A stretch of DNA of 64,000 nt from Hymenobacter translucens (GTDB taxonomy: Bacteria; Bacteroidota; Bacteroidia; Cytophagales; Hymenobacteraceae): contig NZ_JAJERB010000005.1 of the NCBI RefSeq assembly GCF_020685205.1, forward strand, positions 124,001 to 188,000. Reading direction: 5' to 3'. The notes beneath the pieces are model-generated. The model saw nothing but the letters and a program-made list of their open reading frames with translations, did no database searches and was not told where the DNA came from. Positions 1-64,000 of the stretch are shown here, piece by piece. Each line of letters opens with the position of its first letter. The first letter of the stretch is position 1. A program made the position numbers and the translations under genes.

Positions 1-207
1 GGCCTGGCCACCGAAGCGGCCCGGGGGCTGGTTTCCTTTGCCTTCCGCCACCCCGCAGTGCGGCGCGTCGATGCCCACACCCGGCCGCTGCGGAACGCGT
101 CGGGCCGGGTGCTCGAAAAAACCGGCCTCCGTAAAACCGGCGCCGTCGTAGACCCTGATGATGGCGAAGTCTGGCACTGGACGCTGGAACGCCCGCCGGG
201 CTCCTGA
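1..207 (+). CDS. GNAT-family N-acetyltransferase, C-terminal part
   Basis: Reading frame 1 is open from the window edge and stops at 205-207. The 68 visible residues resemble the C-terminal half of a RimJ/RimL-type GNAT acetyltransferase: an early GLATEA helix, then the pattern N-x-S-G-R-V-L-E-K-T-G-L, which in this family is the acetyl-CoA-proximal helix followed by the last strands. Such enzymes move an acetyl group from acetyl-CoA to an amine, but the substrate cannot be told from this fragment. The start and about half of the protein lie before the window. The next gene begins 18 bp later on the same strand. Confidence 0.75.
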   Translation, partial: GLATEAARGLVSFAFRHPAVRRVDAHTRPLRNASGRVLEKTGLRKTGAVVDPDDGEVWHWTLERPPGS

Positions 208-225
208 TCGGCCCTCTTTCTGCTT

Positions 226-600
226 ATGTCACACCGACCCTTCCTTGCTTTCCTGCTGCTGACCGGCCTGGCCGCTGGCTGCTCTTCTCCTGAACCCAAC
301 GCCCCGGAGGCCCCGGGCGCGGGCCCCGACCCGGCTGCCCCGGCGGCCATCCGGGCTACCCTCGAGGCCGACGCCCTGGCTGCCGGCAAGGCCCTCTTCG
401 CCGAGCGGTGCGTGGTGTGCCACGGCCCCGACGGCCGCCGGGGCAACAATGGCGCCCATGACCTGACCAAGAGTAACCTCAATGTGACCGGACGCGTGTA
501 TATGGTCACGAACGGGTTCGGCAAGATGCCGGGCTTTAAAGATCAACTCACCGAAGAGCAGATTCAGCAGGTGGCCGCTTACTCGCTCACCCTCCGCTAA
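226..600 (+). CDS. Lipoprotein c-type cytochrome
   Basis: The 124-residue protein begins with a lipoprotein signal peptide whose lipobox LAAGC puts the lipidated cysteine at residue 19. A Pro/Ala-rich linker of about 25 residues follows, then a small class I cytochrome c domain. The haem-binding motif is CVVCH (Cys62, Cys65, His66), and Met101 in the GKMPGF segment is the likely sixth ligand. It is probably anchored in the periplasm and carries single electrons. No oxidase or reductase gene is adjacent, so its partner is unknown. The start is the first ATG and gives an intact signal peptide. Confidence 0.85.
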   Translation: MSHRPFLAFLLLTGLAAGCSSPEPNAPEAPGAGPDPAAPAAIRATLEADALAAGKALFAERCVVCHGPDGRRGNNGAHDLTKSNLNVTGRVYMVTNGFGKMPGFKDQLTEEQIQQVAAYSLTLR

Positions 601-662
601 CCCCGGTTTGCCTTTCCTTAACTTCAGCTTGCAAGGAGGCCCTTTCCCCTCCGCCCCACCCT

Positions 663-1973
663 ATGGCTAAAAAAACCACTTCCCATAACTGGAGCCCCAC
701 CAACAGCACCCGGCACCATACCACCGACAAGCCCAAGGAAGAGCAGCCGGTGCGCGACCCGGAAACCGGCACCTACGTGACCACCCAGGGCTCGGAAACA
801 GCCGTGCTGGTAGCCGTGCCCGACAAGCGCCAGCCCGACAGCCAGACCCAGGAGTACCTTGACGAGCTGGCCTTTCTGGCCGAAACCGCCGGGGCCCAGG
901 TTACCCAGCGGTTTGTGCAGCGCCTCGACAAGCCCGACACCCGCACGTATGTGGGCGAAGGCAAGCTGGCCGAAATCAAGGCCTACGTGCGCCACTCCGG
1001 CTCCAGCATGGTCATTTTCGACGACGATCTGTCGCCGTCCCAGCTGCGCAACCTGGAAGCCGAGCTCGGGGTGAAAATCGTGGACCGCTCCCTGCTGATC
1101 ATTGACATCTTTGCCCGGCGCGCCAAGTCGGCTACGGCCCGCACCCAGGTGGAGCTGGCCCAGTACCAGTACCTACTGCCCCGCCTCACCGGCCTGTGGA
1201 CGCACTTGAGCCGGCAGCGTGGTGGTGGTGTCAGTCAGCGTGGTCCGGGGGAAACGGAAATCGAGACCGACCGCCGCGTCGTGCGGGACCGGATTGCCTT
1301 TCTGAAAGAAAAGCTCGACGACCTCGATAAGCAAAGCCTAACCCAGCGCAAGTCGCGGGGCGGGGTGGTGCGCGTGGCGCTGGTGGGCTACACCAACGTG
1401 GGCAAAAGCACCATCATGAACCTGCTGAGCCGCTCCGACGTGTTTGCCGAAAACAAGCTTTTCGCGACGGTCGACTCTACCGTCCGCAAGGTGGTGCTGG
1501 AAAACACGCCCTTCCTGCTGTCCGACACCGTTGGGTTTATCCGCAAGCTGCCCACCCGCCTGATTGAAAGCTTTAAGTCGACGCTCGACGAAATCCGGGA
1601 AGCTGACCTGCTCGTGCACGTGGTCGACATTTCCCACCCGGCGTTTGAGGAGCAGATCGAGGTGGTAAACGACACGTTGAAGGACATCAACGCCGCCGAC
1701 AAACCGATGCTACTGGTTTTCAACAAGATTGACCGCTACAACCAGGAAGCCACGCAACCCGGGCACGAGGGCATGAACGAGGAAGAAGGCGAGCAGCGCC
1801 CCACGCTGGAACAGCTGCAGGCTACGTACATGGCCAAGATGCACGACCCGGTTATCTTTATTTCGGCTCAGGAGCGCCAGAACATAGACGAACTGCGCGC
1901 TTTGCTCGTACGCCACGTTTCCGCGCTGCACCAGCAGCGCTATCCCAACCACACGGCTTATCCGACCGAGTAA
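663..1973 (+). CDS. hflX: GTPase HflX
   Basis: The 436-residue protein has the HflX architecture. The N-terminal HflX domain (about residues 40-190) ends in the signature RGPGETEIETDRR, followed by a helical linker. The G domain begins near residue 235 with P-loop GYTNVGKST, then DTVGF (G3) and NKID (G4). HflX binds the 50S ribosomal subunit and splits or rescues stalled ribosomes, especially under heat stress. The length is normal for the family. The first 45 residues are polar and poorly conserved, so a start further in is possible, but the chosen ATG is the first in frame. Confidence 0.95.
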   Translation: MAKKTTSHNWSPTNSTRHHTTDKPKEEQPVRDPETGTYVTTQGSETAVLVAVPDKRQPDSQTQEYLDELAFLAETAGAQVTQRFVQRLDKPDTRTYVGEGKLAEIKAYVRHSGSSMVIFDDDLSPSQLRNLEAELGVKIVDRSLLIIDIFARRAKSATARTQVELAQYQYLLPRLTGLWTHLSRQRGGGVSQRGPGETEIETDRRVVRDRIAFLKEKLDDLDKQSLTQRKSRGGVVRVALVGYTNVGKSTIMNLLSRSDVFAENKLFATVDSTVRKVVLENTPFLLSDTVGFIRKLPTRLIESFKSTLDEIREADLLVHVVDISHPAFEEQIEVVNDTLKDINAADKPMLLVFNKIDRYNQEATQPGHEGMNEEEGEQRPTLEQLQATYMAKMHDPVIFISAQERQNIDELRALLVRHVSALHQQRYPNHTAYPTE

Positions 1974-2296
1974 CTGTCCGCTGCCCAGGCGCTGGCGGCA
2001 ACTATGGCCAGTCAGCACCTGGGCAGGTGGCCTTTCCGAGGAAAACCATACCAATTTTACTATATAATAATTTCAACAATTATTGCATTGAGCTGGGCAA
2101 AACTGCAAAATGCCAAAATTTTTTACCCTGCCTTAAAATCCCGCTCTGCGGCCATTTAAATTGCATTTGTAACACTATTCATGTTCTAACATTGTGAATA
2201 TTTCAAACAAGTATTGATCTGAACATGATACTCGCAAAATAATTTTAAATAGATTACCGCCGCATTCCCACTCCATCACTTCCAAAATCACACTTC
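1974..2296. other. AT-rich intergenic region between hflX and the first M43 protease
   Basis: This spacer is much richer in A+T than its surroundings from about 2045 to 2260. It starts with an inverted repeat just after the hflX stop (reported separately) and must hold the promoter of the secreted protease at 2297. I found no exact TAnnTTTG box. No open reading frame or RNA gene is recognisable. Confidence 0.6.
1981..2026 (+). terminator. Possible terminator after hflX
   Basis: CTGCCCAGG (1981-1989) is perfectly complementary to CCTGGGCAG (2018-2026). The 28-nt loop is long and there is only a weak T run downstream, so this is a candidate rather than a typical intrinsic terminator. Confidence 0.4.
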
Positions 2297-3580
2297 ATGA
2301 AAAGAAACTTTTACGCCGCCGCCCTGGGCCTCCTGACCCTCGGCACCACCCTTACTACCCAGGCCCAGGATTTCCGCCAGTCGGCCGGCAACCCCTCTTC
2401 TTCCCGTGGACGCGGCTGCGTTGCCATGGAGGTGCTGGCTGAGCAGCTGGCTGCCGACCCGACCATGGCCCAGCGCATGAGCGCCATCGAAAACCAGACG
2501 GCCCGCTACCAGTCGCTGCTGCCCTCGCAGCGCTCTACTGCGGTTACCGTTACGATTCCCGTAGTTGTGCACGTAGTGTACAATACCTCTACTCAGAACG
2601 TACCCTTGTCGCAGATTACCGCGCAGATGGACGTCCTGAACCAGGACTTCGCCAAAACCAACCCCGACGCCAGCCTGATCCCGGCGGCTTTCGCCGGCTC
2701 CGCAGCTTCTACCAACGTGCGCTTCGTACTGGCCCAGCGCGACCCCAATGGTCTGGCTACCACCGGCATCATCCGGAAGCAAACCAAAGTAACGTCGTGG
2801 AGCTCCAACGACGCCGTGAAAAACTCCAAGCGCGGTGGCTCGGACGCTTGGCCCCGCGACAAGTACCTCAACATCTGGGTGTGCAACCTGGGCGGCGGCC
2901 TGCTGGGCTATGCTCAGTTCCCCGGCGGTCAGGCTTCCACTGACGGTGTGGTTGTCCTGTACTCTTCCCTGCCCGGCGGTACCGCTGCTCCCTACAACAA
3001 AGGCCGGACGGCTACGCACGAGGTTGGCCACTGGCTGAACCTGCGCCACATCTGGGGTGATGCCTCCTGCGGCAACGACTACGTATCCGACACGCCCACC
3101 CAGCAGACGTCCAACTACGGCTGCCCGTCGTTCCCGAAGGTCACCTGCTCGAACGGCCCGAACGGCGACATGTTCATGAACTACATGGACTACACCGACG
3201 ATGCCTGCATGTACATGTTCTCCAACGGGCAGTCGACCCGCATGGATGCCTTGTTCGCCACCGGTGGTGCCCGCGTTGGTCTGGTGACCTCGCTCGGTGG
3301 TACTGCTCCCCGCGCTACCGCTCCCCTGCTCGCCACGACGGCCGCTTCGCTTTATCCGAACCCCGCTTCCGACGTGCTGAACATCAACGTTGGCGATGCT
3401 AAGCGCACTGCCGATGCTGCTTACTCGGTAAAAGTTTACGATCTGCGCGGCTTTGAAATGAAGCAGGCTCAGTACAACGGCAACGGCCAGGTACGCGTCG
3501 ACATGCTGCCCAAGGGTCTGTACTACGTGACCATCACGGATGGTGTGAACACCCAGCACCAGCGTTTCCAGAAAGACTAG
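2297..3580 (+). CDS. Secreted M43 (cytophagalysin-type) zinc metalloprotease with T9SS sorting domain
   Basis: The 427-residue protein starts with a Sec signal peptide ending near TTQAQ. Its catalytic domain carries the metzincin zinc motif [11 protein letters not shown], beginning at His241. A met-turn-like [14 protein letters not shown] segment lies further on, as in M43 pappalysin/cytophagalysin proteases. Residues from about 350 form a type A C-terminal sorting domain (LYPNPASD... KGLYYVTI), which directs export by the type IX secretion system and attachment to or release from the cell surface. It probably degrades extracellular protein. The next gene is a close paralogue that shares long identical DNA blocks. 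Two terminators follow. Confidence 0.9.
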   Translation: MKRNFYAAALGLLTLGTTLTTQAQDFRQSAGNPSSSRGRGCVAMEVLAEQLAADPTMAQRMSAIENQTARYQSLLPSQRSTAVTVTIPVVVHVVYNTSTQNVPLSQITAQMDVLNQDFAKTNPDASLIPAAFAGSAASTNVRFVLAQRDPNGLATTGIIRKQTKVTSWSSNDAVKNSKRGGSDAWPRDKYLNIWVCNLGGGLLGYAQFPGGQASTDGVVVLYSSLPGGTAAPYNKGRTATHEVGHWLNLRHIWGDASCGNDYVSDTPTQQTSNYGCPSFPKVTCSNGPNGDMFMNYMDYTDDACMYMFSNGQSTRMDALFATGGARVGLVTSLGGTAPRATAPLLATTAASLYPNPASDVLNINVGDAKRTADAAYSVKVYDLRGFEMKQAQYNGNGQVRVDMLPKGLYYVTITDGVNTQHQRFQKD

Positions 3581-3588
3581 TTTCCCGG

Positions 3589-3630
3589 GCACCGGACGGA
3601 GTTGCAGCTCTGCCCGGTGCTTTCTTTTTC
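3589..3630 (+). terminator. Intrinsic terminator
   Basis: GCACCGG (3589-3595) pairs with CCGGTGC (3614-3620), with a smaller GAG/CTC hairpin in the loop, and is followed by the T-rich run TTTCTTTTTC. It ends the first protease transcript. Confidence 0.75.
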
Positions 3631-3645
3631 ACTCACTTCGGTTGC

Positions 3646-3676
3646 GAAAAGCCCGCTTGCTAACAGCGGGCTTTTC
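3646..3676. terminator. Second, tandem intrinsic terminator
   Basis: GAAAAGCCCGC (3646-3656) and GCGGGCTTTTC (3666-3676) form a perfect 11-bp stem with a 9-nt loop. A-rich and T-rich ends make it able to act on either strand. It lies only 16 bp after the first terminator, so the two proteases are probably transcribed separately. Confidence 0.75.
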
Positions 3677-3846
3677 AAATGCCTTTCCCGCCGCACAGGC
3701 CCGTTCGTGGCCGCTGCTGCCTTTTACCCGCATCTTGCTGACTTTCAGACGTCCCGCCTACTTTCAGCTGGCGGACCTGGCTGTCGTTTGCCTTTTTTTC
3801 GCTTACCTGCCCTCTTCCACCACCAAACCAATCTTCTTTCAGTAGC

Positions 3847-5601
3847 ATGAAAAAAACGATTTACGCATTAGCGCTGGCCTGCCTCGGCCTGGGCTCCGTT
3901 TCCCAGGGCGTTGCCCAGAGCCTGCAGGCCCCGAACCGGTCGGCGCGGCAGTGTGCCACCATGAATTCCCTGGCAGCCCAGCTGGCGGCTGATCCGGCCA
4001 TGGCGCAGCGTATGAACAACATTGAAGCGCAGACCCGCCAGTTCGCGGCCAGCCCGGCCGGCGCGGATCAGCAGCGCAGCACGGCCGTGTCGATCACCAT
4101 TCCGGTAGTCGTACACGTTCTGTACAACACCACCGCACAGAACGTCTCGGATTCGCAGATTGCCTCCCAGATTGCCGTTCTCAACGAAGATTTCCAGAAG
4201 CTTAACAGCGACGTATCGAAAACTCCTTCGGCGTTTGCCGGCTCGGTTGCTGATGTGGGCGTAGCCTTTGTACTGGCCAAGCGCGACCCGAACGGCAATG
4301 CCACCACCGGTATTCAGCGCAAGCAGGTAACCCAGACCTCCTGGGGCACCGACGACAAGATGAAGAGTTCCTCCACCGGCGGCCTGAACGCCTGGCCGGC
4401 CGGCAGCTACCTCAACCTGTGGGTGTGCAACCTGAGCGGCGGCGTACTGGGCTACGCGCAGTTTCCCGGCGGCGCGGCGGCTACCGATGGCGTCGTAATT
4501 CTGACTTCGGCTTTCGGCCGGTACGGCTCGGCGGTGGCTCCCTTCAACCTGGGCCGGACGGCTACACACGAGGTTGGCCACTGGCTGAACCTGCGCCACA
4601 TCTGGGGTGATGCCTCCTGCGGCACTGACTACGTATCCGACACGCCCACCCAGCAGACCTCTAACACGGGCTGCCCGTCGTTCCCCCGCCGCACCTGCGG
4701 CAACACGACCAACGGCGACATGTTCATGAACTACATGGACTACACCGACGATGCCTGCATGTACATGTTCTCCAACGGGCAGTCGACCCGCATGAACGCG
4801 CTGTTTGCTTCGGGCGGTGCCCGGGCTTCGCTGAAAACCTCCCTGGGTGGCACCGCCCCCAGCGGCACGACCACGCCCACCTACTGCGCTTCGAAAGGCT
4901 CCAACGTATCGTACGAGTGGGTCGACTACATCAAAATCGGTACACTGACCCGTACCTCGGGCGCTGATGGCGGCTACTACAACGGCACGGCGCTGTCAGC
5001 TCCTTCGCTGGCCGCCGGCGCATCGCAGCCGGTGAGCGTAAGTGCCGGCTTCTCCGGCTCGGCGTACACCGAATACTTCAAGCTCTACATCGACTACAAC
5101 AAGAACGGCGTATTTACCGATGCCGGCGAGCTGGTGTACAGCACCAGCAGCAGCAGCTCAGGTACGCTGTCAGGTTCGTTTACGGTGCCGACTACGGCTA
5201 AATCGGGTACCACCCGGGCCCGCCTGGTAATGAGCGACAACTCGGGCACGACGAGCTGCAACTCCTACACCTACGGCGAAACCGAGGACTACACCGTCAA
5301 CATCACCGGGGGCACTGCCATTGCCGCCGGCGGCACGTCTACCAGCTCCTCCTTCCGCACTTCCAGCGCCGACTACTCGGTGTATCCTAACCCCGCTTCC
5401 GAGGTACTAAACGTGGCAGTTCCGGTTGACGTGGACATCACCACGCTGACGGTGAAAGTGTACGACATCCGCGGTGCCGAAATGAAGTCGGTGCGCTACG
5501 AGAGCGGTCAGCTCAACGTAGCAGGCCTGGCCAAGGGCATCTACACGGTTGCCATCAACGACGGGCAGCAGGTGAAGCACCAGCGCTTCGTGAAGGAGTA
5601 G
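3847..5601 (+). CDS. Secreted M43 metalloprotease with GEVED domain and T9SS sorting domain
   Basis: This 584-residue paralogue of the upstream protease has a signal peptide ending near GVAQ and an M43 catalytic domain with [11 protein letters not shown] starting, as in its neighbour, at His241. About 150 extra residues (roughly 340-490) then form a GEVED-type beta domain, recognisable from [10 protein letters not shown] and [13 protein letters not shown]-terminal sorting domain follows from about residue 508 ([11 protein letters not shown] ... KGIYTVAI). GEVED modules are common in secreted Bacteroidota proteins and are thought to assist adhesion or folding. The catalytic region is nearly identical in DNA to the preceding gene, which suggests tandem duplication with later exchange. 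Confidence 0.9.
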
Positions 5602-5624
5602 TCGCTACGACCTCACCCCCTTTG

Positions 5625-5663
5625 CAATGCCCCGCCGGACTCCCGGCGGGGCATTGTTTGTTT
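5625..5663 (+). terminator. Strong intrinsic terminator
   Basis: CAATGCCCCGCCGG (5625-5638) and CCGGCGGGGCATTG (5643-5656) form a perfect 14-bp stem with a 4-nt loop, followed by TTTGTTT. Confidence 0.9.
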
Positions 5664-5760
5664 ACGGCAACCCGCAGCGGGCCACGCAGGACGCAGCCGT
5701 TCAGAACTTTTTGCAAGGCCAACAGTAAACGCTAGAGCCCAACCCCGTTTTTACCGCCGT

Positions 5761-6249
5761 ATGAAAGTCCTGTACCTGATGCGCCACGCCAAGTCGAGCT
5801 GGAGCTTCGATGACCTTACCGACAAGGAGCGCCCCCTCAACAACCGCGGCCGCGAGGACGCCCCCGTGATGGGGCAGGCCCTGGCCAAGCGCAACACCCA
5901 CCTTGATCTGATTGTGGCCTCGCCGGCGGTGCGCACGCTCAGCACGGCTGCCCTGGTAGCCCAGGAGTTGCACTATCCGCACGAACAGATCCGGGTAGAC
6001 GAGCGGATCTACGAAGCCGACGTGGCGGACCTGCTCACCGTCGTCCGGGAGCTGCCCGATCAGGCCTCATCGGTGCTGCTGGTAGGGCACAACAACACCA
6101 TTACGGACTTTGCCAACGTGCTGTCCACAAACCAGATTGAGGAGATGCCAACGGCCGGCATCGTCTGCCTGCACTTCAACTGTGCCCACTGGGCCGAGGT
6201 CGACCGCGCCAATGCGGAGTTTTACTTTTACGACCACCCCCGGCGCTAA
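5761..6249 (+). CDS. sixA: SixA-type histidine phosphatase
   Basis: The 162-residue cytosolic protein belongs to the histidine phosphatase (RHG) superfamily. It has the phospho-acceptor motif LMRHAKSSW (His9), the second arginine in the VASPAVRT segment, and the second catalytic histidine in LLVGHNNT. The RHAK form of the motif and the short length fit SixA, which removes phosphate from phosphohistidine proteins. The gene lies 27 bp before ppk1 on the same strand, so both are probably cotranscribed; a link to phosphate or polyphosphate signalling is inferred only from this. Confidence 0.88.
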   Translation: MKVLYLMRHAKSSWSFDDLTDKERPLNNRGREDAPVMGQALAKRNTHLDLIVASPAVRTLSTAALVAQELHYPHEQIRVDERIYEADVADLLTVVRELPDQASSVLLVGHNNTITDFANVLSTNQIEEMPTAGIVCLHFNCAHWAEVDRANAEFYFYDHPRR

Positions 6250-6276
6250 GCCCGGGCCTGCCTTTTTCCGCCTTTC

Positions 6277-8409
6277 ATGCAAACACCTACCAAGCCCCAA
6301 CCCCAGCTTCTGAACCGGGAGCTCAGCTGGCTGGCTTTCAACCGCCGCGTGCTGCAGGAAGCCCAGAACCCGGAAGTGCCCCTGCTGGAGCGCATCAAGT
6401 TCCTGGCTATCTTTTCCTCCAACCTCGACGAATACTTCAAGGTGCGCGTGGCCACGCTGCGCCGTCTCGTCAAGCTCAAGAAGAAAACCAAGGCCAAGCT
6501 CGGCGAAGACCCGGCGGAGCAGCTGAAAAAGCTGCTGGAGGAAGTAGGCCGGCAGCAGCAGGAATTCGGCGAAACCTTCCGCGACAAGGTACTGCCGGAG
6601 CTGCACCGCCAGCACATCCACCTCGTTTCCGGCCCCGACCTGACCGGGGAGCAGCAGCAGTGGGTGCAGACGTACTTTCGTGAGAAGGTGCGCGACCTGC
6701 TTTCCCCCATCATCCTCGACGACAACCTGCACCACCTGTTCCTGAAAGACCAGACGGTGTATCTGGCGTTCTCACTGTCGGAATTGGTGAAAGGCAAAAA
6801 GTCGGACCCCGAGCAGCGGGTGCTGGTCATGGAAGTGCCCACCAAACGGCACGGCGGCCGGTTTGTGGTGCTGCCCACCGTGGGAAAAGAGCGGTACGTG
6901 ATGTTTCTGGATGACGTGATTCGCTGCGGGGCAGCCGAGCTGTTTCCCAATTACCGGCAGGTGGAGGCCCATGCCCTCAAAATCTCGCGCGACGCCGAGC
7001 TGGACATTCAGGAGGAAGTATCGGGCAACCTGATGCTCAAGATCAAGAGCAGCCTGCAAAAGCGGGCAACGGGCTACCCCGCCCGCCTGCTCTACGACCC
7101 GGCCATGCCCCAGGACTCGCTGCGCCTGGTCATGAAGAAAACCGGCATCGGGCAGGAAGAGCTGGTGGAAGGCAGCCGCTACCACAACTTCCGCGACTTT
7201 TTCGGCTTTCCCAACTTTAATCAAGCCGAGCTGAGCTACCCCGACCAGCCGGCCCTGCCCCACCCCACGCTGCCCAAGGCGGGCGGGAAGCTGCTGGCGG
7301 CCATTGCCACCCGCGACCATCTGCTGCACCTGCCCTACCAGTCGTTCGACTACGTGACGCGCTTTCTGACCGAAGCGGCGCAGGACCCGCAGGTGACGGC
7401 CATCAACATCACGCTGTACCGGGTAGCCGCAAAAAGTGAAGTAGCCAAGGCCCTGGTGAAAGCCGCCAAGAACGGCAAGCACGTGACGGTAGTAGTCGAG
7501 CTGAAGGCCCGCTTCGACGAGGAATCGAACATGTACTGGGCCGAGAAGCTGCAGAAGGCCGGGGCGCACGTCATTTTCGGTATGCCCGAGCTGAAGGTGC
7601 ACAGCAAGCTGGCCCTGGTGACGCGCACCGAGGACGGGCACAACAAGCTCTACGCCTACCTGAGCACCGGCAACTTCAACGAAGTTACAAGCCACATCTA
7701 CGCCGACCACGGCGTGTTCACCTCCGACCCGCGCCTGACCTCCGAGGTAGCCGAAGTGTTCCGCTACTTTCTGGACCACCAGCCCAAATCGGGCTTCAAA
7801 CACCTGTTGGTGGCCCCGTTCGAGCTGCGCGACAAGCTCAACGCCCTCATCGACCACGAAACCAAGCTGGCCAAGAAGGGCCAGGACGCCTACATCATTC
7901 TCAAGCTGAATGCCCTGCAGGACGAGCGGATGATTCGCAAGCTCTACGACGCCAGCCAGGCCGGGGTCCGCATCGAGCTGCTGATCCGGGGCATCTCCTG
8001 CGTGATTCCCCAGCAGCCCGGGCAGGGCGTCAACATCCAGCAGCGCGGCCTCGTGGACCGTTACCTGGAGCACGCCCGGGTGTACGTATTCGGCAACGGA
8101 GGCGAGGAGAAAGTGTACGTAGCTTCGTCCGACTGGATGAACCGCAACCTCGACCGGCGGGTGGAGGTGGCTTTCCCCATCCTGAACCCCGAGCTGCGCG
8201 CCGAAGTCCGCCACCTGCTCGATCTGCAGCGCCAGGACAATACCAAGTCCCGCGACTTCGACAACCACCTAATCGGTCCTGAAAGCCCCGATGCACCCCG
8301 CATCCGGGCCCAGTTTGCCACCTACGACTACCTGAAAAAGCTGGCCCGCCGGCGCCCCGCTTCTTCTAAAGTCGAACCCAAGCCAGGGCCGAGCGCCGGC
8401 GAAGCCTGA
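6277..8409 (+). CDS. ppk1: Polyphosphate kinase 1
   Basis: The 710-residue protein matches PPK1 over its full length. The N-terminal domain starts with LNRELSWLAFNRRVL, followed by a head domain and two phospholipase D-like catalytic domains. The autophosphorylated histidine is His442 in ELKVHSKLALV, and the second catalytic segment contains YVASSDWMNRNLDRRVEV. The enzyme reversibly polymerises ATP gamma-phosphate into polyphosphate. The C-terminal 30 residues are basic and proline-rich. It is cotranscribed with sixA and closed by a strong bidirectional terminator. Confidence 0.97.
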   Translation: MQTPTKPQPQLLNRELSWLAFNRRVLQEAQNPEVPLLERIKFLAIFSSNLDEYFKVRVATLRRLVKLKKKTKAKLGEDPAEQLKKLLEEVGRQQQEFGETFRDKVLPELHRQHIHLVSGPDLTGEQQQWVQTYFREKVRDLLSPIILDDNLHHLFLKDQTVYLAFSLSELVKGKKSDPEQRVLVMEVPTKRHGGRFVVLPTVGKERYVMFLDDVIRCGAAELFPNYRQVEAHALKISRDAELDIQEEVSGNLMLKIKSSLQKRATGYPARLLYDPAMPQDSLRLVMKKTGIGQEELVEGSRYHNFRDFFGFPNFNQAELSYPDQPALPHPTLPKAGGKLLAAIATRDHLLHLPYQSFDYVTRFLTEAAQDPQVTAINITLYRVAAKSEVAKALVKAAKNGKHVTVVVELKARFDEESNMYWAEKLQKAGAHVIFGMPELKVHSKLALVTRTEDGHNKLYAYLSTGNFNEVTSHIYADHGVFTSDPRLTSEVAEVFRYFLDHQPKSGFKHLLVAPFELRDKLNALIDHETKLAKKGQDAYIILKLNALQDERMIRKLYDASQAGVRIELLIRGISCVIPQQPGQGVNIQQRGLVDRYLEHARVYVFGNGGEEKVYVASSDWMNRNLDRRVEVAFPILNPELRAEVRHLLDLQRQDNTKSRDFDNHLIGPESPDAPRIRAQFATYDYLKKLARRRPASSKVEPKPGPSAGEA

Positions 8410-8426
8410 CTCTTTCCTGCGTAACC

Positions 8427-8461
8427 AAAAGGCCCCATCCTATAGCAGGATGGGGCCTTTT
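8427..8461. terminator. Bidirectional terminator between ppk1 and a convergent gene
   Basis: AAAAGGCCCCATCCT (8427-8441) and AGGATGGGGCCTTTT (8447-8461) form a perfect 15-bp stem with a 5-nt loop. The A/T ends let it serve both the ppk1 transcript and the minus-strand gene ending at 8497. Confidence 0.92.
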
Positions 8462-8496
8462 CTATGGTTTGCTATCCGACTTGAAAAGCCATCCGC

Positions 8497-9633
8497 CTAG
8501 GGCTTCAGGAAGCGGCGGGGCGGCGTGATGAACAGCTCGATGCTGGCGTAGGGCGTGCTGGCCATGTTGGTGTCGATGATTTCCGTGCGGCTGTTGTTGC
8601 GCCGGTCGTAGGCATTGAAGGCGTAGTTGTAGCGGTAGCCGGCTTCCAGGCCAAACCACAGGAAGTCGTAGATCTCACGCTCCAGCCGTACGCGTCCGCG
8701 CAGCTCGGTCTGGCGCAGCTCCAGCGTCGTCAGAGGAGTCTGGTTGGCTTCGTCCAGCGGCTTGCGCAGCTTGATGGTATAGTTGAGGCCCTCCACCTCG
8801 TAGCCGGCATAGATCAGCGTTTTGGGAGCGGTGAACTTGTCGGGGGTGCTGTTGGCGCCGGGGTTGTAGCGGAAGGTTACGCGGGCCGGGAACAGGGCTT
8901 CCACGCCCCAACGGTTGTTGAAGGTACGGTTGTAAAGCAAGGCCGGGTACACGCTCTGCCGGCCGTAGTACGACCCCACCTGCACGCCCAGGCCCCAGGA
9001 AAACAGCGGGCTTTTCTTCCAGCCGTACACGAACTCCGACGACATCTTCAGGTAGTCCGTGAAGTTGAGCTCCTTGGACGTGTAGTCGCCATTCAGCTCG
9101 CCCTTCACCCGGAATATCATCCAGTTCTTCGAGTTGATGGGCCGCAGCACGACCAGCTGGGTGCCCAGCGTCTTGAGGCCCTTGTCCTGGATGTTCTGGT
9201 AGGGCACGTAGTCGGTGGGCGGGTCCTTGAACTGAAATTCCTGCCGCTCATAGTTGATGCCGAGGACCATCTTCAGGTGAGGATGGTTCAGGAAAGGAAT
9301 GTAGCCTTTCACCAGAAACCGGCCGTTCTTGGAAACGTCGCTGCTAAAGTTGCCGAGAAAGGGCGCTTTGGAAGTGGAGTTGACGTTGAAGCTCGGGGTG
9401 CGCTCATGCCGGAAGATCAGGCCTTTGCTGGGCCCCATGCCGAGCACCGACGGGTTGGCAAACTCCTTGTCGCGGCCGTTTTCCGCAGCCTGCGTTGTAT
9501 CGGTAGCTGTCGGGGCCGGGGCCGGATACACCCGGGGGGTGGCCGGGTCGGTTTGTGCCTGGGCGGCCCCGGCTGCCGCGAGCAGCAGCCCCACCGGCAG
9601 CAGGCGGGAAAGCGAGTAACGTATGCGTATCAT
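8497..9633 (-). CDS. Outer-membrane beta-barrel protein, DUF6268-like
   Basis: The 378-residue protein has a clear signal peptide (LLPVGLLLAAAGAAQAQ) and then many alternating hydrophobic/aromatic segments typical of amphipathic beta strands, for example WGLGVQVGSYYGR and YDFLWFGLEAGYRYNYAF. I think it fits the DUF6268 family of Bacteroidota outer-membrane proteins, but that name comes from memory of similar sequences. Function is unknown. It reads in the same direction as the large phosphoesterase fusion upstream, which has its own terminator, so cotranscription is unlikely. Confidence 0.65.
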   Translation of the reverse strand: MIRIRYSLSRLLPVGLLLAAAGAAQAQTDPATPRVYPAPAPTATDTTQAAENGRDKEFANPSVLGMGPSKGLIFRHERTPSFNVNSTSKAPFLGNFSSDVSKNGRFLVKGYIPFLNHPHLKMVLGINYERQEFQFKDPPTDYVPYQNIQDKGLKTLGTQLVVLRPINSKNWMIFRVKGELNGDYTSKELNFTDYLKMSSEFVYGWKKSPLFSWGLGVQVGSYYGRQSVYPALLYNRTFNNRWGVEALFPARVTFRYNPGANSTPDKFTAPKTLIYAGYEVEGLNYTIKLRKPLDEANQTPLTTLELRQTELRGRVRLEREIYDFLWFGLEAGYRYNYAFNAYDRRNNSRTEIIDTNMASTPYASIELFITPPRRFLKP

Positions 9634-9732
9634 AGCGGAGAAATCGGGGGGAGGGTGTATGCAGGCCTTAACGTCAATTTTTGAAAAAAGGCTAACCGCC
9701 GGCCGGGCTTGATGGGGCGTGCGACGTGCTGA

Positions 9733-9765
9733 AAAAAGCCCCTTCCTAACGGCAAGGGGCTTTTT
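9733..9765 (-). terminator. Terminator of the phosphoesterase fusion gene
   Basis: On the plus strand AAAAAGCCCCTT (9733-9744) pairs with AAGGGGCTTTTT (9754-9765), a 12-bp stem with T-rich ends in both directions. It sits 28 bp after the stop of the minus-strand gene ending at 9793. Confidence 0.88.
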
Positions 9766-9792
9766 CAGACTGGTTGCACAACAGCTGCCGCG

Positions 9793-12700
9793 CTAGAACA
9801 GGAAGTCGAAGCCGACAAAGAAAAGCTTCTCCTCGCCTACCGAGTACGTGGCATTAACCACGGCCTGCTTGAGAATATCAACCCATACACCGCCGCCAAA
9901 GCCGGTGTGGAAGGCACTGATGCCGGTGCGCGAATCGTTGATAGAGTACACGCGGCCGGCATCGGCCAGGCCCATCACCCCGAACTTGCCGGGAAACAGG
10001 TAAGCATTGAAGTCAAACAGCTGAATGCGGGCCTCGGCGTTGGCATACACCGAGCTACGGCCGGCAAAGCGGGTCCGGCGGTAGCCCCGCAGGTTGGTGG
10101 TACCACCCAGGGTATTGGCCTGGTAGAAGCGGTAGTCGCCCAGATTGCGGCTGGCCCCGATCCGGCCGGCCCAGGTAAGCTGGAACGGGAAGTTGGGGCT
10201 CAGGTAGAACCGCACTTCCGAGGCCAGGCGGCCATACACCAGTCCTTCGCCGTTAAGCTGGCGGTTGTACTCGGCGCTGTTGTACCAGCGGATGCCGATG
10301 CGGGGATTCTTGGGCGAGCTGGCCGCGTCGATGTTGAAGTAGGCCCGGGCCCCGGCGTAGCGGTTGAGCTGGAAGTCGGAAGAGCGGATGCCGAACCGCT
10401 GGTTTTCGCCCGACGGCCCCAGGCTGTCGAGCAGAATCTGTCCCAGTTGGTTGCGCTCCACCCGGAACTGGTCGTACTGCGGACCAATACCGACTTTAAG
10501 GAAGCTGAAGACGTCTTTTTCCAGCACCGGCGACACGTACAGCCGCGAGAACCGCACCCGGTAGCTGTTGTTCACGGTACGGGCCCGTACCCGCTCCCCG
10601 TCCTGCAGGGTGTAGTTCTGGGTGTTGTTGCCGATGCCGAAGAAGTTATACAGCAGCTGCGGGCCGTAGAACTGGGCATCGACTCTCACGTCATACTTGC
10701 CAATTACGTCGGTGAAGGCGCCGGTGTAGCGCACGTTGTACGCCTCGCGGGCCGGGGCGTAGTTGGCCACCAGGGTTTGCTGGGTCGCAAACGGCGCCTT
10801 GCGGAAGCCGTAGGTGCGGTACGTGACGCCGCCGCCCAGGAACAGGCCGTCGTCGATGTTGTAGCCGAAGTACACGGCCGGGCCGAAGTAGTTGAGCTGA
10901 TAGTCACTGCGGTTGGTGCGGGTGTGCACGTCGTAGCGGCTCACGTCGATGCCGGGCTGCAGGCGCAGGCGGGCCTCCGAGCCGGTCCGGATGACGTTGC
11001 CCGTGTCGGCATCGTAGACCTGGGTGTAGTGCCGGAAGCCGGCCACCCGGGAGTTGTCGGTGATGGAGTCGCGGTCGGTGCCGCCGATGATGCGCACGCG
11101 GGTGCCGCTTTTCACGTTGCCGCGCACCTCGTACACGTCGTTGCCGGAGAAGCCGTACAGCCGCACTTCCTTGGTCACTTTGTTGTCGAAGGTGCGGTCG
11201 TAGAGCATCTTGGTGTACTTGCCCTCCTTGTTGATTTTCTGCACCGTCACGCGGGTCTTGTCGTCGGGCAGGCGCTCCACCACGAACTTCTCCTGCTTTT
11301 CGCTGCCTTTTACCTCCGTGATGCGCGACACCACTTCGTAGTAGTCGGCAGCCAGCTCGGGCAGCAGATCACGGCGGCTCTTGAGCTTGGCAATGATTTC
11401 GGGACCGTGTAGGTCGAAGATCTGCTTGGGCAGCTGCTCGCGGAACGACTTTTCAATTACCTCGTCGGTCAGGTTCTTCTTCAGGTCTTCGGCCTGGCTG
11501 ACCCACTGCTCTTTCGTAACGGAGGCCAGAAACACCCGGTCGTTGGCCAGGGCCGTTAGGTTGAGGCCTTTCCAGTCGGCGTAGTCCTTGCCGAAGTTCT
11601 GGAAGTTGCGGATGGCCCACTTGCGGCTGGCCAGGTACGGCAGCAGACCGTCGCCCTTAAAGAAAGCCACGTCGCGGTCTTCCGGCACGGCCGTAAAGGT
11701 GCGGTCCCCCTCCTTGTCCTTCTGCTCGGCCCAGCGCCACTGGTCCTCGTGCCGGTCCCAGTCGCCGATCCACATATCAAACAGGCGGGTGCGGGCAAAC
11801 GCCTTTTCCTTGACGCGGTTGTCGTTGTCCTCGCGCAGGCGCTCCATTACCCTGTCGGTTCCGACCAGGTTTTTGGCGTTGCCCAGCGACGCCACGTTGC
11901 TTTGGTCGTCTTTGGCATCCTCCTCAATCATGGCTGGCGTATCCGAGAACCGCTCGAAGTACTGACCCAGCAGCGGGTCCTTGGGAATGTAGATGGGCCG
12001 GGGGTTGGTGTGCAGGATGCCCGCGGCCGTCGCCAGGGGCGCAATCGGGAAGGCCGAGAACGGGTGCTGGGCCGAAATCTGGTCCTGCAGGATGTCCTTG
12101 GCCGCTCCTTCGCGCAGGGCTTCGGGCAGCACGGCGGCAGGGTCCTTGTTGAGGCCGCGCAGGGTGTAGTTGCGGCCTTCCTCGTTGCGGACTTTCAGCG
12201 AAGCGGTTTGCTTGCCGCCGCCAATCTTATAGGGCGTCAGGCCACCTTTCTCGGTGGCCATGTCGAGCACCGGCAGCTGCACCGGCGTGGCCCACTCGGC
12301 CCGGTAATGGTCGCCGAACAGGAAGCGGTGAAACTTACCCCGCTGCTCGTAGCGCGGGTTGATGGCCACCGTCACGGTGCTGTCGCGGAAGTTCGGGCGC
12401 TTCACCTGCTGGGTTTCTACCAGCGCGGCCACCTGCACGGTCTGCTTGGCGTACATCGGCCCGCGGTACACGAGGCGGCCGGTTTCGCCCTTGTCATTGG
12501 GAATCCAGAACTCGGTCCAGACCTCGCCGTTGTCGTAGTAGTTGACCCGGCTAAAGCCTTTTTCCTTGTCTGAGAAGATGGCGTCACCGCTGCTGCCCGG
12601 CCGCACGTGCTGGGTTTTGCAGCCCGAGCCGCTCACGATGTGGTGCAGGTTGCCCACCTTGAAGTACTGCAGGTTGTGCTCGTGCCCGGCGGCGTACACC

Positions 12701-13680
12701 ACGTTGGGATACTTCTCGAAAATCTCCATCAGCCCCTTCTTATAGCCCTGATAAAGCGGGTGGGGAATGTCCTGGCTGATGCCGCCGTACTTGCGGGCCA
12801 GCGGATACACCGAGCCGATGATGGGCAAGGGCAGGAACGCATACTTAAAGACAATCGACAGCGGAAACAGGTGGTCGGCCAGGGTGAAGTAGCCGCCGTG
12901 AATGCCATCGGAGAAAAGCGGGTGGTGCGCCACCACCATGATGTTCTTGTCCTTGTTGCGCTGAATGACGTCTTCGAGCTGGGTGAAGAAGTCGGTTTCG
13001 TTGGCTACGCCGCAGCCACTGTTGGCGCCGTAGGGCCGCTCGTTGGTTTGCAGAAACCACTGGGAGTTGATGGCAATCAACACCAGGTCGTCCTGCAGGC
13101 GTACCTCAAAAGGGCCGGGGCAGGCGTCGCGGGGAATAAAAAAGTCGCCGGTGTAGGCAAAGGCAGCCGAGTCCTTGGTCAGGAAGTCTTCCACGAAGCG
13201 CTGCTGGCGGTTGACCTGCTCCACCGAGCCGCTGAGGCCCTGCTTCCAGTCGTGGTTGCCGGGAATCATGTACTTCTCCCCGGCGTAGTCGCGCAGCACG
13301 TTCAGCTGGGCCACGATACGCTCCTCCGATATCTTGCGGTCGTAGGCGCCCTCCTCGGGCATGCCGTAGTTGTAGATATTGTCGCCGAGGTAGATGGTGG
13401 TGCTTTTCGCCCCGGCCGCCACAATCTGGCGGCGCATGAAGTTAAGCGACGGTTCCCCACCCAAATCCTGGGTTACGGGCTTGCCCACGTCCCCGATCAG
13501 AAACACGGTGTAGCGCAGGTGGGAGCTGTCGGGCGGCGTCTTGGTTTCCCAGTTTTCGCCGCCGTGACGGTAATTGGGCCGCGTAGGGTGAGCCGTTTGG
13601 GTTTTCTGGGCCACGGCGCTGGGCAGCACCAAGCCCGTCGACCCGGCCAGCAGACAGAACAGCAGGAAAAATCTTCTCAT
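9793..13680 (-). CDS. Calcineurin-like phosphoesterase fused to an Omp85/BamA-type outer-membrane barrel
   Basis: The 1295-residue protein has a signal peptide, then a metallophosphoesterase domain (about residues 50-360) with the metal-binding blocks LIGDVGKP, YLGDNIYNYG, IPGNHDWKQG, VVAHHPLFSDG and AAGHEHNLQYF. From about residue 930 the sequence becomes beta-strand rich. It includes LRGYRRTRFAGRSSVYANAE and GLADAGRVY, typical of Omp85/D15 barrels, and ends in phenylalanine as outer-membrane barrels do. Between them lies a region with MWIGDWDRHEDQWRW and AVPEDRDVAF, which looks like the catalytic core of Fam20/HipA-like kinases (inference). It is probably an outer-membrane protein with a phosphatase module on one side; substrate unknown. 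Confidence 0.82.
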   Translation of the reverse strand: MRRFFLLFCLLAGSTGLVLPSAVAQKTQTAHPTRPNYRHGGENWETKTPPDSSHLRYTVFLIGDVGKPVTQDLGGEPSLNFMRRQIVAAGAKSTTIYLGDNIYNYGMPEEGAYDRKISEERIVAQLNVLRDYAGEKYMIPGNHDWKQGLSGSVEQVNRQQRFVEDFLTKDSAAFAYTGDFFIPRDACPGPFEVRLQDDLVLIAINSQWFLQTNERPYGANSGCGVANETDFFTQLEDVIQRNKDKNIMVVAHHPLFSDGIHGGYFTLADHLFPLSIVFKYAFLPLPIIGSVYPLARKYGGISQDIPHPLYQGYKKGLMEIFEKYPNVVYAAGHEHNLQYFKVGNLHHIVSGSGCKTQHVRPGSSGDAIFSDKEKGFSRVNYYDNGEVWTEFWIPNDKGETGRLVYRGPMYAKQTVQVAALVETQQVKRPNFRDSTVTVAINPRYEQRGKFHRFLFGDHYRAEWATPVQLPVLDMATEKGGLTPYKIGGGKQTASLKVRNEEGRNYTLRGLNKDPAAVLPEALREGAAKDILQDQISAQHPFSAFPIAPLATAAGILHTNPRPIYIPKDPLLGQYFERFSDTPAMIEEDAKDDQSNVASLGNAKNLVGTDRVMERLREDNDNRVKEKAFARTRLFDMWIGDWDRHEDQWRWAEQKDKEGDRTFTAVPEDRDVAFFKGDGLLPYLASRKWAIRNFQNFGKDYADWKGLNLTALANDRVFLASVTKEQWVSQAEDLKKNLTDEVIEKSFREQLPKQIFDLHGPEIIAKLKSRRDLLPELAADYYEVVSRITEVKGSEKQEKFVVERLPDDKTRVTVQKINKEGKYTKMLYDRTFDNKVTKEVRLYGFSGNDVYEVRGNVKSGTRVRIIGGTDRDSITDNSRVAGFRHYTQVYDADTGNVIRTGSEARLRLQPGIDVSRYDVHTRTNRSDYQLNYFGPAVYFGYNIDDGLFLGGGVTYRTYGFRKAPFATQQTLVANYAPAREAYNVRYTGAFTDVIGKYDVRVDAQFYGPQLLYNFFGIGNNTQNYTLQDGERVRARTVNNSYRVRFSRLYVSPVLEKDVFSFLKVGIGPQYDQFRVERNQLGQILLDSLGPSGENQRFGIRSSDFQLNRYAGARAYFNIDAASSPKNPRIGIRWYNSAEYNRQLNGEGLVYGRLASEVRFYLSPNFPFQLTWAGRIGASRNLGDYRFYQANTLGGTTNLRGYRRTRFAGRSSVYANAEARIQLFDFNAYLFPGKFGVMGLADAGRVYSINDSRTGISAFHTGFGGGVWVDILKQAVVNATYSVGEEKLFFVGFDFLF

Positions 13681-13940
13681 ACAGAAGGAGTAAACGATAG
13701 GTAAGCGGGAGTTGACGGGCGGGCCCGGACAGGATGTCCGGCAAACTGAGCCTTAAACCCGCTGGTAGTAGCATACGGCCTTTACGGGCCGGCGTTGAAC
13801 CGCAATGGCTGCCGTACGCAAAGCATTCAGGCACGGTTGGGCTTGCGCGCCAAAAACCCCGGCCCCCGATTCGCGTTCTAGGAAGTAAGGAGGAGGTCCG
13901 GCGTCAGCCCTGGCCCGGCTCCGCTTTCTTATTCCTGCTC

Positions 13941-15173
13941 ATGGAACAATCCGAACCCATCAAAGAGAAGAAGCCGAAGTCTGAACTAGTCAAGCAGGCC
14001 AAAGCCTACGTCACCCAGCTTTTCGAGGAGAAGCTGCCCGGTCAGCTGGTGTACCATACCATCAAGCACACCAGCACTACGGTGAAAGAAGCCCAGGCGC
14101 TGGGCAAGGCGGCCGAGCTGTCGGATGAAGACCTGGAGGCGCTGATACTGGCCGCCTGGTTTCACGACTCCGGCTACCTCGACAAATACGACGGGCACGA
14201 GTACCGCAGCATGGAAATAGCGCAGCAGTGGCTAACCCAGCAGCAGTACCCCGCCGACCGCCTGCAGGTGGTTCTGGACACCATCCGGGCTACTCACCGC
14301 AACGAAGAGCGCAAAACCGAGTTGCAGCAGCTGCTGGTGGATGCCGACCTGAGCACCGTGGGCCGGGAAGAGTTTTTCTCGAACGGGGAACTGCTGCGGG
14401 CCGAGTGGGAAACCGTGCTGGGCCGGACGTACACGACCCCTGAATGGGCCGAGAATCAGCTGAATTTTCTGCTGTCAACGAAGTTTTACACCGACGTCGC
14501 CAAGGACCGGTACAAGGACCAGCTGAAAGACAACATCAAAGCCCAGCGCAAGGCGCTGAAAAAGGCCGAAAAGAAGGCCGAGAAGCGGGAGGAAGAGCAG
14601 GTTGAGAACTTTGCCGAAGGCAAGCGGGGCGTCGAAACGGTGTTTCGCACCACCTACAGCAACCACATCACCCTGTCGCAGATGGCCGACAACAAGGCCA
14701 ACATGATGATCAGCCTGAACGCCGTCATCCTGTCGATCCTGATTACCTACCTGGGCGCCAAAACCTCGGCCATCGGGCCGGCCTTTACCCGCAACCCCAT
14801 CCTGGCCGTGCCGATGGGCGTGCTGGTCGCCACGGCCCTGGGCTCAGTGGTTTCGGCCATCCTGTCGGCCCAGCCCGACGTGACCAGCTTTAAGTGGCTG
14901 AGCCGCAGCCCCCAGATTGCCACCAACCGGCGCGTAAACCTGCTGTTCTTCGGCAACTTTACCAAGATCAGCCTCGACAACTTTCAGCTGGGCATGCACG
15001 AGCTGATGCGCAACAAGGACCTGCTTTACACCAACATGATTACCGACATCTACTACCTCGGGGAAGTGCTGTCGCGCAAGTACCGCCTGCTACGCATCAG
15101 CTACACCATCTTTATGCTCGGCATCATCCTGACCGCTATTTCCTTTGGCATCGTGCTGCTGTACAAAGTCTGA
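13941..15173 (+). CDS. HD-domain protein with a Pycsar-type transmembrane effector region (HD-PycTM)
   Basis: The 410-residue protein starts with an HD phosphohydrolase domain: HTIKHT (residues 39-44), AAWFHDSGYLD (HD at 75-76) and VDADLSTVG (about 134-140). A Lys/Glu-rich coiled coil follows (about 200-225). The C-terminal part matches the membrane effector family of Pycsar antiphage systems: SNHITLSQMADNKANMMISL, then three hydrophobic segments (about 255-272, 287-309, 385-407). In Pycsar, cyclic UMP or CMP made by a neighbouring cyclase triggers such membrane proteins. Here no canonical PycC is adjacent, and the HD domain might hydrolyse a nucleotide signal. I chose the ATG at 13941 because the open frame upstream of it has no recognisable protein. 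Confidence 0.82.
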   Translation: MEQSEPIKEKKPKSELVKQAKAYVTQLFEEKLPGQLVYHTIKHTSTTVKEAQALGKAAELSDEDLEALILAAWFHDSGYLDKYDGHEYRSMEIAQQWLTQQQYPADRLQVVLDTIRATHRNEERKTELQQLLVDADLSTVGREEFFSNGELLRAEWETVLGRTYTTPEWAENQLNFLLSTKFYTDVAKDRYKDQLKDNIKAQRKALKKAEKKAEKREEEQVENFAEGKRGVETVFRTTYSNHITLSQMADNKANMMISLNAVILSILITYLGAKTSAIGPAFTRNPILAVPMGVLVATALGSVVSAILSAQPDVTSFKWLSRSPQIATNRRVNLLFFGNFTKISLDNFQLGMHELMRNKDLLYTNMITDIYYLGEVLSRKYRLLRISYTIFMLGIILTAISFGIVLLYKV

Positions 15174-15182
15174 CGACCTTTT

Positions 15183-15314
15183 ATAATTAGGAATTGTTTC
15201 TGCTGAAGCTCCATGGGCGGGTTTTGTTCAGCAAGGCGCTAGACCAGACGTGCTCACCGGAAAATGCCTGTGAGGCAGCCTAAGCAAAAATTCTTAATTA
15301 CTAATTTTTAATTG
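15183..15314. repeat. Heptad-period spacer element (AATTA family)
   Basis: The right side reads AAAATTC TTAATTA CTAATTT TTAATTG from 15287 to 15314, a strict 7-base period. The left side (15183-15196) has ATAATTA GGAATTG. The arms are AT-rich in a GC-rich spacer. The right arm supplies the stop codon (15301-15303) and the last codons of the DUF2652 gene. Confidence 0.6.
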
Positions 15315-16533
15315 AAAGCTGTTCGCACAGCGCGGCTAGCTGGCGGAGCGAGATGCCCAGGAAGCGGTGCAGGCGGCGCAGCTGCCCAAACCGAATCAGC
15401 GGGCGGCGGCTGGCAATGTGGCCGTAGCGAAACTCCAGCGTAATCAGGCAGGCGCGGGTGCTGACGGGCTCAATAAAGAAGAACAGCAGGGAGTTGGGAA
15501 ACAGGCGGAAGTGCGAAATCTTCTCCACGTACTCGGTCCGCTCCTCGTCCTCGAAGCGCTGCACGGTCTGAAAGTCAATCTGGCCCCGGTTGAGGTCCAC
15601 TTTGTAGCTGGTGCCCAGGCGGTCGGCTTTGGTCAGGTCGTACTGCACCTTGCTGACGCCCACCATCCAGCGGGGGCGCAGGCGAAAGTTGGCAAGTACC
15701 CGCAGGGCGTAGGCTACGGGCACCTGCACCGCCCGGCGCACCACCAGGGCATTGCCGCCCGTGGAGCCGGGCTCCCCCAGCGCGTCGCGGTCGGCCAGCA
15801 GCAGGCGCAGGGGCGTGAGGTGGGCGTAGCGGTAGCACACGTCGCCGAGGTGGTCGTACTGGCACTTGCCCCGCAGCAGGCGGGTCCAGGAGAAGGCCCG
15901 GCTCAGGTCGGCGCCGGTCTGGGTTTGCAGGTAGTCATCCGACAGCAGCACGTACTCGCTGCCGGTGATGTTGTTTTTCAGCAGGCGGTGCACCACAATC
16001 ACCTCCCGGCCCATCAGCTTGGTAAACTGCCGGATCTGGGCCACGCTGATCTGCCCGTAGTGCACGATAATCTTGATGGTGAGGTCGTGGGCCAGCAACG
16101 CCGTGCTCAGCGCCGAGTCGGTATCGCGCTGCAGCAGGCGCAGGTAGTTCTGAAAGTCGAGGAAGATGCGCCGGCACTGGCTGACGAGCTCGGCCAGGGG
16201 CGGGGGCGGCCCCAGCCGGTAAAACAGGATGGCGTCGCCCTGAATCTCGCTAACCTCCATGCCCAGCACGTTCGACTCAATCAGAATCTCCAGCAGGTCG
16301 GCAATCAGGAACGGCGCCTGGGGGCTGCCCGAGTCCTGAATAAAGCGGGTGAAGCCACTGATGTCCGGAATGAAAAGCAAAGCCGGCTGCAGGCCATCGG
16401 GCCCGGCGCCGATGCCGGCGGGCTGGCGGCGGCCGGCAGCCCGCCGGGCCGCGCGCATATCATCCAGAAGACCCATAGAGGAAAGTAGTGCGGCAGGTAA
16501 GCAGAATGCCGGCAAGCTATACGGACGGAGCAA
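15301..16533 (-). CDS. DUF2652 protein: class III cyclase-fold N-terminus with SRPBCC-like C-terminus
   Basis: The 410-residue protein has an N-terminal half resembling class III nucleotidyl cyclases. FIPDISGFTRF (Asp57) and SEIQGDAILFYR (Asp100) supply the two metal-binding aspartates. The later motif that is usually GxxVNxAxR reads GREVIVVHR (175-183), so the transition-state asparagine is Ile179 while Arg183 remains. The C-terminal half (about 250-400) looks like an SRPBCC/START-type pocket (inference). Activity is therefore uncertain. Met20, at 16476, is an alternative start. It is convergent with the HD-PycTM gene and separated from it by a repeat. Confidence 0.75.
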   Translation of the reverse strand: MLRPYSLPAFCLPAALLSSMGLLDDMRAARRAAGRRQPAGIGAGPDGLQPALLFIPDISGFTRFIQDSGSPQAPFLIADLLEILIESNVLGMEVSEIQGDAILFYRLGPPPPLAELVSQCRRIFLDFQNYLRLLQRDTDSALSTALLAHDLTIKIIVHYGQISVAQIRQFTKLMGREVIVVHRLLKNNITGSEYVLLSDDYLQTQTGADLSRAFSWTRLLRGKCQYDHLGDVCYRYAHLTPLRLLLADRDALGEPGSTGGNALVVRRAVQVPVAYALRVLANFRLRPRWMVGVSKVQYDLTKADRLGTSYKVDLNRGQIDFQTVQRFEDEERTEYVEKISHFRLFPNSLLFFFIEPVSTRACLITLEFRYGHIASRRPLIRFGQLRRLHRFLGISLRQLAALCEQLSIKN

Positions 16534-16542
16534 GCCGGCAGG

Positions 16543-16574
16543 TTTGGGCTCCCGCCCGAATCACGCTACCTTTG
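16543..16574 (+). promoter_or_regulatory. Bacteroidota-type promoter of tRNA-Arg
   Basis: TTTG at 16543-16546 and TACCTTTG at 16567-16574 match the -33 and -7 elements of Bacteroidota sigma-A promoters with a 20-bp spacer. The -7 box ends 7 bp before the mature tRNA start, which fits transcription starting at or just before the tRNA. Confidence 0.8.
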
Positions 16575-16581
16575 CCGGACT

Positions 16582-16656
16582 GGCTGCGTAGTTCAACGGA
16601 TAGAATAGGCGTTTCCTAAACGCTTGATATGGGTTCGATTCCCGTCGCGGCTACCA
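16582..16656 (+). tRNA. tRNA-Arg (anticodon CCT)
   Basis: A full cloverleaf can be folded. Acceptor arms are GGCTGCG (16582-16588) and CGCGGCT (16646-16652); the D stem is GTTC/GAAT; the anticodon stem GGCGT/ACGCT encloses loop TTCCTAA with anticodon CCT; the T arm contains GGTTCGATTCC. Discriminator A16653 is followed by an encoded CCA. It reads AGG arginine codons. Confidence 0.95.
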
Positions 16657-16664
16657 CTTCCCTT

Positions 16665-16698
16665 AAAACCCCGTTTTCACCTGGTGAGCGGGGTTTTT
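16665..16698 (+). terminator. Intrinsic terminator after tRNA-Arg
   Basis: AAAACCCCG (16665-16673) pairs with CGGGGTTTT (16689-16697) and ends in a T run, 8 bp after the encoded CCA. Confidence 0.85.
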
Positions 16699-16846
16699 GA
16701 TTTCCGGATAGACGCAGAAGCGCACCAACACGAACACCGGGCAGGTGAAAAAACCGCATCCATCGGGACCCGCCTCCCCGTATGAAGCCCAGTTCCAGGA
16801 ACGGATAAAAAAGCTACTCCGGCTCCACTGTCCCGGTCTGATTCCT

Positions 16847-17362
16847 ATGCCAAAACTTTTCTTCCTGCTCAGCACGGTGCTGGTTGCAGTGCTCCTGGCG
16901 GGTCCGGCCCGGGCCCAGCAGCTCAACAACGACGGCTTCCAGCGCCGCAACGGACAGATGCAGATTCTGCGTAACGGCCAGCCCCGGCCCATGCTGCGCG
17001 ACGCTCACCTGCCCACGGGCGTGCTGGTAACCAAGGACGGGTTCGTGGTGGGTCCGGACGGCAAGCGCACGGAGCTGCGCGAAGGCCAGGGGTGCGACCT
17101 GAAGGGCAACCTTGTCAGCGTCGTTGCAACCGCGCATGGCCTGGCCCTGAGTTCTCCGGCCAAGTCGAAGCATAGGCCCGCCCGAACGGCACCGGCGGAA
17201 AATCAGGTGCGCTCCCTCCTGGATGAGCTCCTAGGCCGGGGCGGCGATGACCGGGATGAGAATGATGACAAGTACGAGCAAAAGCGCGGTGGAGAGCACG
17301 CCCGCGGGCGGGGCAAGAAGTGGAAGGCCAAATGGAAGAAAGGCCGCAAAGGAGACGACTAG
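16847..17362 (+). CDS. Secreted DUF6799-like protein with basic tail
   Basis: From the ATG at 16847 the protein has 171 residues: a signal peptide (LLSTVLVAVLLAGPARAQ), then about 65 residues of short repeated beta motifs such as RRNGQMQILRNGQ and VTKDGFVVGPDGKRTEL. These resemble the DUF6799 family of Bacteroidota periplasmic proteins. The C-terminal third is strongly charged, acidic then very Lys/Arg-rich, and probably disordered. An in-frame ATG at 16745 would add 34 residues and bury the signal peptide, so it was not used. Function unknown. Confidence 0.65.
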   Translation: MPKLFFLLSTVLVAVLLAGPARAQQLNNDGFQRRNGQMQILRNGQPRPMLRDAHLPTGVLVTKDGFVVGPDGKRTELREGQGCDLKGNLVSVVATAHGLALSSPAKSKHRPARTAPAENQVRSLLDELLGRGGDDRDENDDKYEQKRGGEHARGRGKKWKAKWKKGRKGDD

Positions 17363-17567
17363 TCCGTGTTGCTCCTGACAACAGCCATTCTGCTTGAGCA
17401 ATTGGCCGTTTTCCTTTCTGCCCGGGCCAGCGCCGCGGCGGGGATGGCAGCAGGTTATAAGCTTTTTACGCCGCCGATGGCCTGCGGCCAGCCAACACTT
17501 GCCCACCGCCGCCGTAGTGGGCACACTACTCCGCAGCCAACCTGCCGGCGGGGTTTCCTTATTTTCC

Positions 17568-19397
17568 ATGTTGCACGATTTCCTGTTTGCGCCTTTTCCC
17601 CAGCCCGACAAGCAGCAGCAGTACGAGCAGGTTCGGGCCTCGCTCCGGGCAGATGCGGATGGGCCGGTTACGCTGCTGTTGGGAAACTTCGCAGTGGAGG
17701 ATGGCGGCGAAGCCCTGGATGCCGTGGTGGTGCGCCCCAACGGCATCACGATTCTGCTGCTGGTACCAGCTGGCGGCCTGCTGACGATGCCGTCCCTCAC
17801 CCACGGGGCGTGGAAGCTGGACGCCGAGCCGCTTCGGGGCAGCATCGCCCAAGCGGATAACCCCTTCGAGCAATTCCGCTTTCAGAAAGAGGCTCTGGTC
17901 GCCTGGCTGGCGCCCCAGCTGCCCCCGGAGCAGGTAAATCTGCAGTTCATCTCCGGGCTCGTGGTTTTCGGCCGCCCGGTCACCTTTGGCCCGGAGATCG
18001 AGGAGCAGCTCAGCAGCCAGCCGGGCACCAGCTTTCAGCTGCTGGCCGATGCAGCGCAGCTCCCCCGCCGCCTTAGGCAGCTGGCCCGGCCGGATATTGA
18101 CCTGACCGACGATGACCTCACGCAGTGGGCCCGGGACTTGTCGGACGACCCGGTAACGCCCGAAGCGGCGCCCGCCGCCCCGGAACCGGCTTCAGCCGGC
18201 AGCCCGTGGCGGCGGCTGTGGAGCTGGCTCGGGGCTGATGACATCCCGGAAGACCCGCCCTATGGGGGCTACCCCGCCGCGCAGGTAGCCGCCAGCAGCG
18301 CCGAAAAGCAGCGACTGGAACAAATTCAGGAAGAGTCGCAGGCCGAGCTGCGCCGCCAGCTCCAGGCCCTGGAAGCCCGGGAAGCCGAGCGGGAGCGCAA
18401 CATGGAGCAGCTCCGGGCCCAGCTGGCCCAGGCGCCGCCGGTTACTACCGAGGCCCGGGAACTGCAGGATCGGCTGGCGGCGGAGAGCCGTGAAAAGGCA
18501 GTGCTCGAGGAAGCCATTCGGGCCTCCCGGGCCGAGTCCGAAACCCGTAACCAAGAGCTCGATGCCAAAATTCAGCAACTGAGCAGGCTGATTGAGCAGC
18601 TGCACCAGCACCCGGGTCCGGCCTCTTCGCCCGGCTCGGCCCAAGCCCCGGGACGCGCAGTGGGCTCCACGTTGCCCGCGCCTGGCTTTCGGCTGCTGCG
18701 GCGCTGGCGGCAGCGGCTCCCGCGAATGGGTGCCGTGCTGGGCGGGGCAACGCTGCTGCTACTGGCACTGTGGGGCATCAGCCGGCTCTCGGCAGACCCA
18801 CCGGCCCCCTACCAGGAAAACGGGAAGTGGGGTTTTGCCGCAGACGGGGAGCCGGTTATACCTGCCCGGTTTTCCTTTGCCGGTCCGTTTCAGGACCGGC
18901 GGGCCGTGGTGGCCGAAAACGGGGCGTATGGCATGATTGACCCAACCGGCAAGGAAGTAGTGCCGCTGCTGTACGATGCGCTGAACCCGTTCGTTGGCGG
19001 CTACGCGCGCGCGCGGGTAGGCGATGCCTACACGTTTGTTGATGAGGAAGGCCAGGAGTTTACAACCTACTTCTACAACGCCCTCGACTTTTCGGAGGGC
19101 TACGCCGCCGTGCTCGACCACCGGGGCTGGCACTACATCCGCGGCCCCGAGGAAGAGGAGCCTTCCAAGCCCCCGGTCATCTTTCGGGAAGCTTACTCGT
19201 TCCGGGAAGGGTTGGCGCGGGTAAAGCTCGCCGACGGTTACACCTTCATTACCAAAGACTACCTGACCGACCCGGCGGAAGGCACCAAGCCTTTTACCCG
19301 CTATGAGCTGGCAACTGATTTCGAGAACGGCCGGGCCCAGGTAACCCAGCAGGGCCGCCGCTTCCTGATTGACACGTCAGCCGAGCCGGTGGACTAA
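17568..19397 (+). CDS. NERD-like domain, coiled coil, membrane helix and WG repeats
   Basis: From the ATG at 17568 the protein has 609 residues. Residues about 1-170 resemble a NERD (nuclease-related) domain, including a GNFAVEDGGEALDAVVV strand and VRPNGITILLLVPAGG. A linker and a long coiled coil rich in Gln, Glu and Arg follow (about 245-345). One membrane helix lies near residues 385-405 (VLGGATLLLLALWGISRL). The C-terminal 200 residues contain WG repeats (GKWGFAADGEPVIP, GAYGMIDPTGKEVVP, DAYTFVDEEGQEF). Topology would put the NERD part in the cytoplasm and the WG beta-solenoid outside. An upstream in-frame ATG at 17394 would add an unrelated 58 residues. Confidence 0.72.
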   Translation: MLHDFLFAPFPQPDKQQQYEQVRASLRADADGPVTLLLGNFAVEDGGEALDAVVVRPNGITILLLVPAGGLLTMPSLTHGAWKLDAEPLRGSIAQADNPFEQFRFQKEALVAWLAPQLPPEQVNLQFISGLVVFGRPVTFGPEIEEQLSSQPGTSFQLLADAAQLPRRLRQLARPDIDLTDDDLTQWARDLSDDPVTPEAAPAAPEPASAGSPWRRLWSWLGADDIPEDPPYGGYPAAQVAASSAEKQRLEQIQEESQAELRRQLQALEAREAERERNMEQLRAQLAQAPPVTTEARELQDRLAAESREKAVLEEAIRASRAESETRNQELDAKIQQLSRLIEQLHQHPGPASSPGSAQAPGRAVGSTLPAPGFRLLRRWRQRLPRMGAVLGGATLLLLALWGISRLSADPPAPYQENGKWGFAADGEPVIPARFSFAGPFQDRRAVVAENGAYGMIDPTGKEVVPLLYDALNPFVGGYARARVGDAYTFVDEEGQEFTTYFYNALDFSEGYAAVLDHRGWHYIRGPEEEEPSKPPVIFREAYSFREGLARVKLADGYTFITKDYLTDPAEGTKPFTRYELATDFENGRAQVTQQGRRFLIDTSAEPVD

Positions 19398-19409
19398 TCA
19401 TCAACACCA

Positions 19410-19442
19410 AAAAGCCGTCGGACCCCGGGTCGGACGGCTTTT
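19410..19442. terminator. Bidirectional terminator
   Basis: AAAAGCCGTC (19410-19419) pairs with GACGGCTTTT (19433-19442). It lies between the convergent WG-repeat gene and the response regulator ending at 19467, and has T-rich ends on both strands. Confidence 0.88.
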
Positions 19443-19466
19443 GCACCTGAATAGAGCATAGGGCTC

Positions 19467-20114
19467 CTACTCGACCAGCAGCCCGCTGCTCACGGCGTAC
19501 TTGATAAGGGCGGCGGTGTTTTTGGCCTGGGTTTTCTCGATGATGTTCTGGCGGTGGGTTTCGATGGTGCGCTTGCTGGTAAAGAGCTTATCGGCAATCT
19601 CAGCGTTGGTCAGCCCCTCGGCAATCAGCCGCAAAACTTCCAGCTCCCGCTTCGACAGGCTGCCGGGGGTGCGGGTATCGGCAGCCGAGCCTTCGGAGTT
19701 CTGCAGCTTGCGCAGCATGTTGAGCCCGATGGCGGTGCACAGAAAGGGCTGGCCCGCCGCCACGGTGTTGATGGCGTGAATCAGCTCAGCCCGGCCCGTG
19801 TTCTTGAGCGTGTACCCCAGGGCGCCGGCGTTCATGGCCTGGGCCACGTACTGCTCGTGGTCGAGCATCGACAACACCAGGATCTTGATAGCGGGGTACT
19901 CTTCCTGCAGGCGGCCCAGCGTTGCAAAGCCGTCCATACCCGGCATGTTCAGATCGAGCACCACTACGTCGCAGGCCGTTTCGGGCAGCAGGCTTAACAG
20001 CTCCTGACCGTTGGCGGCCTCCCCTACTACCTCGATTTCCGGCTCATCGCGCAGCAGGGAGCGAATCCCGTCGCGGATAATGGCGTGGTCGTCGGTTAAA
20101 ACAAGTCGAATCAT
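19467..20114 (-). CDS. NarL/FixJ-family response regulator
   Basis: From the ATG at 20114 the protein has 215 residues. The receiver domain has acidic residues in LVLTDDHAIIRDG and the phosphorylated Asp in VVVLDLNMPGMDGF, with the conserved Lys in YTLKNTG. The C-terminal LuxR-type helix-turn-helix reads SKRELEVLRLIAEGLTNAEI and continues through KRTIETHRQNI. Its DNA-binding part is identical in protein sequence to that of the regulator at 20881, so both should bind the same operator. No histidine kinase is adjacent. A 27-residue upstream extension was rejected because it lacks receiver-domain similarity. Confidence 0.9.
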   Translation of the reverse strand: MIRLVLTDDHAIIRDGIRSLLRDEPEIEVVGEAANGQELLSLLPETACDVVVLDLNMPGMDGFATLGRLQEEYPAIKILVLSMLDHEQYVAQAMNAGALGYTLKNTGRAELIHAINTVAAGQPFLCTAIGLNMLRKLQNSEGSAADTRTPGSLSKRELEVLRLIAEGLTNAEIADKLFTSKRTIETHRQNIIEKTQAKNTAALIKYAVSSGLLVE

Positions 20115-20880
20115 AGCAGATGGGTGGAAAGGTGAGCCGGCGGATTCGGGGAAGCTGCCCGGGTGTGGGGCGGACAGCACCCGGACAAGATACACGGCCC
20201 GAACAGTAAGCGAAACGAACTGTCAGCCGCGCCAGACAGCATACGCAGCACGAAAAGTAGCGCGTTGGGCCGGAAGGTCCATCAACCGCCGATAAAACCC
20301 GTATTTACCACCAACCGGCGCTTTTCTCCGAATTAATACGGTGTCCAGCTGGAAACGGACAGCTCAATACCCTGTAAGCCACAAGCCCCGGTCTACCATA
20401 GCTGCGAGTTGGTAGCAGAGGCGCAAGCCCGGCTACCCATCGAGGCTACGGCCGCACCCGGACAGAACGCGGGGGCGGGTTCGTCATGGCAAGCAGAGAG
20501 CTAATCTGAACGCACTCCACTGCCGCAGGACTAGACCGAGCCTGTCTAGTAGCACCCAAGCCATTAAAATACCGTGTTTTACGTAAGCGTTATCCGTAGA
20601 AGTTCGCACTACGGCCCCGTATACTACTTAACGGTACTTCATTTGGGGCAGCCTGCACTTTCGCGGTTCTATCGGCGCTACCTTTCGTATTCCCTGACCG
20701 GCCAGCTGATCTGGAAGCCGGACCCTAAATGCGGCAAGCTTTTTTCCGCATAATTTGTTTACCTGATACTTACGGTGACAACCGGCGCTTCCTGCCGGCA
20801 GGCTAGTACTTTACCGGGGGCCGAACCGGTTACTGACACGCCCGCTACCCATCTTCCCTGCACACCTCATCTTTACCCGT
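20115..20880. other. Long intergenic region between two divergent response regulators
   Basis: These 766 bp hold no convincing gene. They contain an ATACGG-type box (20293-20306, listed separately), a second AATACGG at 20335-20341 and a partial copy ACCGTGTTTT at 20571-20580. The promoters of both regulators must lie here, but no exact TAnnTTTG box was found at a convincing distance. A small RNA cannot be excluded. Confidence 0.55.
20293..20306. promoter_or_regulatory. ATACGGnTTTT box between the NarL regulators
   Basis: TAAAACCCGTATTT is the reverse complement of AAATACGGGTTTTA. Together with its flanks (ATA before, ACCACC after) it matches the box upstream of the STAS genes at 24900. It is a candidate binding site for the two NarL-type regulators. 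Confidence 0.5.
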
Positions 20881-21531
20881 ATGATCCGAATCATTCTTGC
20901 CGATGACCATTCCATTATTCGGGGGGGCCTCCGCTCCCTGCTATCCGCCGAACCCGATCTGGAAGTCGTCGGCGAAGCCAGCCACGGGCAGGAGCTGCTC
21001 GAGCTGCTGCCCACCACGCCCGCCGACGTGGTGCTGATGGATCTGAACATGCCGGTACTCGACGGCTTCCACACCATGCCCCTGCTGCGCGAGCAGTTTC
21101 CGCAGGTGAAGGTGGTGGTACTCTCCATGCTCGAGCACGAGAAGTACGTGAGCCAGCTGTTCGCGATGGGAGCCCGGGGCTACCTGCTTAAAAATGCCCG
21201 TATCCGTGAAATTGCCCACGCGCTGCGGATGGTAGCCGAAGGACAGACGTTCCTGTGCAGCGAGCTGGCGTTGGCATTTCTGGATAAAGCCAGTCAGACC
21301 AACGTCACTACCGTCATGGGTACGGGCCCCCGGGGCGCAGAGCTTTCCAATCGGGAGCTGGAAGTTTTGCGGCTGATTGCTGAGGGGCTGACCAACGCTG
21401 AAATTGCCGACAAGCTCTTTACCAGCAAGCGCACCATCGAAACCCACCGCCAGAACATCATCGAGAAAACCCAGGCCAAAAACACTGCCGCCCTTATCAA
21501 GTACGCCATGAATGAGGGAATCATCAAATAG
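20881..21531 (+). CDS. NarL/FixJ-family response regulator
   Basis: The 216-residue protein has an N-terminal receiver domain (IILADDHSIIRGG, phosphorylated Asp in VVLMDLNMPVLDGF, Lys in YLLKNAR) and a C-terminal LuxR-type helix-turn-helix. Over about 147 bp of the helix-turn-helix coding region it differs from the regulator at 19467 by about four silent changes, which indicates recent duplication or exchange, while the receiver domains differ. Two regulators with different receivers but the same DNA reader could join two signals on one regulon. It lacks an adjacent kinase. Confidence 0.92.
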   Translation: MIRIILADDHSIIRGGLRSLLSAEPDLEVVGEASHGQELLELLPTTPADVVLMDLNMPVLDGFHTMPLLREQFPQVKVVVLSMLEHEKYVSQLFAMGARGYLLKNARIREIAHALRMVAEGQTFLCSELALAFLDKASQTNVTTVMGTGPRGAELSNRELEVLRLIAEGLTNAEIADKLFTSKRTIETHRQNIIEKTQAKNTAALIKYAMNEGIIK

Positions 21532-21558
21532 CCGTTCCACCCGATTGGTAGAAAAGAA

Positions 21559-21590
21559 GAAAGGCTGGTAGATTCTACCAGCCTTTCCTT
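21559..21590 (+). terminator. Intrinsic terminator
   Basis: GAAAGGCTGGTA (21559-21570) pairs with TACCAGCCTTTC (21576-21587), a 12-bp stem with a 5-nt loop followed by CTTTT. Confidence 0.88.
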
Positions 21591-21800
21591 TTAGGGGCTT
21601 CCCTCCTGTCGAAAGCGGAGTCGGGACGCAGTTAATGCAAGCTCAATGCTGCTCCGAATTCAGAAGGCAGCGGCAGTTTTCATAGCGCAGAAAGGAAGCA
21701 GGTTGTAGAAGACAAGCCAGCCGGCTACCTGAAACCTGATGGGACAGGTAGCTGACTCACCCGGCTAAACGCAAAGGCCGATAGGGCTGCCCGGGGATTG

Positions 21801-21835
21801 ATACGGATTTTCGTCCCGGCTAATACGGATTTTCG
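21801..21835 (+). promoter_or_regulatory. Tandem ATACGGATTTTCG boxes
   Basis: The 13-mer ATACGGATTTTCG occurs at 21801-21813 and again at 21823-21835. The 22-bp centre spacing is about two helical turns, so dimers would sit on the same DNA face. It lies 218 bp before cyanophycinase and matches the boxes at 20293 and 24900 in the core ATACGGnTTTT. Confidence 0.55.
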
Positions 21836-22052
21836 GTTTCAGCCGACCCGGGCCCGTCTTACCCGCCCCGTAGGGGCTTCTGACCCGGCACCTTAATTCT
21901 CTTGCAGTTAGCAGGTAGCCGTGTGGCCATATCGGGCCGCCCGCGCGGTGGGAAGCGTATGAGAAGCCGCGGCCCCGGCAACCTCAACTGCCAAACCGAC
22001 GAAAGCTTCTTCTATTCCTTTCCACCACCCTGCTCACCTGCATTACCTTGAT

Positions 22053-22949
22053 ATGGCCAAGCACAAAAAAGACCCGTCTACGCATCACCGCGACACCTGC
22101 CCCATTCCAAAAGGCAAGCTGATTGCCGTGGGCGGGCACGAAAACAAAGGCGATGAAGCCGAGAAGGGCTCCAACCAGGATCAGAACCGCAACTTCACTC
22201 CCGACGCCATCCTGCAGCGCTTTTGCGACGAGCTCAAGGGCGAAAACCCGCTGGTTGTGATCCTACCCATTGCTTCTTCCGTGCCCGAGGAGTCGACCCA
22301 GGACTATCTTGACGCATTCGAGCGCCTGGGCATCAAGCGCCTGAAAGTGCTCGACGTGCGCGAGCGGGCCGATGCCAGCAAACCCGAGGTAATGGAAATG
22401 GTGGAAGAAGGCGCCGGCTTCTGGTTTACCGGGGGCGACCAGCTGCGCCTGACCGCCCTGCTGGGCGGCACCACTATGCTCGAGCGCCTCAAGGAGCGCT
22501 ACACCTACGACCCCATCGTCATTGCCGGCACCAGCGCCGGGGCCACGGCCATGTCGACGCCCATGGTGTACGAGGGCCGCGACAACGCCGGCTTCCGCAA
22601 GGGCGAAATTGCCATTACCACGGGGCTGGAGTTTATGATGAACGTGGCCATCGACACGCATTTCATTGCCCGGGGGCGCATCATCCGCATGACCCAGGTT
22701 ATTGCCACCAACCCCGCTTGCGTGGGGCTGGGCCTGGAAGAAGACACCGCCGTCGTAATCCATGAAGGTCGGGAGCTGGAGGTTATTGGCAGCGGGCAGG
22801 TTACCATTCTGGAAGGGCACAACTGCACCTCCACCGACATTCACGAAATCAGGCCCCAGACTCCCTTCTCCATCCGGGGCCTGACCCTGCACCTGCTGGC
22901 CGCCGGGCAGCGCTACGAGCTGACCACCCAGCCCCCCCTGCACCGGTAA
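22053..22949 (+). CDS. cphB: Cyanophycinase (peptidase family S51)
   Basis: The 298-residue protein fits cyanophycinase: the catalytic nucleophile Ser161 in IAGTSAGATAMS, FTGGDQLRL upstream, and IDTHFIARGRIIRM downstream. Cyanophycinase splits the Asp-Arg storage polymer cyanophycin into beta-Asp-Arg dipeptides. It lacks a signal peptide, so it should be cytoplasmic. No cyanophycin synthetase is present in the window, so it may act on a beta-aspartyl peptide or on polymer made elsewhere. The N-terminal 20 residues (KKDPSTHHRD) are polar and not conserved. Confidence 0.9.
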   Translation: MAKHKKDPSTHHRDTCPIPKGKLIAVGGHENKGDEAEKGSNQDQNRNFTPDAILQRFCDELKGENPLVVILPIASSVPEESTQDYLDAFERLGIKRLKVLDVRERADASKPEVMEMVEEGAGFWFTGGDQLRLTALLGGTTMLERLKERYTYDPIVIAGTSAGATAMSTPMVYEGRDNAGFRKGEIAITTGLEFMMNVAIDTHFIARGRIIRMTQVIATNPACVGLGLEEDTAVVIHEGRELEVIGSGQVTILEGHNCTSTDIHEIRPQTPFSIRGLTLHLLAAGQRYELTTQPPLHR

Positions 22950-22950
22950 A

Positions 22951-23054
22951 GCTGAGAGCTTAGAACGCAGATGTTAGAACCAGGAGCGTAGACTTCCGGT
23001 AATGCGTCGGAAGCCTGAGTCTAAGTTCCCTGCTCTTAATGCGAAGCTCTGCCT
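22951..23054. repeat. Heptad-period spacer element (nnnnAGA / TCTnnnn family)
   Basis: Left arm: GCTGAGA GCTTAGA ACGCAGA TGTTAGA ACCAGGA GCGTAGA (22951-22992), six heptamers ending in AGA or GGA. Right arm: TCTAAGT TCCCTGC TCTTAAT GCGAAGC TCTGCCT (23020-23054), the complementary pattern in the same 7-base register. It fills most of the gap after cyanophycinase. Confidence 0.65.
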
Positions 23055-23119
23055 TCAGCAAACCACTGTCGCGCTTGGGCGTACAACCCGACTGTACCCT
23101 TTTCCCAACCTGCACCGCT

Positions 23120-24670
23120 ATGAAACAAACCTCTGCCCGCACCCAAACCTCCTGGCTGGGCACCGTGCCCACCCGCCCCGAATTTCCGGCCCTCACCAAA
23201 AACCTGAACGCCGACGTGGTGGTTGTGGGAGCCGGTATTGCCGGTCTTACCACCGCCTACCTGCTGCTGCGCGAAGGCCGCCAGGTGGTCGTCCTCGAAA
23301 GCGGGGAGCTGGCCAGTGGGGAGTCGGGCCGCACGACCGCCCACCTCTCGAATGCCCTCGACGACCGGTACTACCGGCTTGAGCACCTGTTTGGCAAGAA
23401 CGGGGCCCGGCTGGCGGCCGAAAGCCACGGCCATGCCATCGACCGGATCGAGCAGATCGTGCGCGACGAACAGATTGACTGCGACTTTACCCGCCTCGAT
23501 GGCTACCTGTTCCTGCCCAAGGACGGCAAGCCCAAGGAACTGGACCAGGAGCTGGAAGCCGCGCACCGGGCCGGCCTTACCGCCGTGCACCGCCTGGCCG
23601 AGTCGCCCACCAAAGGCTTTCAGACCGGCGAGTGCCTGGTGTTTCCAAACCAGGGCCAGTTTCATATTCTCAAGTACCTGAACGGCCTGGCTGCCGCCAT
23701 CACCCGGCTGAAGGGTCAGATCTACACCCACACGCACGTATCCGAGGTGCAGGGCGGCTCCGAAGCCAGCGTCACGACGGCCGATGGGCACACCGTGCGC
23801 GCCAAGGCGGTCGTCATGGCAACGAACACGCCCGTCAACGACCGGGTCGTGATGCACACCAAGCAGGCGCCATACCGCACCTACGTCATCGGGGCCCGGA
23901 TTCCGAAGGGCTCCGTAACCAAGGCCCTGTACTGGGATACCCCCGACCCCTACCACTACATCCGCCTGCAGGAAGTAACCGAAGGCCCCCGGGGCGGCAC
24001 ACCCGCCTACGACCTGCTCATCGTGGGTGGCGAAGACCACAAGACCGGGCAGGGCAACCCCGAAGAAAGCCTGCGCTGCCTTGAGGAGTGGACGCGCAAG
24101 CACTTTCCCATGATTCAGCAGGTCGAGTACCGCTGGTCGGGGCAGGTGCTGGAGCCGACCGACAGCCTGGGCTACGCCGGCCACAACCCGCTGGACTCGG
24201 AGAACGTGTACATCATCACCGGCGACTCAGGCCACGGCATGACGCATACCACGCTGGGCGCGGTCATCATTACCGACCTGATTCAGGGCCGCTCCAACCC
24301 CTGGGCTGATCTGTACGACCCGGGCCGCGTGACGCTCAAGCCGGAGTCCATCAAGGAGTTTGCCCGCGAAAACCTGAACGTGGCCTTTGAATACACGGAC
24401 CTTGTAACGGGTGGCGACGTATCGGACGAAAAGGACATCAAGCCCGGCAGCGGAGCTGTGCTGCGCCGGGGCCTGACGAAAGTGGCCGTGTACCGCGACC
24501 CGAAAGGGCAGACCCACGAGTGCTCGGCCATCTGCCCCCACCTGGGCTGCGTGGTGCACTGGAACGGCCTGGAAAGCAGCTGGGACTGCCCCTGCCACGG
24601 TTCCCGCTTCGATGCGCTGGGCAAGCTGCTCAACGGTCCCGCCAACCAGGACCTGGCGCCCGCGGAGTAA
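23120..24670 (+). CDS. FAD-dependent oxidoreductase with C-terminal Rieske domain
   Basis: From the ATG at 23120 the protein has 516 residues. Residues about 30-400 form a DAO-type FAD domain with the dinucleotide motif VVVVGAGIAGLTTAYLL and TGDSGHGMTHTTLGA near its end. The last 90 residues are a Rieske [2Fe-2S] domain with CPHLGC and CPCHGS, which provide two Cys and two His ligands. Such fusions are widespread but their substrates are poorly known; the FAD part resembles glycine oxidase-like enzymes. An upstream in-frame ATG at 23039 falls in the heptad repeat and was not used. The gene follows cyanophycinase on the same strand. Confidence 0.85.
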   Translation: MKQTSARTQTSWLGTVPTRPEFPALTKNLNADVVVVGAGIAGLTTAYLLLREGRQVVVLESGELASGESGRTTAHLSNALDDRYYRLEHLFGKNGARLAAESHGHAIDRIEQIVRDEQIDCDFTRLDGYLFLPKDGKPKELDQELEAAHRAGLTAVHRLAESPTKGFQTGECLVFPNQGQFHILKYLNGLAAAITRLKGQIYTHTHVSEVQGGSEASVTTADGHTVRAKAVVMATNTPVNDRVVMHTKQAPYRTYVIGARIPKGSVTKALYWDTPDPYHYIRLQEVTEGPRGGTPAYDLLIVGGEDHKTGQGNPEESLRCLEEWTRKHFPMIQQVEYRWSGQVLEPTDSLGYAGHNPLDSENVYIITGDSGHGMTHTTLGAVIITDLIQGRSNPWADLYDPGRVTLKPESIKEFARENLNVAFEYTDLVTGGDVSDEKDIKPGSGAVLRRGLTKVAVYRDPKGQTHECSAICPHLGCVVHWNGLESSWDCPCHGSRFDALGKLLNGPANQDLAPAE

Positions 24671-24689
24671 GCTGGCTCAGCCCTGCCAG

Positions 24690-24746
24690 CAGCCCTGTTC
24701 GGGGCAGTCGGTGCCACTCTGGTATGGACTGCCCCGAGCAGGGCTG
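24690..24746. repeat. Long stem-loop after the Rieske oxidoreductase
   Basis: The 20-nt arms 24690-24709 (CAGCCCTGTTCGGGGCAGTC) and 24727-24746 pair with 19 Watson-Crick pairs and one G-U pair, with a 17-nt loop. There is no T run directly after, so it is not a standard terminator; a proper terminator follows 14 bp later. Confidence 0.7.
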
Positions 24747-24759
24747 CCTGCGTTGGAGC

Positions 24760-24801
24760 GCCCCGCCCAGGAGCAACCTGAACCGCGGCGGGGCATTTTT
24801 T
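24760..24801 (+). terminator. Intrinsic terminator
   Basis: GCCCCGCC (24760-24767) pairs with GGCGGGGC (24787-24794) and is followed by ATTTTTT. It ends the Rieske oxidoreductase transcript. Confidence 0.85.
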
Positions 24802-24899
24802 CAGGCTTCCGGACCTTAAGGTTAACGGTGCGGCTCAGCGTGTTGGCAGCTCTCCGGTTCCGCTGGCGGCTAAGTAGTACGTACAATTTTATTCGGCTA

Positions 24900-24912
24900 T
24901 AAAACCGTATTT
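24900..24912. promoter_or_regulatory. ATACGGnTTTT box upstream of the STAS genes
   Basis: TAAAACCGTATTT (reverse complement AAATACGGTTTTA) lies 8 bp before the -33 element of the STAS promoter, a usual place for an activator. It matches the boxes at 20293 and 21801. Confidence 0.5.
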
Positions 24913-24919
24913 CCCACCT

Positions 24920-24949
24920 GTTGCCCCGGCCGTCGACGGGGTAATTTTG
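24920..24949 (+). promoter_or_regulatory. Bacteroidota-type promoter of the STAS pair
   Basis: TAATTTTG (24942-24949) matches the -7 element TAnnTTTG exactly, and GTTG (24920-24923) sits 18 bp upstream as a -33 element. Transcription would start about 60 bp before the first STAS gene. Confidence 0.65.
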
Positions 24950-25016
24950 TCCACGGCCCTGTTGGCGGCGTTCCGGACCAGCCTATCACAGTTGAATTCC
25001 GCCCTACCGTTACGCT

Positions 25017-25361
25017 ATGGATATCTTCAAGTCATCCCAATCAAACCAGTGCGTTATCAGCCTGCATGGCAAGTGTGCCGGCGACCAGGACGCGGCCCAG
25101 CTCGGGGAGGCCCTGACCGAAGCCGCTTCGTACGGGGTGCCGACGGCCTGGGTGCATTGTCAGCACCTCGCCCAGATCGACTACAAGGGCCTGCAGGTGC
25201 TGCTCAAGCACATTCCCCGGCTGGAAGCGGCGGGCACCACCCTGGTAGTCTGCGGCCTGCAGCCGAAAGTTCAGGAAAGCTTTGAGTCCACCGGCATGAC
25301 CGGAGTCGTCACCGTATTGCCGGCAAATGCGTATACCGGACCACTCCCGGCTCGTCGTTAA
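25017..25361 (+). CDS. STAS-domain protein lacking the phosphorylatable serine
   Basis: The 114-residue protein has the size and pattern of an anti-sigma-factor antagonist (SpoIIAA-like STAS domain): an N-terminal beta pair, then AWVHCQHLAQIDYKGLQVLL, and a Val/Cys-rich strand TLVVCG. In SpoIIAA the phospho-acceptor lies in the motif DSSGL; here that position reads DYKGL (residues 55-59), so it probably cannot be phosphorylated in the usual way. It is 25 bp before a second STAS gene on the same strand, and both are probably cotranscribed. No anti-sigma kinase is nearby. Confidence 0.72.
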   Translation: MDIFKSSQSNQCVISLHGKCAGDQDAAQLGEALTEAASYGVPTAWVHCQHLAQIDYKGLQVLLKHIPRLEAAGTTLVVCGLQPKVQESFESTGMTGVVTVLPANAYTGPLPARR

Positions 25362-25386
25362 ACTCCCACCCTAACCACTTCCCGCC

Positions 25387-25761
25387 ATGATTGAGGTATA
25401 CCGCGAAATCCTGCCCGAAAGCTACCTGCTGATTTTGGCTGATGACCAGCAGGCCGAGGAAACCAGTCCGCTGGCCAAGGCCCTGAAAAAGGCGTCCAAC
25501 AGCGGCAAGCGCAATGTGTGGGTTGACTGCTCCCACCTCCACCACTTGTCCGCCTCCACGGTGGAGCTGCTGCTCAAGTACAACCAGAAGCTGCGCCGCC
25601 GCCATATGAAGATGGTGCTCTGCCACCTCGACGACACGGCCCAGGCCGATGTGCGCCGGGTGCCCGCGGCGGCTAAGCTGCCCGTGGTGCCCACCCTGCT
25701 TGATGCCGACCGCCTGTGCCACGCCGCGCCCCGCTCAACCGGCAACCGGGCAACTCAGTAG
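25387..25761 (+). CDS. STAS-like protein retaining a serine at the phospho-acceptor position
   Basis: The 124-residue protein is a diverged paralogue of the preceding gene, with VWVDCSHLHHLSASTVELLL aligned to the STAS core. At the position of the phosphorylated serine it has Ser57 (LSAS), unlike its partner. The C-terminal 15 residues are proline-, serine- and arginine-rich. The pair may work together in a partner-switching pathway, but this is inferred only from domain type and adjacency. Confidence 0.6.
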   Translation: MIEVYREILPESYLLILADDQQAEETSPLAKALKKASNSGKRNVWVDCSHLHHLSASTVELLLKYNQKLRRRHMKMVLCHLDDTAQADVRRVPAAAKLPVVPTLLDADRLCHAAPRSTGNRATQ

Positions 25762-25954
25762 CTCCCGCCGTTTTCCTTATCCTGATTTCCCACTGCCCCG
25801 AAGCCCGACAGCCCCTGCTGCCGGACTCCGGGGCCGCTTGTTTTTACCGGTTACCCGGACAGCCGTGCGGGAGCCAACGAGCCGGAATAAGCGCAGTCAG
25901 CCGAACCGCCGGCGCCGGGTTCCGTACTCCTGACTTCCACCTTCGCTTTCTCGC

Positions 25955-27103
25955 ATGGCTCCGCACGACGTTGAAACCACTTTCCAGCGCCACTTTGGCT
26001 ACGCCCCCCTGCTGGTGCGGGCACCCGGCCGGATCAACCTCATCGGCGAGCATACCGACTACAACAATGGCTTTGTGCTGCCGGCCGCCATCAACAAGGA
26101 AATCTTCTTTGCCGTGGGCCTGAACGGCCGGCCCGAAGCCCGCCTGGTGTCGCAGGACCTGAATGAAACCTATTCTTTCCCGGTGGAAGCGCCCCGGCGC
26201 CAGGACCGGCAGTGGGCCAACTACCTGATCGGGGTGACGGCGCAGCTGCAGAAGCTCGGGCTGGACGTGCCCGGGTTCGACTGCGTATTCGGCGGCACCA
26301 TTCCCATCGGCTCGGGTCTGTCATCGTCGGCGGCGCTGGAAAGCGGGCTGGCCGTAGCCCTGAACCAGTTGCTGGACGGGCAGCTTAACCGCATGCAGCT
26401 GGCCCGGGCCGGTCAATTGGCCGAGCACGAGTTTGCCGGGGTGCAGTGTGGCATCATGGACCAGTTTGCCTCCCTGCACGGCCGGGCCGGACAGGTCGTA
26501 CGCCTCGACTGCCGCAGCATGGAGTACGAGTACTTCCCGTTTGATACCACCGCCTGCGACATTGTGCTGTGCAACTCCGGCGTTAAGCACGCCCTGGCCG
26601 ACTCGGAATACAACACCCGCCGCCGCGAGTGTGAGCAGGGCGTGGCGCTGCTGAAGCAGCATTACCCCGGCATCGAAAGCCTGCGCGACGCCACCCGGGA
26701 ACAGCTTGAAGCCCACCGCGCGGAGCTGGGCGACGTGGTGTACCGGCGCTGCCGCTACGTAGTGGAGGAAAACGCCCGGGTAGAGGCGGCCTGCCGCCAC
26801 CTGCTGGCCCACGACCTGACGGCCTTCGGCCAGGAAATGTATGGCTCCCACGCTGGCCTGCGCGACGACTATGAGGTAAGCTGCCGGGAGCTGGACTTTC
26901 TGGTGGAAGCCGCCCGCCCGGCGGCCGGCGTATACGGCTCCCGGATGATGGGCGGCGGCTTTGGGGGCTGCACCATCAACCTGGTAGCCCCCGACCAGGT
27001 AACCACGTTTGTGCGCAACACGCGCGCCGCCTACCAGCAGCAGTTTGGCCGCGCCCTCGAAACCTACCACGTCACAATCGTGGAAGGCGTAGCAGTTGTA
27101 TAG
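25955..27103 (+). CDS. galK: Galactokinase
   Basis: The 382-residue protein shows the three GHMP-kinase motifs in order: the galactokinase signature PGRINLIGEHTDYNNG (about residues 27-42), the ATP-binding loop IPIGSGLSSSAALESG (about 114-129), and GGGFGGCTINLV near residue 330. It phosphorylates galactose to galactose-1-phosphate, the first Leloir step, in the cytoplasm. It is followed by galT on the same strand, 181 bp downstream, with a heptad repeat between. No transporter or epimerase is seen nearby. Confidence 0.96.
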   Translation: MAPHDVETTFQRHFGYAPLLVRAPGRINLIGEHTDYNNGFVLPAAINKEIFFAVGLNGRPEARLVSQDLNETYSFPVEAPRRQDRQWANYLIGVTAQLQKLGLDVPGFDCVFGGTIPIGSGLSSSAALESGLAVALNQLLDGQLNRMQLARAGQLAEHEFAGVQCGIMDQFASLHGRAGQVVRLDCRSMEYEYFPFDTTACDIVLCNSGVKHALADSEYNTRRRECEQGVALLKQHYPGIESLRDATREQLEAHRAELGDVVYRRCRYVVEENARVEAACRHLLAHDLTAFGQEMYGSHAGLRDDYEVSCRELDFLVEAARPAAGVYGSRMMGGGFGGCTINLVAPDQVTTFVRNTRAAYQQQFGRALETYHVTIVEGVAVV

Positions 27104-27284
27104 TTGTTAGTTGCCCGTTGTTAGTTGTCAGTTACTGATGATTGCAGGGAGTCTTGCTCGCAGGCTATTACTGGTCTTAGGCGTCAGCACTCACCTACGC
27201 TAATCCAGCACTCGCTAACACCCGCCATCAAACACCGAATAACGGACAACTAACAACGGACAACTAAAAACCAAAACCCAAAAC
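27100..27284. repeat. Heptad-period spacer element (TTAGTTG / CAACTAA family)
   Basis: Left arm: ATAGTTG TTAGTTG CCCGTTG TTAGTTG TCAGTTA (27100-27134). Right arm: TAACGGA CAACTAA CAACGGA CAACTAA AAACCAA AACCCAA (27240-27281). The 28-bp cores 27107-27134 and 27240-27267 are inverted repeats with two mismatches. The left arm holds the galK stop codon and the right arm runs to the galT start. Confidence 0.8.
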
Positions 27285-28337
27285 ATGTCTTCTTTCGATC
27301 CTGCCCAGCATCCCCACCGTCGCTTGAACCCGTTGACCGGGGACTGGATTCTGGTGTCGCCGCACCGGGCGCTCCGGCCCTGGCAGGGGCAGCAGGAAAA
27401 GCCCGAGCCCGAAGTACGGCCGGCGCACGACCCAGGCTGCTACCTCTGCCCCGGCAACACCCGCGCCAACGGCCTCACGAACCCGGACTACCAGAACACC
27501 TTCGTCTTCGAAAACGACTTTGCCGCCCTGCAGCCCGAGGCGCCCGACGGGGGCCTGGATCTGGGCGGGTTGCTACGGGCCGAACGTGAGACGGGCCGCT
27601 GCCGCGTCATCTGCTTTTCACCCCGCCACGACCTGACGCTGCCCGAAATGGACGTGGCCGGCATCCGCGCGGTGGTGGACCTGTGGGTAGATGAGTTTCA
27701 GACGCTGGGGGCCGACCCGGAAATCAACTACGTGCAGATTTTCGAGAACAAGGGCACGATGATGGGCTGCTCGAATCCTCACCCCCACGGGCAGATCTGG
27801 GCCCAGCGCACGGTGCCAGTGGAGCCGGCTAAGGAAACCACGCAGCAGGCGGCGTACCTGGCCCAACACGGCCGCAGCCTGCTTGCCGACTACCTCGATC
27901 TGGAACTGCAAGAGCAGAAGCGGCTGGTGGTGCAGAACGAGCATTTTGTGGTCGTGGTCCCGTTCTGGGCTACCTGGCCGTTCGAAACCCTGGTCATTGC
28001 CCGCCGCCACGTCACCTCCATCGAGCAGCTCACCGATGAGGAGCGTACCGGTCTGGCCGACATCATACGCCAGCTCACGATTCGGTACGATAACCTGTTT
28101 CAGATTTCCTTTCCCTACTCGGCCGGCCTGCACCAGCGCCCCACCGACGGACAGGAGCACCCCGAGTGGCACCTGCACATGCACTTCTACCCGCCCCTGC
28201 TGCGCTCGGCCTCGGTCCGCAAGTTCATGGTGGGCTACGAGATGCTCGGCAACTCCCAGCGCGACATCACACCGGAATGGGCCGCCGAAAAACTGCGCAG
28301 CCTGCCCGACGTGCATTATAAGAAAGCTGATAGCTAG
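27285..28337 (+). CDS. galT: Galactose-1-phosphate uridylyltransferase
   Basis: The 350-residue protein has the GalT hallmarks: the start [17 protein letters not shown], zinc ligands in PGCYLCPGN, and the catalytic histidine triad [10 protein letters not shown] (about residues 163-172). A second nucleotide-binding half has [14 protein letters not shown]. It exchanges UMP between UDP-glucose and galactose-1-phosphate, the second Leloir step after GalK. Its last three residues and stop codon lie inside a heptad repeat (GCTGATA GCTAGTA). Confidence 0.96.
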
Positions 28338-28353
28338 TAGCTCTTGGCTGATA
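28326..28353. repeat. Short heptad-period element at the galT 3' end
   Basis: GCTGATA GCTAGTA GCTCTTG GCTGATA (28326-28353) has a 7-base period. Its first 14 bases, with the preceding A, recur inverted in the element at 55482-55509. A complementary right arm is weak or absent. Confidence 0.55.
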
Positions 28354-28414
28354 GCGTCGTTCTACCGAACTCGACCGGTCGTGCACAGCTATTCCGCCAC
28401 ACCGGCGACGCAGC

Positions 28415-29767
28415 TTAGCTGACTTCTGCCGCCGACTGACGCACGGCGGCCTGACCGGCAGTAGTGGGCGTAAGCCAGACGGTAAAGGCAGTCGTGCCGC
28501 CGGGCGTGGTTTCCAGACTGAACGGAAAGCCGTGCTGGAGCAGAATGTCGCGAATCATGGTGAGGCCGATGCCCTGCCCGTCGCGCTTGGTGGTGAAGAA
28601 CGGAGTGAACAGGCGGCGCTGCACGTCGGACGGAATGCCGGGCCCGTCGTTTTCAATACGCAGCATAGGCGGGTCTAGGCTGGTGTGCACGCTCAGGTTG
28701 CCGTCTTCCCCAATGGCTTCGATGGCGTTCTTTACGATGTTGAGCAGCGCCTGCTCGATCTGCTGACTGTCCAGCTCCACCCATAGAGGCTCGTCGGCCA
28801 GGTGCCAGTGCCAGCTGATGTGCCGCCGCTCGGTCTGCACCAGCATCAGGCGGTGAATGGCGCGCAGTAGGTCGTGCACGTTGTGGGGCGCCAGTCGGGG
28901 CGCGGGCAGACGCACCAGGTTGGCGAAGTTGGCAATAAAGTTCGCCAGGTGGGTGTTGCGGTTGATGGACACTTCCAGCGCCTCGGTGAAGTCGGGCTGG
29001 TCGGCGGGGTCGAGCTGGGTGGTGTAGTAGGAAAACGACTGCAGGATGGAGTTGATGGCGCCAATGGAGTTGTTGATTTCGTGCGACATCATCCGGATCA
29101 GCTTCTCGTAAGCCAGCTTTTCCTGTCGGATCAGGTCCTGGGTCAGCTCCTCGAGCACGATAAAGTTGCGGGTAAAGCCCCGGTCCACGAAGTGCGAGCA
29201 GTGCGCCCGGTACGTCTGAATCCCGCTCAGGCGAATTACCTGGGGGTCGCCGGCCCGCAGGCTTTGCAGGGCCGGGCCCCAGTCGCCGGGCAGCTCGCCG
29301 GGGTGCTGCCCCAGCAGCTCGGCCGCGGATAGGTGCAGGCAGCGTTCCGCGGCGGGGTTTACGGCTTCGATAGCGCCATCAAAGTTCAGCAGCAGAATGC
29401 CCGCCGGGGAAGCCTGAATCAGGCGCTCCAGCAGGTAGCTTTTCTCGTGCTGCGTCACGCGCTCCTGCCGCAGCGCATCAATCATGTGGTTGTACACGTC
29501 GATCAGCTGATCCATCTCCCGCTGCCCCACCGGCACAAACTTCATCGAGAAGTCCTTGGTCCGGATGGCCTCGGTGCCGGCGGCAATCAGGTGGAAGGGA
29601 CGCACAAACCCCTGGTAAAGCTGAACCGTGAGAAAAATTGAAATCAGCAGAAATACCTCACTGACCACAAACAGCGTAGGATTGGTGAGCCGCAGCTGGG
29701 CCGCCAGCCCGATGAGGACCCCGTGGATAATGGTAACGAAGAGCAGAAACTTGGCGCGAAGACTCAT
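28415..29767 (-). CDS. Sensor histidine kinase with PAS domain
   Basis: The 450-residue protein has two N-terminal membrane helices (about residues 5-24 and 30-50), a HAMP-like segment, and a PAS domain around residues 110-200 (ASPAGILLLNFDGAIEAVNP). The H-box MSHEINNSIGAIN contains the phosphorylated histidine. The ATPase domain shows LLNIVKNAIEAI (N box), DGPGI, and GQGIGLTMI. It lies 260 bp downstream of the sigma-54 activator gene on the same strand and is its likely kinase. Together they probably control the exporter genes further upstream. Confidence 0.92.
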   Translation of the reverse strand: MSLRAKFLLFVTIIHGVLIGLAAQLRLTNPTLFVVSEVFLLISIFLTVQLYQGFVRPFHLIAAGTEAIRTKDFSMKFVPVGQREMDQLIDVYNHMIDALRQERVTQHEKSYLLERLIQASPAGILLLNFDGAIEAVNPAAERCLHLSAAELLGQHPGELPGDWGPALQSLRAGDPQVIRLSGIQTYRAHCSHFVDRGFTRNFIVLEELTQDLIRQEKLAYEKLIRMMSHEINNSIGAINSILQSFSYYTTQLDPADQPDFTEALEVSINRNTHLANFIANFANLVRLPAPRLAPHNVHDLLRAIHRLMLVQTERRHISWHWHLADEPLWVELDSQQIEQALLNIVKNAIEAIGEDGNLSVHTSLDPPMLRIENDGPGIPSDVQRRLFTPFFTTKRDGQGIGLTMIRDILLQHGFPFSLETTPGGTTAFTVWLTPTTAGQAAVRQSAAEVS

Positions 29768-29770
29768 TTG

Positions 29771-30037
29771 GAGGAGCTAGGAGCTGCTAGGCAGGAGCTA
29801 GAAGTCAGGAGTGGATAACAAAAGTCAGGATCTGCGGAACCAGGATTTAGAAGGTGGAAGGTAATGAGTGGCGGTCTGTAGTCCAGCCTGTTAATTCGAT
29901 CCACTCCTCAGTGCCAGCAAGCCCAAAGTGCGATTTGCTGGTAATGACCACCCTTCTCCGGCAGTTCAGCTAATGCCTAAAACCAGTCCTCCTGACTCCT
30001 AGCTCCTGCGCAGCAGCTTCTAGCTCCTCACTTCTCC
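29771..30037. repeat. Heptad-period spacer element (GGAGCTA / CTCCTAG family)
   Basis: Left arm: GAGGAGC TAGGAGC TGCTAGG CAGGAGC TAGAAGT CAGGAGT (29771-29812). Right arm: CTCCTGA CTCCTAG CTCCTGC GCAGCAG CTTCTAG CTCCTCA CTTCTCC (29989-30037). The arms are near-complete inverted repeats about 45 bp long around a 175-bp centre. The right arm contains the stop codon of the sigma-54 activator gene. Confidence 0.8.
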
Positions 30038-31410
30038 ACGTCAAAGGGAATATTGAACTTCTCGAGGCGGCGGTAGAGGGCGCCCCGGCTCAAACCCAGG
30101 GCCTTAGCCACGCGGCTCACGTTGCCGGCGTAGAAGTCCAGGGTCTTGCGGATCATGGTGGCTTCCATCTCCTCCAGCGTCATTGTGCCTACGGGCGGCA
30201 GCTCCCCGGAACCGGCGGCCCGGACGGGCGCTTTCTGAAACTGGGCCTGAAAGTCTTCGGGGCCGAGCTCATCCTTGCCGCTGACCAGCACGGCCCGCTC
30301 CACCAGGTTTTTCAGTTCCCGGATGTTGCCCGGCAGGGACTGGTCGCGCAGCCAGTGCAGGGCCCGGGTGCCTACTTTCAGCGAAGGGCGGTTGTAGGTG
30401 GCGCGCAGGCCATCGACGAAGTGGTTTACCAGCAGCGGAATGTCGTCGGCCCGCTCGCGCAGGGCGGGCAGGCGCACGGTAATCAGGTTGATGCGGTAAA
30501 ACAGGTCTTCGCGAAACCGCCCTTCCTGCACCAGCTCGGCCAGGTTGCGGTTGGTCGCGCAGATCACCCGGATGTCGAGGCTGCGCGCCTTGCTGTCGCC
30601 CAGCACTTCGTAGGTGCGGTCCTGCAGCACGCGCAGCAGCTTCACCTGGCTGCTCAGGTCCAGCTCCCCGATTTCGTCGAGGAAGATGGTGCCCTTGTTG
30701 GCGAGCTCGAAGCGGCCCACGCGGTCGGCCTTGGCGTCGGTGAAGGCCCCGCGGCGGTGGCCGAACATCTCACTCTCAAACAGCGAGGCCGAGATGCCGC
30801 CCAGGTTTACTTTCACGAAAGGCCGGTCGCGGCGGTGACTGTTCTGGTGAATGGCCTCGGCAATGAGCTCCTTGCCCGTTCCGCTTTCGCCCTCGATGAG
30901 CACGGAGGCGTCGGTGGCCGCGACCTGGCCCACGCTCCGCAGCAGGTGCAGGAGCTGGGCATCGGCGCCCACGATGTTGCGGAAGTTGTACTGGCGGTCG
31001 AGCTGACGGCGGGACAGCACCTCCCCGGTATCCGCCGTCCGTTCGTTCAGGCTTAGAATAGTGCGGATGGTCTGAAGCAGGGAATCGTTGTTCCAGGGCT
31101 TGGTTACGAACTCCGCCGCCCCGGCCTTGATGCCTTCCACGGCTAGCGTAATCGAGCCCCAGCCGGTAATCAGGATAACCGGCACCTGGGGGGCCAGCTG
31201 CTTTACCTGAGTTAGCAGCTGCAGGCCGTCGTTGCCGGAGGTATCCAGGGAGTAGTTCATGTCCATTAGCATCAGCGCGGGCGGGGCCGTGCGGATCTGG
31301 GCCAGGGCATCCTCCGGCGTGGCCACGCCTTTCGACGGGTAGCCGGCCTGCTTGAGCAGCAGTCCGAGCGAAGTGCGAACCGCCAGGTCGTCGTCGATAA
31401 TCAGGATCAT
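30028..31410 (-). CDS. Sigma-54-dependent response regulator (NtrC family)
   Basis: From the ATG at 31410 the protein has 460 residues. The receiver domain starts with LIIDDDLAVRTSL, with the phosphorylated Asp in LMLMDMNYSLD. The AAA+ domain has the Walker A loop GESGTGKELIAEAI and the sigma-54 contact loop GAFTDA. A Fis-type helix-turn-helix closes the protein (NVSRVAKALGLSRGALYRRL). It should activate sigma-54 promoters after phosphorylation, probably by the kinase at 28415. Two sigma-54 promoters with matching upstream sites in this window (35560, 38854) are its likely targets. A longer frame to 31815 was rejected because it only adds sequence antisense-like to the permease. Confidence 0.95.
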   Translation of the reverse strand: MILIIDDDLAVRTSLGLLLKQAGYPSKGVATPEDALAQIRTAPPALMLMDMNYSLDTSGNDGLQLLTQVKQLAPQVPVILITGWGSITLAVEGIKAGAAEFVTKPWNNDSLLQTIRTILSLNERTADTGEVLSRRQLDRQYNFRNIVGADAQLLHLLRSVGQVAATDASVLIEGESGTGKELIAEAIHQNSHRRDRPFVKVNLGGISASLFESEMFGHRRGAFTDAKADRVGRFELANKGTIFLDEIGELDLSSQVKLLRVLQDRTYEVLGDSKARSLDIRVICATNRNLAELVQEGRFREDLFYRINLITVRLPALRERADDIPLLVNHFVDGLRATYNRPSLKVGTRALHWLRDQSLPGNIRELKNLVERAVLVSGKDELGPEDFQAQFQKAPVRAAGSGELPPVGTMTLEEMEATMIRKTLDFYAGNVSRVAKALGLSRGALYRRLEKFNIPFDVEK

Positions 31411-31508
31411 AGCACCACGAAGAAAGGAAATCCCCAGGTAAGGAAAAAGGCGCGCCGGGCAGAAATCTACAAACAGCCGCTTTCGGCGGCCGGCCGCCGA
31501 AAGGCCGG

Positions 31509-32705
31509 CTACTCTTCGCGCAGGGCCACGGCCGGCTGGATGCCGGCGGCCTGGCGGCTGGGCTGCAGGGCGCAAACGGCCGTGAGCAGGTACACCAGCA
31601 CCGTGGTAGCCAGCATGGCGAGTCCGTACACCTCGGTCCCCAGCCCAAACGCATCCAGCAGCGGAAACTGCACGGTCAGCAGCAGGCCCGCCACCACGCC
31701 CAGCGTGGTCACGACCAGCATCTCCCCCAAAAACTGCTTGCTGATGCCGGCGCCGGTGGCTCCCATAGCCCGACGCAGCCCGATTTCGGCCTTGCGCTGG
31801 TTGATGTTGTACCACAGCACCCCAAACAAACCCAGGGCAACGTTGATAATGAGAAACAGCGCCACCAGACCCAGGGCCGTCAGCGGGGTCAGCACGATCT
31901 TCATCTTGTCGCGCCGGTTTTCCTCGAGGCTGTTCACGGTGGCGTCCCAGCCCTTGCTTACCTGTTTGATGTCCTTGACCAGCTGCTGCTCCAGGATGGC
32001 CCCGCTGCCGGGCTGCACGCGCACCAGCAGCACCGGGCCGTCGTAGCCGTATTTCGACTTGGCCGTGTCTTCCAGGGGGCGGCGGTAAAACAGGGCCGGC
32101 TCATTGGCCGCCATGTCGCTGCCGGCCCGGTAGGCGTCGATAACGCCCACCACCAGCCACTTCTTCGAGCTGCTCTTATCATCGATATACTTGCCGACCG
32201 GTGCCTCGTCCACAAACAGCTCGTCGGCCAGCTTTTGGTTGATGATTACCGGATCCTGCCCGGAGTTTTCGTCGCGGCGGTCAAACCAGCGGCCGGCTAC
32301 CACATTCAGCTTCATTACCCGCGCCATCTCATCGTCGGCTTCGTACCACTCCGTCTGCGAAGGAATCCGGCCTTTGTAGCGAAACTGGTCGGTGTTCATG
32401 TTGCTGAACGAGAAGGGCGAGTTGTGCGTGGCGTGCGTCACGGCTACCACGCCGGGAGTGGCCCGCAGGTGCTGCTTGAGCAGGCGCAGGGTTTCCTTGC
32501 GGCTCGCGGTGTCCTGCCCAGGGTTGAGGTCGAACTCCCATACGTTGGTATAATCGAAGCCCATCGGCTGGCGGTAGTTGTAGTAGCTGCTTACCAGCAG
32601 ACTGCTCACCACGAACAGCACGAAAAACGACAGCACGATTTCGGTGATAAGCAGGAAATTGGACCGTTTGCGGTTCCAGATCAAAGTAAACAGGTGACGT
32701 AGCAT
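31509..32705 (-). CDS. MacB/FtsX-type ABC transporter permease
   Basis: From the ATG at 32705 the protein has 398 residues: one N-terminal membrane helix (NFLLITEIVLSFFVLFVVSSLL), a periplasmic MacB-PCD domain of about 220 residues, then three C-terminal helices with the conserved cytoplasmic IGLRRAMGATGAGI loop. This is the type VII (MacB/LolCDE-like) fold, which uses ATP to drive export or movement across the periplasm rather than transport through the membrane. It follows a paralogous permease by 97 bp, so the pair may form a heterodimer with the ATPase at 34695. Confidence 0.92.
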   Translation of the reverse strand: MLRHLFTLIWNRKRSNFLLITEIVLSFFVLFVVSSLLVSSYYNYRQPMGFDYTNVWEFDLNPGQDTASRKETLRLLKQHLRATPGVVAVTHATHNSPFSFSNMNTDQFRYKGRIPSQTEWYEADDEMARVMKLNVVAGRWFDRRDENSGQDPVIINQKLADELFVDEAPVGKYIDDKSSSKKWLVVGVIDAYRAGSDMAANEPALFYRRPLEDTAKSKYGYDGPVLLVRVQPGSGAILEQQLVKDIKQVSKGWDATVNSLEENRRDKMKIVLTPLTALGLVALFLIINVALGLFGVLWYNINQRKAEIGLRRAMGATGAGISKQFLGEMLVVTTLGVVAGLLLTVQFPLLDAFGLGTEVYGLAMLATTVLVYLLTAVCALQPSRQAAGIQPAVALREE

Positions 32706-32802
32706 CGGTTGAGGAGCTGATGTGGATAATGTGCTGATGTAGGCGAGAAAAAGCCGGAGCGGGCCGGTCGGCACCGCACCAGGTCCCCTCTTTCCTGTTC
32801 AT

Positions 32803-34053
32803 CTACCGCCCTTTGAGCGCCTGGGCAGGGTGCAGGCGCGACATGCGCAGGGCCGGATACACGCCCGAGAGAATGCCGAAGAACAGCGTCACGAGCAGGG
32901 CCCAGGCGAAAATGCGCCAGCTCAGCTCGAAGTGGGCGTAGGCCAGAATGTCGGCGCCGCTGATAAGCTGCAGGGCGACGTAAGCCATGAGCAACCCCAG
33001 CAGCCCCCCGATCAGGGTCAGGAACACGTTCTCGACCAGAAACTGCCCGACCAGCGTGCCGCCGGTGGCGCCGAAGGCCTTGCGCACCCCGATTTCCGAG
33101 GACCGCTCCATAATCCGGCTCACGTTGATGTTGACCAGATTCAGGGCCGGCAGCAGCATAAACAGCAGGGCCAGGCCGGATAAGATGGCGTAGAGGGAGC
33201 CCAGCCCGTCCGATCCAGCCTGATTGTCAGGCGTGTACATCAGCTGGCGCGAAAACGAGGCCAGGAGCTGATCGGCGTACATTGCCAGGTAGGCCATGTT
33301 TTTGGGATCGGTAAGTGGGATGCGCTTCATTACCTGGTTGAACTCGGCCTGCACCGCCGGAATGTCGGCGGCCGACTTGGCCAGGATGATGGCGGCGTAA
33401 TCGCCGTCGAGCTGCACCTTATGCAAATCGTCGGAGCTGGTGCTGATGGGCACCCACACGTCGGCGTAGGAGCTGATGCGCATCACCGGCACATCGTCGA
33501 CCACCCCGGTTACCCGGTAGTTGGTCTGGTTTACCTCAATCGTACGGCCCACCACGCCCTTGTCGGTGCCGAAGTACTTGCGGGCCGTGGTCTGGTTAAT
33601 GACGGCAACCCGGGCGGCGCCCTGCACTTCGGCTTTACCGAAAGGCTTGCCTTCGCGGAACGTGAAGTTCAGAATCTCCCAGAACACCTGATCCGTGTAT
33701 TTCAGGTCGAGGTCAATCCGGTTGTTGCCCACGTAGCTGGGCGTGGCGTGAAAGTTCGAATAGATCGCCACTTTCTCCGGAGTTTTCAGGGTCCGCACGT
33801 ACTTGTCGAGCACGTGGTAGCTGGGCGGGGTATTCATGTTGCCGCCGTCCTTGTACTTGACGCGCATAAAGTTGGCAAACAGCATCCGGTCGAGGCGGGA
33901 CTCCGGGGCGTGCGCGCCCACCGTATGGTCGAACAACGCCACTACTACCAGCAGCACCATCAGCGTGAAGCTGATGCCGAACAGGCTGATGAAGGTGAAG
34001 AACTTGCGGCGCAGCAGCACCTTCCAGGCAATTTTCAGATAGCTAAGCAGCAT
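32803..34053 (-). CDS. MacB/FtsX-type ABC transporter permease
   Basis: From the ATG at 34053 the protein has 416 residues with the MacB layout: N-terminal helix (FFTFISLFGISFTLMVLLVVV), a large periplasmic domain, and three C-terminal helices with the SSEIGVRKAFGATGG coupling loop. Its start overlaps the end of the ECF sigma-factor gene by 11 bp, which indicates translational coupling. With the second permease and the ATPase it should form a tripartite-type exporter, probably working with the TolC and HlyD proteins at 36076-38817. Confidence 0.92.
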   Translation of the reverse strand: MLLSYLKIAWKVLLRRKFFTFISLFGISFTLMVLLVVVALFDHTVGAHAPESRLDRMLFANFMRVKYKDGGNMNTPPSYHVLDKYVRTLKTPEKVAIYSNFHATPSYVGNNRIDLDLKYTDQVFWEILNFTFREGKPFGKAEVQGAARVAVINQTTARKYFGTDKGVVGRTIEVNQTNYRVTGVVDDVPVMRISSYADVWVPISTSSDDLHKVQLDGDYAAIILAKSAADIPAVQAEFNQVMKRIPLTDPKNMAYLAMYADQLLASFSRQLMYTPDNQAGSDGLGSLYAILSGLALLFMLLPALNLVNINVSRIMERSSEIGVRKAFGATGGTLVGQFLVENVFLTLIGGLLGLLMAYVALQLISGADILAYAHFELSWRIFAWALLVTLFFGILSGVYPALRMSRLHPAQALKGR

Positions 34054-34636
34054 ACGACTGGGAGTGAAAAGACGAAGTGGTGAAGTGCGGGCTGGCCAGC
34101 TGGCGCTGCAGCAGGGCGCGGGCCTTGCTGAGCTGGGACTTGGACGTGCCCTCCGAGATAGACAGCAGCTCGGCAATTTCGGCGTGGCTGTAGCCCTCCA
34201 CGGCGTAGAGGTTGAAGACGGTGCGGTAACCGGTGGGCAGCTTGTGAATCAGGCGGAGCAGGTCCGCCACGTTCAGGTCGCTTTCCACGGCGGCGGCCAG
34301 CGGGGCCACTCCCGAGGGACACTCGTCGATGTCGAGGTGCATGGGCTCGCGGCGGCGCAGCTGGCCCAGGGCCTCGTTTACCATGATGCGGCGCACCCAG
34401 CCTTTGAAGCTGCCTTCCTCCCGGTACTGGCCAATGGCCTTGAACACCTTCACGAAGCCGACCAGCATGGCTTCTTCGGCATCTTCGAGGTGGCGCAGGT
34501 AGCGCTGGCACACCCCGAGCATCTGGCCCGAGAGGCGGTCGTACAGCACCTTCTGGGCGCGGGGGTTGCCCTGGCGGCACTCGGCAATCAGGTCAGACTC
34601 GGAAAGGGTAGCGATGGAGCGAACCGTGGTAAGCAT
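34043..34636 (-). CDS. ECF-type RNA polymerase sigma factor
   Basis: The 197-residue protein has region 2 (QKVLYDRLSGQMLGVCQRYL, then DAEEAMLVGFVKVF and SFKGWVRRIMVNEAL) and region 4 (LPTGYRTVFNLYAVEGYSHA, continuing into IAELLSISEGTSKSQLSKAR). It lacks regions 1 and 3, as ECF factors do. It is placed inside the exporter operon, 58 bp after the ATPase gene and overlapping the first permease. No anti-sigma factor is adjacent. Its own target promoters are not evident here. Confidence 0.93.
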   Translation of the reverse strand: MLTTVRSIATLSESDLIAECRQGNPRAQKVLYDRLSGQMLGVCQRYLRHLEDAEEAMLVGFVKVFKAIGQYREEGSFKGWVRRIMVNEALGQLRRREPMHLDIDECPSGVAPLAAAVESDLNVADLLRLIHKLPTGYRTVFNLYAVEGYSHAEIAELLSISEGTSKSQLSKARALLQRQLASPHFTTSSFHSQSYAA

Positions 34637-34694
34637 AGCCGTAAACTGGAAAGGAAGGAAAGGGTAGAGTGGATGCGGGTGGATTTCGCGGGTT

Positions 34695-35447
34695 TTAGCT
34701 GACCTGACTGCCGTCGAAGAAGCGGATGACGCGCTCCGTCTTCAGGGCCTGCTGCTCGTCGTGGGTTACCATCACGATGGTGACGCCGTCCTGACGGTTC
34801 AGGCCCAGCAGCAGGTCCATGATTTCCTCGCCCATCACCGAGTCGAGGTTGCCGGTGGGCTCGTCGGCCAGAATGATTTCGGGGTTGCCGGCCAGGGCCC
34901 GGGCAATGGCTACGCGCTGGCGCTGCCCGCCCGACAGCTGGGAGGGGAAGTGGTTGGTGCGGGCGCTCAGGCCTACTTTGTCGAGGGCGGCGTGGGCCCG
35001 CTGCCGGCGCTCCTTGCCGCTTACGCCGCTGCGGTACAGCAGGGGCAGCTCCACGTTATCGAGCACCGAGAGGTCGTTGATGAGGTGGTAGCTCTGGAAA
35101 ACGAACCCGATCTTCTGGTTGCGCAGGTTGGCCAGCTCCTTATCGGAGTATGAGGTAACCGGGCGGCCATCGATTTCCACCTGCCCCGAAGAAGGCTCGT
35201 CGAGCAGCCCCATGATGCTGAGCAGCGTGGACTTGCCGCAGCCCGAAGGACCCATGATGGAAACGAACTCGCCTTTGCCGATGGTGAGGTTCACCCGGTT
35301 CAGCGCAACCGTTTCGATGGTCTTGGTCTGGTAGATTTTTTCGATATCGGTGAGCTTCAGCATGGGTTTGCCCGTAGCTGCTGCCGGCCGTGCCGCAACG
35401 ATAGTGGGGTCCAGAAACAGCTGATTGGTAGGAGTGGAAGCAGACAT
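34695..35447 (-). CDS. ABC transporter ATP-binding protein (LolD/MacB type)
   Basis: The 250-residue protein has Walker [10 protein letters not shown], the Q-loop in [10 protein letters not shown], signature [15 protein letters not shown] and Walker [13 protein letters not shown]. All of these fit the LolD/MacB-type ATPases that pair with FtsX-like permeases. Met29, at 35363, would give the usual family length, so the first 28 residues may be untranslated. It is the first gene of the exporter operon and is preceded by a sigma-54 promoter 113 bp upstream. Confidence 0.95.
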
Positions 35448-35559
35448 GGCAGGGAAGCGGTTAGGGTTCAGAAAGGAGGTTCGATGGATAACTCAGCCCC
35501 GGGGCAAAGCGTGGACTGTCCGCTTTTAGATCAACCCAGGGGTTCCTGCCATAGAGTAA

Positions 35560-35575
35560 GCCAAGCCCCGTGCCA
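35560..35575 (-). promoter_or_regulatory. Sigma-54 promoter of the ABC exporter operon
   Basis: On the minus strand TGGCACGGGGCTTGGC matches the sigma-54 consensus TGGCACG-N4-TTGC with one change in the last positions. The -24 GG and -12 elements are correctly spaced. It differs from the promoter at 38854 by a single base. Confidence 0.85.
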
Positions 35576-35640
35576 ATGTTATAATTCATTATTAATCAGT
35601 ATATTATATACGAATACCAGTAATACCACTTATAAAATAT

Positions 35641-35665
35641 TGTCCAGAACCGGACACTGTGTTCG
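35641..35665. promoter_or_regulatory. Upstream activator site of the ABC exporter promoter
   Basis: TGTCC-N6-GGACAC-T-GTGTTCGG. The first two half-sites form an inverted repeat and the last two a second one. It begins 66 bp upstream of the sigma-54 promoter, exactly as at 38935. It is the expected binding place of the NtrC-type regulator at 30028. Confidence 0.75.
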
Positions 35666-35885
35666 GTCCTGACACAGTGGGTGTTCATTTTTGAAAAATA
35701 TTTTTGCGTGAGAGGTCGGCCCGGCCGGAAACACCCGGACGGAGTGCCCATTTCACCTCACAAGGCAGTCATTCCAGCCTTGCCGAGGAGTTTCGCGTGA
35801 ATTGGGTATTGTCATGCGTAATCTGCCGTCTGCCCTGCGAAAGATGACCACCACTTTTTGTGGCTACTAAAGCAACGAAGCGGTA

Positions 35886-35968
35886 GAGATGCTTCGCTCT
35901 GCTCAGCATGACCGTCTGGCAATGGACTACTATCCTCGCGGGATGCTGCGCCTTCGGCTCTGCATGAC
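35886..35968. repeat. Two copies of a dispersed ATGCT...CATGAC repeat
   Basis: Copy 1 (35886-35912) begins GAGATGCTTCGCTCTGC and ends AGCATGAC; copy 2 (35940-35968) begins GGGATGCTGCGCCTTCGG and ends CATGAC. They are imperfect direct repeats and resemble, in reverse, the palindrome at 41590. Similar sequences are common between genes in this group of bacteria. Confidence 0.6.
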
Positions 35969-36007
35969 CTCTCGGTAGGTCAGCAACAGCAACTGATCAG
36001 AAACCAC

Positions 36008-36047
36008 GGCGCCCCGGTCAGCTGCGAAGAGCCAACCGGGGCGCCGG
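36008..36047 (-). terminator. Hairpin after the TolC-family gene
   Basis: CGGCGCCCCGGT (36008-36019) and ACCGGGGCGCCG (36036-36047) form a perfect 12-bp stem with a 16-nt loop, 28 bp after the TolC stop. The following T run is weak, so termination efficiency is uncertain. Confidence 0.65.
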
Positions 36048-36075
36048 GAAACCAGGCATAAACCAGACGATGATC

Positions 36076-37563
36076 CTACTTGGCGACGGCCAGAGGCTGC
36101 TGCAGCGCGAAATCGTAGAGGGTGAGGGCACGGAGGCGGTAGTGCGCCACCCAGCAGGCGCGCAACGCGGCAATGTAGGCGCGTTTGGCCTGGTCTTTCT
36201 CGGCCAGGGCAATGTTGAGGTCGGTCAGGCTGATGCGGCCCACCTGGTAAGTGGCGCGGGCAATGTCGTAGCGGCGCTGCGACAGGGAGTCGGCCTGGGC
36301 GGAAAGGCTGAGCTGCTCAGTGAGGGTGCTAAGCTGGGCAGCCTGGGTGAGCACGCTCTGCTCGAAGGTGGCCTGCTCCTGGGCTACGGTCTGCTGCACC
36401 TGCTGGCGGTTTAGCTCCGCCGTCTTCACAATCGACTTCTGCCGGCCCCAGTCCACGAGCGGCATTGAAAACGACAAGCTAACCTGTTGCTGGTCCTGGG
36501 GGTTGGCATACGTCGTCCAGAAGTCCCGGGCGCTGTTCACGTAGCCCAGGTTGGCCTGCAGCGTGGCCTGGAAGCCGGTGGTGCCCTTGGCCTGGGCTAC
36601 GTCGCTCTCGGCCTGGAGCAGGCGGCGGCGGAAGGCCAGGGTTTCGCGGCGGTTCTGGCGGGCCTGCACCAGCGCCTCATTCGTATCCACCTTCAGCCGG
36701 GGCGCGGCGGCCGGCACCGTCAGCTGCAAGGTTTCGGCACTTAGCCCGGTGTAGCTCTGCAAACTTACGGCGGCGTTCTGAGCATCGAGGCGGGCCTGGC
36801 CCAGCGCCCGGCGGGAGTTCAGCAGGTTTAGCTCCAGCAGCAGCAGGTCGCTCTGGCTGAGGCGGCCGAGCTGAAACCGCTCCTGGCCCAGGCGCAAAAG
36901 CTGCTCGTTGGCCGCCACGTTCTTGCCGGCCACGTCGGCGTTTACCTGCTGGAGCAGCACGTCGAAGTACAGCTCCGTGATGCGCTGGGCAATGGCTTCG
37001 CGCTCTTCCACGTACTGGCGCTGCGACTCCTCGTAGCGCAGGGGCTCGATCTTGCGGGCCCAGCGCAGACTATTAAAGCGCCCGATCGGCTGGCTCAGGC
37101 CGATGCCCACGGGGTTGTTGTTGTAACGCCGCAGGTTGCCGTTGAAGTCGTCGAAGCGCTGCACCTCGGAGCGGACAAACAACTCCCCGCCGGTGGGCCC
37201 GATGGCCTGGCGCAGCGTCAGTGCCACGTTGGAGTTGTTGATGCGCACGGCCTTGAAGTCGGTGGTGCCGTCCGGCTGCACGACGGGGGTGATGACCCGG
37301 CTGAACTCGGGCAACGTGCCCTGCACGCCCAGCTGGGGCCGGTAGTTCGACTGAAACGTGCGGTACTGCCAGTAGCTGGTTTCGCGGTTGGTGACGGCCT
37401 GCTTGGCAAACGACGATTGCGCCAGGGCCAGCTCAATGACCTCGGAAAGGCTCAGTGGCCGCTGCTGGGCGTGGGTGCTGCCGGCTGTCAGCGCCAGCAG
37501 CATTCCGGTAGTCAGCAGCCGGATTCCCAGGTTTTGAACGCAGGAAAGTAGAATAGTCATCAT
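36076..37563 (-). CDS. TolC-family outer-membrane efflux protein
   Basis: The 495-residue protein has a signal peptide (LLTTGMLLALTAGSTHAQ) and two TolC-type repeats made of long helices and short strands. LSLSEVIELALAQS is the usual start of the first repeat, and VGRISLTDLNIALAEKDQAK marks the second. It should form a trimeric outer-membrane and periplasm channel. It starts 6 bp after the HlyD-family adaptor and shares its sigma-54 promoter, so together with the ABC permeases it likely completes an envelope-spanning exporter. Confidence 0.92.
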   Translation of the reverse strand: MMTILLSCVQNLGIRLLTTGMLLALTAGSTHAQQRPLSLSEVIELALAQSSFAKQAVTNRETSYWQYRTFQSNYRPQLGVQGTLPEFSRVITPVVQPDGTTDFKAVRINNSNVALTLRQAIGPTGGELFVRSEVQRFDDFNGNLRRYNNNPVGIGLSQPIGRFNSLRWARKIEPLRYEESQRQYVEEREAIAQRITELYFDVLLQQVNADVAGKNVAANEQLLRLGQERFQLGRLSQSDLLLLELNLLNSRRALGQARLDAQNAAVSLQSYTGLSAETLQLTVPAAAPRLKVDTNEALVQARQNRRETLAFRRRLLQAESDVAQAKGTTGFQATLQANLGYVNSARDFWTTYANPQDQQQVSLSFSMPLVDWGRQKSIVKTAELNRQQVQQTVAQEQATFEQSVLTQAAQLSTLTEQLSLSAQADSLSQRRYDIARATYQVGRISLTDLNIALAEKDQAKRAYIAALRACWVAHYRLRALTLYDFALQQPLAVAK

Positions 37564-37569
37564 GGCCGG

Positions 37570-38817
37570 TTAGTCTTTGATGATGAGCCTGGGCGTGTCG
37601 GTGTACTCTTTGGTGTCGCTCAGGATGATTTCGTCGCCGGGCTGCAGGCCGCTGAGTACCTGCACGTGGTCGAAGTTGCTGTCCCCGAACTGCACCGTCC
37701 GCTGCTCGGCTTTCCCGTCGCGCACCACGAACACCTGCTGCTCTTTGCCGCCCTGGTAGAAGGGGCCGTTCTTCACCCGCACTACTTTATGGTGGGCCTT
37801 GGTTACCACGAACACGTCGGCGCGGAGGTTGGAGCGCAGCGCGGGGTGGTGGTCTTCGTCGAGCTTGGCGTAGAAGGTGACGACGCCCTTATCCACGGCC
37901 GGGCTCACGGTCGTGACGATGCCGCGCAGGTCGGTGCCGTTCACGCGTACCACCACCGGGTCGCCCAGGTGCAGGGCGTCGGCATAGGTGTCGGAAATGG
38001 TGGCCCGCACCCGGAAAGAGCTCAGGTCGGCTACCCGGGCCAGGGGGTCACCCTGGTTGACGGTGGCCCCGATGTTCTCATTGACCCAGGTAAGCACGCC
38101 GGGCTGCCCGGAGCTGATGCTGGACTGACTGAGCTTGCCGGCCAGCTCCCCGATGCTGCGGTCCTGAATCTGCATGGTGAAGCCCAGCTCCCGCACGTCG
38201 GCGGCGTTGGCGGCGCGCTGGTTGCGGATCTGCTCCCGCAGACGCTGCAACTCCAGCTGGGCAATCTTCAGCGTCAGCTCGGCCTGGCGGACGCTCTCGG
38301 CGGTGCCGCCCCCGATCTTGAGCAGGTACTGCTCGTCGCGCAGCGCCGACTGCAGGCTGTGCACCTTGACCTGCTGCACCTGCTCCTGGGACTGGAGGTC
38401 GTTCAGCGCTTTTTCCAGGCTGAGCTGGAGCTGAGAGTTCTTGTTGCGGTTCTGCTGCTGCTCGTCCTGGAGCTTGGCCAGGGCGGAGCTGGTCAGGTCC
38501 TTATCGAGCTCCAGAATAGTCTGACCGGGCCCCACCTTCTCCCCCACCTGAACCATGACGCGGCGGATGGTGCTTTGAATCGGGCTGGTGAGCACGGCTT
38601 CGTGCCCGGGAATAATCAGACCTGATGCGGTGAGCGAGGCTTCGACGTCCCCGGTTTCGGCGGTCGTCAGCAGAATCTGGCTGCGCCTGACGCTGGGCTG
38701 AAGCACCGAGCGGAACGCCAGCAGGCCGGCTACCAGCAGGCCCAGGGCGGCAGTGAGGAGAAGCCAGCGGCGGCGGGTGCGCTGGCGTTGAATGTCAGTG
38801 GATAGAGCTCTGTCCAT
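37570..38817 (-). CDS. HlyD/AcrA-family periplasmic adaptor
   Basis: The 415-residue protein has one N-terminal membrane helix (WLLLTAALGLLVAGLLAF), a split biotinyl-lipoyl domain (GHEAVLTSPIQ, VQVGEKVGPGQTILELD and later GNTVNQGDPLA-like residues), a coiled-coil hairpin of about 100 residues rich in Gln and Leu, and a beta-barrel C-terminus. Such adaptors join an inner-membrane pump to TolC. It is the first gene of a two-gene operon with TolC, directly behind a sigma-54 promoter and activator site. Confidence 0.92.
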   Translation of the reverse strand: MDRALSTDIQRQRTRRRWLLLTAALGLLVAGLLAFRSVLQPSVRRSQILLTTAETGDVEASLTASGLIIPGHEAVLTSPIQSTIRRVMVQVGEKVGPGQTILELDKDLTSSALAKLQDEQQQNRNKNSQLQLSLEKALNDLQSQEQVQQVKVHSLQSALRDEQYLLKIGGGTAESVRQAELTLKIAQLELQRLREQIRNQRAANAADVRELGFTMQIQDRSIGELAGKLSQSSISSGQPGVLTWVNENIGATVNQGDPLARVADLSSFRVRATISDTYADALHLGDPVVVRVNGTDLRGIVTTVSPAVDKGVVTFYAKLDEDHHPALRSNLRADVFVVTKAHHKVVRVKNGPFYQGGKEQQVFVVRDGKAEQRTVQFGDSNFDHVQVLSGLQPGDEIILSDTKEYTDTPRLIIKD

Positions 38818-38853
38818 TTTCGTGCAGGGAAAGGGGGTATTGCCCCTCTATCT

Positions 38854-38869
38854 GCCAAGGCCCGTGCCA
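38854..38869 (-). promoter_or_regulatory. Sigma-54 promoter of the HlyD-TolC operon
   Basis: On the minus strand TGGCACGGGCCTTGGC has the -24 element TGGCACG and a -12-like TTGG at the correct spacing. It lies 37 bp before the HlyD start and differs by one base from the promoter at 35560. Confidence 0.87.
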
Positions 38870-38934
38870 TTCAAGCAAACAACTGTATTACAATTACTTA
38901 TAACCAATTCAACTAAGAACCCGATTTAAAATAC

Positions 38935-38959
38935 TGTCCAATAATGGACACCGTGTCCG
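38935..38959. promoter_or_regulatory. Upstream activator site of the HlyD-TolC promoter
   Basis: TGTCC-N6-GGACAC-C-GTGTCCG. GGACAC and GTGTCC are a perfect 6-1-6 palindrome, and TGTCC with GGACA a second inverted repeat. It starts 66 bp upstream of the promoter, the same offset as at 35641, and both sites are preceded by a TTTAAAATA-like AT run. Confidence 0.78.
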
Positions 38960-39125
38960 CTACTGAAAGACCAGCTGACCACTTCTGAGCAGGATCCGGC
39001 AGCCTCACTCCCGGCACTCCCGGATTTTCCCTAACCTTTGCGCTCCGTCACGGCTGCGCAACATTCATTGCTTTGCTGACCGTATCGGTTCAAGTAGACT
39101 GCCAACCCGGACTTCTGCCCTGCTT

Positions 39126-40610
39126 ATGAACCCTGCTCCTCTTTCCGGCCTGTATTCGCCCTCGCTCAGCCTCGTCACCGACCTCTACCAGCTCACCATG
39201 AGCTATGGCTACTGGAAGAAGGGCATGCAGGACCGGGAGGCCGTCTTTCATCTGTACTTCCGCCGTCCGCCGTTTGGTGGGGGGTACGCTCTGTGCGCGG
39301 GCCTGGCCTACGTGGCCGACTGGCTGGAAAACCTGCATTTCTCGGAAGAAGACCTGGCCTATCTGGCAGAGCTACGCGGGGTCAAGAACACGCCCCTGTT
39401 TGAGCCGGCGTTTCTGGAGTACCTGCGCCAGCTGCGCTTTACCTGCGATATTGACGCCATTGCCGAGGGTACGGTGGTGTTTGCCAACGAGCCGCTGCTG
39501 CGGGTGAAAGGCCCGCTGCTCCAGGCCCAGCTATTGGAAACCGCGCTGCTCACGCTCGTCAACTTCCAGACCCTGATTGCCACCAAAGCCGCCCGCATCC
39601 GTGAAGCCGCCGGCACCGACCAAGTGCTGGAATTTGGCTTGCGCCGGGCCCAGGGCTTCGACGGAGGGCTTTCGGCCAGCCGGGCAGCCTACCTGGGCGG
39701 CGTCGACGGCACGTCCAACGTGCTGGCCGGGCTGCGCTACGGCATTCCGGTGCGGGGCACCCACGCCCACAGCTGGGTGATGTCGTTTGAAGACGAAGAG
39801 CAGGCGTTTGAAACCTACGCCGAAGCCTTTCCCGATGATTCCACCTTTCTGGTCGACACCTACGATACGCTCGAAGGCGTGCGGCGGGCTATCAGCGTAG
39901 CGCGGAAGATGCGGGCCAACGGGCACGAGCTGGGCGGTATTCGCCTCGACTCCGGCGACCTGGCTTACCTGAGCCGCGAGGCCCGGGCATTGCTCAACGA
40001 GGCCGGCTTTCCGAACACGCGCATCGTGGCCAGCAACGACCTCGACGAAAATCTGATTACCTCCCTCAAGCTGCAGGGCGCCCAGATCAACGCCTGGGGC
40101 ATCGGCACTAAGCTCGTCACGGCCTACGACCAGCCCGCGCTGGGGGGCGTGTACAAGCTGGCGGCCCTGCGCCGGGCCGACGACAGCGGCTGGGAATACA
40201 CCGTCAAAATCTCGGAGCAGCTGGCGAAAACCACGATTCCGGGCATTCTGCAGGTGCGGCGCTACGAAACCGAAACCGGTCAGCCCCGGGCCGACATGCT
40301 CTACAACTCCGCCGAGCCCCTGCCCGCCGAGCTAACCATCGTGGACCCCGTGGACCCGACGCGCCGCCGGCCGGTGCGCTCCACCACGTTCCGGGAGCTG
40401 CTGGAGCCGGTATTCCGGGCCGGCGAGCTGGTACGGCCGCTGCCTACCCTGGAAGAAAGCCGGGTAAAAGCCCAGCAGGAAATTCACCGCCTCGACCCCA
40501 GCATCCGCCGCTTCCTCAACCCCCACGTGTACCCGGTGGGTCTGGAAGAAACGCTCAACGCCTTCCGCACCCAGCTGATTCTGGAAAAGCGGATGATGCG
40601 GCCGGCCTAA
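39126..40610 (+). CDS. pncB: Nicotinate phosphoribosyltransferase
   Basis: The 494-residue protein matches bacterial type NAPRTases: the start [34 protein letters not shown], the PRPP-site segment [12 protein letters not shown] and [13 protein letters not shown], and [13 protein letters not shown]. It joins nicotinate and PRPP to give nicotinate mononucleotide, coupled to ATP hydrolysis, in NAD salvage. It is divergent from the HlyD-TolC operon and convergent with the DUF4240 gene, 21 bp away. Confidence 0.96.
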
Positions 40611-40631
40611 ACCCGATAAACTGATGTAACG

Positions 40632-41162
40632 CTATATCGGCCCGAACTTCTTCCATAGGCGGGGAAGCATCTTGGGCAGCTGCTCCTCGTTCCAGTCGTC
40701 GCCTTTGGTGCCGGCGGCACTCTCGTAGTCGAAGCCCCGGGCGGCGGCTGCTTCCCGGGGGAAAGTCTCGTCTTCCTCTTTGCCGGTAAGCTCCGCGAAG
40801 GCGGTGGTCGTCACGTAAAGCAGCTCTTCAAACTCCTGGTACGGTTCGGTCATGACGCCGGCCAGGGTATCGGGGGCCTGAAGCACCGCCGCAAACAAGG
40901 CTTCGCCCTGCCCGATTAGCCAGCACCGAAAGTAGAGGTAGTTGTCGTCCGACACGTAGCCGTCGATAATCTTCAGCGCAGCCATTACCGTAAAGTCATC
41001 GGCTTCCACCAGGTATTCGCGCAGCCGGCATTCAAACTCGATGATCTGCTCCGAAGTATGCGTCGCCAGCGCTTTGCTGAGCAGTTGCGCCTGAAGTGCC
41101 TGATCGCCCTTTGCTTCCAGCTTGGCCGAGTCCACTACCTGCCAGAATTCCTTTTTATCCAT
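40632..41162 (-). CDS. DUF4240-domain protein
   Basis: The 176-residue cytosolic protein starts with MDKKEFWQVVDSAK and shows the conserved DUF4240 segments: EIIEFECRLREY-type helix, AALKIIDGYVSDDNYLYFRC and WLIGQGEALF. The rest is acidic with helical prediction by eye, and no catalytic motif is seen. The family is widespread and of unknown function. It is convergent with pncB and divergent from the HMA-domain gene. Confidence 0.75.
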   Translation of the reverse strand: MDKKEFWQVVDSAKLEAKGDQALQAQLLSKALATHTSEQIIEFECRLREYLVEADDFTVMAALKIIDGYVSDDNYLYFRCWLIGQGEALFAAVLQAPDTLAGVMTEPYQEFEELLYVTTTAFAELTGKEEDETFPREAAAARGFDYESAAGTKGDDWNEEQLPKMLPRLWKKFGPI

Positions 41163-41277
41163 TTCTGTATCTGCTTCAAGCGGGTTGTTGAGGAAAGTCG
41201 GTTTCTACCCGCGAAGTACGGCATAACCCTATACACCAGGGGCCGAAACCTGCACCAGCCCGTGCCGCGCAGCCCGG

Positions 41278-41285
41278 TACTTTTG
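41278..41285 (+). promoter_or_regulatory. Promoter -7 element upstream of the HMA protein
   Basis: TACTTTTG matches TAnnTTTG exactly, 65 bp before the HMA start. A -33 TTTG is not evident, so the call is moderate. Confidence 0.5.
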
Positions 41286-41349
41286 CTGAACATTCGTTGT
41301 TCTTCTTCACCGAACCCGCTGCCCCGGGCAGCCCAACCATCTACCCCTC

Positions 41350-41559
41350 ATGCCTACCCTCCGTTTTAAAACCACCATCAACTGCGCCAACTGCCTGCGC
41401 GCCGTCACGCCTTCGCTCAACGCCGAAAAGGAAATCACCCGCTGGAACGTCGACACGAGCAACCCCGCCAAAATCCTGACCGTGGAAGGCGAGAACGTGA
41501 AAGCCGAGCAGGTAATCCAGGCCGTGCAGGAAGCCGGCTTCGAGATTGAGCCGGCGTAA
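41350..41559 (+). CDS. Small heavy-metal-associated (HMA) domain protein
   Basis: The 69-residue protein has the size and fold pattern of a copper-chaperone HMA domain: beta strand LRFKTTI, a metal-type motif NCANC (residues 11-15), then VEGENVKAEQVIQAVQEAGF for the second half. The usual motif is MxCxxC; here the methionine is replaced by isoleucine-asparagine, but both cysteines remain. It may carry copper or a similar soft metal in the cytoplasm. No P-type ATPase is adjacent. Confidence 0.82.
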   Translation: MPTLRFKTTINCANCLRAVTPSLNAEKEITRWNVDTSNPAKILTVEGENVKAEQVIQAVQEAGFEIEPA

Positions 41560-41589
41560 TTCAGCCCTAGAAATTTTACTAAACATTCG

Positions 41590-41689
41590 GTCATCCTGAG
41601 GCAAAGCCGAAGGACCTTAACACCGCTAAACGAGTCGTTGCTACGGCTGTCGTTATGAGGTGATAAGGTCCTTCCTTTGCCAGGATGAC
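41590..41689. repeat. Intergenic palindrome of the GTCATCCTGAG type
   Basis: The left arm (41590-41620) begins GTCATCCTGAGGCAAAG and ends AAGGACCTTA; the right arm (41664-41689) begins TAAGGTCCTT and ends CAGGATGAC, its imperfect complement. It lies between the convergent HMA and purM genes, followed by GCGTTTTTTG, and may also stop transcription on either strand. Confidence 0.75.
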
Positions 41690-41731
41690 CGGGCGTTTTT
41701 TGTGATCTGAGCATAAGATCCAGACAAGCGG

Positions 41732-42862
41732 CTACGCGTCGTAGCGCAGCTCCCCGGCCCCTACTTTCAGTACGATACCAGCCTCAGCGGTGATGCGGCC
41801 GGCTACCTGAGCCTGGTAGCCGTCGGCCCGGAGCTGGGCTACGATGGCTTCGGCCTGGGCTTCCTCAGTGACGAGCAGCATGCCGTTGCCCATATTCCAG
41901 TAGAGGTAGGCATCGGCGGGCGGGATGCCGGCCAGCTCGGCCAGGCGCTGCATGGCGGGCAGGGGCTCAAACAGGTTGTCCAGCTCGGCTCCGACGCCGT
42001 TTTTGAGTACCCGCTTGAAATTGTCGGCCAAGCCGCCCCCGGTGATGTGCGCCAAGCCGTGGATGGGCCGGCCGGCATCGAGCAGGCGGGCAATGGCGGG
42101 GGCATAGATCAGGGACGGGGCCAGCAGCACCTCACCCCAGGTTGGCTCGCCGGCCGTTTCGCCGGGGCGCAGTCCGCTGTACGCAGCGGCGTCGGGGCCG
42201 TCGTAGGTGGCCTGGTGCCAGGCGTCGCCGTAAAGGTCCTGCAGGGTGCGGCGGGCCAGGGAAAAGCCGTTGGAGCGGAACGAGGGCGAGTGCAGGGTCA
42301 CGACCGCGTGACCAGCTTCGATGCCGGCGCCGCTGATGGGCCGGGCCAGGCTGGGGTGCAGGGCGCCAATGGCGGTAGAGCACCAGTTGAAGTTCATGCG
42401 GGCCCCGGGCCAGCCCCCGATGCGGTTGCCCAGCTCGGCAATTTCGCCGCCCGTCACGGCCAGGCCGCTGAAATTAGCCGCGTCGTGCAGCCCCCGCATC
42501 AGCTCGTCAATCACGTCGTAGTCGAGCGTGTTCACGTCGATGATGTTGCTCAGGTTGGTGGGCACGAAGCCGCCGGCAATCAGGTCGTCGGCGGTCATGG
42601 CAATCAGGTCGTAGCCCAGCGTGTCGTAGCGGCCTACCCGCTCGGCCACTTCGATCTTGGTGCCGATGCCGTCGGAGCTGATGCCCAGCCGCTCGGCCCC
42701 GAACCGGATTTCGTTCGAGAAGCCCCCGTCGAGGTCCTGGGCCGGCTCCCCGGGCTTGCCGCTGCGGTTGGCAAAGGTCTTTTTGGCCCAGCCATAGGCG
42801 TTGCGCGAGCATTCGTTGCCCAGGTCGATGTCGTAGCCGGCCGGTTTTTCAGAGGAAGTCAT
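41732..42862 (-). CDS. purM: Phosphoribosylformylglycinamidine cyclo-ligase (AIR synthetase)
   Basis: The 376-residue protein shows the PurM pattern: GISSDGIGTKIEVAERVGRY, MTADDLIAGGFVPTN, VTGGEIAEL, FRSNGFSLARR and the glycine-rich ITGGGLADNFKRVL. It closes FGAM to aminoimidazole ribotide using ATP. It is the last gene of the purine operon, separated from purF by 138 bp that are mostly heptad repeat. The length is slightly above that of E. coli PurM because of an N-terminal segment of about 40 residues that reads as part of the conserved family in this phylum. Confidence 0.93.
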   Translation of the reverse strand: MTSSEKPAGYDIDLGNECSRNAYGWAKKTFANRSGKPGEPAQDLDGGFSNEIRFGAERLGISSDGIGTKIEVAERVGRYDTLGYDLIAMTADDLIAGGFVPTNLSNIIDVNTLDYDVIDELMRGLHDAANFSGLAVTGGEIAELGNRIGGWPGARMNFNWCSTAIGALHPSLARPISGAGIEAGHAVVTLHSPSFRSNGFSLARRTLQDLYGDAWHQATYDGPDAAAYSGLRPGETAGEPTWGEVLLAPSLIYAPAIARLLDAGRPIHGLAHITGGGLADNFKRVLKNGVGAELDNLFEPLPAMQRLAELAGIPPADAYLYWNMGNGMLLVTEEAQAEAIVAQLRADGYQAQVAGRITAEAGIVLKVGAGELRYDA

Positions 42863-42871
42863 GCGGGGAAA

Positions 42872-42996
42872 GGAGCTAGGAGTGAGGAGATAGGAGTCAG
42901 GAGTTGAGAGTAAAAAGCGGTAGACAGGAGTTTAGGTCTAGATGGTGAATCGGCAAAATTCATTCTAGCTCCTGCGCAGCAGCTCCTAAGTCCTGA
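42872..42996. repeat. Heptad-period spacer element between purF and purM
   Basis: Left arm: GGAGCTA GGAGTGA GGAGATA GGAGTCA GGAGTTG (42872-42906). Right arm: CTCCTGC GCAGCAG CTCCTAA GTCCTGA (42969-42996). The right arm shares the 16-mer CTCCTGCGCAGCAGCT with the element at 30003-30018. Confidence 0.78.
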
Positions 42997-43000
42997 AACA

Positions 43001-44506
43001 TCAATGTTCGGTGGGTTCGGGGGCTTTAGCGCTGACGGAGGGCAGCGTGTCGGAGCGGCTTTCCTTGCCGCGGTGACTTTCCCGCTCTTCCTGAATGTGG
43101 CGCAGGTACTTGGTGACGTCGCCGGTGGGGTACTGACCCGAGAAGCAGGCAAAGCAGGAGCCGCCGTTGCCCTTGTCCTCGGCGAACAGCTCCTGCAAAT
43201 CCGCCAGATCCTGGTAGATGACCCGGTCGGCCCCGATGTAGGCACAGATTTCGTCCTCGGTGTAGTTGGCCGCAATCAGGTCGGTGCTCATGGCCATGTC
43301 GATGCCGTAGATGCAGGGGCTCACGATGGGCGGAGCGCTGCTGATGAAGTACACCTCCTCGGCCCCGGCGTCGCGCAGGATGCGCACGATGCGGCGCGAG
43401 GTGGTGCCCCGCACGATGCTGTCGTCGACCACGGCAATCTTCTTGCCTTCCACAAACTCGCGGATCGGGTTCAGCTTCTTCTTGACGATGTCCTCGCGCC
43501 CGGCCTGGCTGCTCACGATAAAGGAGCGGCCCATGTGGTTGTTTTTCACCAGCGCCCGGCGGTAGGGTACGCCGATGGCCTCGGCCAGCCCGGAGGCGGC
43601 AAAGTAGCCCGACGACGGTACGTCGATGACCATATCCGGCTGAATGCCCGACTCAATCACCTTGCGGGCCAGCAGCTTGCCAAGCCGTACCCGCTCCCGG
43701 GCCACCAGCCGGCCGTGGATGCTTGAATCTTCGCGGGCGAAGTAGATGTGCTCGAACACGCAAAACGCCTTGGGTAGCTGGTACGGGTTCTTGTAGTGGA
43801 CCTGGAAGTTCTGGTCGATAAACACCGCCTGGCCCGGGCCCACGTTCTTGATAAACTCAAAGCCCAGGTAGTCGAAGCAGGTGCTTTCGGAGGCAAAGGC
43901 GTACACGGGTCCCCGGTCGGTGTCGCGGCGGCCCAGCACCAGAGGGCGGATGCCCAGCGGGTCGTTGAAGGCCAGCAGGCCGTGCCCGGCAATGACGGTG
44001 ATGGTGGCGTAGGCCCCTTTCACCAGCTCCTGCGTCGTTTCTACCGCGTCGAAGATGTCGACTACAGAGAGGTTATCGAGGTTTTTCAGGCGCAGCTCCG
44101 AGGCGAAGGTGTACATGATCAGCTCCAGGTCGTTGCTGGTCTTGGGCAGCACGTGGTACTTCTCGTGCAGGCGCTTGGCAGCCGAGCGGAAGTTGATGAC
44201 GTTGCCGTTGTGCACCATGGCCAGCCCGAACGGGTAGCTGGTCGTGAAGGGCTGGGCCAGCTCGGCATCGCCGGAGCCCTGGGTGGTATAGCGGGCGTGG
44301 CCGATGCCAATGTTGCCCTTCAGCTTGCGGAGCTGCTTGGGCCGGAACACGTCCGAGATCAGGCCGTTGCCCTTGCAGAGGTGGAAGTTGTCGTCGAAGG
44401 TGGCAATGCCGGCGGCATCCTGCCCGCGGTGTTGCAAGGCGGTGAGGCCAAACACGATGTCGTGGGCGACGTCATCGGGACCGTAAAAACCTACTATTCC
44501 GCACAT
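43001..44506 (-). CDS. purF: Amidophosphoribosyltransferase
   Basis: I start the gene at 44506 because the protein then begins MCGIVGFYG, which exposes Cys2 as the glutaminase nucleophile after Met removal; this gives 501 residues. The PRPP-binding motif VVDDSIVRGTTSRRIVRIL is intact, and SCFACFSGQYPTG near the C-terminus has the cysteine pair seen in Fe-S-type PurF. It makes 5-phosphoribosylamine, the first committed step of purine synthesis. It follows purN by 18 bp. Confidence 0.97.
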   Translation of the reverse strand: MCGIVGFYGPDDVAHDIVFGLTALQHRGQDAAGIATFDDNFHLCKGNGLISDVFRPKQLRKLKGNIGIGHARYTTQGSGDAELAQPFTTSYPFGLAMVHNGNVINFRSAAKRLHEKYHVLPKTSNDLELIMYTFASELRLKNLDNLSVVDIFDAVETTQELVKGAYATITVIAGHGLLAFNDPLGIRPLVLGRRDTDRGPVYAFASESTCFDYLGFEFIKNVGPGQAVFIDQNFQVHYKNPYQLPKAFCVFEHIYFAREDSSIHGRLVARERVRLGKLLARKVIESGIQPDMVIDVPSSGYFAASGLAEAIGVPYRRALVKNNHMGRSFIVSSQAGREDIVKKKLNPIREFVEGKKIAVVDDSIVRGTTSRRIVRILRDAGAEEVYFISSAPPIVSPCIYGIDMAMSTDLIAANYTEDEICAYIGADRVIYQDLADLQELFAEDKGNGGSCFACFSGQYPTGDVTKYLRHIQEERESHRGKESRSDTLPSVSAKAPEPTEH

Positions 44507-44514
44507 GGCTTTTT

Positions 44515-44613
44515 CAATTAACAATTAAGAATTATGAATTAAGAATTGGGTGAAATCGTCAGTATTAGCGGAGCCAATTCTTACTTCTTCCTTGTTAATT
44601 CTTAATTCTTGGC
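44515..44613. repeat. Heptad-period element within the 3' end of purN
   Basis: Left arm: CAATTAA CAATTAA GAATTAT GAATTAA GAATTGG (44515-44549). Right arm: CCAATTC TTACTTC TTCCTTG TTAATTC TTAATTC (44574-44608). It spans the gap between purF and purN and also encodes the last residues and the stop codon of purN. Its base composition is far more AT-rich than the neighbouring genes. Confidence 0.82.
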
Positions 44614-45229
44614 GCAGCAAGCCGGCCAGCGTATTAGCGTACAGAAAGTGTTCCACCGCCAGACCGCGGCGCTCTACTTCTTCCAGGGTATCGGCTCCGC
44701 GCAGGTCCACGGGAAACTGGGCGAGGATGGTGCCGGTGTCGAGGCCTTCGTCAACCAGGTGCACCGTTATTTTGGTTTCCGGCAGTTGATTTTCAAACGC
44801 CCACTCGTAGGCATGCAGCCCCTGGTGCAGGTGGGTGTCGGCGGGATGAATGTTGAGGATGCGGCCGGCAAAGGCGCGAATGAACGTGGGCGACAAAATG
44901 CGCATGTAGCCGGCCAGCACCACGTAGTCGGGGCGGTAGCTGTTTAGAATTTCCACCACGTCAGCATCAAATTCGGCCCGCTTCCGGCCCTGGCTGGGCA
45001 GAAACGCCGTGGGACAGCCCATACTGGCCGCCGCAGCCAAGCCGGGGGCCTCGGGCTGGTTGCTGAACACCACCGCTACTTCGGCCAGCCCCTGTAAAAC
45101 GCCCTGCTGAACGGCCTTTACCAGCGCCACCATGTTGGAGCCCCGCCCCGACAGCAGAATTGCCAGCCGGGCCGGACACCTTGGCGGTACCGGCGGCAGA
45201 TCGGCGCTATGTTCTAGCTGCTGGCTCAC
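44525..45229 (-). CDS. purN: Phosphoribosylglycinamide formyltransferase
   Basis: The 234-residue protein matches PurN: ILLSGRGSNMVALVKA at the start, YVVLAGYMRILSPTFI, the catalytic NIHP (Asn, His) and VDEGLDTGTILAQ with the catalytic Asp. It transfers a formyl group from 10-formyl-THF to GAR. The loop after NIHP reads ADTHLHQGLHAYEWA rather than the usual SLLP-type sequence. The C-terminal tail of about 27 residues is encoded by an AT-rich heptad repeat and goes beyond the family's usual end. Its start overlaps purD by 4 bp. Confidence 0.93.
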   Translation of the reverse strand: MSQQLEHSADLPPVPPRCPARLAILLSGRGSNMVALVKAVQQGVLQGLAEVAVVFSNQPEAPGLAAAASMGCPTAFLPSQGRKRAEFDADVVEILNSYRPDYVVLAGYMRILSPTFIRAFAGRILNIHPADTHLHQGLHAYEWAFENQLPETKITVHLVDEGLDTGTILAQFPVDLRGADTLEEVERRGLAVEHFLYANTLAGLLRQELRINKEEVRIGSANTDDFTQFLIHNS

Positions 45230-46518
45230 CGTACCTCGCTAAATACAACCGTGGGCTCCGGGCGCTGACCGATATCGGGCCGGATATATACGTCCTGAAA
45301 CTGCACGCGCCCGGCTTCGCGGTACACCTGCGCCACGGCTTCCTCCAAGTCCTGCCCGTGTCCGACGAGCACCAGTACCCGCCCCCCGCTGGTAACGAGC
45401 TGCCCCCCCTGCCGGCGGGTAGCGCCATGAAAGGCGAGGATGCCGGGGGGCAGCTGGTCGATGCCGGTGATGGGAAAGCCCGTGGGAAACTGCGCGGCGG
45501 GGTAGCCGCCCGAGGCCAGCACCACGCCCAGGTAGCAGCCGGGCCGCTGCCGGACCGTGGTGCGCGCCAAGGTGCCGTCCAGTGTCGCCTCAATCAGCTC
45601 CAGCAAACTGCTTTCCAGGGCCGGCAACAGCACTTCGGCCTCCGGGTCGCCGAGGCGGGTGTTGTACTCCAGCAGCTTCGGGCCCTCGGGCGTAAGCATG
45701 ATGCCGAAGTACAGAAACCCCTTGAAGCTGAACTGCTCGTGCTGAATGCCTTGCAGCGTGGGGTCGATGATGTCGCGGCGGATGGCGGCCAGCACGTTGT
45801 CGTCGCAGAACGGGACGGGGCAGTAGGCGCCCATGCCGCCGGTGTTGGGGCCCTGGTCGCCGGCCAGCAGCTGCTTATGGTCCTGGGACGGAGCCAGCAG
45901 CCGGATCCGGTTGCCGTCGGTGATGCCGATGATGCTGATTTCCGGCCCGATGAGCTTTTCTTCGAGCAGGAAGCTAAACCAGCCGGTGTGCTGGGCCTGC
46001 AGATCGGTAAGCGCCGCCTCGGCTTCTTCCACCGACGAGCACACGTACACGCCCTTGCCGGCCGCCAGCCCGTCGTACTTCACCACCACCTGCCCGCCCA
46101 GCTCGGCGGCTTTGGCCCGGGCCTGGCTCATCCTGTCGCTCCGGTACTGCCAGGCCTGGGCCGTAGCCACGCCGTGGCGGCGCATAAACTCCTTGCTCCA
46201 CACCTTGGAGCTTTCCAGCACCGCCCCGGCCCGGCTCGGCCCGAACACGCGGATGTCGGAGCCGGCGAAAAAGTCCGCCACGCCAGCGGCCAGCGGGGCC
46301 TCGGGCCCTACGACCAGCAGCTTCACGTCGTGCGCTTCGCAGAAAGCCTGGATGGCGGGAAAGTCGGTGGCGCTGATGTCGGGGTGGCTGTTGGGAATGC
46401 CGCCGTTGCCGGGCAGCACGTGCACGGTGGCTCCGTCGCGGGTCAGCTTCCAGGCTAAGGCGTGTTCCCGGGCCCCGCCCCCGAGCAGTACGACGGGCGT
46501 GTTTACTGGGCTAGTCAT
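45226..46518 (-). CDS. purD: Phosphoribosylamine-glycine ligase
   Basis: The 430-residue ATP-grasp protein has the N-terminal VVLLGGGAREHALAWKL, LLVVGPEAPLAAGV, the ATP-grasp core QVVVKYDGLAAGKGVYV, GPEISIIGITDG, and NTGGMGAYCPVPF. The metal-site region EYNTRLGDPEAEVLLP is intact. It joins glycine to phosphoribosylamine. It overlaps purN by 4 bp and the upstream acetyltransferase gene by 8 bp, so the three are translationally linked. Confidence 0.96.
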   Translation of the reverse strand: MTSPVNTPVVLLGGGAREHALAWKLTRDGATVHVLPGNGGIPNSHPDISATDFPAIQAFCEAHDVKLLVVGPEAPLAAGVADFFAGSDIRVFGPSRAGAVLESSKVWSKEFMRRHGVATAQAWQYRSDRMSQARAKAAELGGQVVVKYDGLAAGKGVYVCSSVEEAEAALTDLQAQHTGWFSFLLEEKLIGPEISIIGITDGNRIRLLAPSQDHKQLLAGDQGPNTGGMGAYCPVPFCDDNVLAAIRRDIIDPTLQGIQHEQFSFKGFLYFGIMLTPEGPKLLEYNTRLGDPEAEVLLPALESSLLELIEATLDGTLARTTVRQRPGCYLGVVLASGGYPAAQFPTGFPITGIDQLPPGILAFHGATRRQGGQLVTSGGRVLVLVGHGQDLEEAVAQVYREAGRVQFQDVYIRPDIGQRPEPTVVFSEVR

Positions 46519-47014
46519 AGGCGGATACTTCAGTTGCAGTAAGGGAGGTCAGGGGCTTGCCAAAGCAGGCGGAGTTGGCGCGGCCGACATAGCGGCCATA
46601 GTTTTCGCGGCGCTGGTAGCCGTTTTTAAGGTAGAAGCGGCAGGCTTCGGTATTGGCCACCCGGGTTTCGAGCCACAGCTCGGTGTAGCCGGCCTGCCGG
46701 GCAGCCAGCTCAAGCCCGCGCAGGACCGTCTCCCCGATGCCCTGCCGGGAGTATTTGGCGAACATACGCTTTACTTCCCCGACGCCTTCGCCTTCTGCCA
46801 ACGGCCGCACGGCCCCGCAGCCCACCGCCTCACCCTCCTGCCAAGCCAGCAGAAAGAGGTAGCGCGGGTCGTCGCTGAGCCACTCCGTGAAGGATGCCCG
46901 CCCGTCGCTGCCGAAGCGCGCACCCAGCTCTTCCGACAAGGCGTCGAGCAAGGGCTGGGCCTCCGCCGCGAGGGGCGAAGAAGCTTCGAGCAGAAGGGTG
47001 GCGGCGGTGGGCAT
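46511..47014 (-). CDS. GNAT-family N-acetyltransferase
   Basis: The 167-residue protein shows the GNAT fold: AVGCGAVRPL, motif A KYSRQGIGETVLRGLELA (acetyl-CoA pyrophosphate loop RQGIGE), and the motif B segment TEACRFYLKNGYQRR. The substrate is unknown. It is embedded in the purine operon with overlaps on both sides (8 bp with purD, 1 bp with the NTF2-like gene), so it is produced together with purine enzymes, though a role in purine metabolism is not shown. Confidence 0.88.
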   Translation of the reverse strand: MPTAATLLLEASSPLAAEAQPLLDALSEELGARFGSDGRASFTEWLSDDPRYLFLLAWQEGEAVGCGAVRPLAEGEGVGEVKRMFAKYSRQGIGETVLRGLELAARQAGYTELWLETRVANTEACRFYLKNGYQRRENYGRYVGRANSACFGKPLTSLTATEVSAYD

Positions 47015-47397
47015 CAGCTGATGTCGTCGATGGCGATGATTCGGCCGTTGGCAAACTTAAAAACCGACTTGCCCTGCAGCCGCAGCGTGTCGCCGGCCTT
47101 TAGCCCGTTTGGAAAGTCGATGGCTGCCACGCCGGTGTAGTCAAGCAGCACTTCCACGCGGTTGCCGGCCACCTGCCAGTTGGTGACGCGCTGCTCCCGC
47201 TGACTGAAATACTGCCGGGCCTGCTCGGCCTGCTGCCGGAAGCTTTCCTTACTGGTCGTCGTCAGGTTTACTTCGCCGCCCAAGATGTTCCGGAACACAA
47301 CGTCCTCGTGCAGGCCCGCCAGCATACCGGCCACGTCAAAGCGGTTGTAGGCTTCGATATAGGCTTGCACCAGCTGCTTTTGCGGGGAGGTTTCCAT
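47014..47397 (-). CDS. NTF2/SnoaL-like protein
   Basis: The 127-residue protein has the pattern of the SnoaL-like NTF2 fold: an N-terminal helix pair (VQAYIEAYNRFDVAGMLAGL), HEDVVFRN, a four-stranded sheet with VEVLLDYTGVA and LQGKSVFKFANGRIIAIDD at the end. Members include isomerases, dehydratases and binding proteins; no catalytic residue set could be recognised. It lies between purC-purE and the acetyltransferase in the purine operon, overlapping the latter by one base. Confidence 0.82.
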   Translation of the reverse strand: METSPQKQLVQAYIEAYNRFDVAGMLAGLHEDVVFRNILGGEVNLTTTSKESFRQQAEQARQYFSQREQRVTNWQVAGNRVEVLLDYTGVAAIDFPNGLKAGDTLRLQGKSVFKFANGRIIAIDDIS

Positions 47398-47411
47398 CGG
47401 CCAGTTTTACT

Positions 47412-48812
47412 TTACAGCACCCGCAGCTCGGCGTCGGCAGCCCGCAGCTTGGCTTTGGTAGCCTTGATTTCCCGGCTGAGCTGCTCGCGCAGGCGGGGCA
47501 GGTTCAGGGCCCGTACTGCCGCCTGGGCCGCGTTGTCGGGGCGCACCACGGTCAGGTTGGGCGTGGCCGAGGGCATGATGACCGACGAGTTCAGGTTGGC
47601 GGTCAGCTCGGCGAAGTCCTTCCAGGGCGGGCAGCTGATGACAGGCACGTTCACGTTGGCCGCAACGGCTCCGCCCAGGCCGTTGGACAGGCCGGCCACG
47701 GCGATGATGACGCCGGGCTCCACCGAGTTATTCCACACCTCGGCCATGACTCCGATTTCCTCCCCGTTCTTGTGGGCCGAGGTCACGCGCAGCTGGGTGA
47801 AGAGGTTGTAGCCCTCGAAAAAGGACCGGATTTTCAGGCAGTGGTCCTTGTCGGCCGGGGAGCCCATCACGATGTTCACCCAGGCATCCTTCATGAGGCC
47901 GGCGCGCACGAGGTTGCCCACGAGGCGGGTCCGCACGTCGCCGCCGGTGGTGGTTTCGTCTCCGGTGGGCAGCGGGGCGCCGGTGATGCGCTGGTAGATG
48001 TCGAGGTAGCGGCGGCTGGCTTCGGCCGATACTTCCGGCGTGAGCGAGCGGGGATACTGCCCGTCCTGCTTGTTCTGCATCAGCCACTGGCGCACGTACT
48101 CCTTGTCCATCTGCTCCACGCCCTCGGGGTTGCGGGCATAATCCTCGGCACTCCAGAACCGCGACGAGTCGGGCGTGTGGATTTCGTCAATCAGAATCAG
48201 CTCCCCGTTCAGCAGACCGAACTCGTACTTGGTATCGACCAGGATAATGCCGCGCTCGGCCATCCACGCGGAGGCGAAGTTGAACAGCTCCAGCGACTTC
48301 ACCCGCATCTGCTCGTACAGCTCGGCCGAAACCCAACCTTCCGAAACCAGGTTTTCCGGGGTGATTTCGCGGTCCGACTCTTCCTTGGTGGTCGGCGTCA
48401 CGATAGGCTCGGGAAACTGCTGGTGCTTGACCAGGCCGTCGGGCACCGATACGCCCGAGAAGGTGCGCTGGCCTTTCTGGTAGCCGCGCAGCATGGAACC
48501 CGTGATGTAGTTGCGCACAATCATCTCCACCCGGATCGGCTCGGCCTCTTTCGCCAGGGTCACGTTCGGGTCGAGCAGCTCGATGACGTGGTTCGGGATG
48601 ATGTGGCGGGTTTTGTCGAACCAGAAAGCGGCCAGCCCGTTCAGCACCGCGCCCTTGTGGGCTACCGGCGTTTCCAGCACCGAGTCAAAAGCCGACAGCC
48701 GGTCGGTGACCACGATAAGCCGCTCCCCGGAAGGGGCACGGTAGGAGTCGCGGACTTTGCCGCGGTGCAGGAGTTCGAGCTGGGGCGTTGCGAAGTGGTT
48801 GAGCGTGTTCAT
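47412..48812 (-). CDS. purC: SAICAR synthase fused to class II AIR carboxylase (PurC-PurE)
   Basis: The 466-residue protein is a fusion. Residues about 1-295 are SAICAR synthase (LLHRGKVRDSYRA, VEMIVRNYITGSMLRGY, ILVDTKYEFGL, LIDEIHTPDSSRFW). Residues about 305-430 are a PurE-like domain with MGSPADKDHCLKIRSFF, LRVTSAHKNGEE, AGLSNGLGGAVAANVNVPV and ISCPPW. These last motifs match the animal-type class II AIR carboxylase of PAICS, which uses CO2 directly. The domain order is also that of PAICS. It would carry out two successive steps from AIR to SAICAR without PurK; neither purK nor a separate purE is in the window. Confidence 0.88.
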   Translation of the reverse strand: MNTLNHFATPQLELLHRGKVRDSYRAPSGERLIVVTDRLSAFDSVLETPVAHKGAVLNGLAAFWFDKTRHIIPNHVIELLDPNVTLAKEAEPIRVEMIVRNYITGSMLRGYQKGQRTFSGVSVPDGLVKHQQFPEPIVTPTTKEESDREITPENLVSEGWVSAELYEQMRVKSLELFNFASAWMAERGIILVDTKYEFGLLNGELILIDEIHTPDSSRFWSAEDYARNPEGVEQMDKEYVRQWLMQNKQDGQYPRSLTPEVSAEASRRYLDIYQRITGAPLPTGDETTTGGDVRTRLVGNLVRAGLMKDAWVNIVMGSPADKDHCLKIRSFFEGYNLFTQLRVTSAHKNGEEIGVMAEVWNNSVEPGVIIAVAGLSNGLGGAVAANVNVPVISCPPWKDFAELTANLNSSVIMPSATPNLTVVRPDNAAQAAVRALNLPRLREQLSREIKATKAKLRAADAELRVL

Positions 48813-48857
48813 AGAGTTGGTTCAGCCAGCCCCGGGGCCGGCGGGTGGCAGAAGTAG

Positions 48858-49973
48858 TTAAGATGAGAATTGGTAGGCTTCCTGAGGGGCAGTGGCCAGC
48901 TGGCGCTGCACGTGGGCCACAATGTTGCGGAACAGCCGGAGTCCGTCGCCTTCCTCGCTCAGGCCGGGATTGGTGCGCTTGCGCCGGGCCCAGTCGGGGT
49001 GGTTGTAGAGCGAGAGAAAGGCTTCCGGGTGGGGCATCAAGCCGAATACCTGCCCGGTGGGGTCGGTCAGGCCGGCGCAGTTCAGATCGGCGCCGTTGGG
49101 GTTGTGCGGGTACACGTCGGTGGGCGAGCCGTCGTAGTCGATGTAGGAAAGGCAGTTCAGGCCCCGGGTTTCGATTTCAGCCAGGGTGCCGGCGTCCGAA
49201 ATCACGAGGCGGCCTTCGCCGTGGCGCACCGGCACTTCCAGCGTGTCGATGCCCCGCAGAAAAGGCGAGCTGGAGTTCGGGTTGACTTTCAGCCGCACCC
49301 ACCGGTCTTCGTACCGGCCCGAGGCGTTGTGGGTCAGCGTGACTTCCGGCGTCACGTCGCCGCCCAGGTTGGGCAGCAGACCGAGCTTGACCAAGACCTG
49401 GAAGCCGTTGCAGATGCCCAGCACGAACTTGCCGTCGGAGATAAACTGGCGGATGTCGTCGAGCAAGGTTTGGCCGCCCGGCATCCGGCGGTAGCGCAGC
49501 TTGTTGGCCAGCACCACGCCCGAGCCCAGGTCGTCGCCAAAGGAAAAGCCGCCGGGAAAGTTGAGGATGTCGAAGTCGTGGATGCTGACGTGGCCCAGCA
49601 GCACCTGGTTGAGGTGCACGATGGTAGCGTCGGCCCCGGCCAGGCGGTAGGCGGCCGCAAACTCCTCTTCGCAGTTGATGCCGAACCCGGTCAGGATCAG
49701 GGCCTGGACTTTGGAGTTGGTTTCTGGTTGCTGGCTGCTGATTGGTGATTGTTGGTCAGATGGCCCTTCCGGCTCAGGACTGGAAGTTTCGGACTCCGAG
49801 GGCGCGGCTTCTTCGGTTTCGCGCAGGGGTTCGGTGGACTCGTGGCCGCCATCCACGCTTTTGTAGCCGGGCATTACGATGTTGCCTTTGTCGTCGACCA
49901 CCTCGTAGCCGGGGTCCTCGTGCTGGGGCCGGGGCGGGGTGTTCTGGTCGGGCAATTGGGGAAGCTGTTCCAT
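48858..49973 (-). CDS. purQ: FGAM synthase glutaminase subunit with long N-terminal extension
   Basis: The 371-residue protein contains a PurQ-type class I glutaminase from about residue 89: LILTGFGINCEEEFAAAY, FPGGFSFGDDLGSG, the nucleophile in LGICNGFQVLVKLG, and GLMPHPEAF with the His-Glu pair. It feeds ammonia to PurL, which ends 2 bp upstream. The first 88 residues are not PurQ; they are acidic, Ser/Glu/Pro-rich and probably disordered. Part of them (SPISSQQPETNS) is encoded by a heptad-period DNA repeat. No ATG, GTG or TTG lies in frame near the glutaminase domain, so the extension seems to be translated. Confidence 0.9.
   Translation of the reverse strand: MEQLPQLPDQNTPPRPQHEDPGYEVVDDKGNIVMPGYKSVDGGHESTEPLRETEEAAPSESETSSPEPEGPSDQQSPISSQQPETNSKVQALILTGFGINCEEEFAAAYRLAGADATIVHLNQVLLGHVSIHDFDILNFPGGFSFGDDLGSGVVLANKLRYRRMPGGQTLLDDIRQFISDGKFVLGICNGFQVLVKLGLLPNLGGDVTPEVTLTHNASGRYEDRWVRLKVNPNSSSPFLRGIDTLEVPVRHGEGRLVISDAGTLAEIETRGLNCLSYIDYDGSPTDVYPHNPNGADLNCAGLTDPTGQVFGLMPHPEAFLSLYNHPDWARRKRTNPGLSEEGDGLRLFRNIVAHVQRQLATAPQEAYQFSS
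49716..49764. repeat. Heptad-period element inside the purQ N-terminal extension
   Basis: On the plus strand: GTTGGTT TCTGGTT GCTGGCT GCTGATT GGTGATT GTTGGTC (49716-49757), a strict 7-base period with a nnTGryT pattern. It lies within purQ coding sequence at the border of the extension and the glutaminase domain. No clear complementary arm was found. Confidence 0.6.
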
Positions 49974-49975
49974 AG

Positions 49976-52900
49976 TTAGTGTGCGGGCTCGTGCTGGCCG
50001 AAGCCGATGATTCGATTAACCGGGCCGTTGGTCCACTCCCGGCGCAGGGCGGCGGTGTCGGCGGCAACGACGGTCTGCCCACCGTGCCGGAAGGTGAGCT
50101 GCCCGTCGGCCGTGACGCGACCGAGTCGGGTGGCGCGGAGGCCAAAGTGCCGCTCGAAGGCTACTACATCTTCCGGGGCCACCGTGGCCACGAAGCGCGA
50201 GTGCGACTCGGCGAACAGCTGGGCCGTGAGGCTCAGCGCCCCGGCGGGCAGCTCAACTTCCGCCCCGAAGCCGTAGCCGAAGGTGGCTTCAGCCAGGGCC
50301 ACGGCCAGGCCACCGTCGGACAGGTCGTGGCAGCTCTGAATCAGCCTTTGTTCGTTGGCCTGGCCGATCAGGATGTAGAGGGCTTTGGCTTCCTCGAACC
50401 GAACCTTAGGGACGTTGGCGCCCAGCTCGCCGAACAGCTGGTAGAATTCCGAGCCGCCCAGCTCGTCGTAGGTTTCGCCCAGCAGGTACACCACGTCGCC
50501 TTCCTGCTTGAAGTCGGAGGTGATGGTGCGGCGCACGTCCTCGATTTTAGCGGTCATTGAGTACAGCACCGTGGGCGGCACCGAAATCTTGACGCCGTCG
50601 GCCTTGAAGTCGTTTTTCATGGAGTCCTTGCCCGAAGTCAGCGGAATGCAATAGGCCGCCGTGGCGTCGCGCAGGGCCTGGCACATCCGCACCAGCTTAG
50701 CCAGCTTGAATTTGCCGTCGGGGTTCGTGACGGGGTCGTACACCGAGTCGGGCACGCAGAAGTTGTCGTTCACCGACCAGAAGGTGCCGTCGCTGTAGCT
50801 CAGGTTGGGCAGCTTCCCTCCCACCGCCACGATCTGGCGCACTGCTTCGTCAAACGCCCCGGCCGACATGTGGTAGGCATCCAGGTCACCGAACCGGGGC
50901 AGGATGCCATTGCTGACGGCCACGCCTTCCCAGCTTTCAAAGTTGAAGCGCACCACGGCGGCGTCCTGCGGGGCCTGACCCGTGGCGCCCATCAGCGGCT
51001 TGATAATGGTGCGGCCCTTGACTTCGTGGTCGTACTGCCGGATGACGGACTCGCGGGAGCAGATGTTGAGTGAGCCGAGCAGGCGGGTCAGCACGTCGGT
51101 GTAGTCGAGGTCAGCGGGCAGGGTCGGCTCCAAAGCTTCGGGCCGGGTCCACTCCGCTTCCAGCACCTTGCGCGGCACGCCTTCGTGCAGAAACTCCATG
51201 TGCAGATACGCCACCGGCTTATCGTCGAAGCGCACGTCCAGCAAGCCGTTGTCCGTGAAGTAGCCGATGTCGGTCAGCTCCACTTCCATCTCCCGGCCCA
51301 GTTCCAGCAGCGCACCGAGCTTACCCGGCTCCACGGCCAGCGTAAACCGTTCCTGCGACTCCGACACGAAGATTTCCCAGGGGCGCAGCCCGGCGTACTT
51401 GAGCGGCACTTTCTCCAGCTCCACCACGGCCCCGCCGCTGATGGTCGCCAACTCGCCGATGCTGGACGATAGGCCGCCCGCGCCGTTGTCGGTGCTGCAC
51501 TTGATGAGGCCCCGGCGGGAGGCCAGGATCAGGAAGTCCATGGCCAGCTTCTGCGTGATGGGGGACCCGATCTGCACGGCCGTGGCGGGCGAGGTTTCGT
51601 CGAGCTCGATGCTGCTGAACGTGGCACCGTGGATGCCGTCCTTGCCCACCCGGCCCCCGGCCATGATGATGCGGTCCTGCGGGTCAATCTTCTTTTCCCA
51701 GGAGTCCAGACCGGCCAGCTGCATGGGCATCACTGCTCCGGTGCCGCAGTACACGAGCGGCTTGCCCGCGTACCGGTCGTCGAATACGATGGCCCCGTTC
51801 ACCGTGGGCACACCCGACTTGTTGCCTCCATCCTCGATGCCCTTGCGGACGCCCTCGAAGATGCGGCGCGGGTGGAGCTGGTTGCTCAGCAAAGTGCCGT
51901 TGAACTCGGGGTTGCCGAAGCAGAGCACGTTGGTGTTAAACAGCAGCCGCGCACCACCAATGCCGGTGGCCAGCGGGTCGCGGTTGTTGCCCAGGATGCC
52001 CGTAATAGCTCCGCCGTAGGGGTCGATGGCCGAGGGGGAGTTGTGCGTCTCTACCTTCCACACAAACAGCGAGTCGGGATTGATACGCACGGCCCCGGCA
52101 TTATCGGAGAAAACCTTGATCAGCCAGTCGTTGCCGTTGGCCCGCAGCTGCCGGTCTACTTCAGCAGTAGCGTTTTTGATGTAGGTCTTGAACAGCGAAT
52201 CGACCTCGAACGCCTCGCCCGTGTCGGCATCTGTGTACTTGATGACCGCGCTGAACTCCTTGTGCTTGCAGTGCTCCGACCAGGTCTGGGCAATGATTTC
52301 CAGCTCGCAGTCAGTGGGGTCGGTGGGCAGCCCGGCGGCTTCCCGTTCGGCGCGGATGCTGAGGTAGTGGCTGCGGACAGCCTGCATTTCGGCCAGGTTA
52401 AGGGCGTAGAGGTTGGCTTTCGAGAGCTGCACCAACTCCTCGTCGCTCAGCCCGGCCAGGGGCACGAGCTCCGTAACGACTTCGGCCCCGCCACCCGGCC
52501 GCGGGGTATAGTCGCGGATCTGGGTGATGGGGCCGGTTTCGAAGCGGTTGATAAGCTTGTTGCCGAGCAGCTCCTGGGCGAGTCGGCGCAGGTCGGGTTC
52601 CGGGAGGTCGTGTTCCAGGAAGTAAAGCCGCTTGCTGAAGATGTGCTGGGTGTGGGTGTCCAGCGGCCGGTTCAGAAAGTCGCCGAGCGCGTTCTGGGCC
52701 GAGATGCCCTCGTCGTCGGTTACGCCGGGCAGCTTAGCCACCAGGATGTAGCTTTTGAAGGCAGGGTCGTGGCGGAACTCGTCGAGGGCCACGTCGTGCA
52801 GCACCGGGTCCTGGAGGCAGCTCTGGGCGAAGTTCCGCAGCTCGTCGTCGCTGACCGGGTAGCGCACCGTGTAGAGGGCGGTGCTTTGCACCCGGCCCGT

Positions 52901-53005
52901 GTTCAGGTTCAGGTGGCGGGAGGCAGCTTCGGCCACGCGTTGTCCCTCGCCGTCGTGTTGACCGGGTTTGGGCAGAAGCTGAATGGTTCTTGGGGTAGAT
53001 TCCAA
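49976..53005 (-). CDS. purL: FGAM synthase, PurL with fused PurS-like domain
   Basis: The 1009-residue protein is the synthetase part of large PurL. It has an N-terminal PurS-like domain (about residues 30-150), a linker, then AIR-synthase-like repeats with TWSEHCKHKEFSAVIK, KVETHNSPSAIDPYGGAITG, and MAGGRVGKDGIHGATFS. It stops before the glutaminase, which is a separate gene 2 bp on. With PurQ it makes FGAM from FGAR, ATP and glutamine. The first methionine codon in frame lies about residue 206, so translation must begin at a non-ATG codon; TTG at 53003-53005 fits best. It heads the purine operon. Confidence 0.93.
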   Translation of the reverse strand: MESTPRTIQLLPKPGQHDGEGQRVAEAASRHLNLNTGRVQSTALYTVRYPVSDDELRNFAQSCLQDPVLHDVALDEFRHDPAFKSYILVAKLPGVTDDEGISAQNALGDFLNRPLDTHTQHIFSKRLYFLEHDLPEPDLRRLAQELLGNKLINRFETGPITQIRDYTPRPGGGAEVVTELVPLAGLSDEELVQLSKANLYALNLAEMQAVRSHYLSIRAEREAAGLPTDPTDCELEIIAQTWSEHCKHKEFSAVIKYTDADTGEAFEVDSLFKTYIKNATAEVDRQLRANGNDWLIKVFSDNAGAVRINPDSLFVWKVETHNSPSAIDPYGGAITGILGNNRDPLATGIGGARLLFNTNVLCFGNPEFNGTLLSNQLHPRRIFEGVRKGIEDGGNKSGVPTVNGAIVFDDRYAGKPLVYCGTGAVMPMQLAGLDSWEKKIDPQDRIIMAGGRVGKDGIHGATFSSIELDETSPATAVQIGSPITQKLAMDFLILASRRGLIKCSTDNGAGGLSSSIGELATISGGAVVELEKVPLKYAGLRPWEIFVSESQERFTLAVEPGKLGALLELGREMEVELTDIGYFTDNGLLDVRFDDKPVAYLHMEFLHEGVPRKVLEAEWTRPEALEPTLPADLDYTDVLTRLLGSLNICSRESVIRQYDHEVKGRTIIKPLMGATGQAPQDAAVVRFNFESWEGVAVSNGILPRFGDLDAYHMSAGAFDEAVRQIVAVGGKLPNLSYSDGTFWSVNDNFCVPDSVYDPVTNPDGKFKLAKLVRMCQALRDATAAYCIPLTSGKDSMKNDFKADGVKISVPPTVLYSMTAKIEDVRRTITSDFKQEGDVVYLLGETYDELGGSEFYQLFGELGANVPKVRFEEAKALYILIGQANEQRLIQSCHDLSDGGLAVALAEATFGYGFGAEVELPAGALSLTAQLFAESHSRFVATVAPEDVVAFERHFGLRATRLGRVTADGQLTFRHGGQTVVAADTAALRREWTNGPVNRIIGFGQHEPAH

Positions 53006-53130
53006 AAGGAGGAGGTTGTCTATTTTTCGGTATCCCAGGCCCGGCCAACGGGGCCGACCTGAGGAAGCCTACCCCAGGCGGGGTACGCCGAAAATGCCTT
53101 GCTCCGCGGCCGTTTGCCAGGGGAGTAGGT

Positions 53131-53736
53131 TTAAGAAAACGCTTTTTCCGGCCGACTGCCGGGCTTCACCACCGGAACGTCTGCCCGGCACAGCGGGCAA
53201 TCATCAGGTGCGTAGGTGGCCGCCGTTACCGGCAGCAGGGCAAAGGTCGGAAAAGAAAGCTCGGCTTTCCCACCCGTGCGGTCAATTAAACTCGCCACGG
53301 CTAAAATTTTTCCACCCAGCCCTTCCAGCACCCGCGCTACTTCCCGGGTGCTTTTGCCCGTCGTGACCACGTCCTCGGCAATGATGATGTGCTGCCCGGG
53401 CTCAATCGAAAAGCCGCGGCGCAGGGTCATCTGCCCCGATTCGTCGCGCTCGGTGAAGATGCCGGGCACCGCCAGCTGCCGGGCCAGCTCATAGCCAATC
53501 ACCACCCCGCCCATAGCCGGGCCCACCACGATGTCGGGCTGCAAACCAGCTTCCCGGATTTGCCGGGCCAGCTCGGCGGCGGCCGGCGCGGCCAGGTCGG
53601 GGCAGCGCAGAAACCGGGCACACTGCACGTAGGTATCGGAGTGCAGACCGGAGGAAAGCCGGAAGTGCCCGCGCAGCAGCGCGTCTTCCTCCATCAGTTG
53701 CTGCTCCAGGGTGGTGGCGTAAACAGGATCAGGCAT
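53131..53736 (-). CDS. pyrE: Orotate phosphoribosyltransferase
   Basis: From the ATG at 53736 the protein has 201 residues. Key features are GHFRLSSGLHSDTYVQCARF, VVGPAMGGVVIGYELAR and the PRPP motif IIIAEDVVTTGKSTREVARV. It joins orotate to PRPP to give OMP. A four-cysteine-like tail (YAPDDCPLCRADVPV) contains a CxxC pair. The start overlaps the pyrF stop by 8 bp, so the two are translationally coupled. An upstream ATG at 53799 would overlap pyrF further and lacks similarity. Confidence 0.94.
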   Translation of the reverse strand: MPDPVYATTLEQQLMEEDALLRGHFRLSSGLHSDTYVQCARFLRCPDLAAPAAAELARQIREAGLQPDIVVGPAMGGVVIGYELARQLAVPGIFTERDESGQMTLRRGFSIEPGQHIIIAEDVVTTGKSTREVARVLEGLGGKILAVASLIDRTGGKAELSFPTFALLPVTAATYAPDDCPLCRADVPVVKPGSRPEKAFS

Positions 53737-54496
53737 AAGCAAGGGCGGGGCGGTAGAAATTGATTTGGCGAACCAGGTCGCGGGCGGCCGTGCCGGCATC
53801 AGCCGCCTGCCAGATAGCCCGGGAAGCGTTGATGAGCAGTCCGCTGCCGTCGGCGCGCAGGCCGGCTTTGATGGTATCGGCCAGGTCGCCGCCCTGGGTA
53901 CCCACGCCGGGCACCAGAAACCACTGGTCGGGGCAGGCCGTCCGCACCCGGGCCAGAGCTGCGGGGTCGGTAGCGCCTACCACCAGGCCAATGTTGTGGT
54001 GCTGCTGATCCAGCGCGCACGACACCCGCGCGGCCAGGTCGCTCACGTAGCCGCCCCGGGTCAAAGCCACGTCCTGCAGCGAGTGGGCGGGCTTGTTCGA
54101 GGTTTTGGCCAGCACGAACACCATCTTATCCGGCCGCGCGAAGGGCACGATGGCGTCGTCGCCCATGTAGGGGTTTACCGTCACGGCGTCGGCTCCTACC
54201 CGGTCGTAGGCAAAGGCGGCGTAGTGCTCGGCGGTATTGGCGATGTCGCCAAACTTGCCATCGAGAATCACCGGAATTTCTTTCGGTACCAGCGCCACGA
54301 TTTCGCGCAGCAGCTCCACGCCCCCTTCCCGGCTTAGAAAGAACGCCAGGTTGGGCTTGTAGGCCGCGGCGTAGTCAGCGGTCTGGGCAATGATGGTGCG
54401 CAGCTTCAGCGCCACGGTATCGTCGGGGCCCACGGGGTCCAGGCCAATGCAGAGCAGGGTGTGGGCCTCCCGGACCCGGCGAATCAGCTTTTCCAT
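53729..54496 (-). CDS. pyrF: Orotidine-5'-phosphate decarboxylase (type 2)
   Basis: The 255-residue protein fits the group II OMP decarboxylases: LLCIGLDPVG at the start, AAYKPNLAFF, the catalytic array ILDGKFGDIANTAEHYA (Asp, Lys, Asp), VTVNPYMGDDAI, and LVPGVGTQGGDL near the end. It converts OMP to UMP. The gene overlaps pyrD by 13 bp and pyrE by 8 bp in the order pyrD-pyrF-pyrE, an operon for the last steps of UMP synthesis. Confidence 0.95.
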   Translation of the reverse strand: MEKLIRRVREAHTLLCIGLDPVGPDDTVALKLRTIIAQTADYAAAYKPNLAFFLSREGGVELLREIVALVPKEIPVILDGKFGDIANTAEHYAAFAYDRVGADAVTVNPYMGDDAIVPFARPDKMVFVLAKTSNKPAHSLQDVALTRGGYVSDLAARVSCALDQQHHNIGLVVGATDPAALARVRTACPDQWFLVPGVGTQGGDLADTIKAGLRADGSGLLINASRAIWQAADAGTAARDLVRQINFYRPALAYA

Positions 54497-55347
54497 GTGG
54501 TGGCTACAGTTTCTGGTTTAAGATTCTCGCACTCGGCGGCCAGGCGGGCCGTCAGGCCGGGCGCCAGCCATTCGCCACTGGCAATCTGCACCGCGCTGGC
54601 GCCTACCCGCAGGTAGTCGACCACGTGGCCGGCCGTGAAGATGCCCCCGGTGCCGAAGATGGGTAGGGTTAGCAGCTCGTCGTGGGCCAGCTCGTACACG
54701 CAGCGCAAAGCCACCGGCCGCAGCGCCTCACCCGACAAGCCGCCTACCAGCGGGGGCGCCGTGGCGTCGTCGGGCAGGTGCAGGGCTTTGAGAATATTGG
54801 TAGCGGCCAGGGCTGACGCGCTGCCTTCCTGGGCGCCCAGGGCCAGCCCCCGGATGTGGTCGGGCCAGGGCGGCAGCTTCACCACCACGGCGGCGTCGGG
54901 CCCCAGCTCGTTGCGCACCGCTTCGGTGGCGTCGCGCACGAACTTCGGCGTAATGTCGGTGCCCCGCCCGGTTTCAGGGCAGGTGATGTACACTTCCACC
55001 CCGGCAATCTGGGAGCCCGCTTCGCGGTGCAGAAAGCGGGCAATCTTGCGGAAGCCCGGAATACCCGGGGCCGTTACGCTCACCAGCACCGGCACGCCGT
55101 AGCGCAGCAGCCCCGACAAATGCTCCTGCACCAGGATTTCGGCGCTTTCGGTGCGCATGTTAGTGGCGTTGAGCAGGGTCTGATCGGCCACCTGCCAGAT
55201 GCCGGCCTCGTAGCGGCCGGGCCGGGGCTCCATCGTGACGGTACGGGTGAAAATGGCGCCGAGCCGCTCGTAGCCGGCCCCTTCCAGCTGCCAGGGCGCC
55301 GAGGCCAGGCAGATCGGGCTTTGCAGGGTAAGATTTCCGAGTTGCAT
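54484..55347 (-). CDS. pyrD: Dihydroorotate dehydrogenase-like protein
   Basis: From the ATG at 55347 the protein has 287 residues and the FMN-binding barrel of class 1 dihydroorotate dehydrogenases: SPICLASAPWQLEG at the start, VLVSVTAPGIPGFRKIARFL, VVVKLPPW, PIFGTGGIFTAGHVVDYLRV and GASAVQIASG. Two sites are unusual: the family segment NxSCPN reads YITCPETG, and the NxxGLxN-type strand after residue 55 reads NATNMRTES. The cysteine is retained. No PyrK electron-transfer subunit is adjacent. The neighbours pyrF and pyrE support the pathway assignment. Confidence 0.82.
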   Translation of the reverse strand: MQLGNLTLQSPICLASAPWQLEGAGYERLGAIFTRTVTMEPRPGRYEAGIWQVADQTLLNATNMRTESAEILVQEHLSGLLRYGVPVLVSVTAPGIPGFRKIARFLHREAGSQIAGVEVYITCPETGRGTDITPKFVRDATEAVRNELGPDAAVVVKLPPWPDHIRGLALGAQEGSASALAATNILKALHLPDDATAPPLVGGLSGEALRPVALRCVYELAHDELLTLPIFGTGGIFTAGHVVDYLRVGASAVQIASGEWLAPGLTARLAAECENLKPETVATTWKS

Positions 55348-55356
55348 GGCTTTATT

Positions 55357-55509
55357 AAAGCTGTTTGCTAATAGCTGTTGGCTGTTAGCCCTTTGTCTAA
55401 AAGGCCAACAGCCAACAGCCAACAGGTTTTAAAGTAGCGCCATTGGCAGTTTGCCAACGACATCATTGCGGCTTCTTCAAAAGCTAACAGCTACTAGCTA
55501 TCAGCCAAC
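55357..55509. repeat. Heptad-period spacer element (AGCTGTT / GCCAACA family)
   Basis: Left: AAAGCTG TTTGCTA ATAGCTG TTGGCTG TTAGCCC (55357-55391). Middle: GCCAACA three times (55404-55424). Right: AGCTAAC AGCTACT AGCTATC AGCCAAC (55482-55509). The whole gap between the synthetase-like gene and pyrD is occupied by this element. Confidence 0.8.
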
Positions 55510-55516
55510 CGCTTCC

Positions 55517-56548
55517 TTAGATAACGTTGTCGCGGTTGATCAGGAAGGGTACGCAGTCGCGGATGTCGGTCTGGCCGAGGATAAACTGGGCTACCCGGGC
55601 CATGCCCACGCCGGCACCGGAGTGCAGCTTCACGTCGTGCTCCTCGTGGAAGCTCAGGTACCACTCGAAGTCTTCCAGCTTCATGCCCTGACGGATAAGC
55701 CCGGCCAGCATCGAGCTTTTGGCCAGCTTCTCGCGCAGCTTGGCACCGTCGAACTCCCGCTCAGCCGAGCCGGCCGACTCGCCGGCCAGGGGCAGCAGCA
55801 GGTCGGAGGAGTTTACCACGCGGGGGTCCTCGTCGTTGTTGCGCATGTTAAAGAACTTGATTTCCTCGGGGTAGTGCGTCACGAACATCGGGCCCATCAG
55901 CTCGGTGAGGCGGCCTTCATGGGTAGCGCCCAGGTCGTCGCCGAACACCAGCTCGGGGAAGCCCTCGGTTTTGAGCAGCTCCACGGCGTCGGCGTAGGTC
56001 ATGCGCTTAAAGGTCAGGTTGCTCAGGTCGGCGGCGTTGCGGCCAAACAAGGCCAGCTCCTTTTCGCAGTCCTGGGCAACCTGGCGGGCGGCGCCGGCCA
56101 CAATGCCGGAGAGGTGGCCGAGCAGCTCGTCGAGGTCACCGATGTGCTCGATTTCAAACAGGCTGAACTGCGCCAGACGGCGGTTATCCGCGGTCAGCTC
56201 CTTGCGGAAGCTCTGGATTTCGCCGTACACGCGGCCGCCTTCCACGGCCTGGGTCAGCATCTCGATGTAGAGCTGGTTGCTCTGGGGCAGGAACATCTTC
56301 TTGCCGTCGTACCAGTCGATGGTGAACAGCGTGTCGGTGTTTTCGCAGGCGCCGGTCACGCCCACAATGTGGGGCATGTTGTGCACGGCCATGAAGCCTT
56401 CCGACTCTACATACTTGCGGGCCCCGCGGAACATGGCGTCCCACACCTTGATTACGGCCATGCGGCGCGGGTCGGTGCTGAGGTTGACGTTGCGCGTGGC
56501 GGCAGCAGCCACGGTCATTTCCTGGGCGAGGGCGAGGTTGTCTTGCAT
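55517..56548 (-). CDS. Class II aminoacyl-tRNA synthetase-like protein without anticodon domain (AspRS/AsnRS family)
   Basis: From the ATG at 56548 the protein has 343 residues and is only the catalytic domain of the AspRS/AsnRS group. MFLPQSNQLYIEMLTQA and VYGEIQSFRKEL correspond to motif 2 and its flanks, FSLFEIEHIGD follows it, and GAGVGMARVAQFILG is motif 3. The OB-fold anticodon-binding domain is absent. Archaeal proteins of this shape make asparagine from aspartate (AS-AR type), so asparagine synthesis is a possible role, but this is inference. It has a structured leader with an attenuator-like terminator. Confidence 0.78.
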   Translation of the reverse strand: MQDNLALAQEMTVAAAATRNVNLSTDPRRMAVIKVWDAMFRGARKYVESEGFMAVHNMPHIVGVTGACENTDTLFTIDWYDGKKMFLPQSNQLYIEMLTQAVEGGRVYGEIQSFRKELTADNRRLAQFSLFEIEHIGDLDELLGHLSGIVAGAARQVAQDCEKELALFGRNAADLSNLTFKRMTYADAVELLKTEGFPELVFGDDLGATHEGRLTELMGPMFVTHYPEEIKFFNMRNNDEDPRVVNSSDLLLPLAGESAGSAEREFDGAKLREKLAKSSMLAGLIRQGMKLEDFEWYLSFHEEHDVKLHSGAGVGMARVAQFILGQTDIRDCVPFLINRDNVI

Positions 56549-56627
56549 GTTAGCGGGGGTTGGAAGTTGGTATGGTGAAAAATGGAGAAGCCACGGAGCC
56601 CCGCATCCGGCCGTTTGGGCCGGACAT

Positions 56628-56656
56628 AAAAAAACCGCTGCGGAAACCGGAGCGGC
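56628..56656 (-). terminator. Attenuator-like terminator in the synthetase leader
   Basis: On the minus strand CCGCT-C-CGG-TTT-CCG-C-AGCGG forms a hairpin followed by seven T. It lies between the promoter and the start codon of the gene it precedes, as an attenuator does. Upstream hairpins are at 56695-56716 and 56716-56744, and a CCGGCC/GGCCGG hairpin is downstream at 56606-56624. Confidence 0.7.
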
Positions 56657-56694
56657 AAAACGGGGAAAACAGAAAAACGGAAGAATCAATAGGG

Positions 56695-56744
56695 GAAAAG
56701 ACCTTCCGGTCTTTTCGCAGAACCGCGTTATGGGAGGTTCTGCG
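56695..56744. promoter_or_regulatory. Two adjacent leader hairpins
   Basis: GAAAAGACC (56695-56703) pairs with GGTCTTTTC (56708-56716), and CGCAGAACC (56716-56724) with GGTTCTGCG (56736-56744). Both are perfect 9-bp stems, abut each other and precede the terminator on the minus-strand transcript. Confidence 0.65.
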
Positions 56745-56780
56745 CTTCATCAGATAGTTTGATTGAGGTGAAGCACGTCG

Positions 56781-56788
56781 CAAAAGTA
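56781..56788 (-). promoter_or_regulatory. Promoter -7 element of the synthetase-like gene
   Basis: On the minus strand TACTTTTG matches TAnnTTTG. It places the transcription start about 225 bp before the start codon, so the transcript includes all leader hairpins. A -33 TTTG is not clear. Confidence 0.5.
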
Positions 56789-57114
56789 CCAAACGCCTCA
56801 GGCCCGGTCTTAATGCCCGGCGTTAAGTTTATGTTACCAAAATGTTACGCCTGACGCACAGACAAAAACATTTAAGCAAAATAATTATATAAATCATAAA
56901 TAAAACAAAATGTATTCCACAGCCCTACAGTCGAAAAAGAAACGTTTTAACGCTGTTAATCAGCGCTATTGACGCTGACAGGCACCCTAACTTCACAAAA
57001 AAATAATTTTACTAAAGTGAAAAAAATACAACTCCCGGGATTACATTTACAATACTGACCTAACAGCTTCGTCGCCTCTGAACTGTATCTCTACTCCTTT
57101 GAACGGACTATGCC

Positions 57115-57690
57115 ATGAAAAAAGTACTGTTTTACATACTTACTGCCGCTTTGCTGTCCTCGTCGTCCACCGTCTGGGCACAGTCCTCCGCTCCCATCGA
57201 GTACAGCGAGCGGGTTCCGGTCGATAATACCAACAAAGGCTCCCTGTACCGGCGCGGACTGGACTGGGCCCAGAACCATTTTGCCTACACCCCAACCTCC
57301 GAGTTCAAGACCGACCCCAGCACGGGCAGCATCCGGGTTATCGGTACGAGCAAGGTGAAGCCGGTGAATGCGGCCGGTAAAGACCAGATTTCCATTGTGC
57401 GCTTTGAGTTTATATTCAACTGCACGAGCCAGGGCTATACCTATAGCGTAGGATCGTTCCGGTATGTGCCGGACCCCAAGAAAAACCCGAATCAGACGAT
57501 TTCGCTTGACGAATACCTCTCGGAGCTGGCCGCCGACAAGAACATCGACAAAAGCCACAACGACCGGCGGGTAGCGGCCCAGGCCAACGCCCTGGCCAGC
57601 GAAATCGCCATGAACTTCCGCTCCTTTATGAACACCATCCCCACCATTGAGGATGGCAGCGTGGGCCTGCCCGCCAACAGCGGCGAGTAA
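57115..57690 (+). CDS. Secreted DUF4468-like protein
   Basis: The 191-residue protein has a signal peptide (LFYILTAALLSSSSTVWAQ) and then a pattern like DUF4468: YSERVPVDNTNKGSLYRRGL, a WAQNHFAY helix end, SIRVIGTSKVKPV, and RFEFIFNCTSQGYTYSVGSF. Such proteins have a small alpha/beta fold in the periplasm or outer membrane of Bacteroidota with unknown function. A serine-rich signal peptide and an acidic C-terminus are the only other features. It is monocistronic, closed by a strong terminator. Confidence 0.7.
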   Translation: MKKVLFYILTAALLSSSSTVWAQSSAPIEYSERVPVDNTNKGSLYRRGLDWAQNHFAYTPTSEFKTDPSTGSIRVIGTSKVKPVNAAGKDQISIVRFEFIFNCTSQGYTYSVGSFRYVPDPKKNPNQTISLDEYLSELAADKNIDKSHNDRRVAAQANALASEIAMNFRSFMNTIPTIEDGSVGLPANSGE

Positions 57691-57716
57691 CGCCCGCAGC
57701 GTCTGCGCTAAACAAG

Positions 57717-57758
57717 AAAAGCGCCCCTACCCGACGAGTTGTCGGCAGGGGCGCTTTT
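57717..57758 (+). terminator. Intrinsic terminator
   Basis: AAAAGCGCCCCT (57717-57728) pairs with AGGGGCGCTTTT (57747-57758); the loop holds a further CCGAC/GTCGG hairpin. It ends the DUF4468 gene. Confidence 0.9.
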
Positions 57759-57855
57759 AATTGGTAGCCCGGGCAGGCGGGGCCCGCTGCCGGAAGGGTG
57801 CCTGGTACTGCAAGGGCCGCGCTTCCGGCAGCGTACACTGACGGGGAGAAAAGAA

Positions 57856-57881
57856 GAAAGCCGCGTTGCAGCGCGGCTTTC
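57856..57881 (-). terminator. Terminator of the lipoprotein nuclease gene
   Basis: GAAAGCCGCG (57856-57865) pairs with CGCGGCTTTC (57872-57881). On the minus strand it is followed by the T-rich TTCTTTTCT, 150 bp after the nuclease stop. Confidence 0.8.
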
Positions 57882-58030
57882 CAGGTTCAACACAATTCTC
57901 CTTCTCACTCAGTAGACAAAAGTACAATTAATGCAGCAAAGAATAGCTGGGCGGGAAGAGGTTAACGAAATAAAAACCTGAAGGTTACCTATTTCTTACA
58001 ACCAACGCTCCTGCTTTCTCACCAGCCCGT

Positions 58031-58918
58031 TTACTGGGTGGGGCCGCTGTCGACGCGCGACTCAACGGTCGACTGCACCGTGGATGACACGGCGGAGAGA
58101 ATGTTGTAGCCGGTGGCCTGCTCGATGGCATCAACCGTGGTGCGGTAGGCGCCCCAGCTGGTACCGATGCTGGTGGTGTTGGGCGTATCGATGGCAATAA
58201 CCCGGGTGCTGGTCGTGACGCGGCTGGCATCCGACGTGCCCTGGGGCAATACCACTACTACTTTCCAGCAGCGGCTGGGTACGGTAATCTTGCCGCTGGC
58301 AATGGTGGTGGCATAGCCGTTCAGGCCCGTGCCACCGGAGCCGTAGCTGCCACAGATAATGTAGAGCTCGTAGCCCTGGTTGACCAGCGTGCGGCAGTAG
58401 TTTTCCAGGCCAGCCCAGGTCTGCTGGTTGTTTACCGATGCCTGGGGCATCATGTTGGTCATCAGGAAGGTGGCCGAGTTGTCGGCAATCGAGCCGGTGC
58501 GGTCAGCCGAGGGGCAGTTATGGCCCCGGTCGAAGCCCGAGCCGGTGTATGAGCTGCTCGTGGCCCGGAACCAGCCAGTTGGCAGCGTAGCATCGGCAGA
58601 GAAGTTGTCCTGGCGCGGGGTGCTGCCCAGCCAAGCCGAGCTCAGGTGCCAGCTTACCCAGTTGGGCTTGCCCCGGTCGCGGCTGTACGAAAGCACGAAC
58701 TGGCTTTTGCTCATCAGGTAGTTGTTCGGATAATTCGTCGCATCCGTCACCGCACCGCTGGGGTTGCCCATGGTCAGGTGTCCATCCCGGGTAGCATCGA
58801 AGCTTTGCGAAACGGCAGTTGGCTCGGCAACGGGAGCTACATCCTCCTTACGCGAACAGGACAAGGCAGCGGTGCCCAGCAGCGAGAAGGCAAACAAACG
58901 GTAAAGTGTACGCTTCAT
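58031..58918 (-). CDS. Lipoprotein DNA/RNA non-specific endonuclease
   Basis: From the ATG at 58918 the protein has 295 residues. The signal peptide ends in a lipobox (GTAALSC), so it is probably lipid-anchored. The nuclease domain carries the beta-beta-alpha-metal motif GFDRGHNCPSADRT with its catalytic His and later the metal-binding Asn in TNMMPQ. It should cut DNA and RNA outside the cytoplasm, for nutrition or defence against foreign DNA. The last 20 residues are Ser/Val-rich. A longer frame to 58990 was rejected since it precedes the signal peptide. Confidence 0.92.
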   Translation of the reverse strand: MKRTLYRLFAFSLLGTAALSCSRKEDVAPVAEPTAVSQSFDATRDGHLTMGNPSGAVTDATNYPNNYLMSKSQFVLSYSRDRGKPNWVSWHLSSAWLGSTPRQDNFSADATLPTGWFRATSSSYTGSGFDRGHNCPSADRTGSIADNSATFLMTNMMPQASVNNQQTWAGLENYCRTLVNQGYELYIICGSYGSGGTGLNGYATTIASGKITVPSRCWKVVVVLPQGTSDASRVTTSTRVIAIDTPNTTSIGTSWGAYRTTVDAIEQATGYNILSAVSSTVQSTVESRVDSGPTQ

Positions 58919-59361
58919 AGGTGTGGTGATGGATGTGAAAAAAATGGGAAAGAGCGGAATTGCCCGAATTGAAATCCTGGCAAAGATCATGGGTACTAGG
59001 TAGACAGAAGTTACGAGAATATTACCATTTAGGCCAATATCTTACACATGTCCTAATCAGAAACGCAAGTGGCTTACTATTAGAAAGTAGCGCTTATATA
59101 ATATTATACTGTTCAACGCATCCTCTGGCCCCTCCACTCCCCAGGTTGCAAATGCGGACAGCCTCAAAACCCCTGCTGTTCTCCCTTTCCGCCACAGAAA
59201 AGGCTTTTACCGGCTGCCACCTGGTCTGGATCCGCTGGTGCCTCCGTGAGCTGCCCAGCGGGAAACCGATAGCTCCAGGGCTGTCCGACCAGGCCGGAAT
59301 TTTCTGCCTCCTCCGTTTCCCGGGCCAAAGGGTCTATTTTGCCGGTCGTTTTCCTTTCTTT
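58919..59361. other. Divergent intergenic region
   Basis: These 443 bp separate the nuclease gene from the flavin monooxygenase. The left half (to about 59110) is AT-rich. On the minus strand GATCTTTG near 58985 is one base off the TAnnTTTG box. The frame of the monooxygenase stays open upstream through this region, but the encoded residues look random. Confidence 0.6.
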
Positions 59362-60432
59362 ATGACTTCCTCCTCTCTAGCCTCTACCCCATCCGTCGAC
59401 ACCGTAGTTATTGGGGCGGGGCAGGCTGGTCTGGCCGCCGCCTACTACCTGCAGCGGGCCGGCGTCGACTTTGTAGTGCTGGACGAGCAGCCGGCGGTGG
59501 GGCAGGTATGGGCTTCCCGCTACGACTCCCTTCGCCTGTTTTCTCCGGCCTGGGTAAGCAGTTTGCCTGGGCTGAGCTGGCCGGGCAACCCACTGCGGTA
59601 CCCCACAAAAGCCGAAACCGCCGCTTATCTGCAGCAGTACGCAGCTTATTTCAACTTCCCTCTTCATCTACAGCAGCGCGTCGAGCAGGTTACTGCCGTT
59701 GCGGGCGGCTACGATCTGCTCACTGCGGCGGGCCACCGCTACCGGGCGCAGCGGGTGGTGGTTTGTACCGGTCCTTTCTCGGCTCCGCGCATTCCCGACT
59801 TTGCCCCGGATCTGGCTTCCGGGATTGAGCAGCTGCACAGCAGCCGGTACCAGCGGCCAACTCAGCTGCCCGGCACCGGCCCCGTGGCCGTCGTTGGCAG
59901 CGGCAACTCAGCCCTGCAGATTGCCGCCGACCTGGCCGCTACCGGGCGCCCGGTGTATGCCTGCTACCAGGAAACCACGCCGGCCTTGCCCAACAATACG
60001 GCTATGTGGGCCTTTCTGATGGGCAGTGGCCTGCTGCGCACCTCCCGTCATTCGGCCCTGGGCCGACGGCTGCTGGCCCGGCCCGAGCCCGTTGTAAGCG
60101 CCGACCTGGCCCGGCTGCGCCGCTTTGCCAACGTACAGTTTATTGGCCGGGCGCGGTGCGTACTCGACGGCAACAAACTACAAGGTGAAAGCGGCGACTC
60201 CGCTCCCCTGCAGGGCGTGGTGTGGGCTACCGGGTACCGTCCCGACTTCGGCTGGCTGCAGGTGCCTGTTCTTGGGGAAGACGGATTGCCCCGGCACCAC
60301 CGGGGAGTCAGTGAGGCGCCGGGGCTGGCGTTTCTGGGGCTGCCCTGGCTGAACAGCCGCCGCTCAGCGCTGATGGGCGGCGCCGGCGCTGATGCCCGCT
60401 ACGTGGTGGAGCAGCTGCTGAAAAGCACATAA
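59362..60432 (+). CDS. Flavin-dependent monooxygenase (CzcO/YUCCA-like)
   Basis: From the ATG at 59362 the protein has 356 residues with two dinucleotide-binding motifs: FAD site VVIGAGQAGLAAAYYL near the N-terminus and NADPH site VAVVGSGNSALQIAADL near residue 175. GVVWATGYRPDF matches the C-terminal FAD-region ATGY motif of flavin monooxygenases. It may oxygenate small nucleophiles or act in metal-stress-linked redox chemistry; the substrate is unknown. The frame extends 134 codons upstream without similarity, so the internal ATG was chosen. Confidence 0.88.
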   Translation: MTSSSLASTPSVDTVVIGAGQAGLAAAYYLQRAGVDFVVLDEQPAVGQVWASRYDSLRLFSPAWVSSLPGLSWPGNPLRYPTKAETAAYLQQYAAYFNFPLHLQQRVEQVTAVAGGYDLLTAAGHRYRAQRVVVCTGPFSAPRIPDFAPDLASGIEQLHSSRYQRPTQLPGTGPVAVVGSGNSALQIAADLAATGRPVYACYQETTPALPNNTAMWAFLMGSGLLRTSRHSALGRRLLARPEPVVSADLARLRRFANVQFIGRARCVLDGNKLQGESGDSAPLQGVVWATGYRPDFGWLQVPVLGEDGLPRHHRGVSEAPGLAFLGLPWLNSRRSALMGGAGADARYVVEQLLKST

Positions 60433-60539
60433 TTATACTAAAACCCCATTCCTGCTTTCAGGGTTAGAAGAGCAGTCAGGCCCGCGGAGCTTTATCTACC
60501 GGACTTTTGACTGCCCGTTCTAGCTTAACTTCTACGCCC

Positions 60540-60656
60540 ATGTCCCTGCTTATCTTCCTGGGAATTCTGCTCGCTACGGCGGTGCTGGCCCTCAATACGT
60601 TCGACAACCTGAAGGAAATGCTGACGCCCGTACCCGTACGGTCCAACCACAAGTAG
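60540..60656 (+). CDS. 38-residue single-span membrane protein
   Basis: A short frame starts at ATG 60540 and encodes one hydrophobic helix, LLIFLGILLATAVLALNTF, followed by a polar tail ending in a basic NHK. A strong intrinsic terminator follows 20 bp later and the gene is flanked by its own spacer, which supports a real transcript. I do not recognise the family. It could be a small membrane regulator or a toxin-like peptide; neither is shown. Confidence 0.6.
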   Translation: MSLLIFLGILLATAVLALNTFDNLKEMLTPVPVRSNHK

Positions 60657-60676
60657 ACTTTCCTTTCTATCAGCAG

Positions 60677-60706
60677 ATAGCACCTCTGGCGAGGTGCTAT
60701 TTTTTT
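60677..60706 (+). terminator. Strong intrinsic terminator
   Basis: ATAGCACCTC (60677-60686) pairs with GAGGTGCTAT (60691-60700), with a TGGC loop and a run of T. It ends the small membrane-protein gene. Confidence 0.92.
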
Positions 60707-60720
60707 GACCTTAGCGGCAC

Positions 60721-60751
60721 AAAAAAACCGCCCTGCCAGAGCAGCGCGGTC
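60721..60751 (-). terminator. Intrinsic terminator of the sorting-domain-only gene
   Basis: On the minus strand ACCGC and GCGGT, with an inner CTGC/GCAG pair, form a hairpin followed by seven T, 24 bp after the stop of the gene at 60776. Confidence 0.8.
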
Positions 60752-60775
60752 TTGATAATAATCAGCAGCGGAAGC

Positions 60776-61132
60776 TTAGCGGATAACCAGCTTGCGCATC
60801 TCGTTGGTGTTGGCCGATTCCAGCTTGATGTAATACAGGCCGGTGGCAAACTTGCTCAGGTCGAGGGTCTTGGTGTACCGGTCGTTGAGCTCGGTAAGGG
60901 TTTCACGGTAGATAACCGATCCAATAACGTTCAGAATCCGCAGCTCAATCTTTCGGCCTTCGAAGCCGTTGATAGCAATGTGGACGATACCGGTGCTGGG
61001 GTTCGGATAAACAAGCAGGCTCTTTTCCTCGCTCGTGGGGCGGGTAGGCTGAGCAACAGTAGGCAGGCTATGGCCCATCAGGCCCAGGCTGAAGAATGAC
61101 AGCAGTAAAAAAAGGCGTAGCAGTTTCATCAT
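60776..61132 (-). CDS. Secreted protein consisting of a T9SS C-terminal sorting domain only
   Basis: The 118-residue protein has a signal peptide (LLRLFLLLSFFSLGLMGHS, cleavage near VAQ), a 12-residue linker, and then directly a type A sorting domain: LLVYPNPSTGIVHIAING, LRILNVIGSVIYRE, LDLSKFATGLYYIKL and a final KLVIR. Sorting domains normally sit at the end of a large cargo; here no cargo is left. Met2 could also be the start. It might be a decoy or regulator of the secretion machinery, or a remnant of a larger gene, but the intact signal peptide, promoter and terminator argue for expression. Confidence 0.85.
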   Translation of the reverse strand: MMKLLRLFLLLSFFSLGLMGHSLPTVAQPTRPTSEEKSLLVYPNPSTGIVHIAINGFEGRKIELRILNVIGSVIYRETLTELNDRYTKTLDLSKFATGLYYIKLESANTNEMRKLVIR

Positions 61133-61202
61133 TCAGTAGCAAGAAAGTACTTGGGAGCAAGTCGGATAGCCTGATCTAACGAGCGGCTAAAGATTAGGTT
61201 TG

Positions 61203-61210
61203 CAAAGATA
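61203..61210 (-). promoter_or_regulatory. Promoter -7 element of the sorting-domain-only gene
   Basis: On the minus strand TATCTTTG matches TAnnTTTG, about 75 bp before the start codon. A weak TTAG lies where the -33 element should be. Confidence 0.5.
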
Positions 61211-61276
61211 CGGCTAATCCCAGGCATATTAACTAAATATAACTCATTTTCAATAGTCTTCCCCACCTTTTGCCCC

Positions 61277-62413
61277 GTGTCTAAAAGCTTTCCTGCGCTT
61301 CCCGTTCTGATTATTGGCGGCGGCCTGGGCGGCCTCACGGCTGCCCTCGACCTGGCCGGCCGGGGCCATCAGGTGACGGTAGTGGAGCGGAAGCGGTACC
61401 CCTTTCATAAAGTTTGCGGTGAGTACGTATCCAACGAGGTGTTGCCTTACCTGCGCCGCCTGGGCGTTGACCCCGCCCCGCTGGGCCCGGCTGCCATTAC
61501 CCGGTTTCAGCTAACGTCTCCCGCCGGGCGGACCCTCGACGCCCGGCTCGACCTGGGCGGGTTTGGCGTCAGCCGCTACTGCCTCGACGACTACCTCTAC
61601 CAGCAGGCGTGCCGCCGGGGCGTGACCTTCGAGCTGCAGTCCACCGTGACGGACGTGCAGTTTGAGCCGGCTGCCAACTGCCACCGGGTCGTGCTGGCCG
61701 ACGGGCGGACCCTGCGGGCCCAGGTGGTGCTGGGCGCCTACGGCAAGCGGGCCAGCCTCGACCGGCAGCTGCAGCGCCCGTTTTTTCAGCAACGCTCCCC
61801 CTACGTCGGAGTCAAGTACCACCTGCGCGTTGATTTCCCACGCGACCTGATTGCCCTGCACAACTTCGCCGACGGGTACGCGGGCATTTCGGCCATCGAA
61901 GAAGACAAGTACTGCTTCTGCTACCTTACCACGCGCCAAAACCTCAAGACCCACGGCACCATCCCGGCTATGGAAGAGCAGGTGCTGGCCCGCAACCCCC
62001 ACCTGCGCCGGATCCTGACGGAAGCCGAATTTCTGTATCCACAGCCCGAGGTTATCAACGAAATTTCCTTTGCCCCGAAAACCAGCGTCGAAAACCACGT
62101 GCTGATGTGCGGGGACGCGGCCGGGCTGATTACGCCCCTTTGCGGGAACGGCATGGCCATGGCCATCCACGGGGCCCAGCTGGCTTCCGACCACGTACAC
62201 GACTTTCTCGCCGGGCGCACCACCCGCGAAGCCCTCGAAGCCCGCTACCAGCGCGACTGGCAAACGCACTTCGGCCGGCGGCTGCAGGTAGGGCGGGCTG
62301 TGCAGCGCCTGTTTGGCGGGCCCCGGCTCAGCGAGCTGGTCGTAGGCGGGCTGCGGTACTGGCCCGGGGCCGTGCGGGCCCTGATGCAGCGCACCCACGG
62401 CCAGCCGTTCTGA
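61277..62413 (+). CDS. Geranylgeranyl reductase-like FAD oxidoreductase
   Basis: The 378-residue protein, with a GTG start, has the FAD motif VLIIGGGLGGLTAALDL, then ERKRYPFHKVCGEYVS, which carries the cysteine typical of the geranylgeranyl reductase family, and later VLMCGDAAGLITPLCGNG. Related enzymes reduce or hydroxylate polyprenyl and aromatic substrates. It precedes a type III polyketide synthase and a methyltransferase on the same strand, so tailoring of a polyketide product is likely. Confidence 0.87.
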   Translation: MSKSFPALPVLIIGGGLGGLTAALDLAGRGHQVTVVERKRYPFHKVCGEYVSNEVLPYLRRLGVDPAPLGPAAITRFQLTSPAGRTLDARLDLGGFGVSRYCLDDYLYQQACRRGVTFELQSTVTDVQFEPAANCHRVVLADGRTLRAQVVLGAYGKRASLDRQLQRPFFQQRSPYVGVKYHLRVDFPRDLIALHNFADGYAGISAIEEDKYCFCYLTTRQNLKTHGTIPAMEEQVLARNPHLRRILTEAEFLYPQPEVINEISFAPKTSVENHVLMCGDAAGLITPLCGNGMAMAIHGAQLASDHVHDFLAGRTTREALEARYQRDWQTHFGRRLQVGRAVQRLFGGPRLSELVVGGLRYWPGAVRALMQRTHGQPF

Positions 62414-62566
62414 GCCGGCCGGGGTAAAACTTTATGGCCTCGGAATGCTTTCGACTTAGAATCCCGTCCTTAACGGCAGATTTGACCCGCTTGCTACTGT
62501 GTGCCCCCGGTAACTTGCGGCTCAGCTCCAACCCGCGGCAGGGTGTCTCTCCGTATACTGAGCTTA

Positions 62567-63679
62567 ATGACCAGCTTCCTTTGTGCCATTGGCACTGCCA
62601 ACCCGCCCCACCGCATCCCGCAGCCCCAGATTGCCACGTTTATGGCCAACGCGCTCCAGCTCGACGAGGCCGGCACGCGCAAACTGCGGGCGCTCTACCG
62701 GGTGTCGGGCATCGGGCAGCGCTTTTCGGTGCTGCCGGACTACGCCCGGGAAAACGGCGACTTCACGTTTTTTCCGAATACCCCCGACATTGAGCCCTTC
62801 CCGTCGGTAGGCCAGCGGATGGGCGTGTACCGGCACGAAGCCCTGCCGTTGTCGGTAGCCGCGGCCCGGGACTGCCTGCGGCAGCTGCCAGAGCTGCAGC
62901 CTGCTCAGATAACCCACCTCATCACGGTGAGCTGCACGGGCATGTACGCGCCGGGGCTCGACATCGAGCTGGTCGAGGCGCTGGGGCTGCCCACGAGCGT
63001 ACAGCGGACCTGCGTCAACTTTATGGGCTGCTACGCGGCCTTTAATGCCCTGAAGCTGGCCGATGCCTTCTGCCGGGCTGATGCCAACGCCCGGGTGCTG
63101 CTGATCTGCACCGAGCTGTGCACGATTCACTTTCAGAAAAGCCGGGAAGACGACCACCTGGTTTCCAACGCGCTGTTTGGCGACGGCTCGGCTGCGGCCG
63201 TAGTGCAGGCCCGGCCTGCCGAGCAAGGTCCGAGCCTGGCGCTGGAAGCGTTTCACTGCGGCCTCGAGCCCGACGGCCGCGCTGATATGGCCTGGCATAT
63301 CAACGACTTCGGCTTTGAAATGACGCTGTCATCGTACGTGCCCCGCATGATTCAGAAGGGCATCCGCCAGCTCACCGACGGGCTGCTACAAAATCTGCCC
63401 CTGAAGCTGAGCGACATTCACGCCTTCGCCATTCATCCCGGCGGGCGCAAGATTCTGGAGACGATTGAGCAGGAGCTGGGGCTGACAAACCACGACAACC
63501 GCTTCGCCTACCAGGTGCTGCGCGAGTACGGCAACATGTCGTCGGCCACGGTGCTATTTGTGCTGCGCGAGCTGCTTGCCTCCCTGACCCCGGCCGAAAG
63601 TCAGGAGCCGGTGCTGAGCTTTGCCTTCGGACCGGGCCTGACGCTGGAAGCTATGCTCTTACGCGTGCACCATGCCTGA
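62567..63679 (+). CDS. Type III polyketide synthase (chalcone-synthase-like)
   Basis: From the ATG at 62567 the protein has 370 residues and the catalytic triad of the family: Cys155 in VNFMGCYAAFNAL, His290 in FAIHPGG and Asn323 in YGNMSSATV. VSCTGMYAPGLDIEL upstream is also typical. Such homodimeric enzymes extend an acyl-CoA starter with malonyl-CoA and cyclise the chain to pyrones or resorcinols. Its stop overlaps the methyltransferase start by 8 bp. The product is not known; related bacterial sets make alkylresorcinols or methylated alkylpyrones. Confidence 0.93.
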   Translation: MTSFLCAIGTANPPHRIPQPQIATFMANALQLDEAGTRKLRALYRVSGIGQRFSVLPDYARENGDFTFFPNTPDIEPFPSVGQRMGVYRHEALPLSVAAARDCLRQLPELQPAQITHLITVSCTGMYAPGLDIELVEALGLPTSVQRTCVNFMGCYAAFNALKLADAFCRADANARVLLICTELCTIHFQKSREDDHLVSNALFGDGSAAAVVQARPAEQGPSLALEAFHCGLEPDGRADMAWHINDFGFEMTLSSYVPRMIQKGIRQLTDGLLQNLPLKLSDIHAFAIHPGGRKILETIEQELGLTNHDNRFAYQVLREYGNMSSATVLFVLRELLASLTPAESQEPVLSFAFGPGLTLEAMLLRVHHA

Positions 63680-64000
63680 TCTGAGCCGCCGGTCCAGCGA
63701 GGAAGAGCTGATGGACGACCTGACGCTGGCCACCGAGGCGCTGCGGCAGAACCTCGACGAACTGGAAGTCATCAACACCTGGCTGGGCGGCTACCGCATC
63801 GTGACCGACGGGCTGAGCCGGCTGAAGCCCCGCTTTCCCGCTGCTACGCCCCTGCAGCTGGCCGACCTGGGCAGCGGGGGCGGCGACACGCTCCGCGTTA
63901 TTGCCCGCTGGGCCCGCCGGCAGCGCCTGCCCGTGGTGCTGACGGGTATTGACGCCAACACCTTTATGCTCGACTACGCCGCCGGCAAGAGCCGGGACTA
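63672..64000 (+). CDS. Class I SAM-dependent methyltransferase, N-terminal part
   Basis: The gene starts at ATG 63672, inside the end of the polyketide synthase gene (ATGCCTGA overlap), and runs off the window after 109 codons. Motif I reads LADLGSGGGDTLRVIARWA (about residues 65-83) and GIDANTFMLDYA gives the acidic motif II position. It is the likely C- or O-methylating tailoring enzyme of the polyketide pathway. Confidence 0.85.
   Translation, partial: MPDLSRRSSEEELMDDLTLATEALRQNLDELEVINTWLGGYRIVTDGLSRLKPRFPAATPLQLADLGSGGGDTLRVIARWARRQRLPVVLTGIDANTFMLDYAAGKSRD

Follow-up and report, generated by a model that had tools for sequence, protein, structure and literature searches.

The Omp85 superfamily is marked by an RGF/RGY motif in its barrel, and its members usually carry POTRA domains ahead of that barrel. 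Heinz and Lithgow (2014, PMC4104836) listed a fusion of a phosphatase with such a barrel as the 'Metallo' subfamily, which combines a PF00149 domain with an Omp85 barrel and, in the accessible part of that account, is not among the subfamilies with predicted POTRA domains. The same part calls PF00149 a metalloprotease domain and leaves a middle domain without description; the word 'kinase' occurs zero times in the text of the paper. In the titles and abstract openings of the open-licence PMC literature, no description of a kinase domain in an Omp85 protein was found among the matches listed. Spore-coat CotH is described as a Ser/Thr kinase in the accessible part of its report (PMC7821199).

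Here we describe a three-domain protein encoded in the window, a stretch of 64,000 nucleotides from Hymenobacter translucens (contig NZ_JAJERB010000005.1, positions 124,001 to 188,000). By its domain content, a PF00149 domain with an Omp85 barrel, it belongs in all likelihood to the 'Metallo' subfamily.

Gene and domain organization

A single reading frame at positions 9793-13680 is open for 1295 amino acids on the minus strand, and stops break the reading of the plus strand in the frame of these positions. The 1295-residue protein reported in the first-pass annotation is thus a real gene by the ORF check, with minus as its strand. All of its domains are encoded on that strand, in the order signal-like N-terminus, phosphoesterase, middle domain, beta-rich linker and Omp85 barrel. 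The signal-peptide-like segment comprises residues 1-25 (13606..13680), as judged from the sequence by eye.

The calcineurin-like phosphoesterase, at about residues 50-425 (12406..13533), matched Pfam Metallophos with an E-value of 7.6e-6 and is closest in sequence to the purple/tartrate-resistant acid phosphatases (TRAP). A profile of the window domain and 15 homologues (n=16) matched TRAP 1ute with an E-value of 1e-14, and the alignment to 1ute showed that the metal-ligand motifs D, GDNxY, GNHD, HHP and GHxH are all present. The ligands assigned by motif are D64, D100, N142, H143, H252, H333 and H335, and Y103 sits in GDNIY. The N-terminal domain is therefore alike to these phosphatases by profile and ligand motifs; however, it is only one domain of three in the window protein.

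The C-terminus, residues 928-1295 (9796..10899), matched NCBIfam Omp85_fam with an E-value of 1.9e-20, at 73.7 bits, which is below the model cut-off of 200. The predicted model (m6168b03eab26; pLDDT 79.6, pTM 0.65) has 16 long strands by our count, and its structural matches were TamA (Z 26.2) and BamA (Z 25.8), while the profile matched Fusobacterium BamA 9ccg at 2.6e-9. The sequence NLRGYR (residues 1196-1201) lies in this barrel, and its R and G are invariant in 16 sequences. With a predicted 16-strand barrel and this motif, the domain appears to be a genuine Omp85 barrel, in agreement with the earlier annotation, which had named both the phosphoesterase and the Omp85-type C-terminus. A beta-rich linker domain at about residues 787-925 (10906..11322) was seen in the secondary structure of two models, at the position that POTRA domains normally take in Omp85 proteins; it was barely covered by fold searches, and Pfam detected no POTRA domains.

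Predicted fold of the middle domain

Single-sequence and profile searches of PDB and Pfam gave no believable match to the middle domain. Neither Pfam CotH (PF08757; E up to 10) nor HipA_C (PF07804) was matched by any of 21 members, and profile search of PDB yielded no Fam20 chain, the sole chain at E up to 10 being the telomerase-associated 3u4z. Ten Pfam families, each matched by only one of the 21 members (best Dna2, E 0.0016), were dismissed.

The AlphaFold2 model of the middle block reached a pLDDT of 91.5 and a pTM of 0.91, and 49 of the best 50 VIA-align rows were kinases or kinase-fold proteins by title, with Z from 15.3 down to 11.0; for comparison, the tool's own note gives Z 7-8 as typical of models that lack a clear match. 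The Z-scores were 15.3 for PI4KII, 14.8 for CotH, 14.3 for CtkA and 11.7 for HipA, PI3K-type kinases were also matched, and the best rows superposed at 4-4.6 A. The best Foldseek match was PI4KIIalpha (E 3.7e-5, probability 1.00), with a low TM-score of 0.34 of the query. A fold unrelated to kinases, which would have refuted the earlier proposal, was not what the prediction gave, and a two-lobed protein-kinase-like (PKL) fold is supported by the model. The annotation had placed a kinase-like block at about residues 540-760; its kinase-like nature holds in the model, but not its extent, since the VIA-align kinase matches (Z about 11 to 15) cover mainly residues 468-786 (11323..12279), which we take as the core.

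The best structural match was a type II phosphatidylinositol 4-kinase (9hhm, Z 15.3, 259 residues, 4.6 A), but identity over the superposition is 9%, there is no sequence-profile match, and the window protein is bacterial and carries an outer-membrane barrel. Bacillus cereus CotH (5jd9) shares the predicted fold (Z 14.8, 253 residues, 4.0 A) and was also the nearest relative by profile. Comparison by hhalign with a profile of 30 CotH domains gave a P-value of 0.0009 and brought the two active sites into register, whereas decoys (unrelated or reversed profiles) gave 0.26-0.74 and the control of CotH against its known relative HipA gave 0.021. The HHalign probability was just 20-22.5%, rising from 20% to 22.5% with the larger alignment. 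HipA itself, with a P-value of 0.12 against the middle domain, was little better than the decoys and was set aside by profile.

The resemblance to Fam20-type and HipA-like proteins proposed earlier is consequently upheld for the kinase fold only. The nearest relative is not Fam20C: structure points to PI4KII and CotH, and the profile to CotH. Fam20 secretory kinases have DRH in the catalytic loop; they would share the kinase fold with the middle domain and, if the window protein is periplasmic, a place outside the cytoplasm. Their structural match is nevertheless far weaker than that of PI4KII or CotH, and no sequence-profile match was obtained. Golgi casein kinase 4kqb, which is of the Fam20 type, was found by Foldseek (E 7.4e-3, probability 0.87) and was absent from the best 50 VIA-align rows. 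The earlier annotation had considered a phosphatase and a kinase-like domain on one outer-membrane barrel remarkable; the phosphatase-Omp85 fusion was already catalogued, as far as the accessible part of PMC4104836 goes, and it is the predicted kinase fold of the middle domain that had been unannotated.

Active-site residues and their conservation

The profile comparison aligned DWDRH and PxDRD of the middle domain with the active-site motifs of CotH. The WD of the catalytic-loop motif IGDWDRHEDQWRW (residues 638-650; 11731..11769) falls on the WD of CotH, and the presumed metal-binding motif AVPEDRDVAFFKGDG (residues 664-678; 11647..11691) aligns with CotH IPxDxD. Both motifs are thus in register with those of the CotH spore-coat kinases (PF08757), but the window protein has a DRHxDQ loop where CotH has WD...NN, its domain is placed between phosphatase and barrel, and Pfam CotH is not matched. 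D642 is the presumed catalytic Asp and D668/D670 are the presumed metal Asp residues, their equivalence to CotH being read from the profile register. A glycine-rich loop, GGGKQTAS (residues 487-494; 12199..12222), lies between two predicted strands; its G487 and G488 are invariant in two alignments, and Q491 is invariant in one and nearly so in the 50-sequence alignment.

In that alignment, of the window protein and 49 homologues, P666, D668 and D670 did not vary in any of the 50 sequences; the invariance of its DWDRHxDQ columns is uninformative because that motif had served as the seed for retrieving the homologues. Among proteins found without the seed, D642-R643-H644 and D668/D670 were kept in 51/54 three-domain proteins (the window's own included), 17/30 module-barrel proteins and 11/14 single-module proteins. 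The DRH and DRD residues singled out by the annotation are therefore conserved in the three-domain proteins, and together with the invariant P666, D668 and D670 this indicates more than a chance likeness to kinase motifs.

Of the 30 module-barrel rows, 13 had lost key residues, although four of these 13 are just partial matches. Losses were also seen in 3 of 14 single modules and in one paralogue line of Hymenobacter (L002, L202, L203), so that some relatives do without catalysis. Moreover, divergent single-module gene pairs with DWDRH and DWSRR occurred in all three Hymenobacter genomes examined, and they look like kinase/pseudokinase pairs. The losses in the module-barrel rows and the L002 line, as well as these pairs, would fit a middle domain that performs no catalysis and serves as a sensor or scaffold in the POTRA place, with the phosphatase as the sole enzyme. 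We regard this as unlikely, because three-domain proteins keep the kinase residues more often than the full phosphatase set of nine checked positions (51 versus 47 of 54), the opposite of what a scaffold predicts. The full phosphatase set was kept with the kinase residues lost in 0/54, and the reverse was seen in 4/54.

The kinase site itself is unorthodox, since an Arg, R508, seems to stand where beta3 normally has its Lys, and Q647 occupies the place of the usual catalytic-loop Asn. These deviations raise the question of another chemistry on a retained kinase fold, namely AMPylation, glutamylation or another transfer, as in SelO, a kinase-fold protein with switched chemistry, or in SidJ. Such switches are documented in the accessible part of the SidJ report (PMC6858067), but the DRH loop and DxD lie in register with CotH, a Ser/Thr kinase (PMC7821199, accessible part), and this option appears distinctly unlikely.

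Distribution and gene neighborhood

The module is carried by 112 of 296 sampled Bacteroidota genomes, yet the middle domain is a blank in the Pfam copy searched. At the window locus, the divergent neighbor (13734..15173, plus strand; its true start may lie further in) encodes an HD domain with a PycTM membrane domain by Pfam. Also on the plus strand are genes for polyphosphate kinase 1 (PPK1; 6277..8409; Pfam, TIGR03705) and a SixA-type histidine phosphatase (5761..6249; Pfam His_Phos_1, with TIGR00249 sixA below its cut-off). Relatives of these three were detected near the three-domain gene at 47, 21 and 15 of 61 loci, respectively. HD-PycTM lay near 29/43 three-domain loci from outside Hymenobacter versus 3/19 loci without the phosphatase, and PPK1 near 8/43 versus 2/19. 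The three-domain gene is genomically linked to polyphosphate kinase and HD-PycTM. A Pycsar defence role of HD-PycTM was set aside by inference, since HD-PycTM is found together with PPK1 and, in different families, with the same architecture. A T9SS-effector role, considered in view of a Riemerella metallophosphoesterase that has a table row in PMC10202324 and is cited in PMC10281475, showed no link to the family of the window protein.

Proposed function

We somewhat favor a phosphotransfer enzyme that sits in the outer membrane and faces the periplasm, composed of a TRAP-like phosphatase, an atypical kinase of the CotH/PI4KII/HipA/Fam20 branch and an Omp85 barrel. The protein would be exported and then anchored in the outer membrane via its barrel, with the kinase-fold domain in the usual place of POTRA. 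Both soluble domains are most likely periplasmic, because the N-terminal domains of Omp85 proteins generally are. For the same reason it is very unlikely that the barrel displays the phosphatase and kinase-fold domains at the cell surface to act on outside substrates, as first proposed for PlpD, although this patatin-Omp85 precedent and the discussion of 'Metallo' speak for it (PMC4104836, accessible part).

In the periplasmic phosphotransfer enzyme, the phosphate donor may be held by the glycine-rich loop with R508 and K512, Mg2+ may be bound by D668/D670 with Q647, and D642 may act as the catalytic base. The kinase-fold domain would move phosphate onto an envelope protein or lipid, and the phosphatase domain would strip phosphate from these targets, from related ones or from the nucleotide product. 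The periplasm has no known ATP pool, and the donor is therefore a real problem for the kinase reading. More tentatively, an active kinase and phosphatase could together phosphorylate and dephosphorylate proteins or lipids of the envelope in a supposedly ATP-free compartment, with a donor linked to polyphosphate, given the PPK1 neighbor, or with ATP from outside; such a system might be widespread in Bacteroidota, including the single-module kinase/pseudokinase pairs.

In summary, the presence of a phosphatase, a predicted kinase-fold domain and an Omp85 barrel in one outer-membrane protein suggests phosphate-transfer chemistry outside the cytoplasm. If true, the CotH/Fam20/PI4KII branch of kinase folds would reach the outer membrane in a whole bacterial phylum, and one polypeptide would hold a TRAP-like phosphatase and a kinase of the sorts that act on secreted proteins as separate enzymes in animals. 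In a culturable carrier of the gene, such as a Hymenobacter, point mutants would allow a direct test of extracytoplasmic phosphorylation in Gram-negative bacteria and of what donates the phosphate.

Domain architecture

The gene from 13680 to 9793 on the minus strand encodes 1295 aa, and the first-pass annotation of a phosphoesterase, a middle segment and an Omp85 barrel in one protein was confirmed by the open reading frame, Pfam and NCBIfam. Pfam analysis of the full protein revealed Metallophos at residues 58-270 (E 7.6e-6) and Metallophos_2 under the cut-off, and nothing else at E values up to 1; residues 1124-1295 matched NCBIfam Omp85_fam at E 1.9e-20, under the cut-off of that model. 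A phosphatase profile of the window protein and 15 homologues matched the TRAP chains 1ute (E 1e-14) and 2bq8 (1.7e-14), human purple acid phosphatase 1war (1.8e-14) and glideosome-associated protein 50 (2.2e-11). The model of residues 786-1295 (16 sequences; pLDDT 79.6, pTM 0.65) showed 16 long strands by our own count and aligned with the E. coli TamA barrel at Z 26.2 and with BamA at Z 25.8; the NLRGYR motif is of the Omp85 type. The piece joining kinase fold and barrel (787 to about 925) was beta-rich in the model and barely covered by the fold searches.

A 'Metallo' class of Omp85 proteins with PF00149, termed a metalloprotease domain, was described by Heinz and Lithgow (PMC4104836), and neither 'kinase' nor 'phospho' starts any word of that text. 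Among the matches listed from open-licence PMC, no paper dealt with an Omp85 protein carrying a kinase domain.

Predicted fold of the middle block

The middle block gave no believable match in Pfam or PDB, either as a single sequence or as a 21-sequence set. The two motifs on which a kinase-like segment had been proposed were located at residues 638-650 and 664-678, and the proposed fold was supported by structure prediction. The AlphaFold2 model of residues 432-906 (50 sequences; pLDDT 91.5, pTM 0.91) comprises a strand, a Gly loop, a strand, a strand with R508, a helix with D533 and more strands and helices, followed by the DWDRH loop and, after a beta hairpin, by PxDRD and the helical half; in our reading, this predicted order is that of a kinase. 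Foldseek retrieved PI4KIIalpha (E 3.7e-5), HipA (6.9e-4), Rio2 (8.5e-4) and Golgi casein kinase (7.4e-3), with six matches at 0.001 or better and low TM-scores (best match, 0.34 of the query). The VIA-align rows, spanning chiefly model residues up to 356 (protein residue 787), were headed by PI4KIIbeta (Z 15.3; 4.6 A over 259), B. cereus CotH (Z 14.8; 4.0 A over 253) and CtkA (Z 14.3), followed at Z about 11-12 by mTOR, VPS34, PI3K, ATM, SMG1 and HipA, which we take the 'MDT protein' rows to be. Judged by title, 49 of the best 50 rows were kinases or kinase-fold proteins, the exception being Legionella LepB (Z 11.3).

Profile alignment with Bacteroidota CotH domains placed GDWD onto WD and PxDRDxAF onto IPxDxD. 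With all sequences, module versus CotH gave P 0.0009, against 0.26-0.74 for unrelated or reversed pairs, 0.12 for module versus HipA and 0.021 for CotH versus HipA; the HHalign probability was only 22.5%, so the profile link backs the structural result and cannot stand alone. B. subtilis CotH is inactive once D228 or D251 is altered, according to PMC7821199, which cites Nguyen 2016, and we infer that D642 and D668/D670 are the equivalents of these residues.

Distribution of the module and conservation of its active site

The middle block is a discrete, widespread module, present in 112 of the 296 Bacteroidota genomes sampled (E <= 0.001). One hundred ORF rows comprised 54 phosphatase-module-barrel, 30 module-barrel and 16 module-alone architectures (14 distinct). 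The organism's own genome encodes a second full-length paralogue with the middle block (34% identity), two single-module open frames (546 and 560 codons) and a separate 456-codon frame whose match is confined to the phosphatase part. In one single-module protein the N-terminus is lipobox-like (VAGC), and in the other a nearby Cys falls outside the simple lipobox pattern applied.

Conservation was counted in proteins retrieved without a motif seed, a non-random sample hand-picked from the 296-genome search. The expectation that the DRH and DRD residues are conserved held: D642-R643-H644 and D668/D670 were kept in 51 of 54 three-domain proteins, the window's own counted. The three exceptions (L002, L202, L203) form one paralogue line of the window's genus, with G at position 642 and some phosphatase ligands missing. 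All nine phosphatase positions were present in 47 of the 54; kinase residues were intact in four of the other seven (L170, L199, L205, L206), and in none of the 54 was the kinase site lost while all phosphatase positions remained. That the three-domain form has maintained its active-site residues speaks against its module being purely structural. Losses in the other forms show that relatives do have such a structural role: key residues were intact in 17 of 30 module-barrel rows (four of the other 13 being partial matches only) and in 11 of 14 single modules, the remaining three carrying DWSRR. In a module-barrel subgroup (L174, L175, L180, L183), D640, D642 and R643 are kept and RHY or RQY replaces DRD, likely marking a pseudokinase branch. 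At L185, tandem module-barrel frames have a degenerate (958-3621) and an intact (3629-6196) active site.

Each DWSRR module divergently adjoins a DWDRH partner in all three genomes examined, of the window's genus (G000, G072, G166), and these are possible kinase/pseudokinase pairs. The divergent pairs lie at L116 (4662-6296, minus; 6423-8036, plus), L176 and L221, some members having lipobox-like N-termini. The L116 cluster, which is from the organism's own genome, also encodes an APP1-type phosphatidate phosphatase (10623-11885), a paralogue of the phosphatase part alone whose N-terminus is hydrophobic (14011-15291) and a lipid kinase of the YegS/DAGK type (15233-16159). This company hints at chemistry on lipid phosphates.

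In summary, the kinase interpretation is supported for the predicted fold and the conservation, and the activity is putative; the phosphate donor outside the cytoplasm is a weak point of the proposed mechanism.

Genomic neighbourhood

Neighbours were counted at 80 loci from named collections, including many metagenome-assembled contigs whose short flanks make the counts lower bounds. HD-PycTM was near 18/18 Hymenobacter three-domain genes and at least 29/43 other three-domain genes, as against at least 3/19 loci without the phosphatase; the corresponding figures were at least 13/18, 8/43 and 2/19 for PPK1, and at least 12/18, 3/43 and 0/19 for SixA. ORF clustering of the 62 non-Hymenobacter loci added a beta-propeller (at least 26/43 three-domain, at least 2/19 phosphatase-less) and a nucleotide cyclase (at least 15/43 and 0/19), typed by Pfam on one representative each: SdiA-regulated for the propeller (E 8e-10), Guanylate_cyc for the cyclase (E 2.5e-16). 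By our arithmetic, a randomly placed gene has a chance of about 0.4% of lying within a given 20 kb of a 5-Mb genome; the loci are related, so this figure is no significance test.

Outside Hymenobacter, an island at L086 (3301-8770) runs cyclase, PPK1, PycTM, HD and SdiA-regulated beta-propeller, then the three-domain gene. In the window, a DUF2652 protein (15301-16533, minus) adjoins HD-PycTM; its FIPDISGFTRF stretch resembles class III cyclases, and it may replace the cyclase of other lineages. A CotH-domain gene lies a few kb from a module-barrel gene in two genomes (G019, G070; loci L217, L218). The neighbour counts given above point to a function in the economy of phosphate or polyphosphate, or else in nucleotide signalling.
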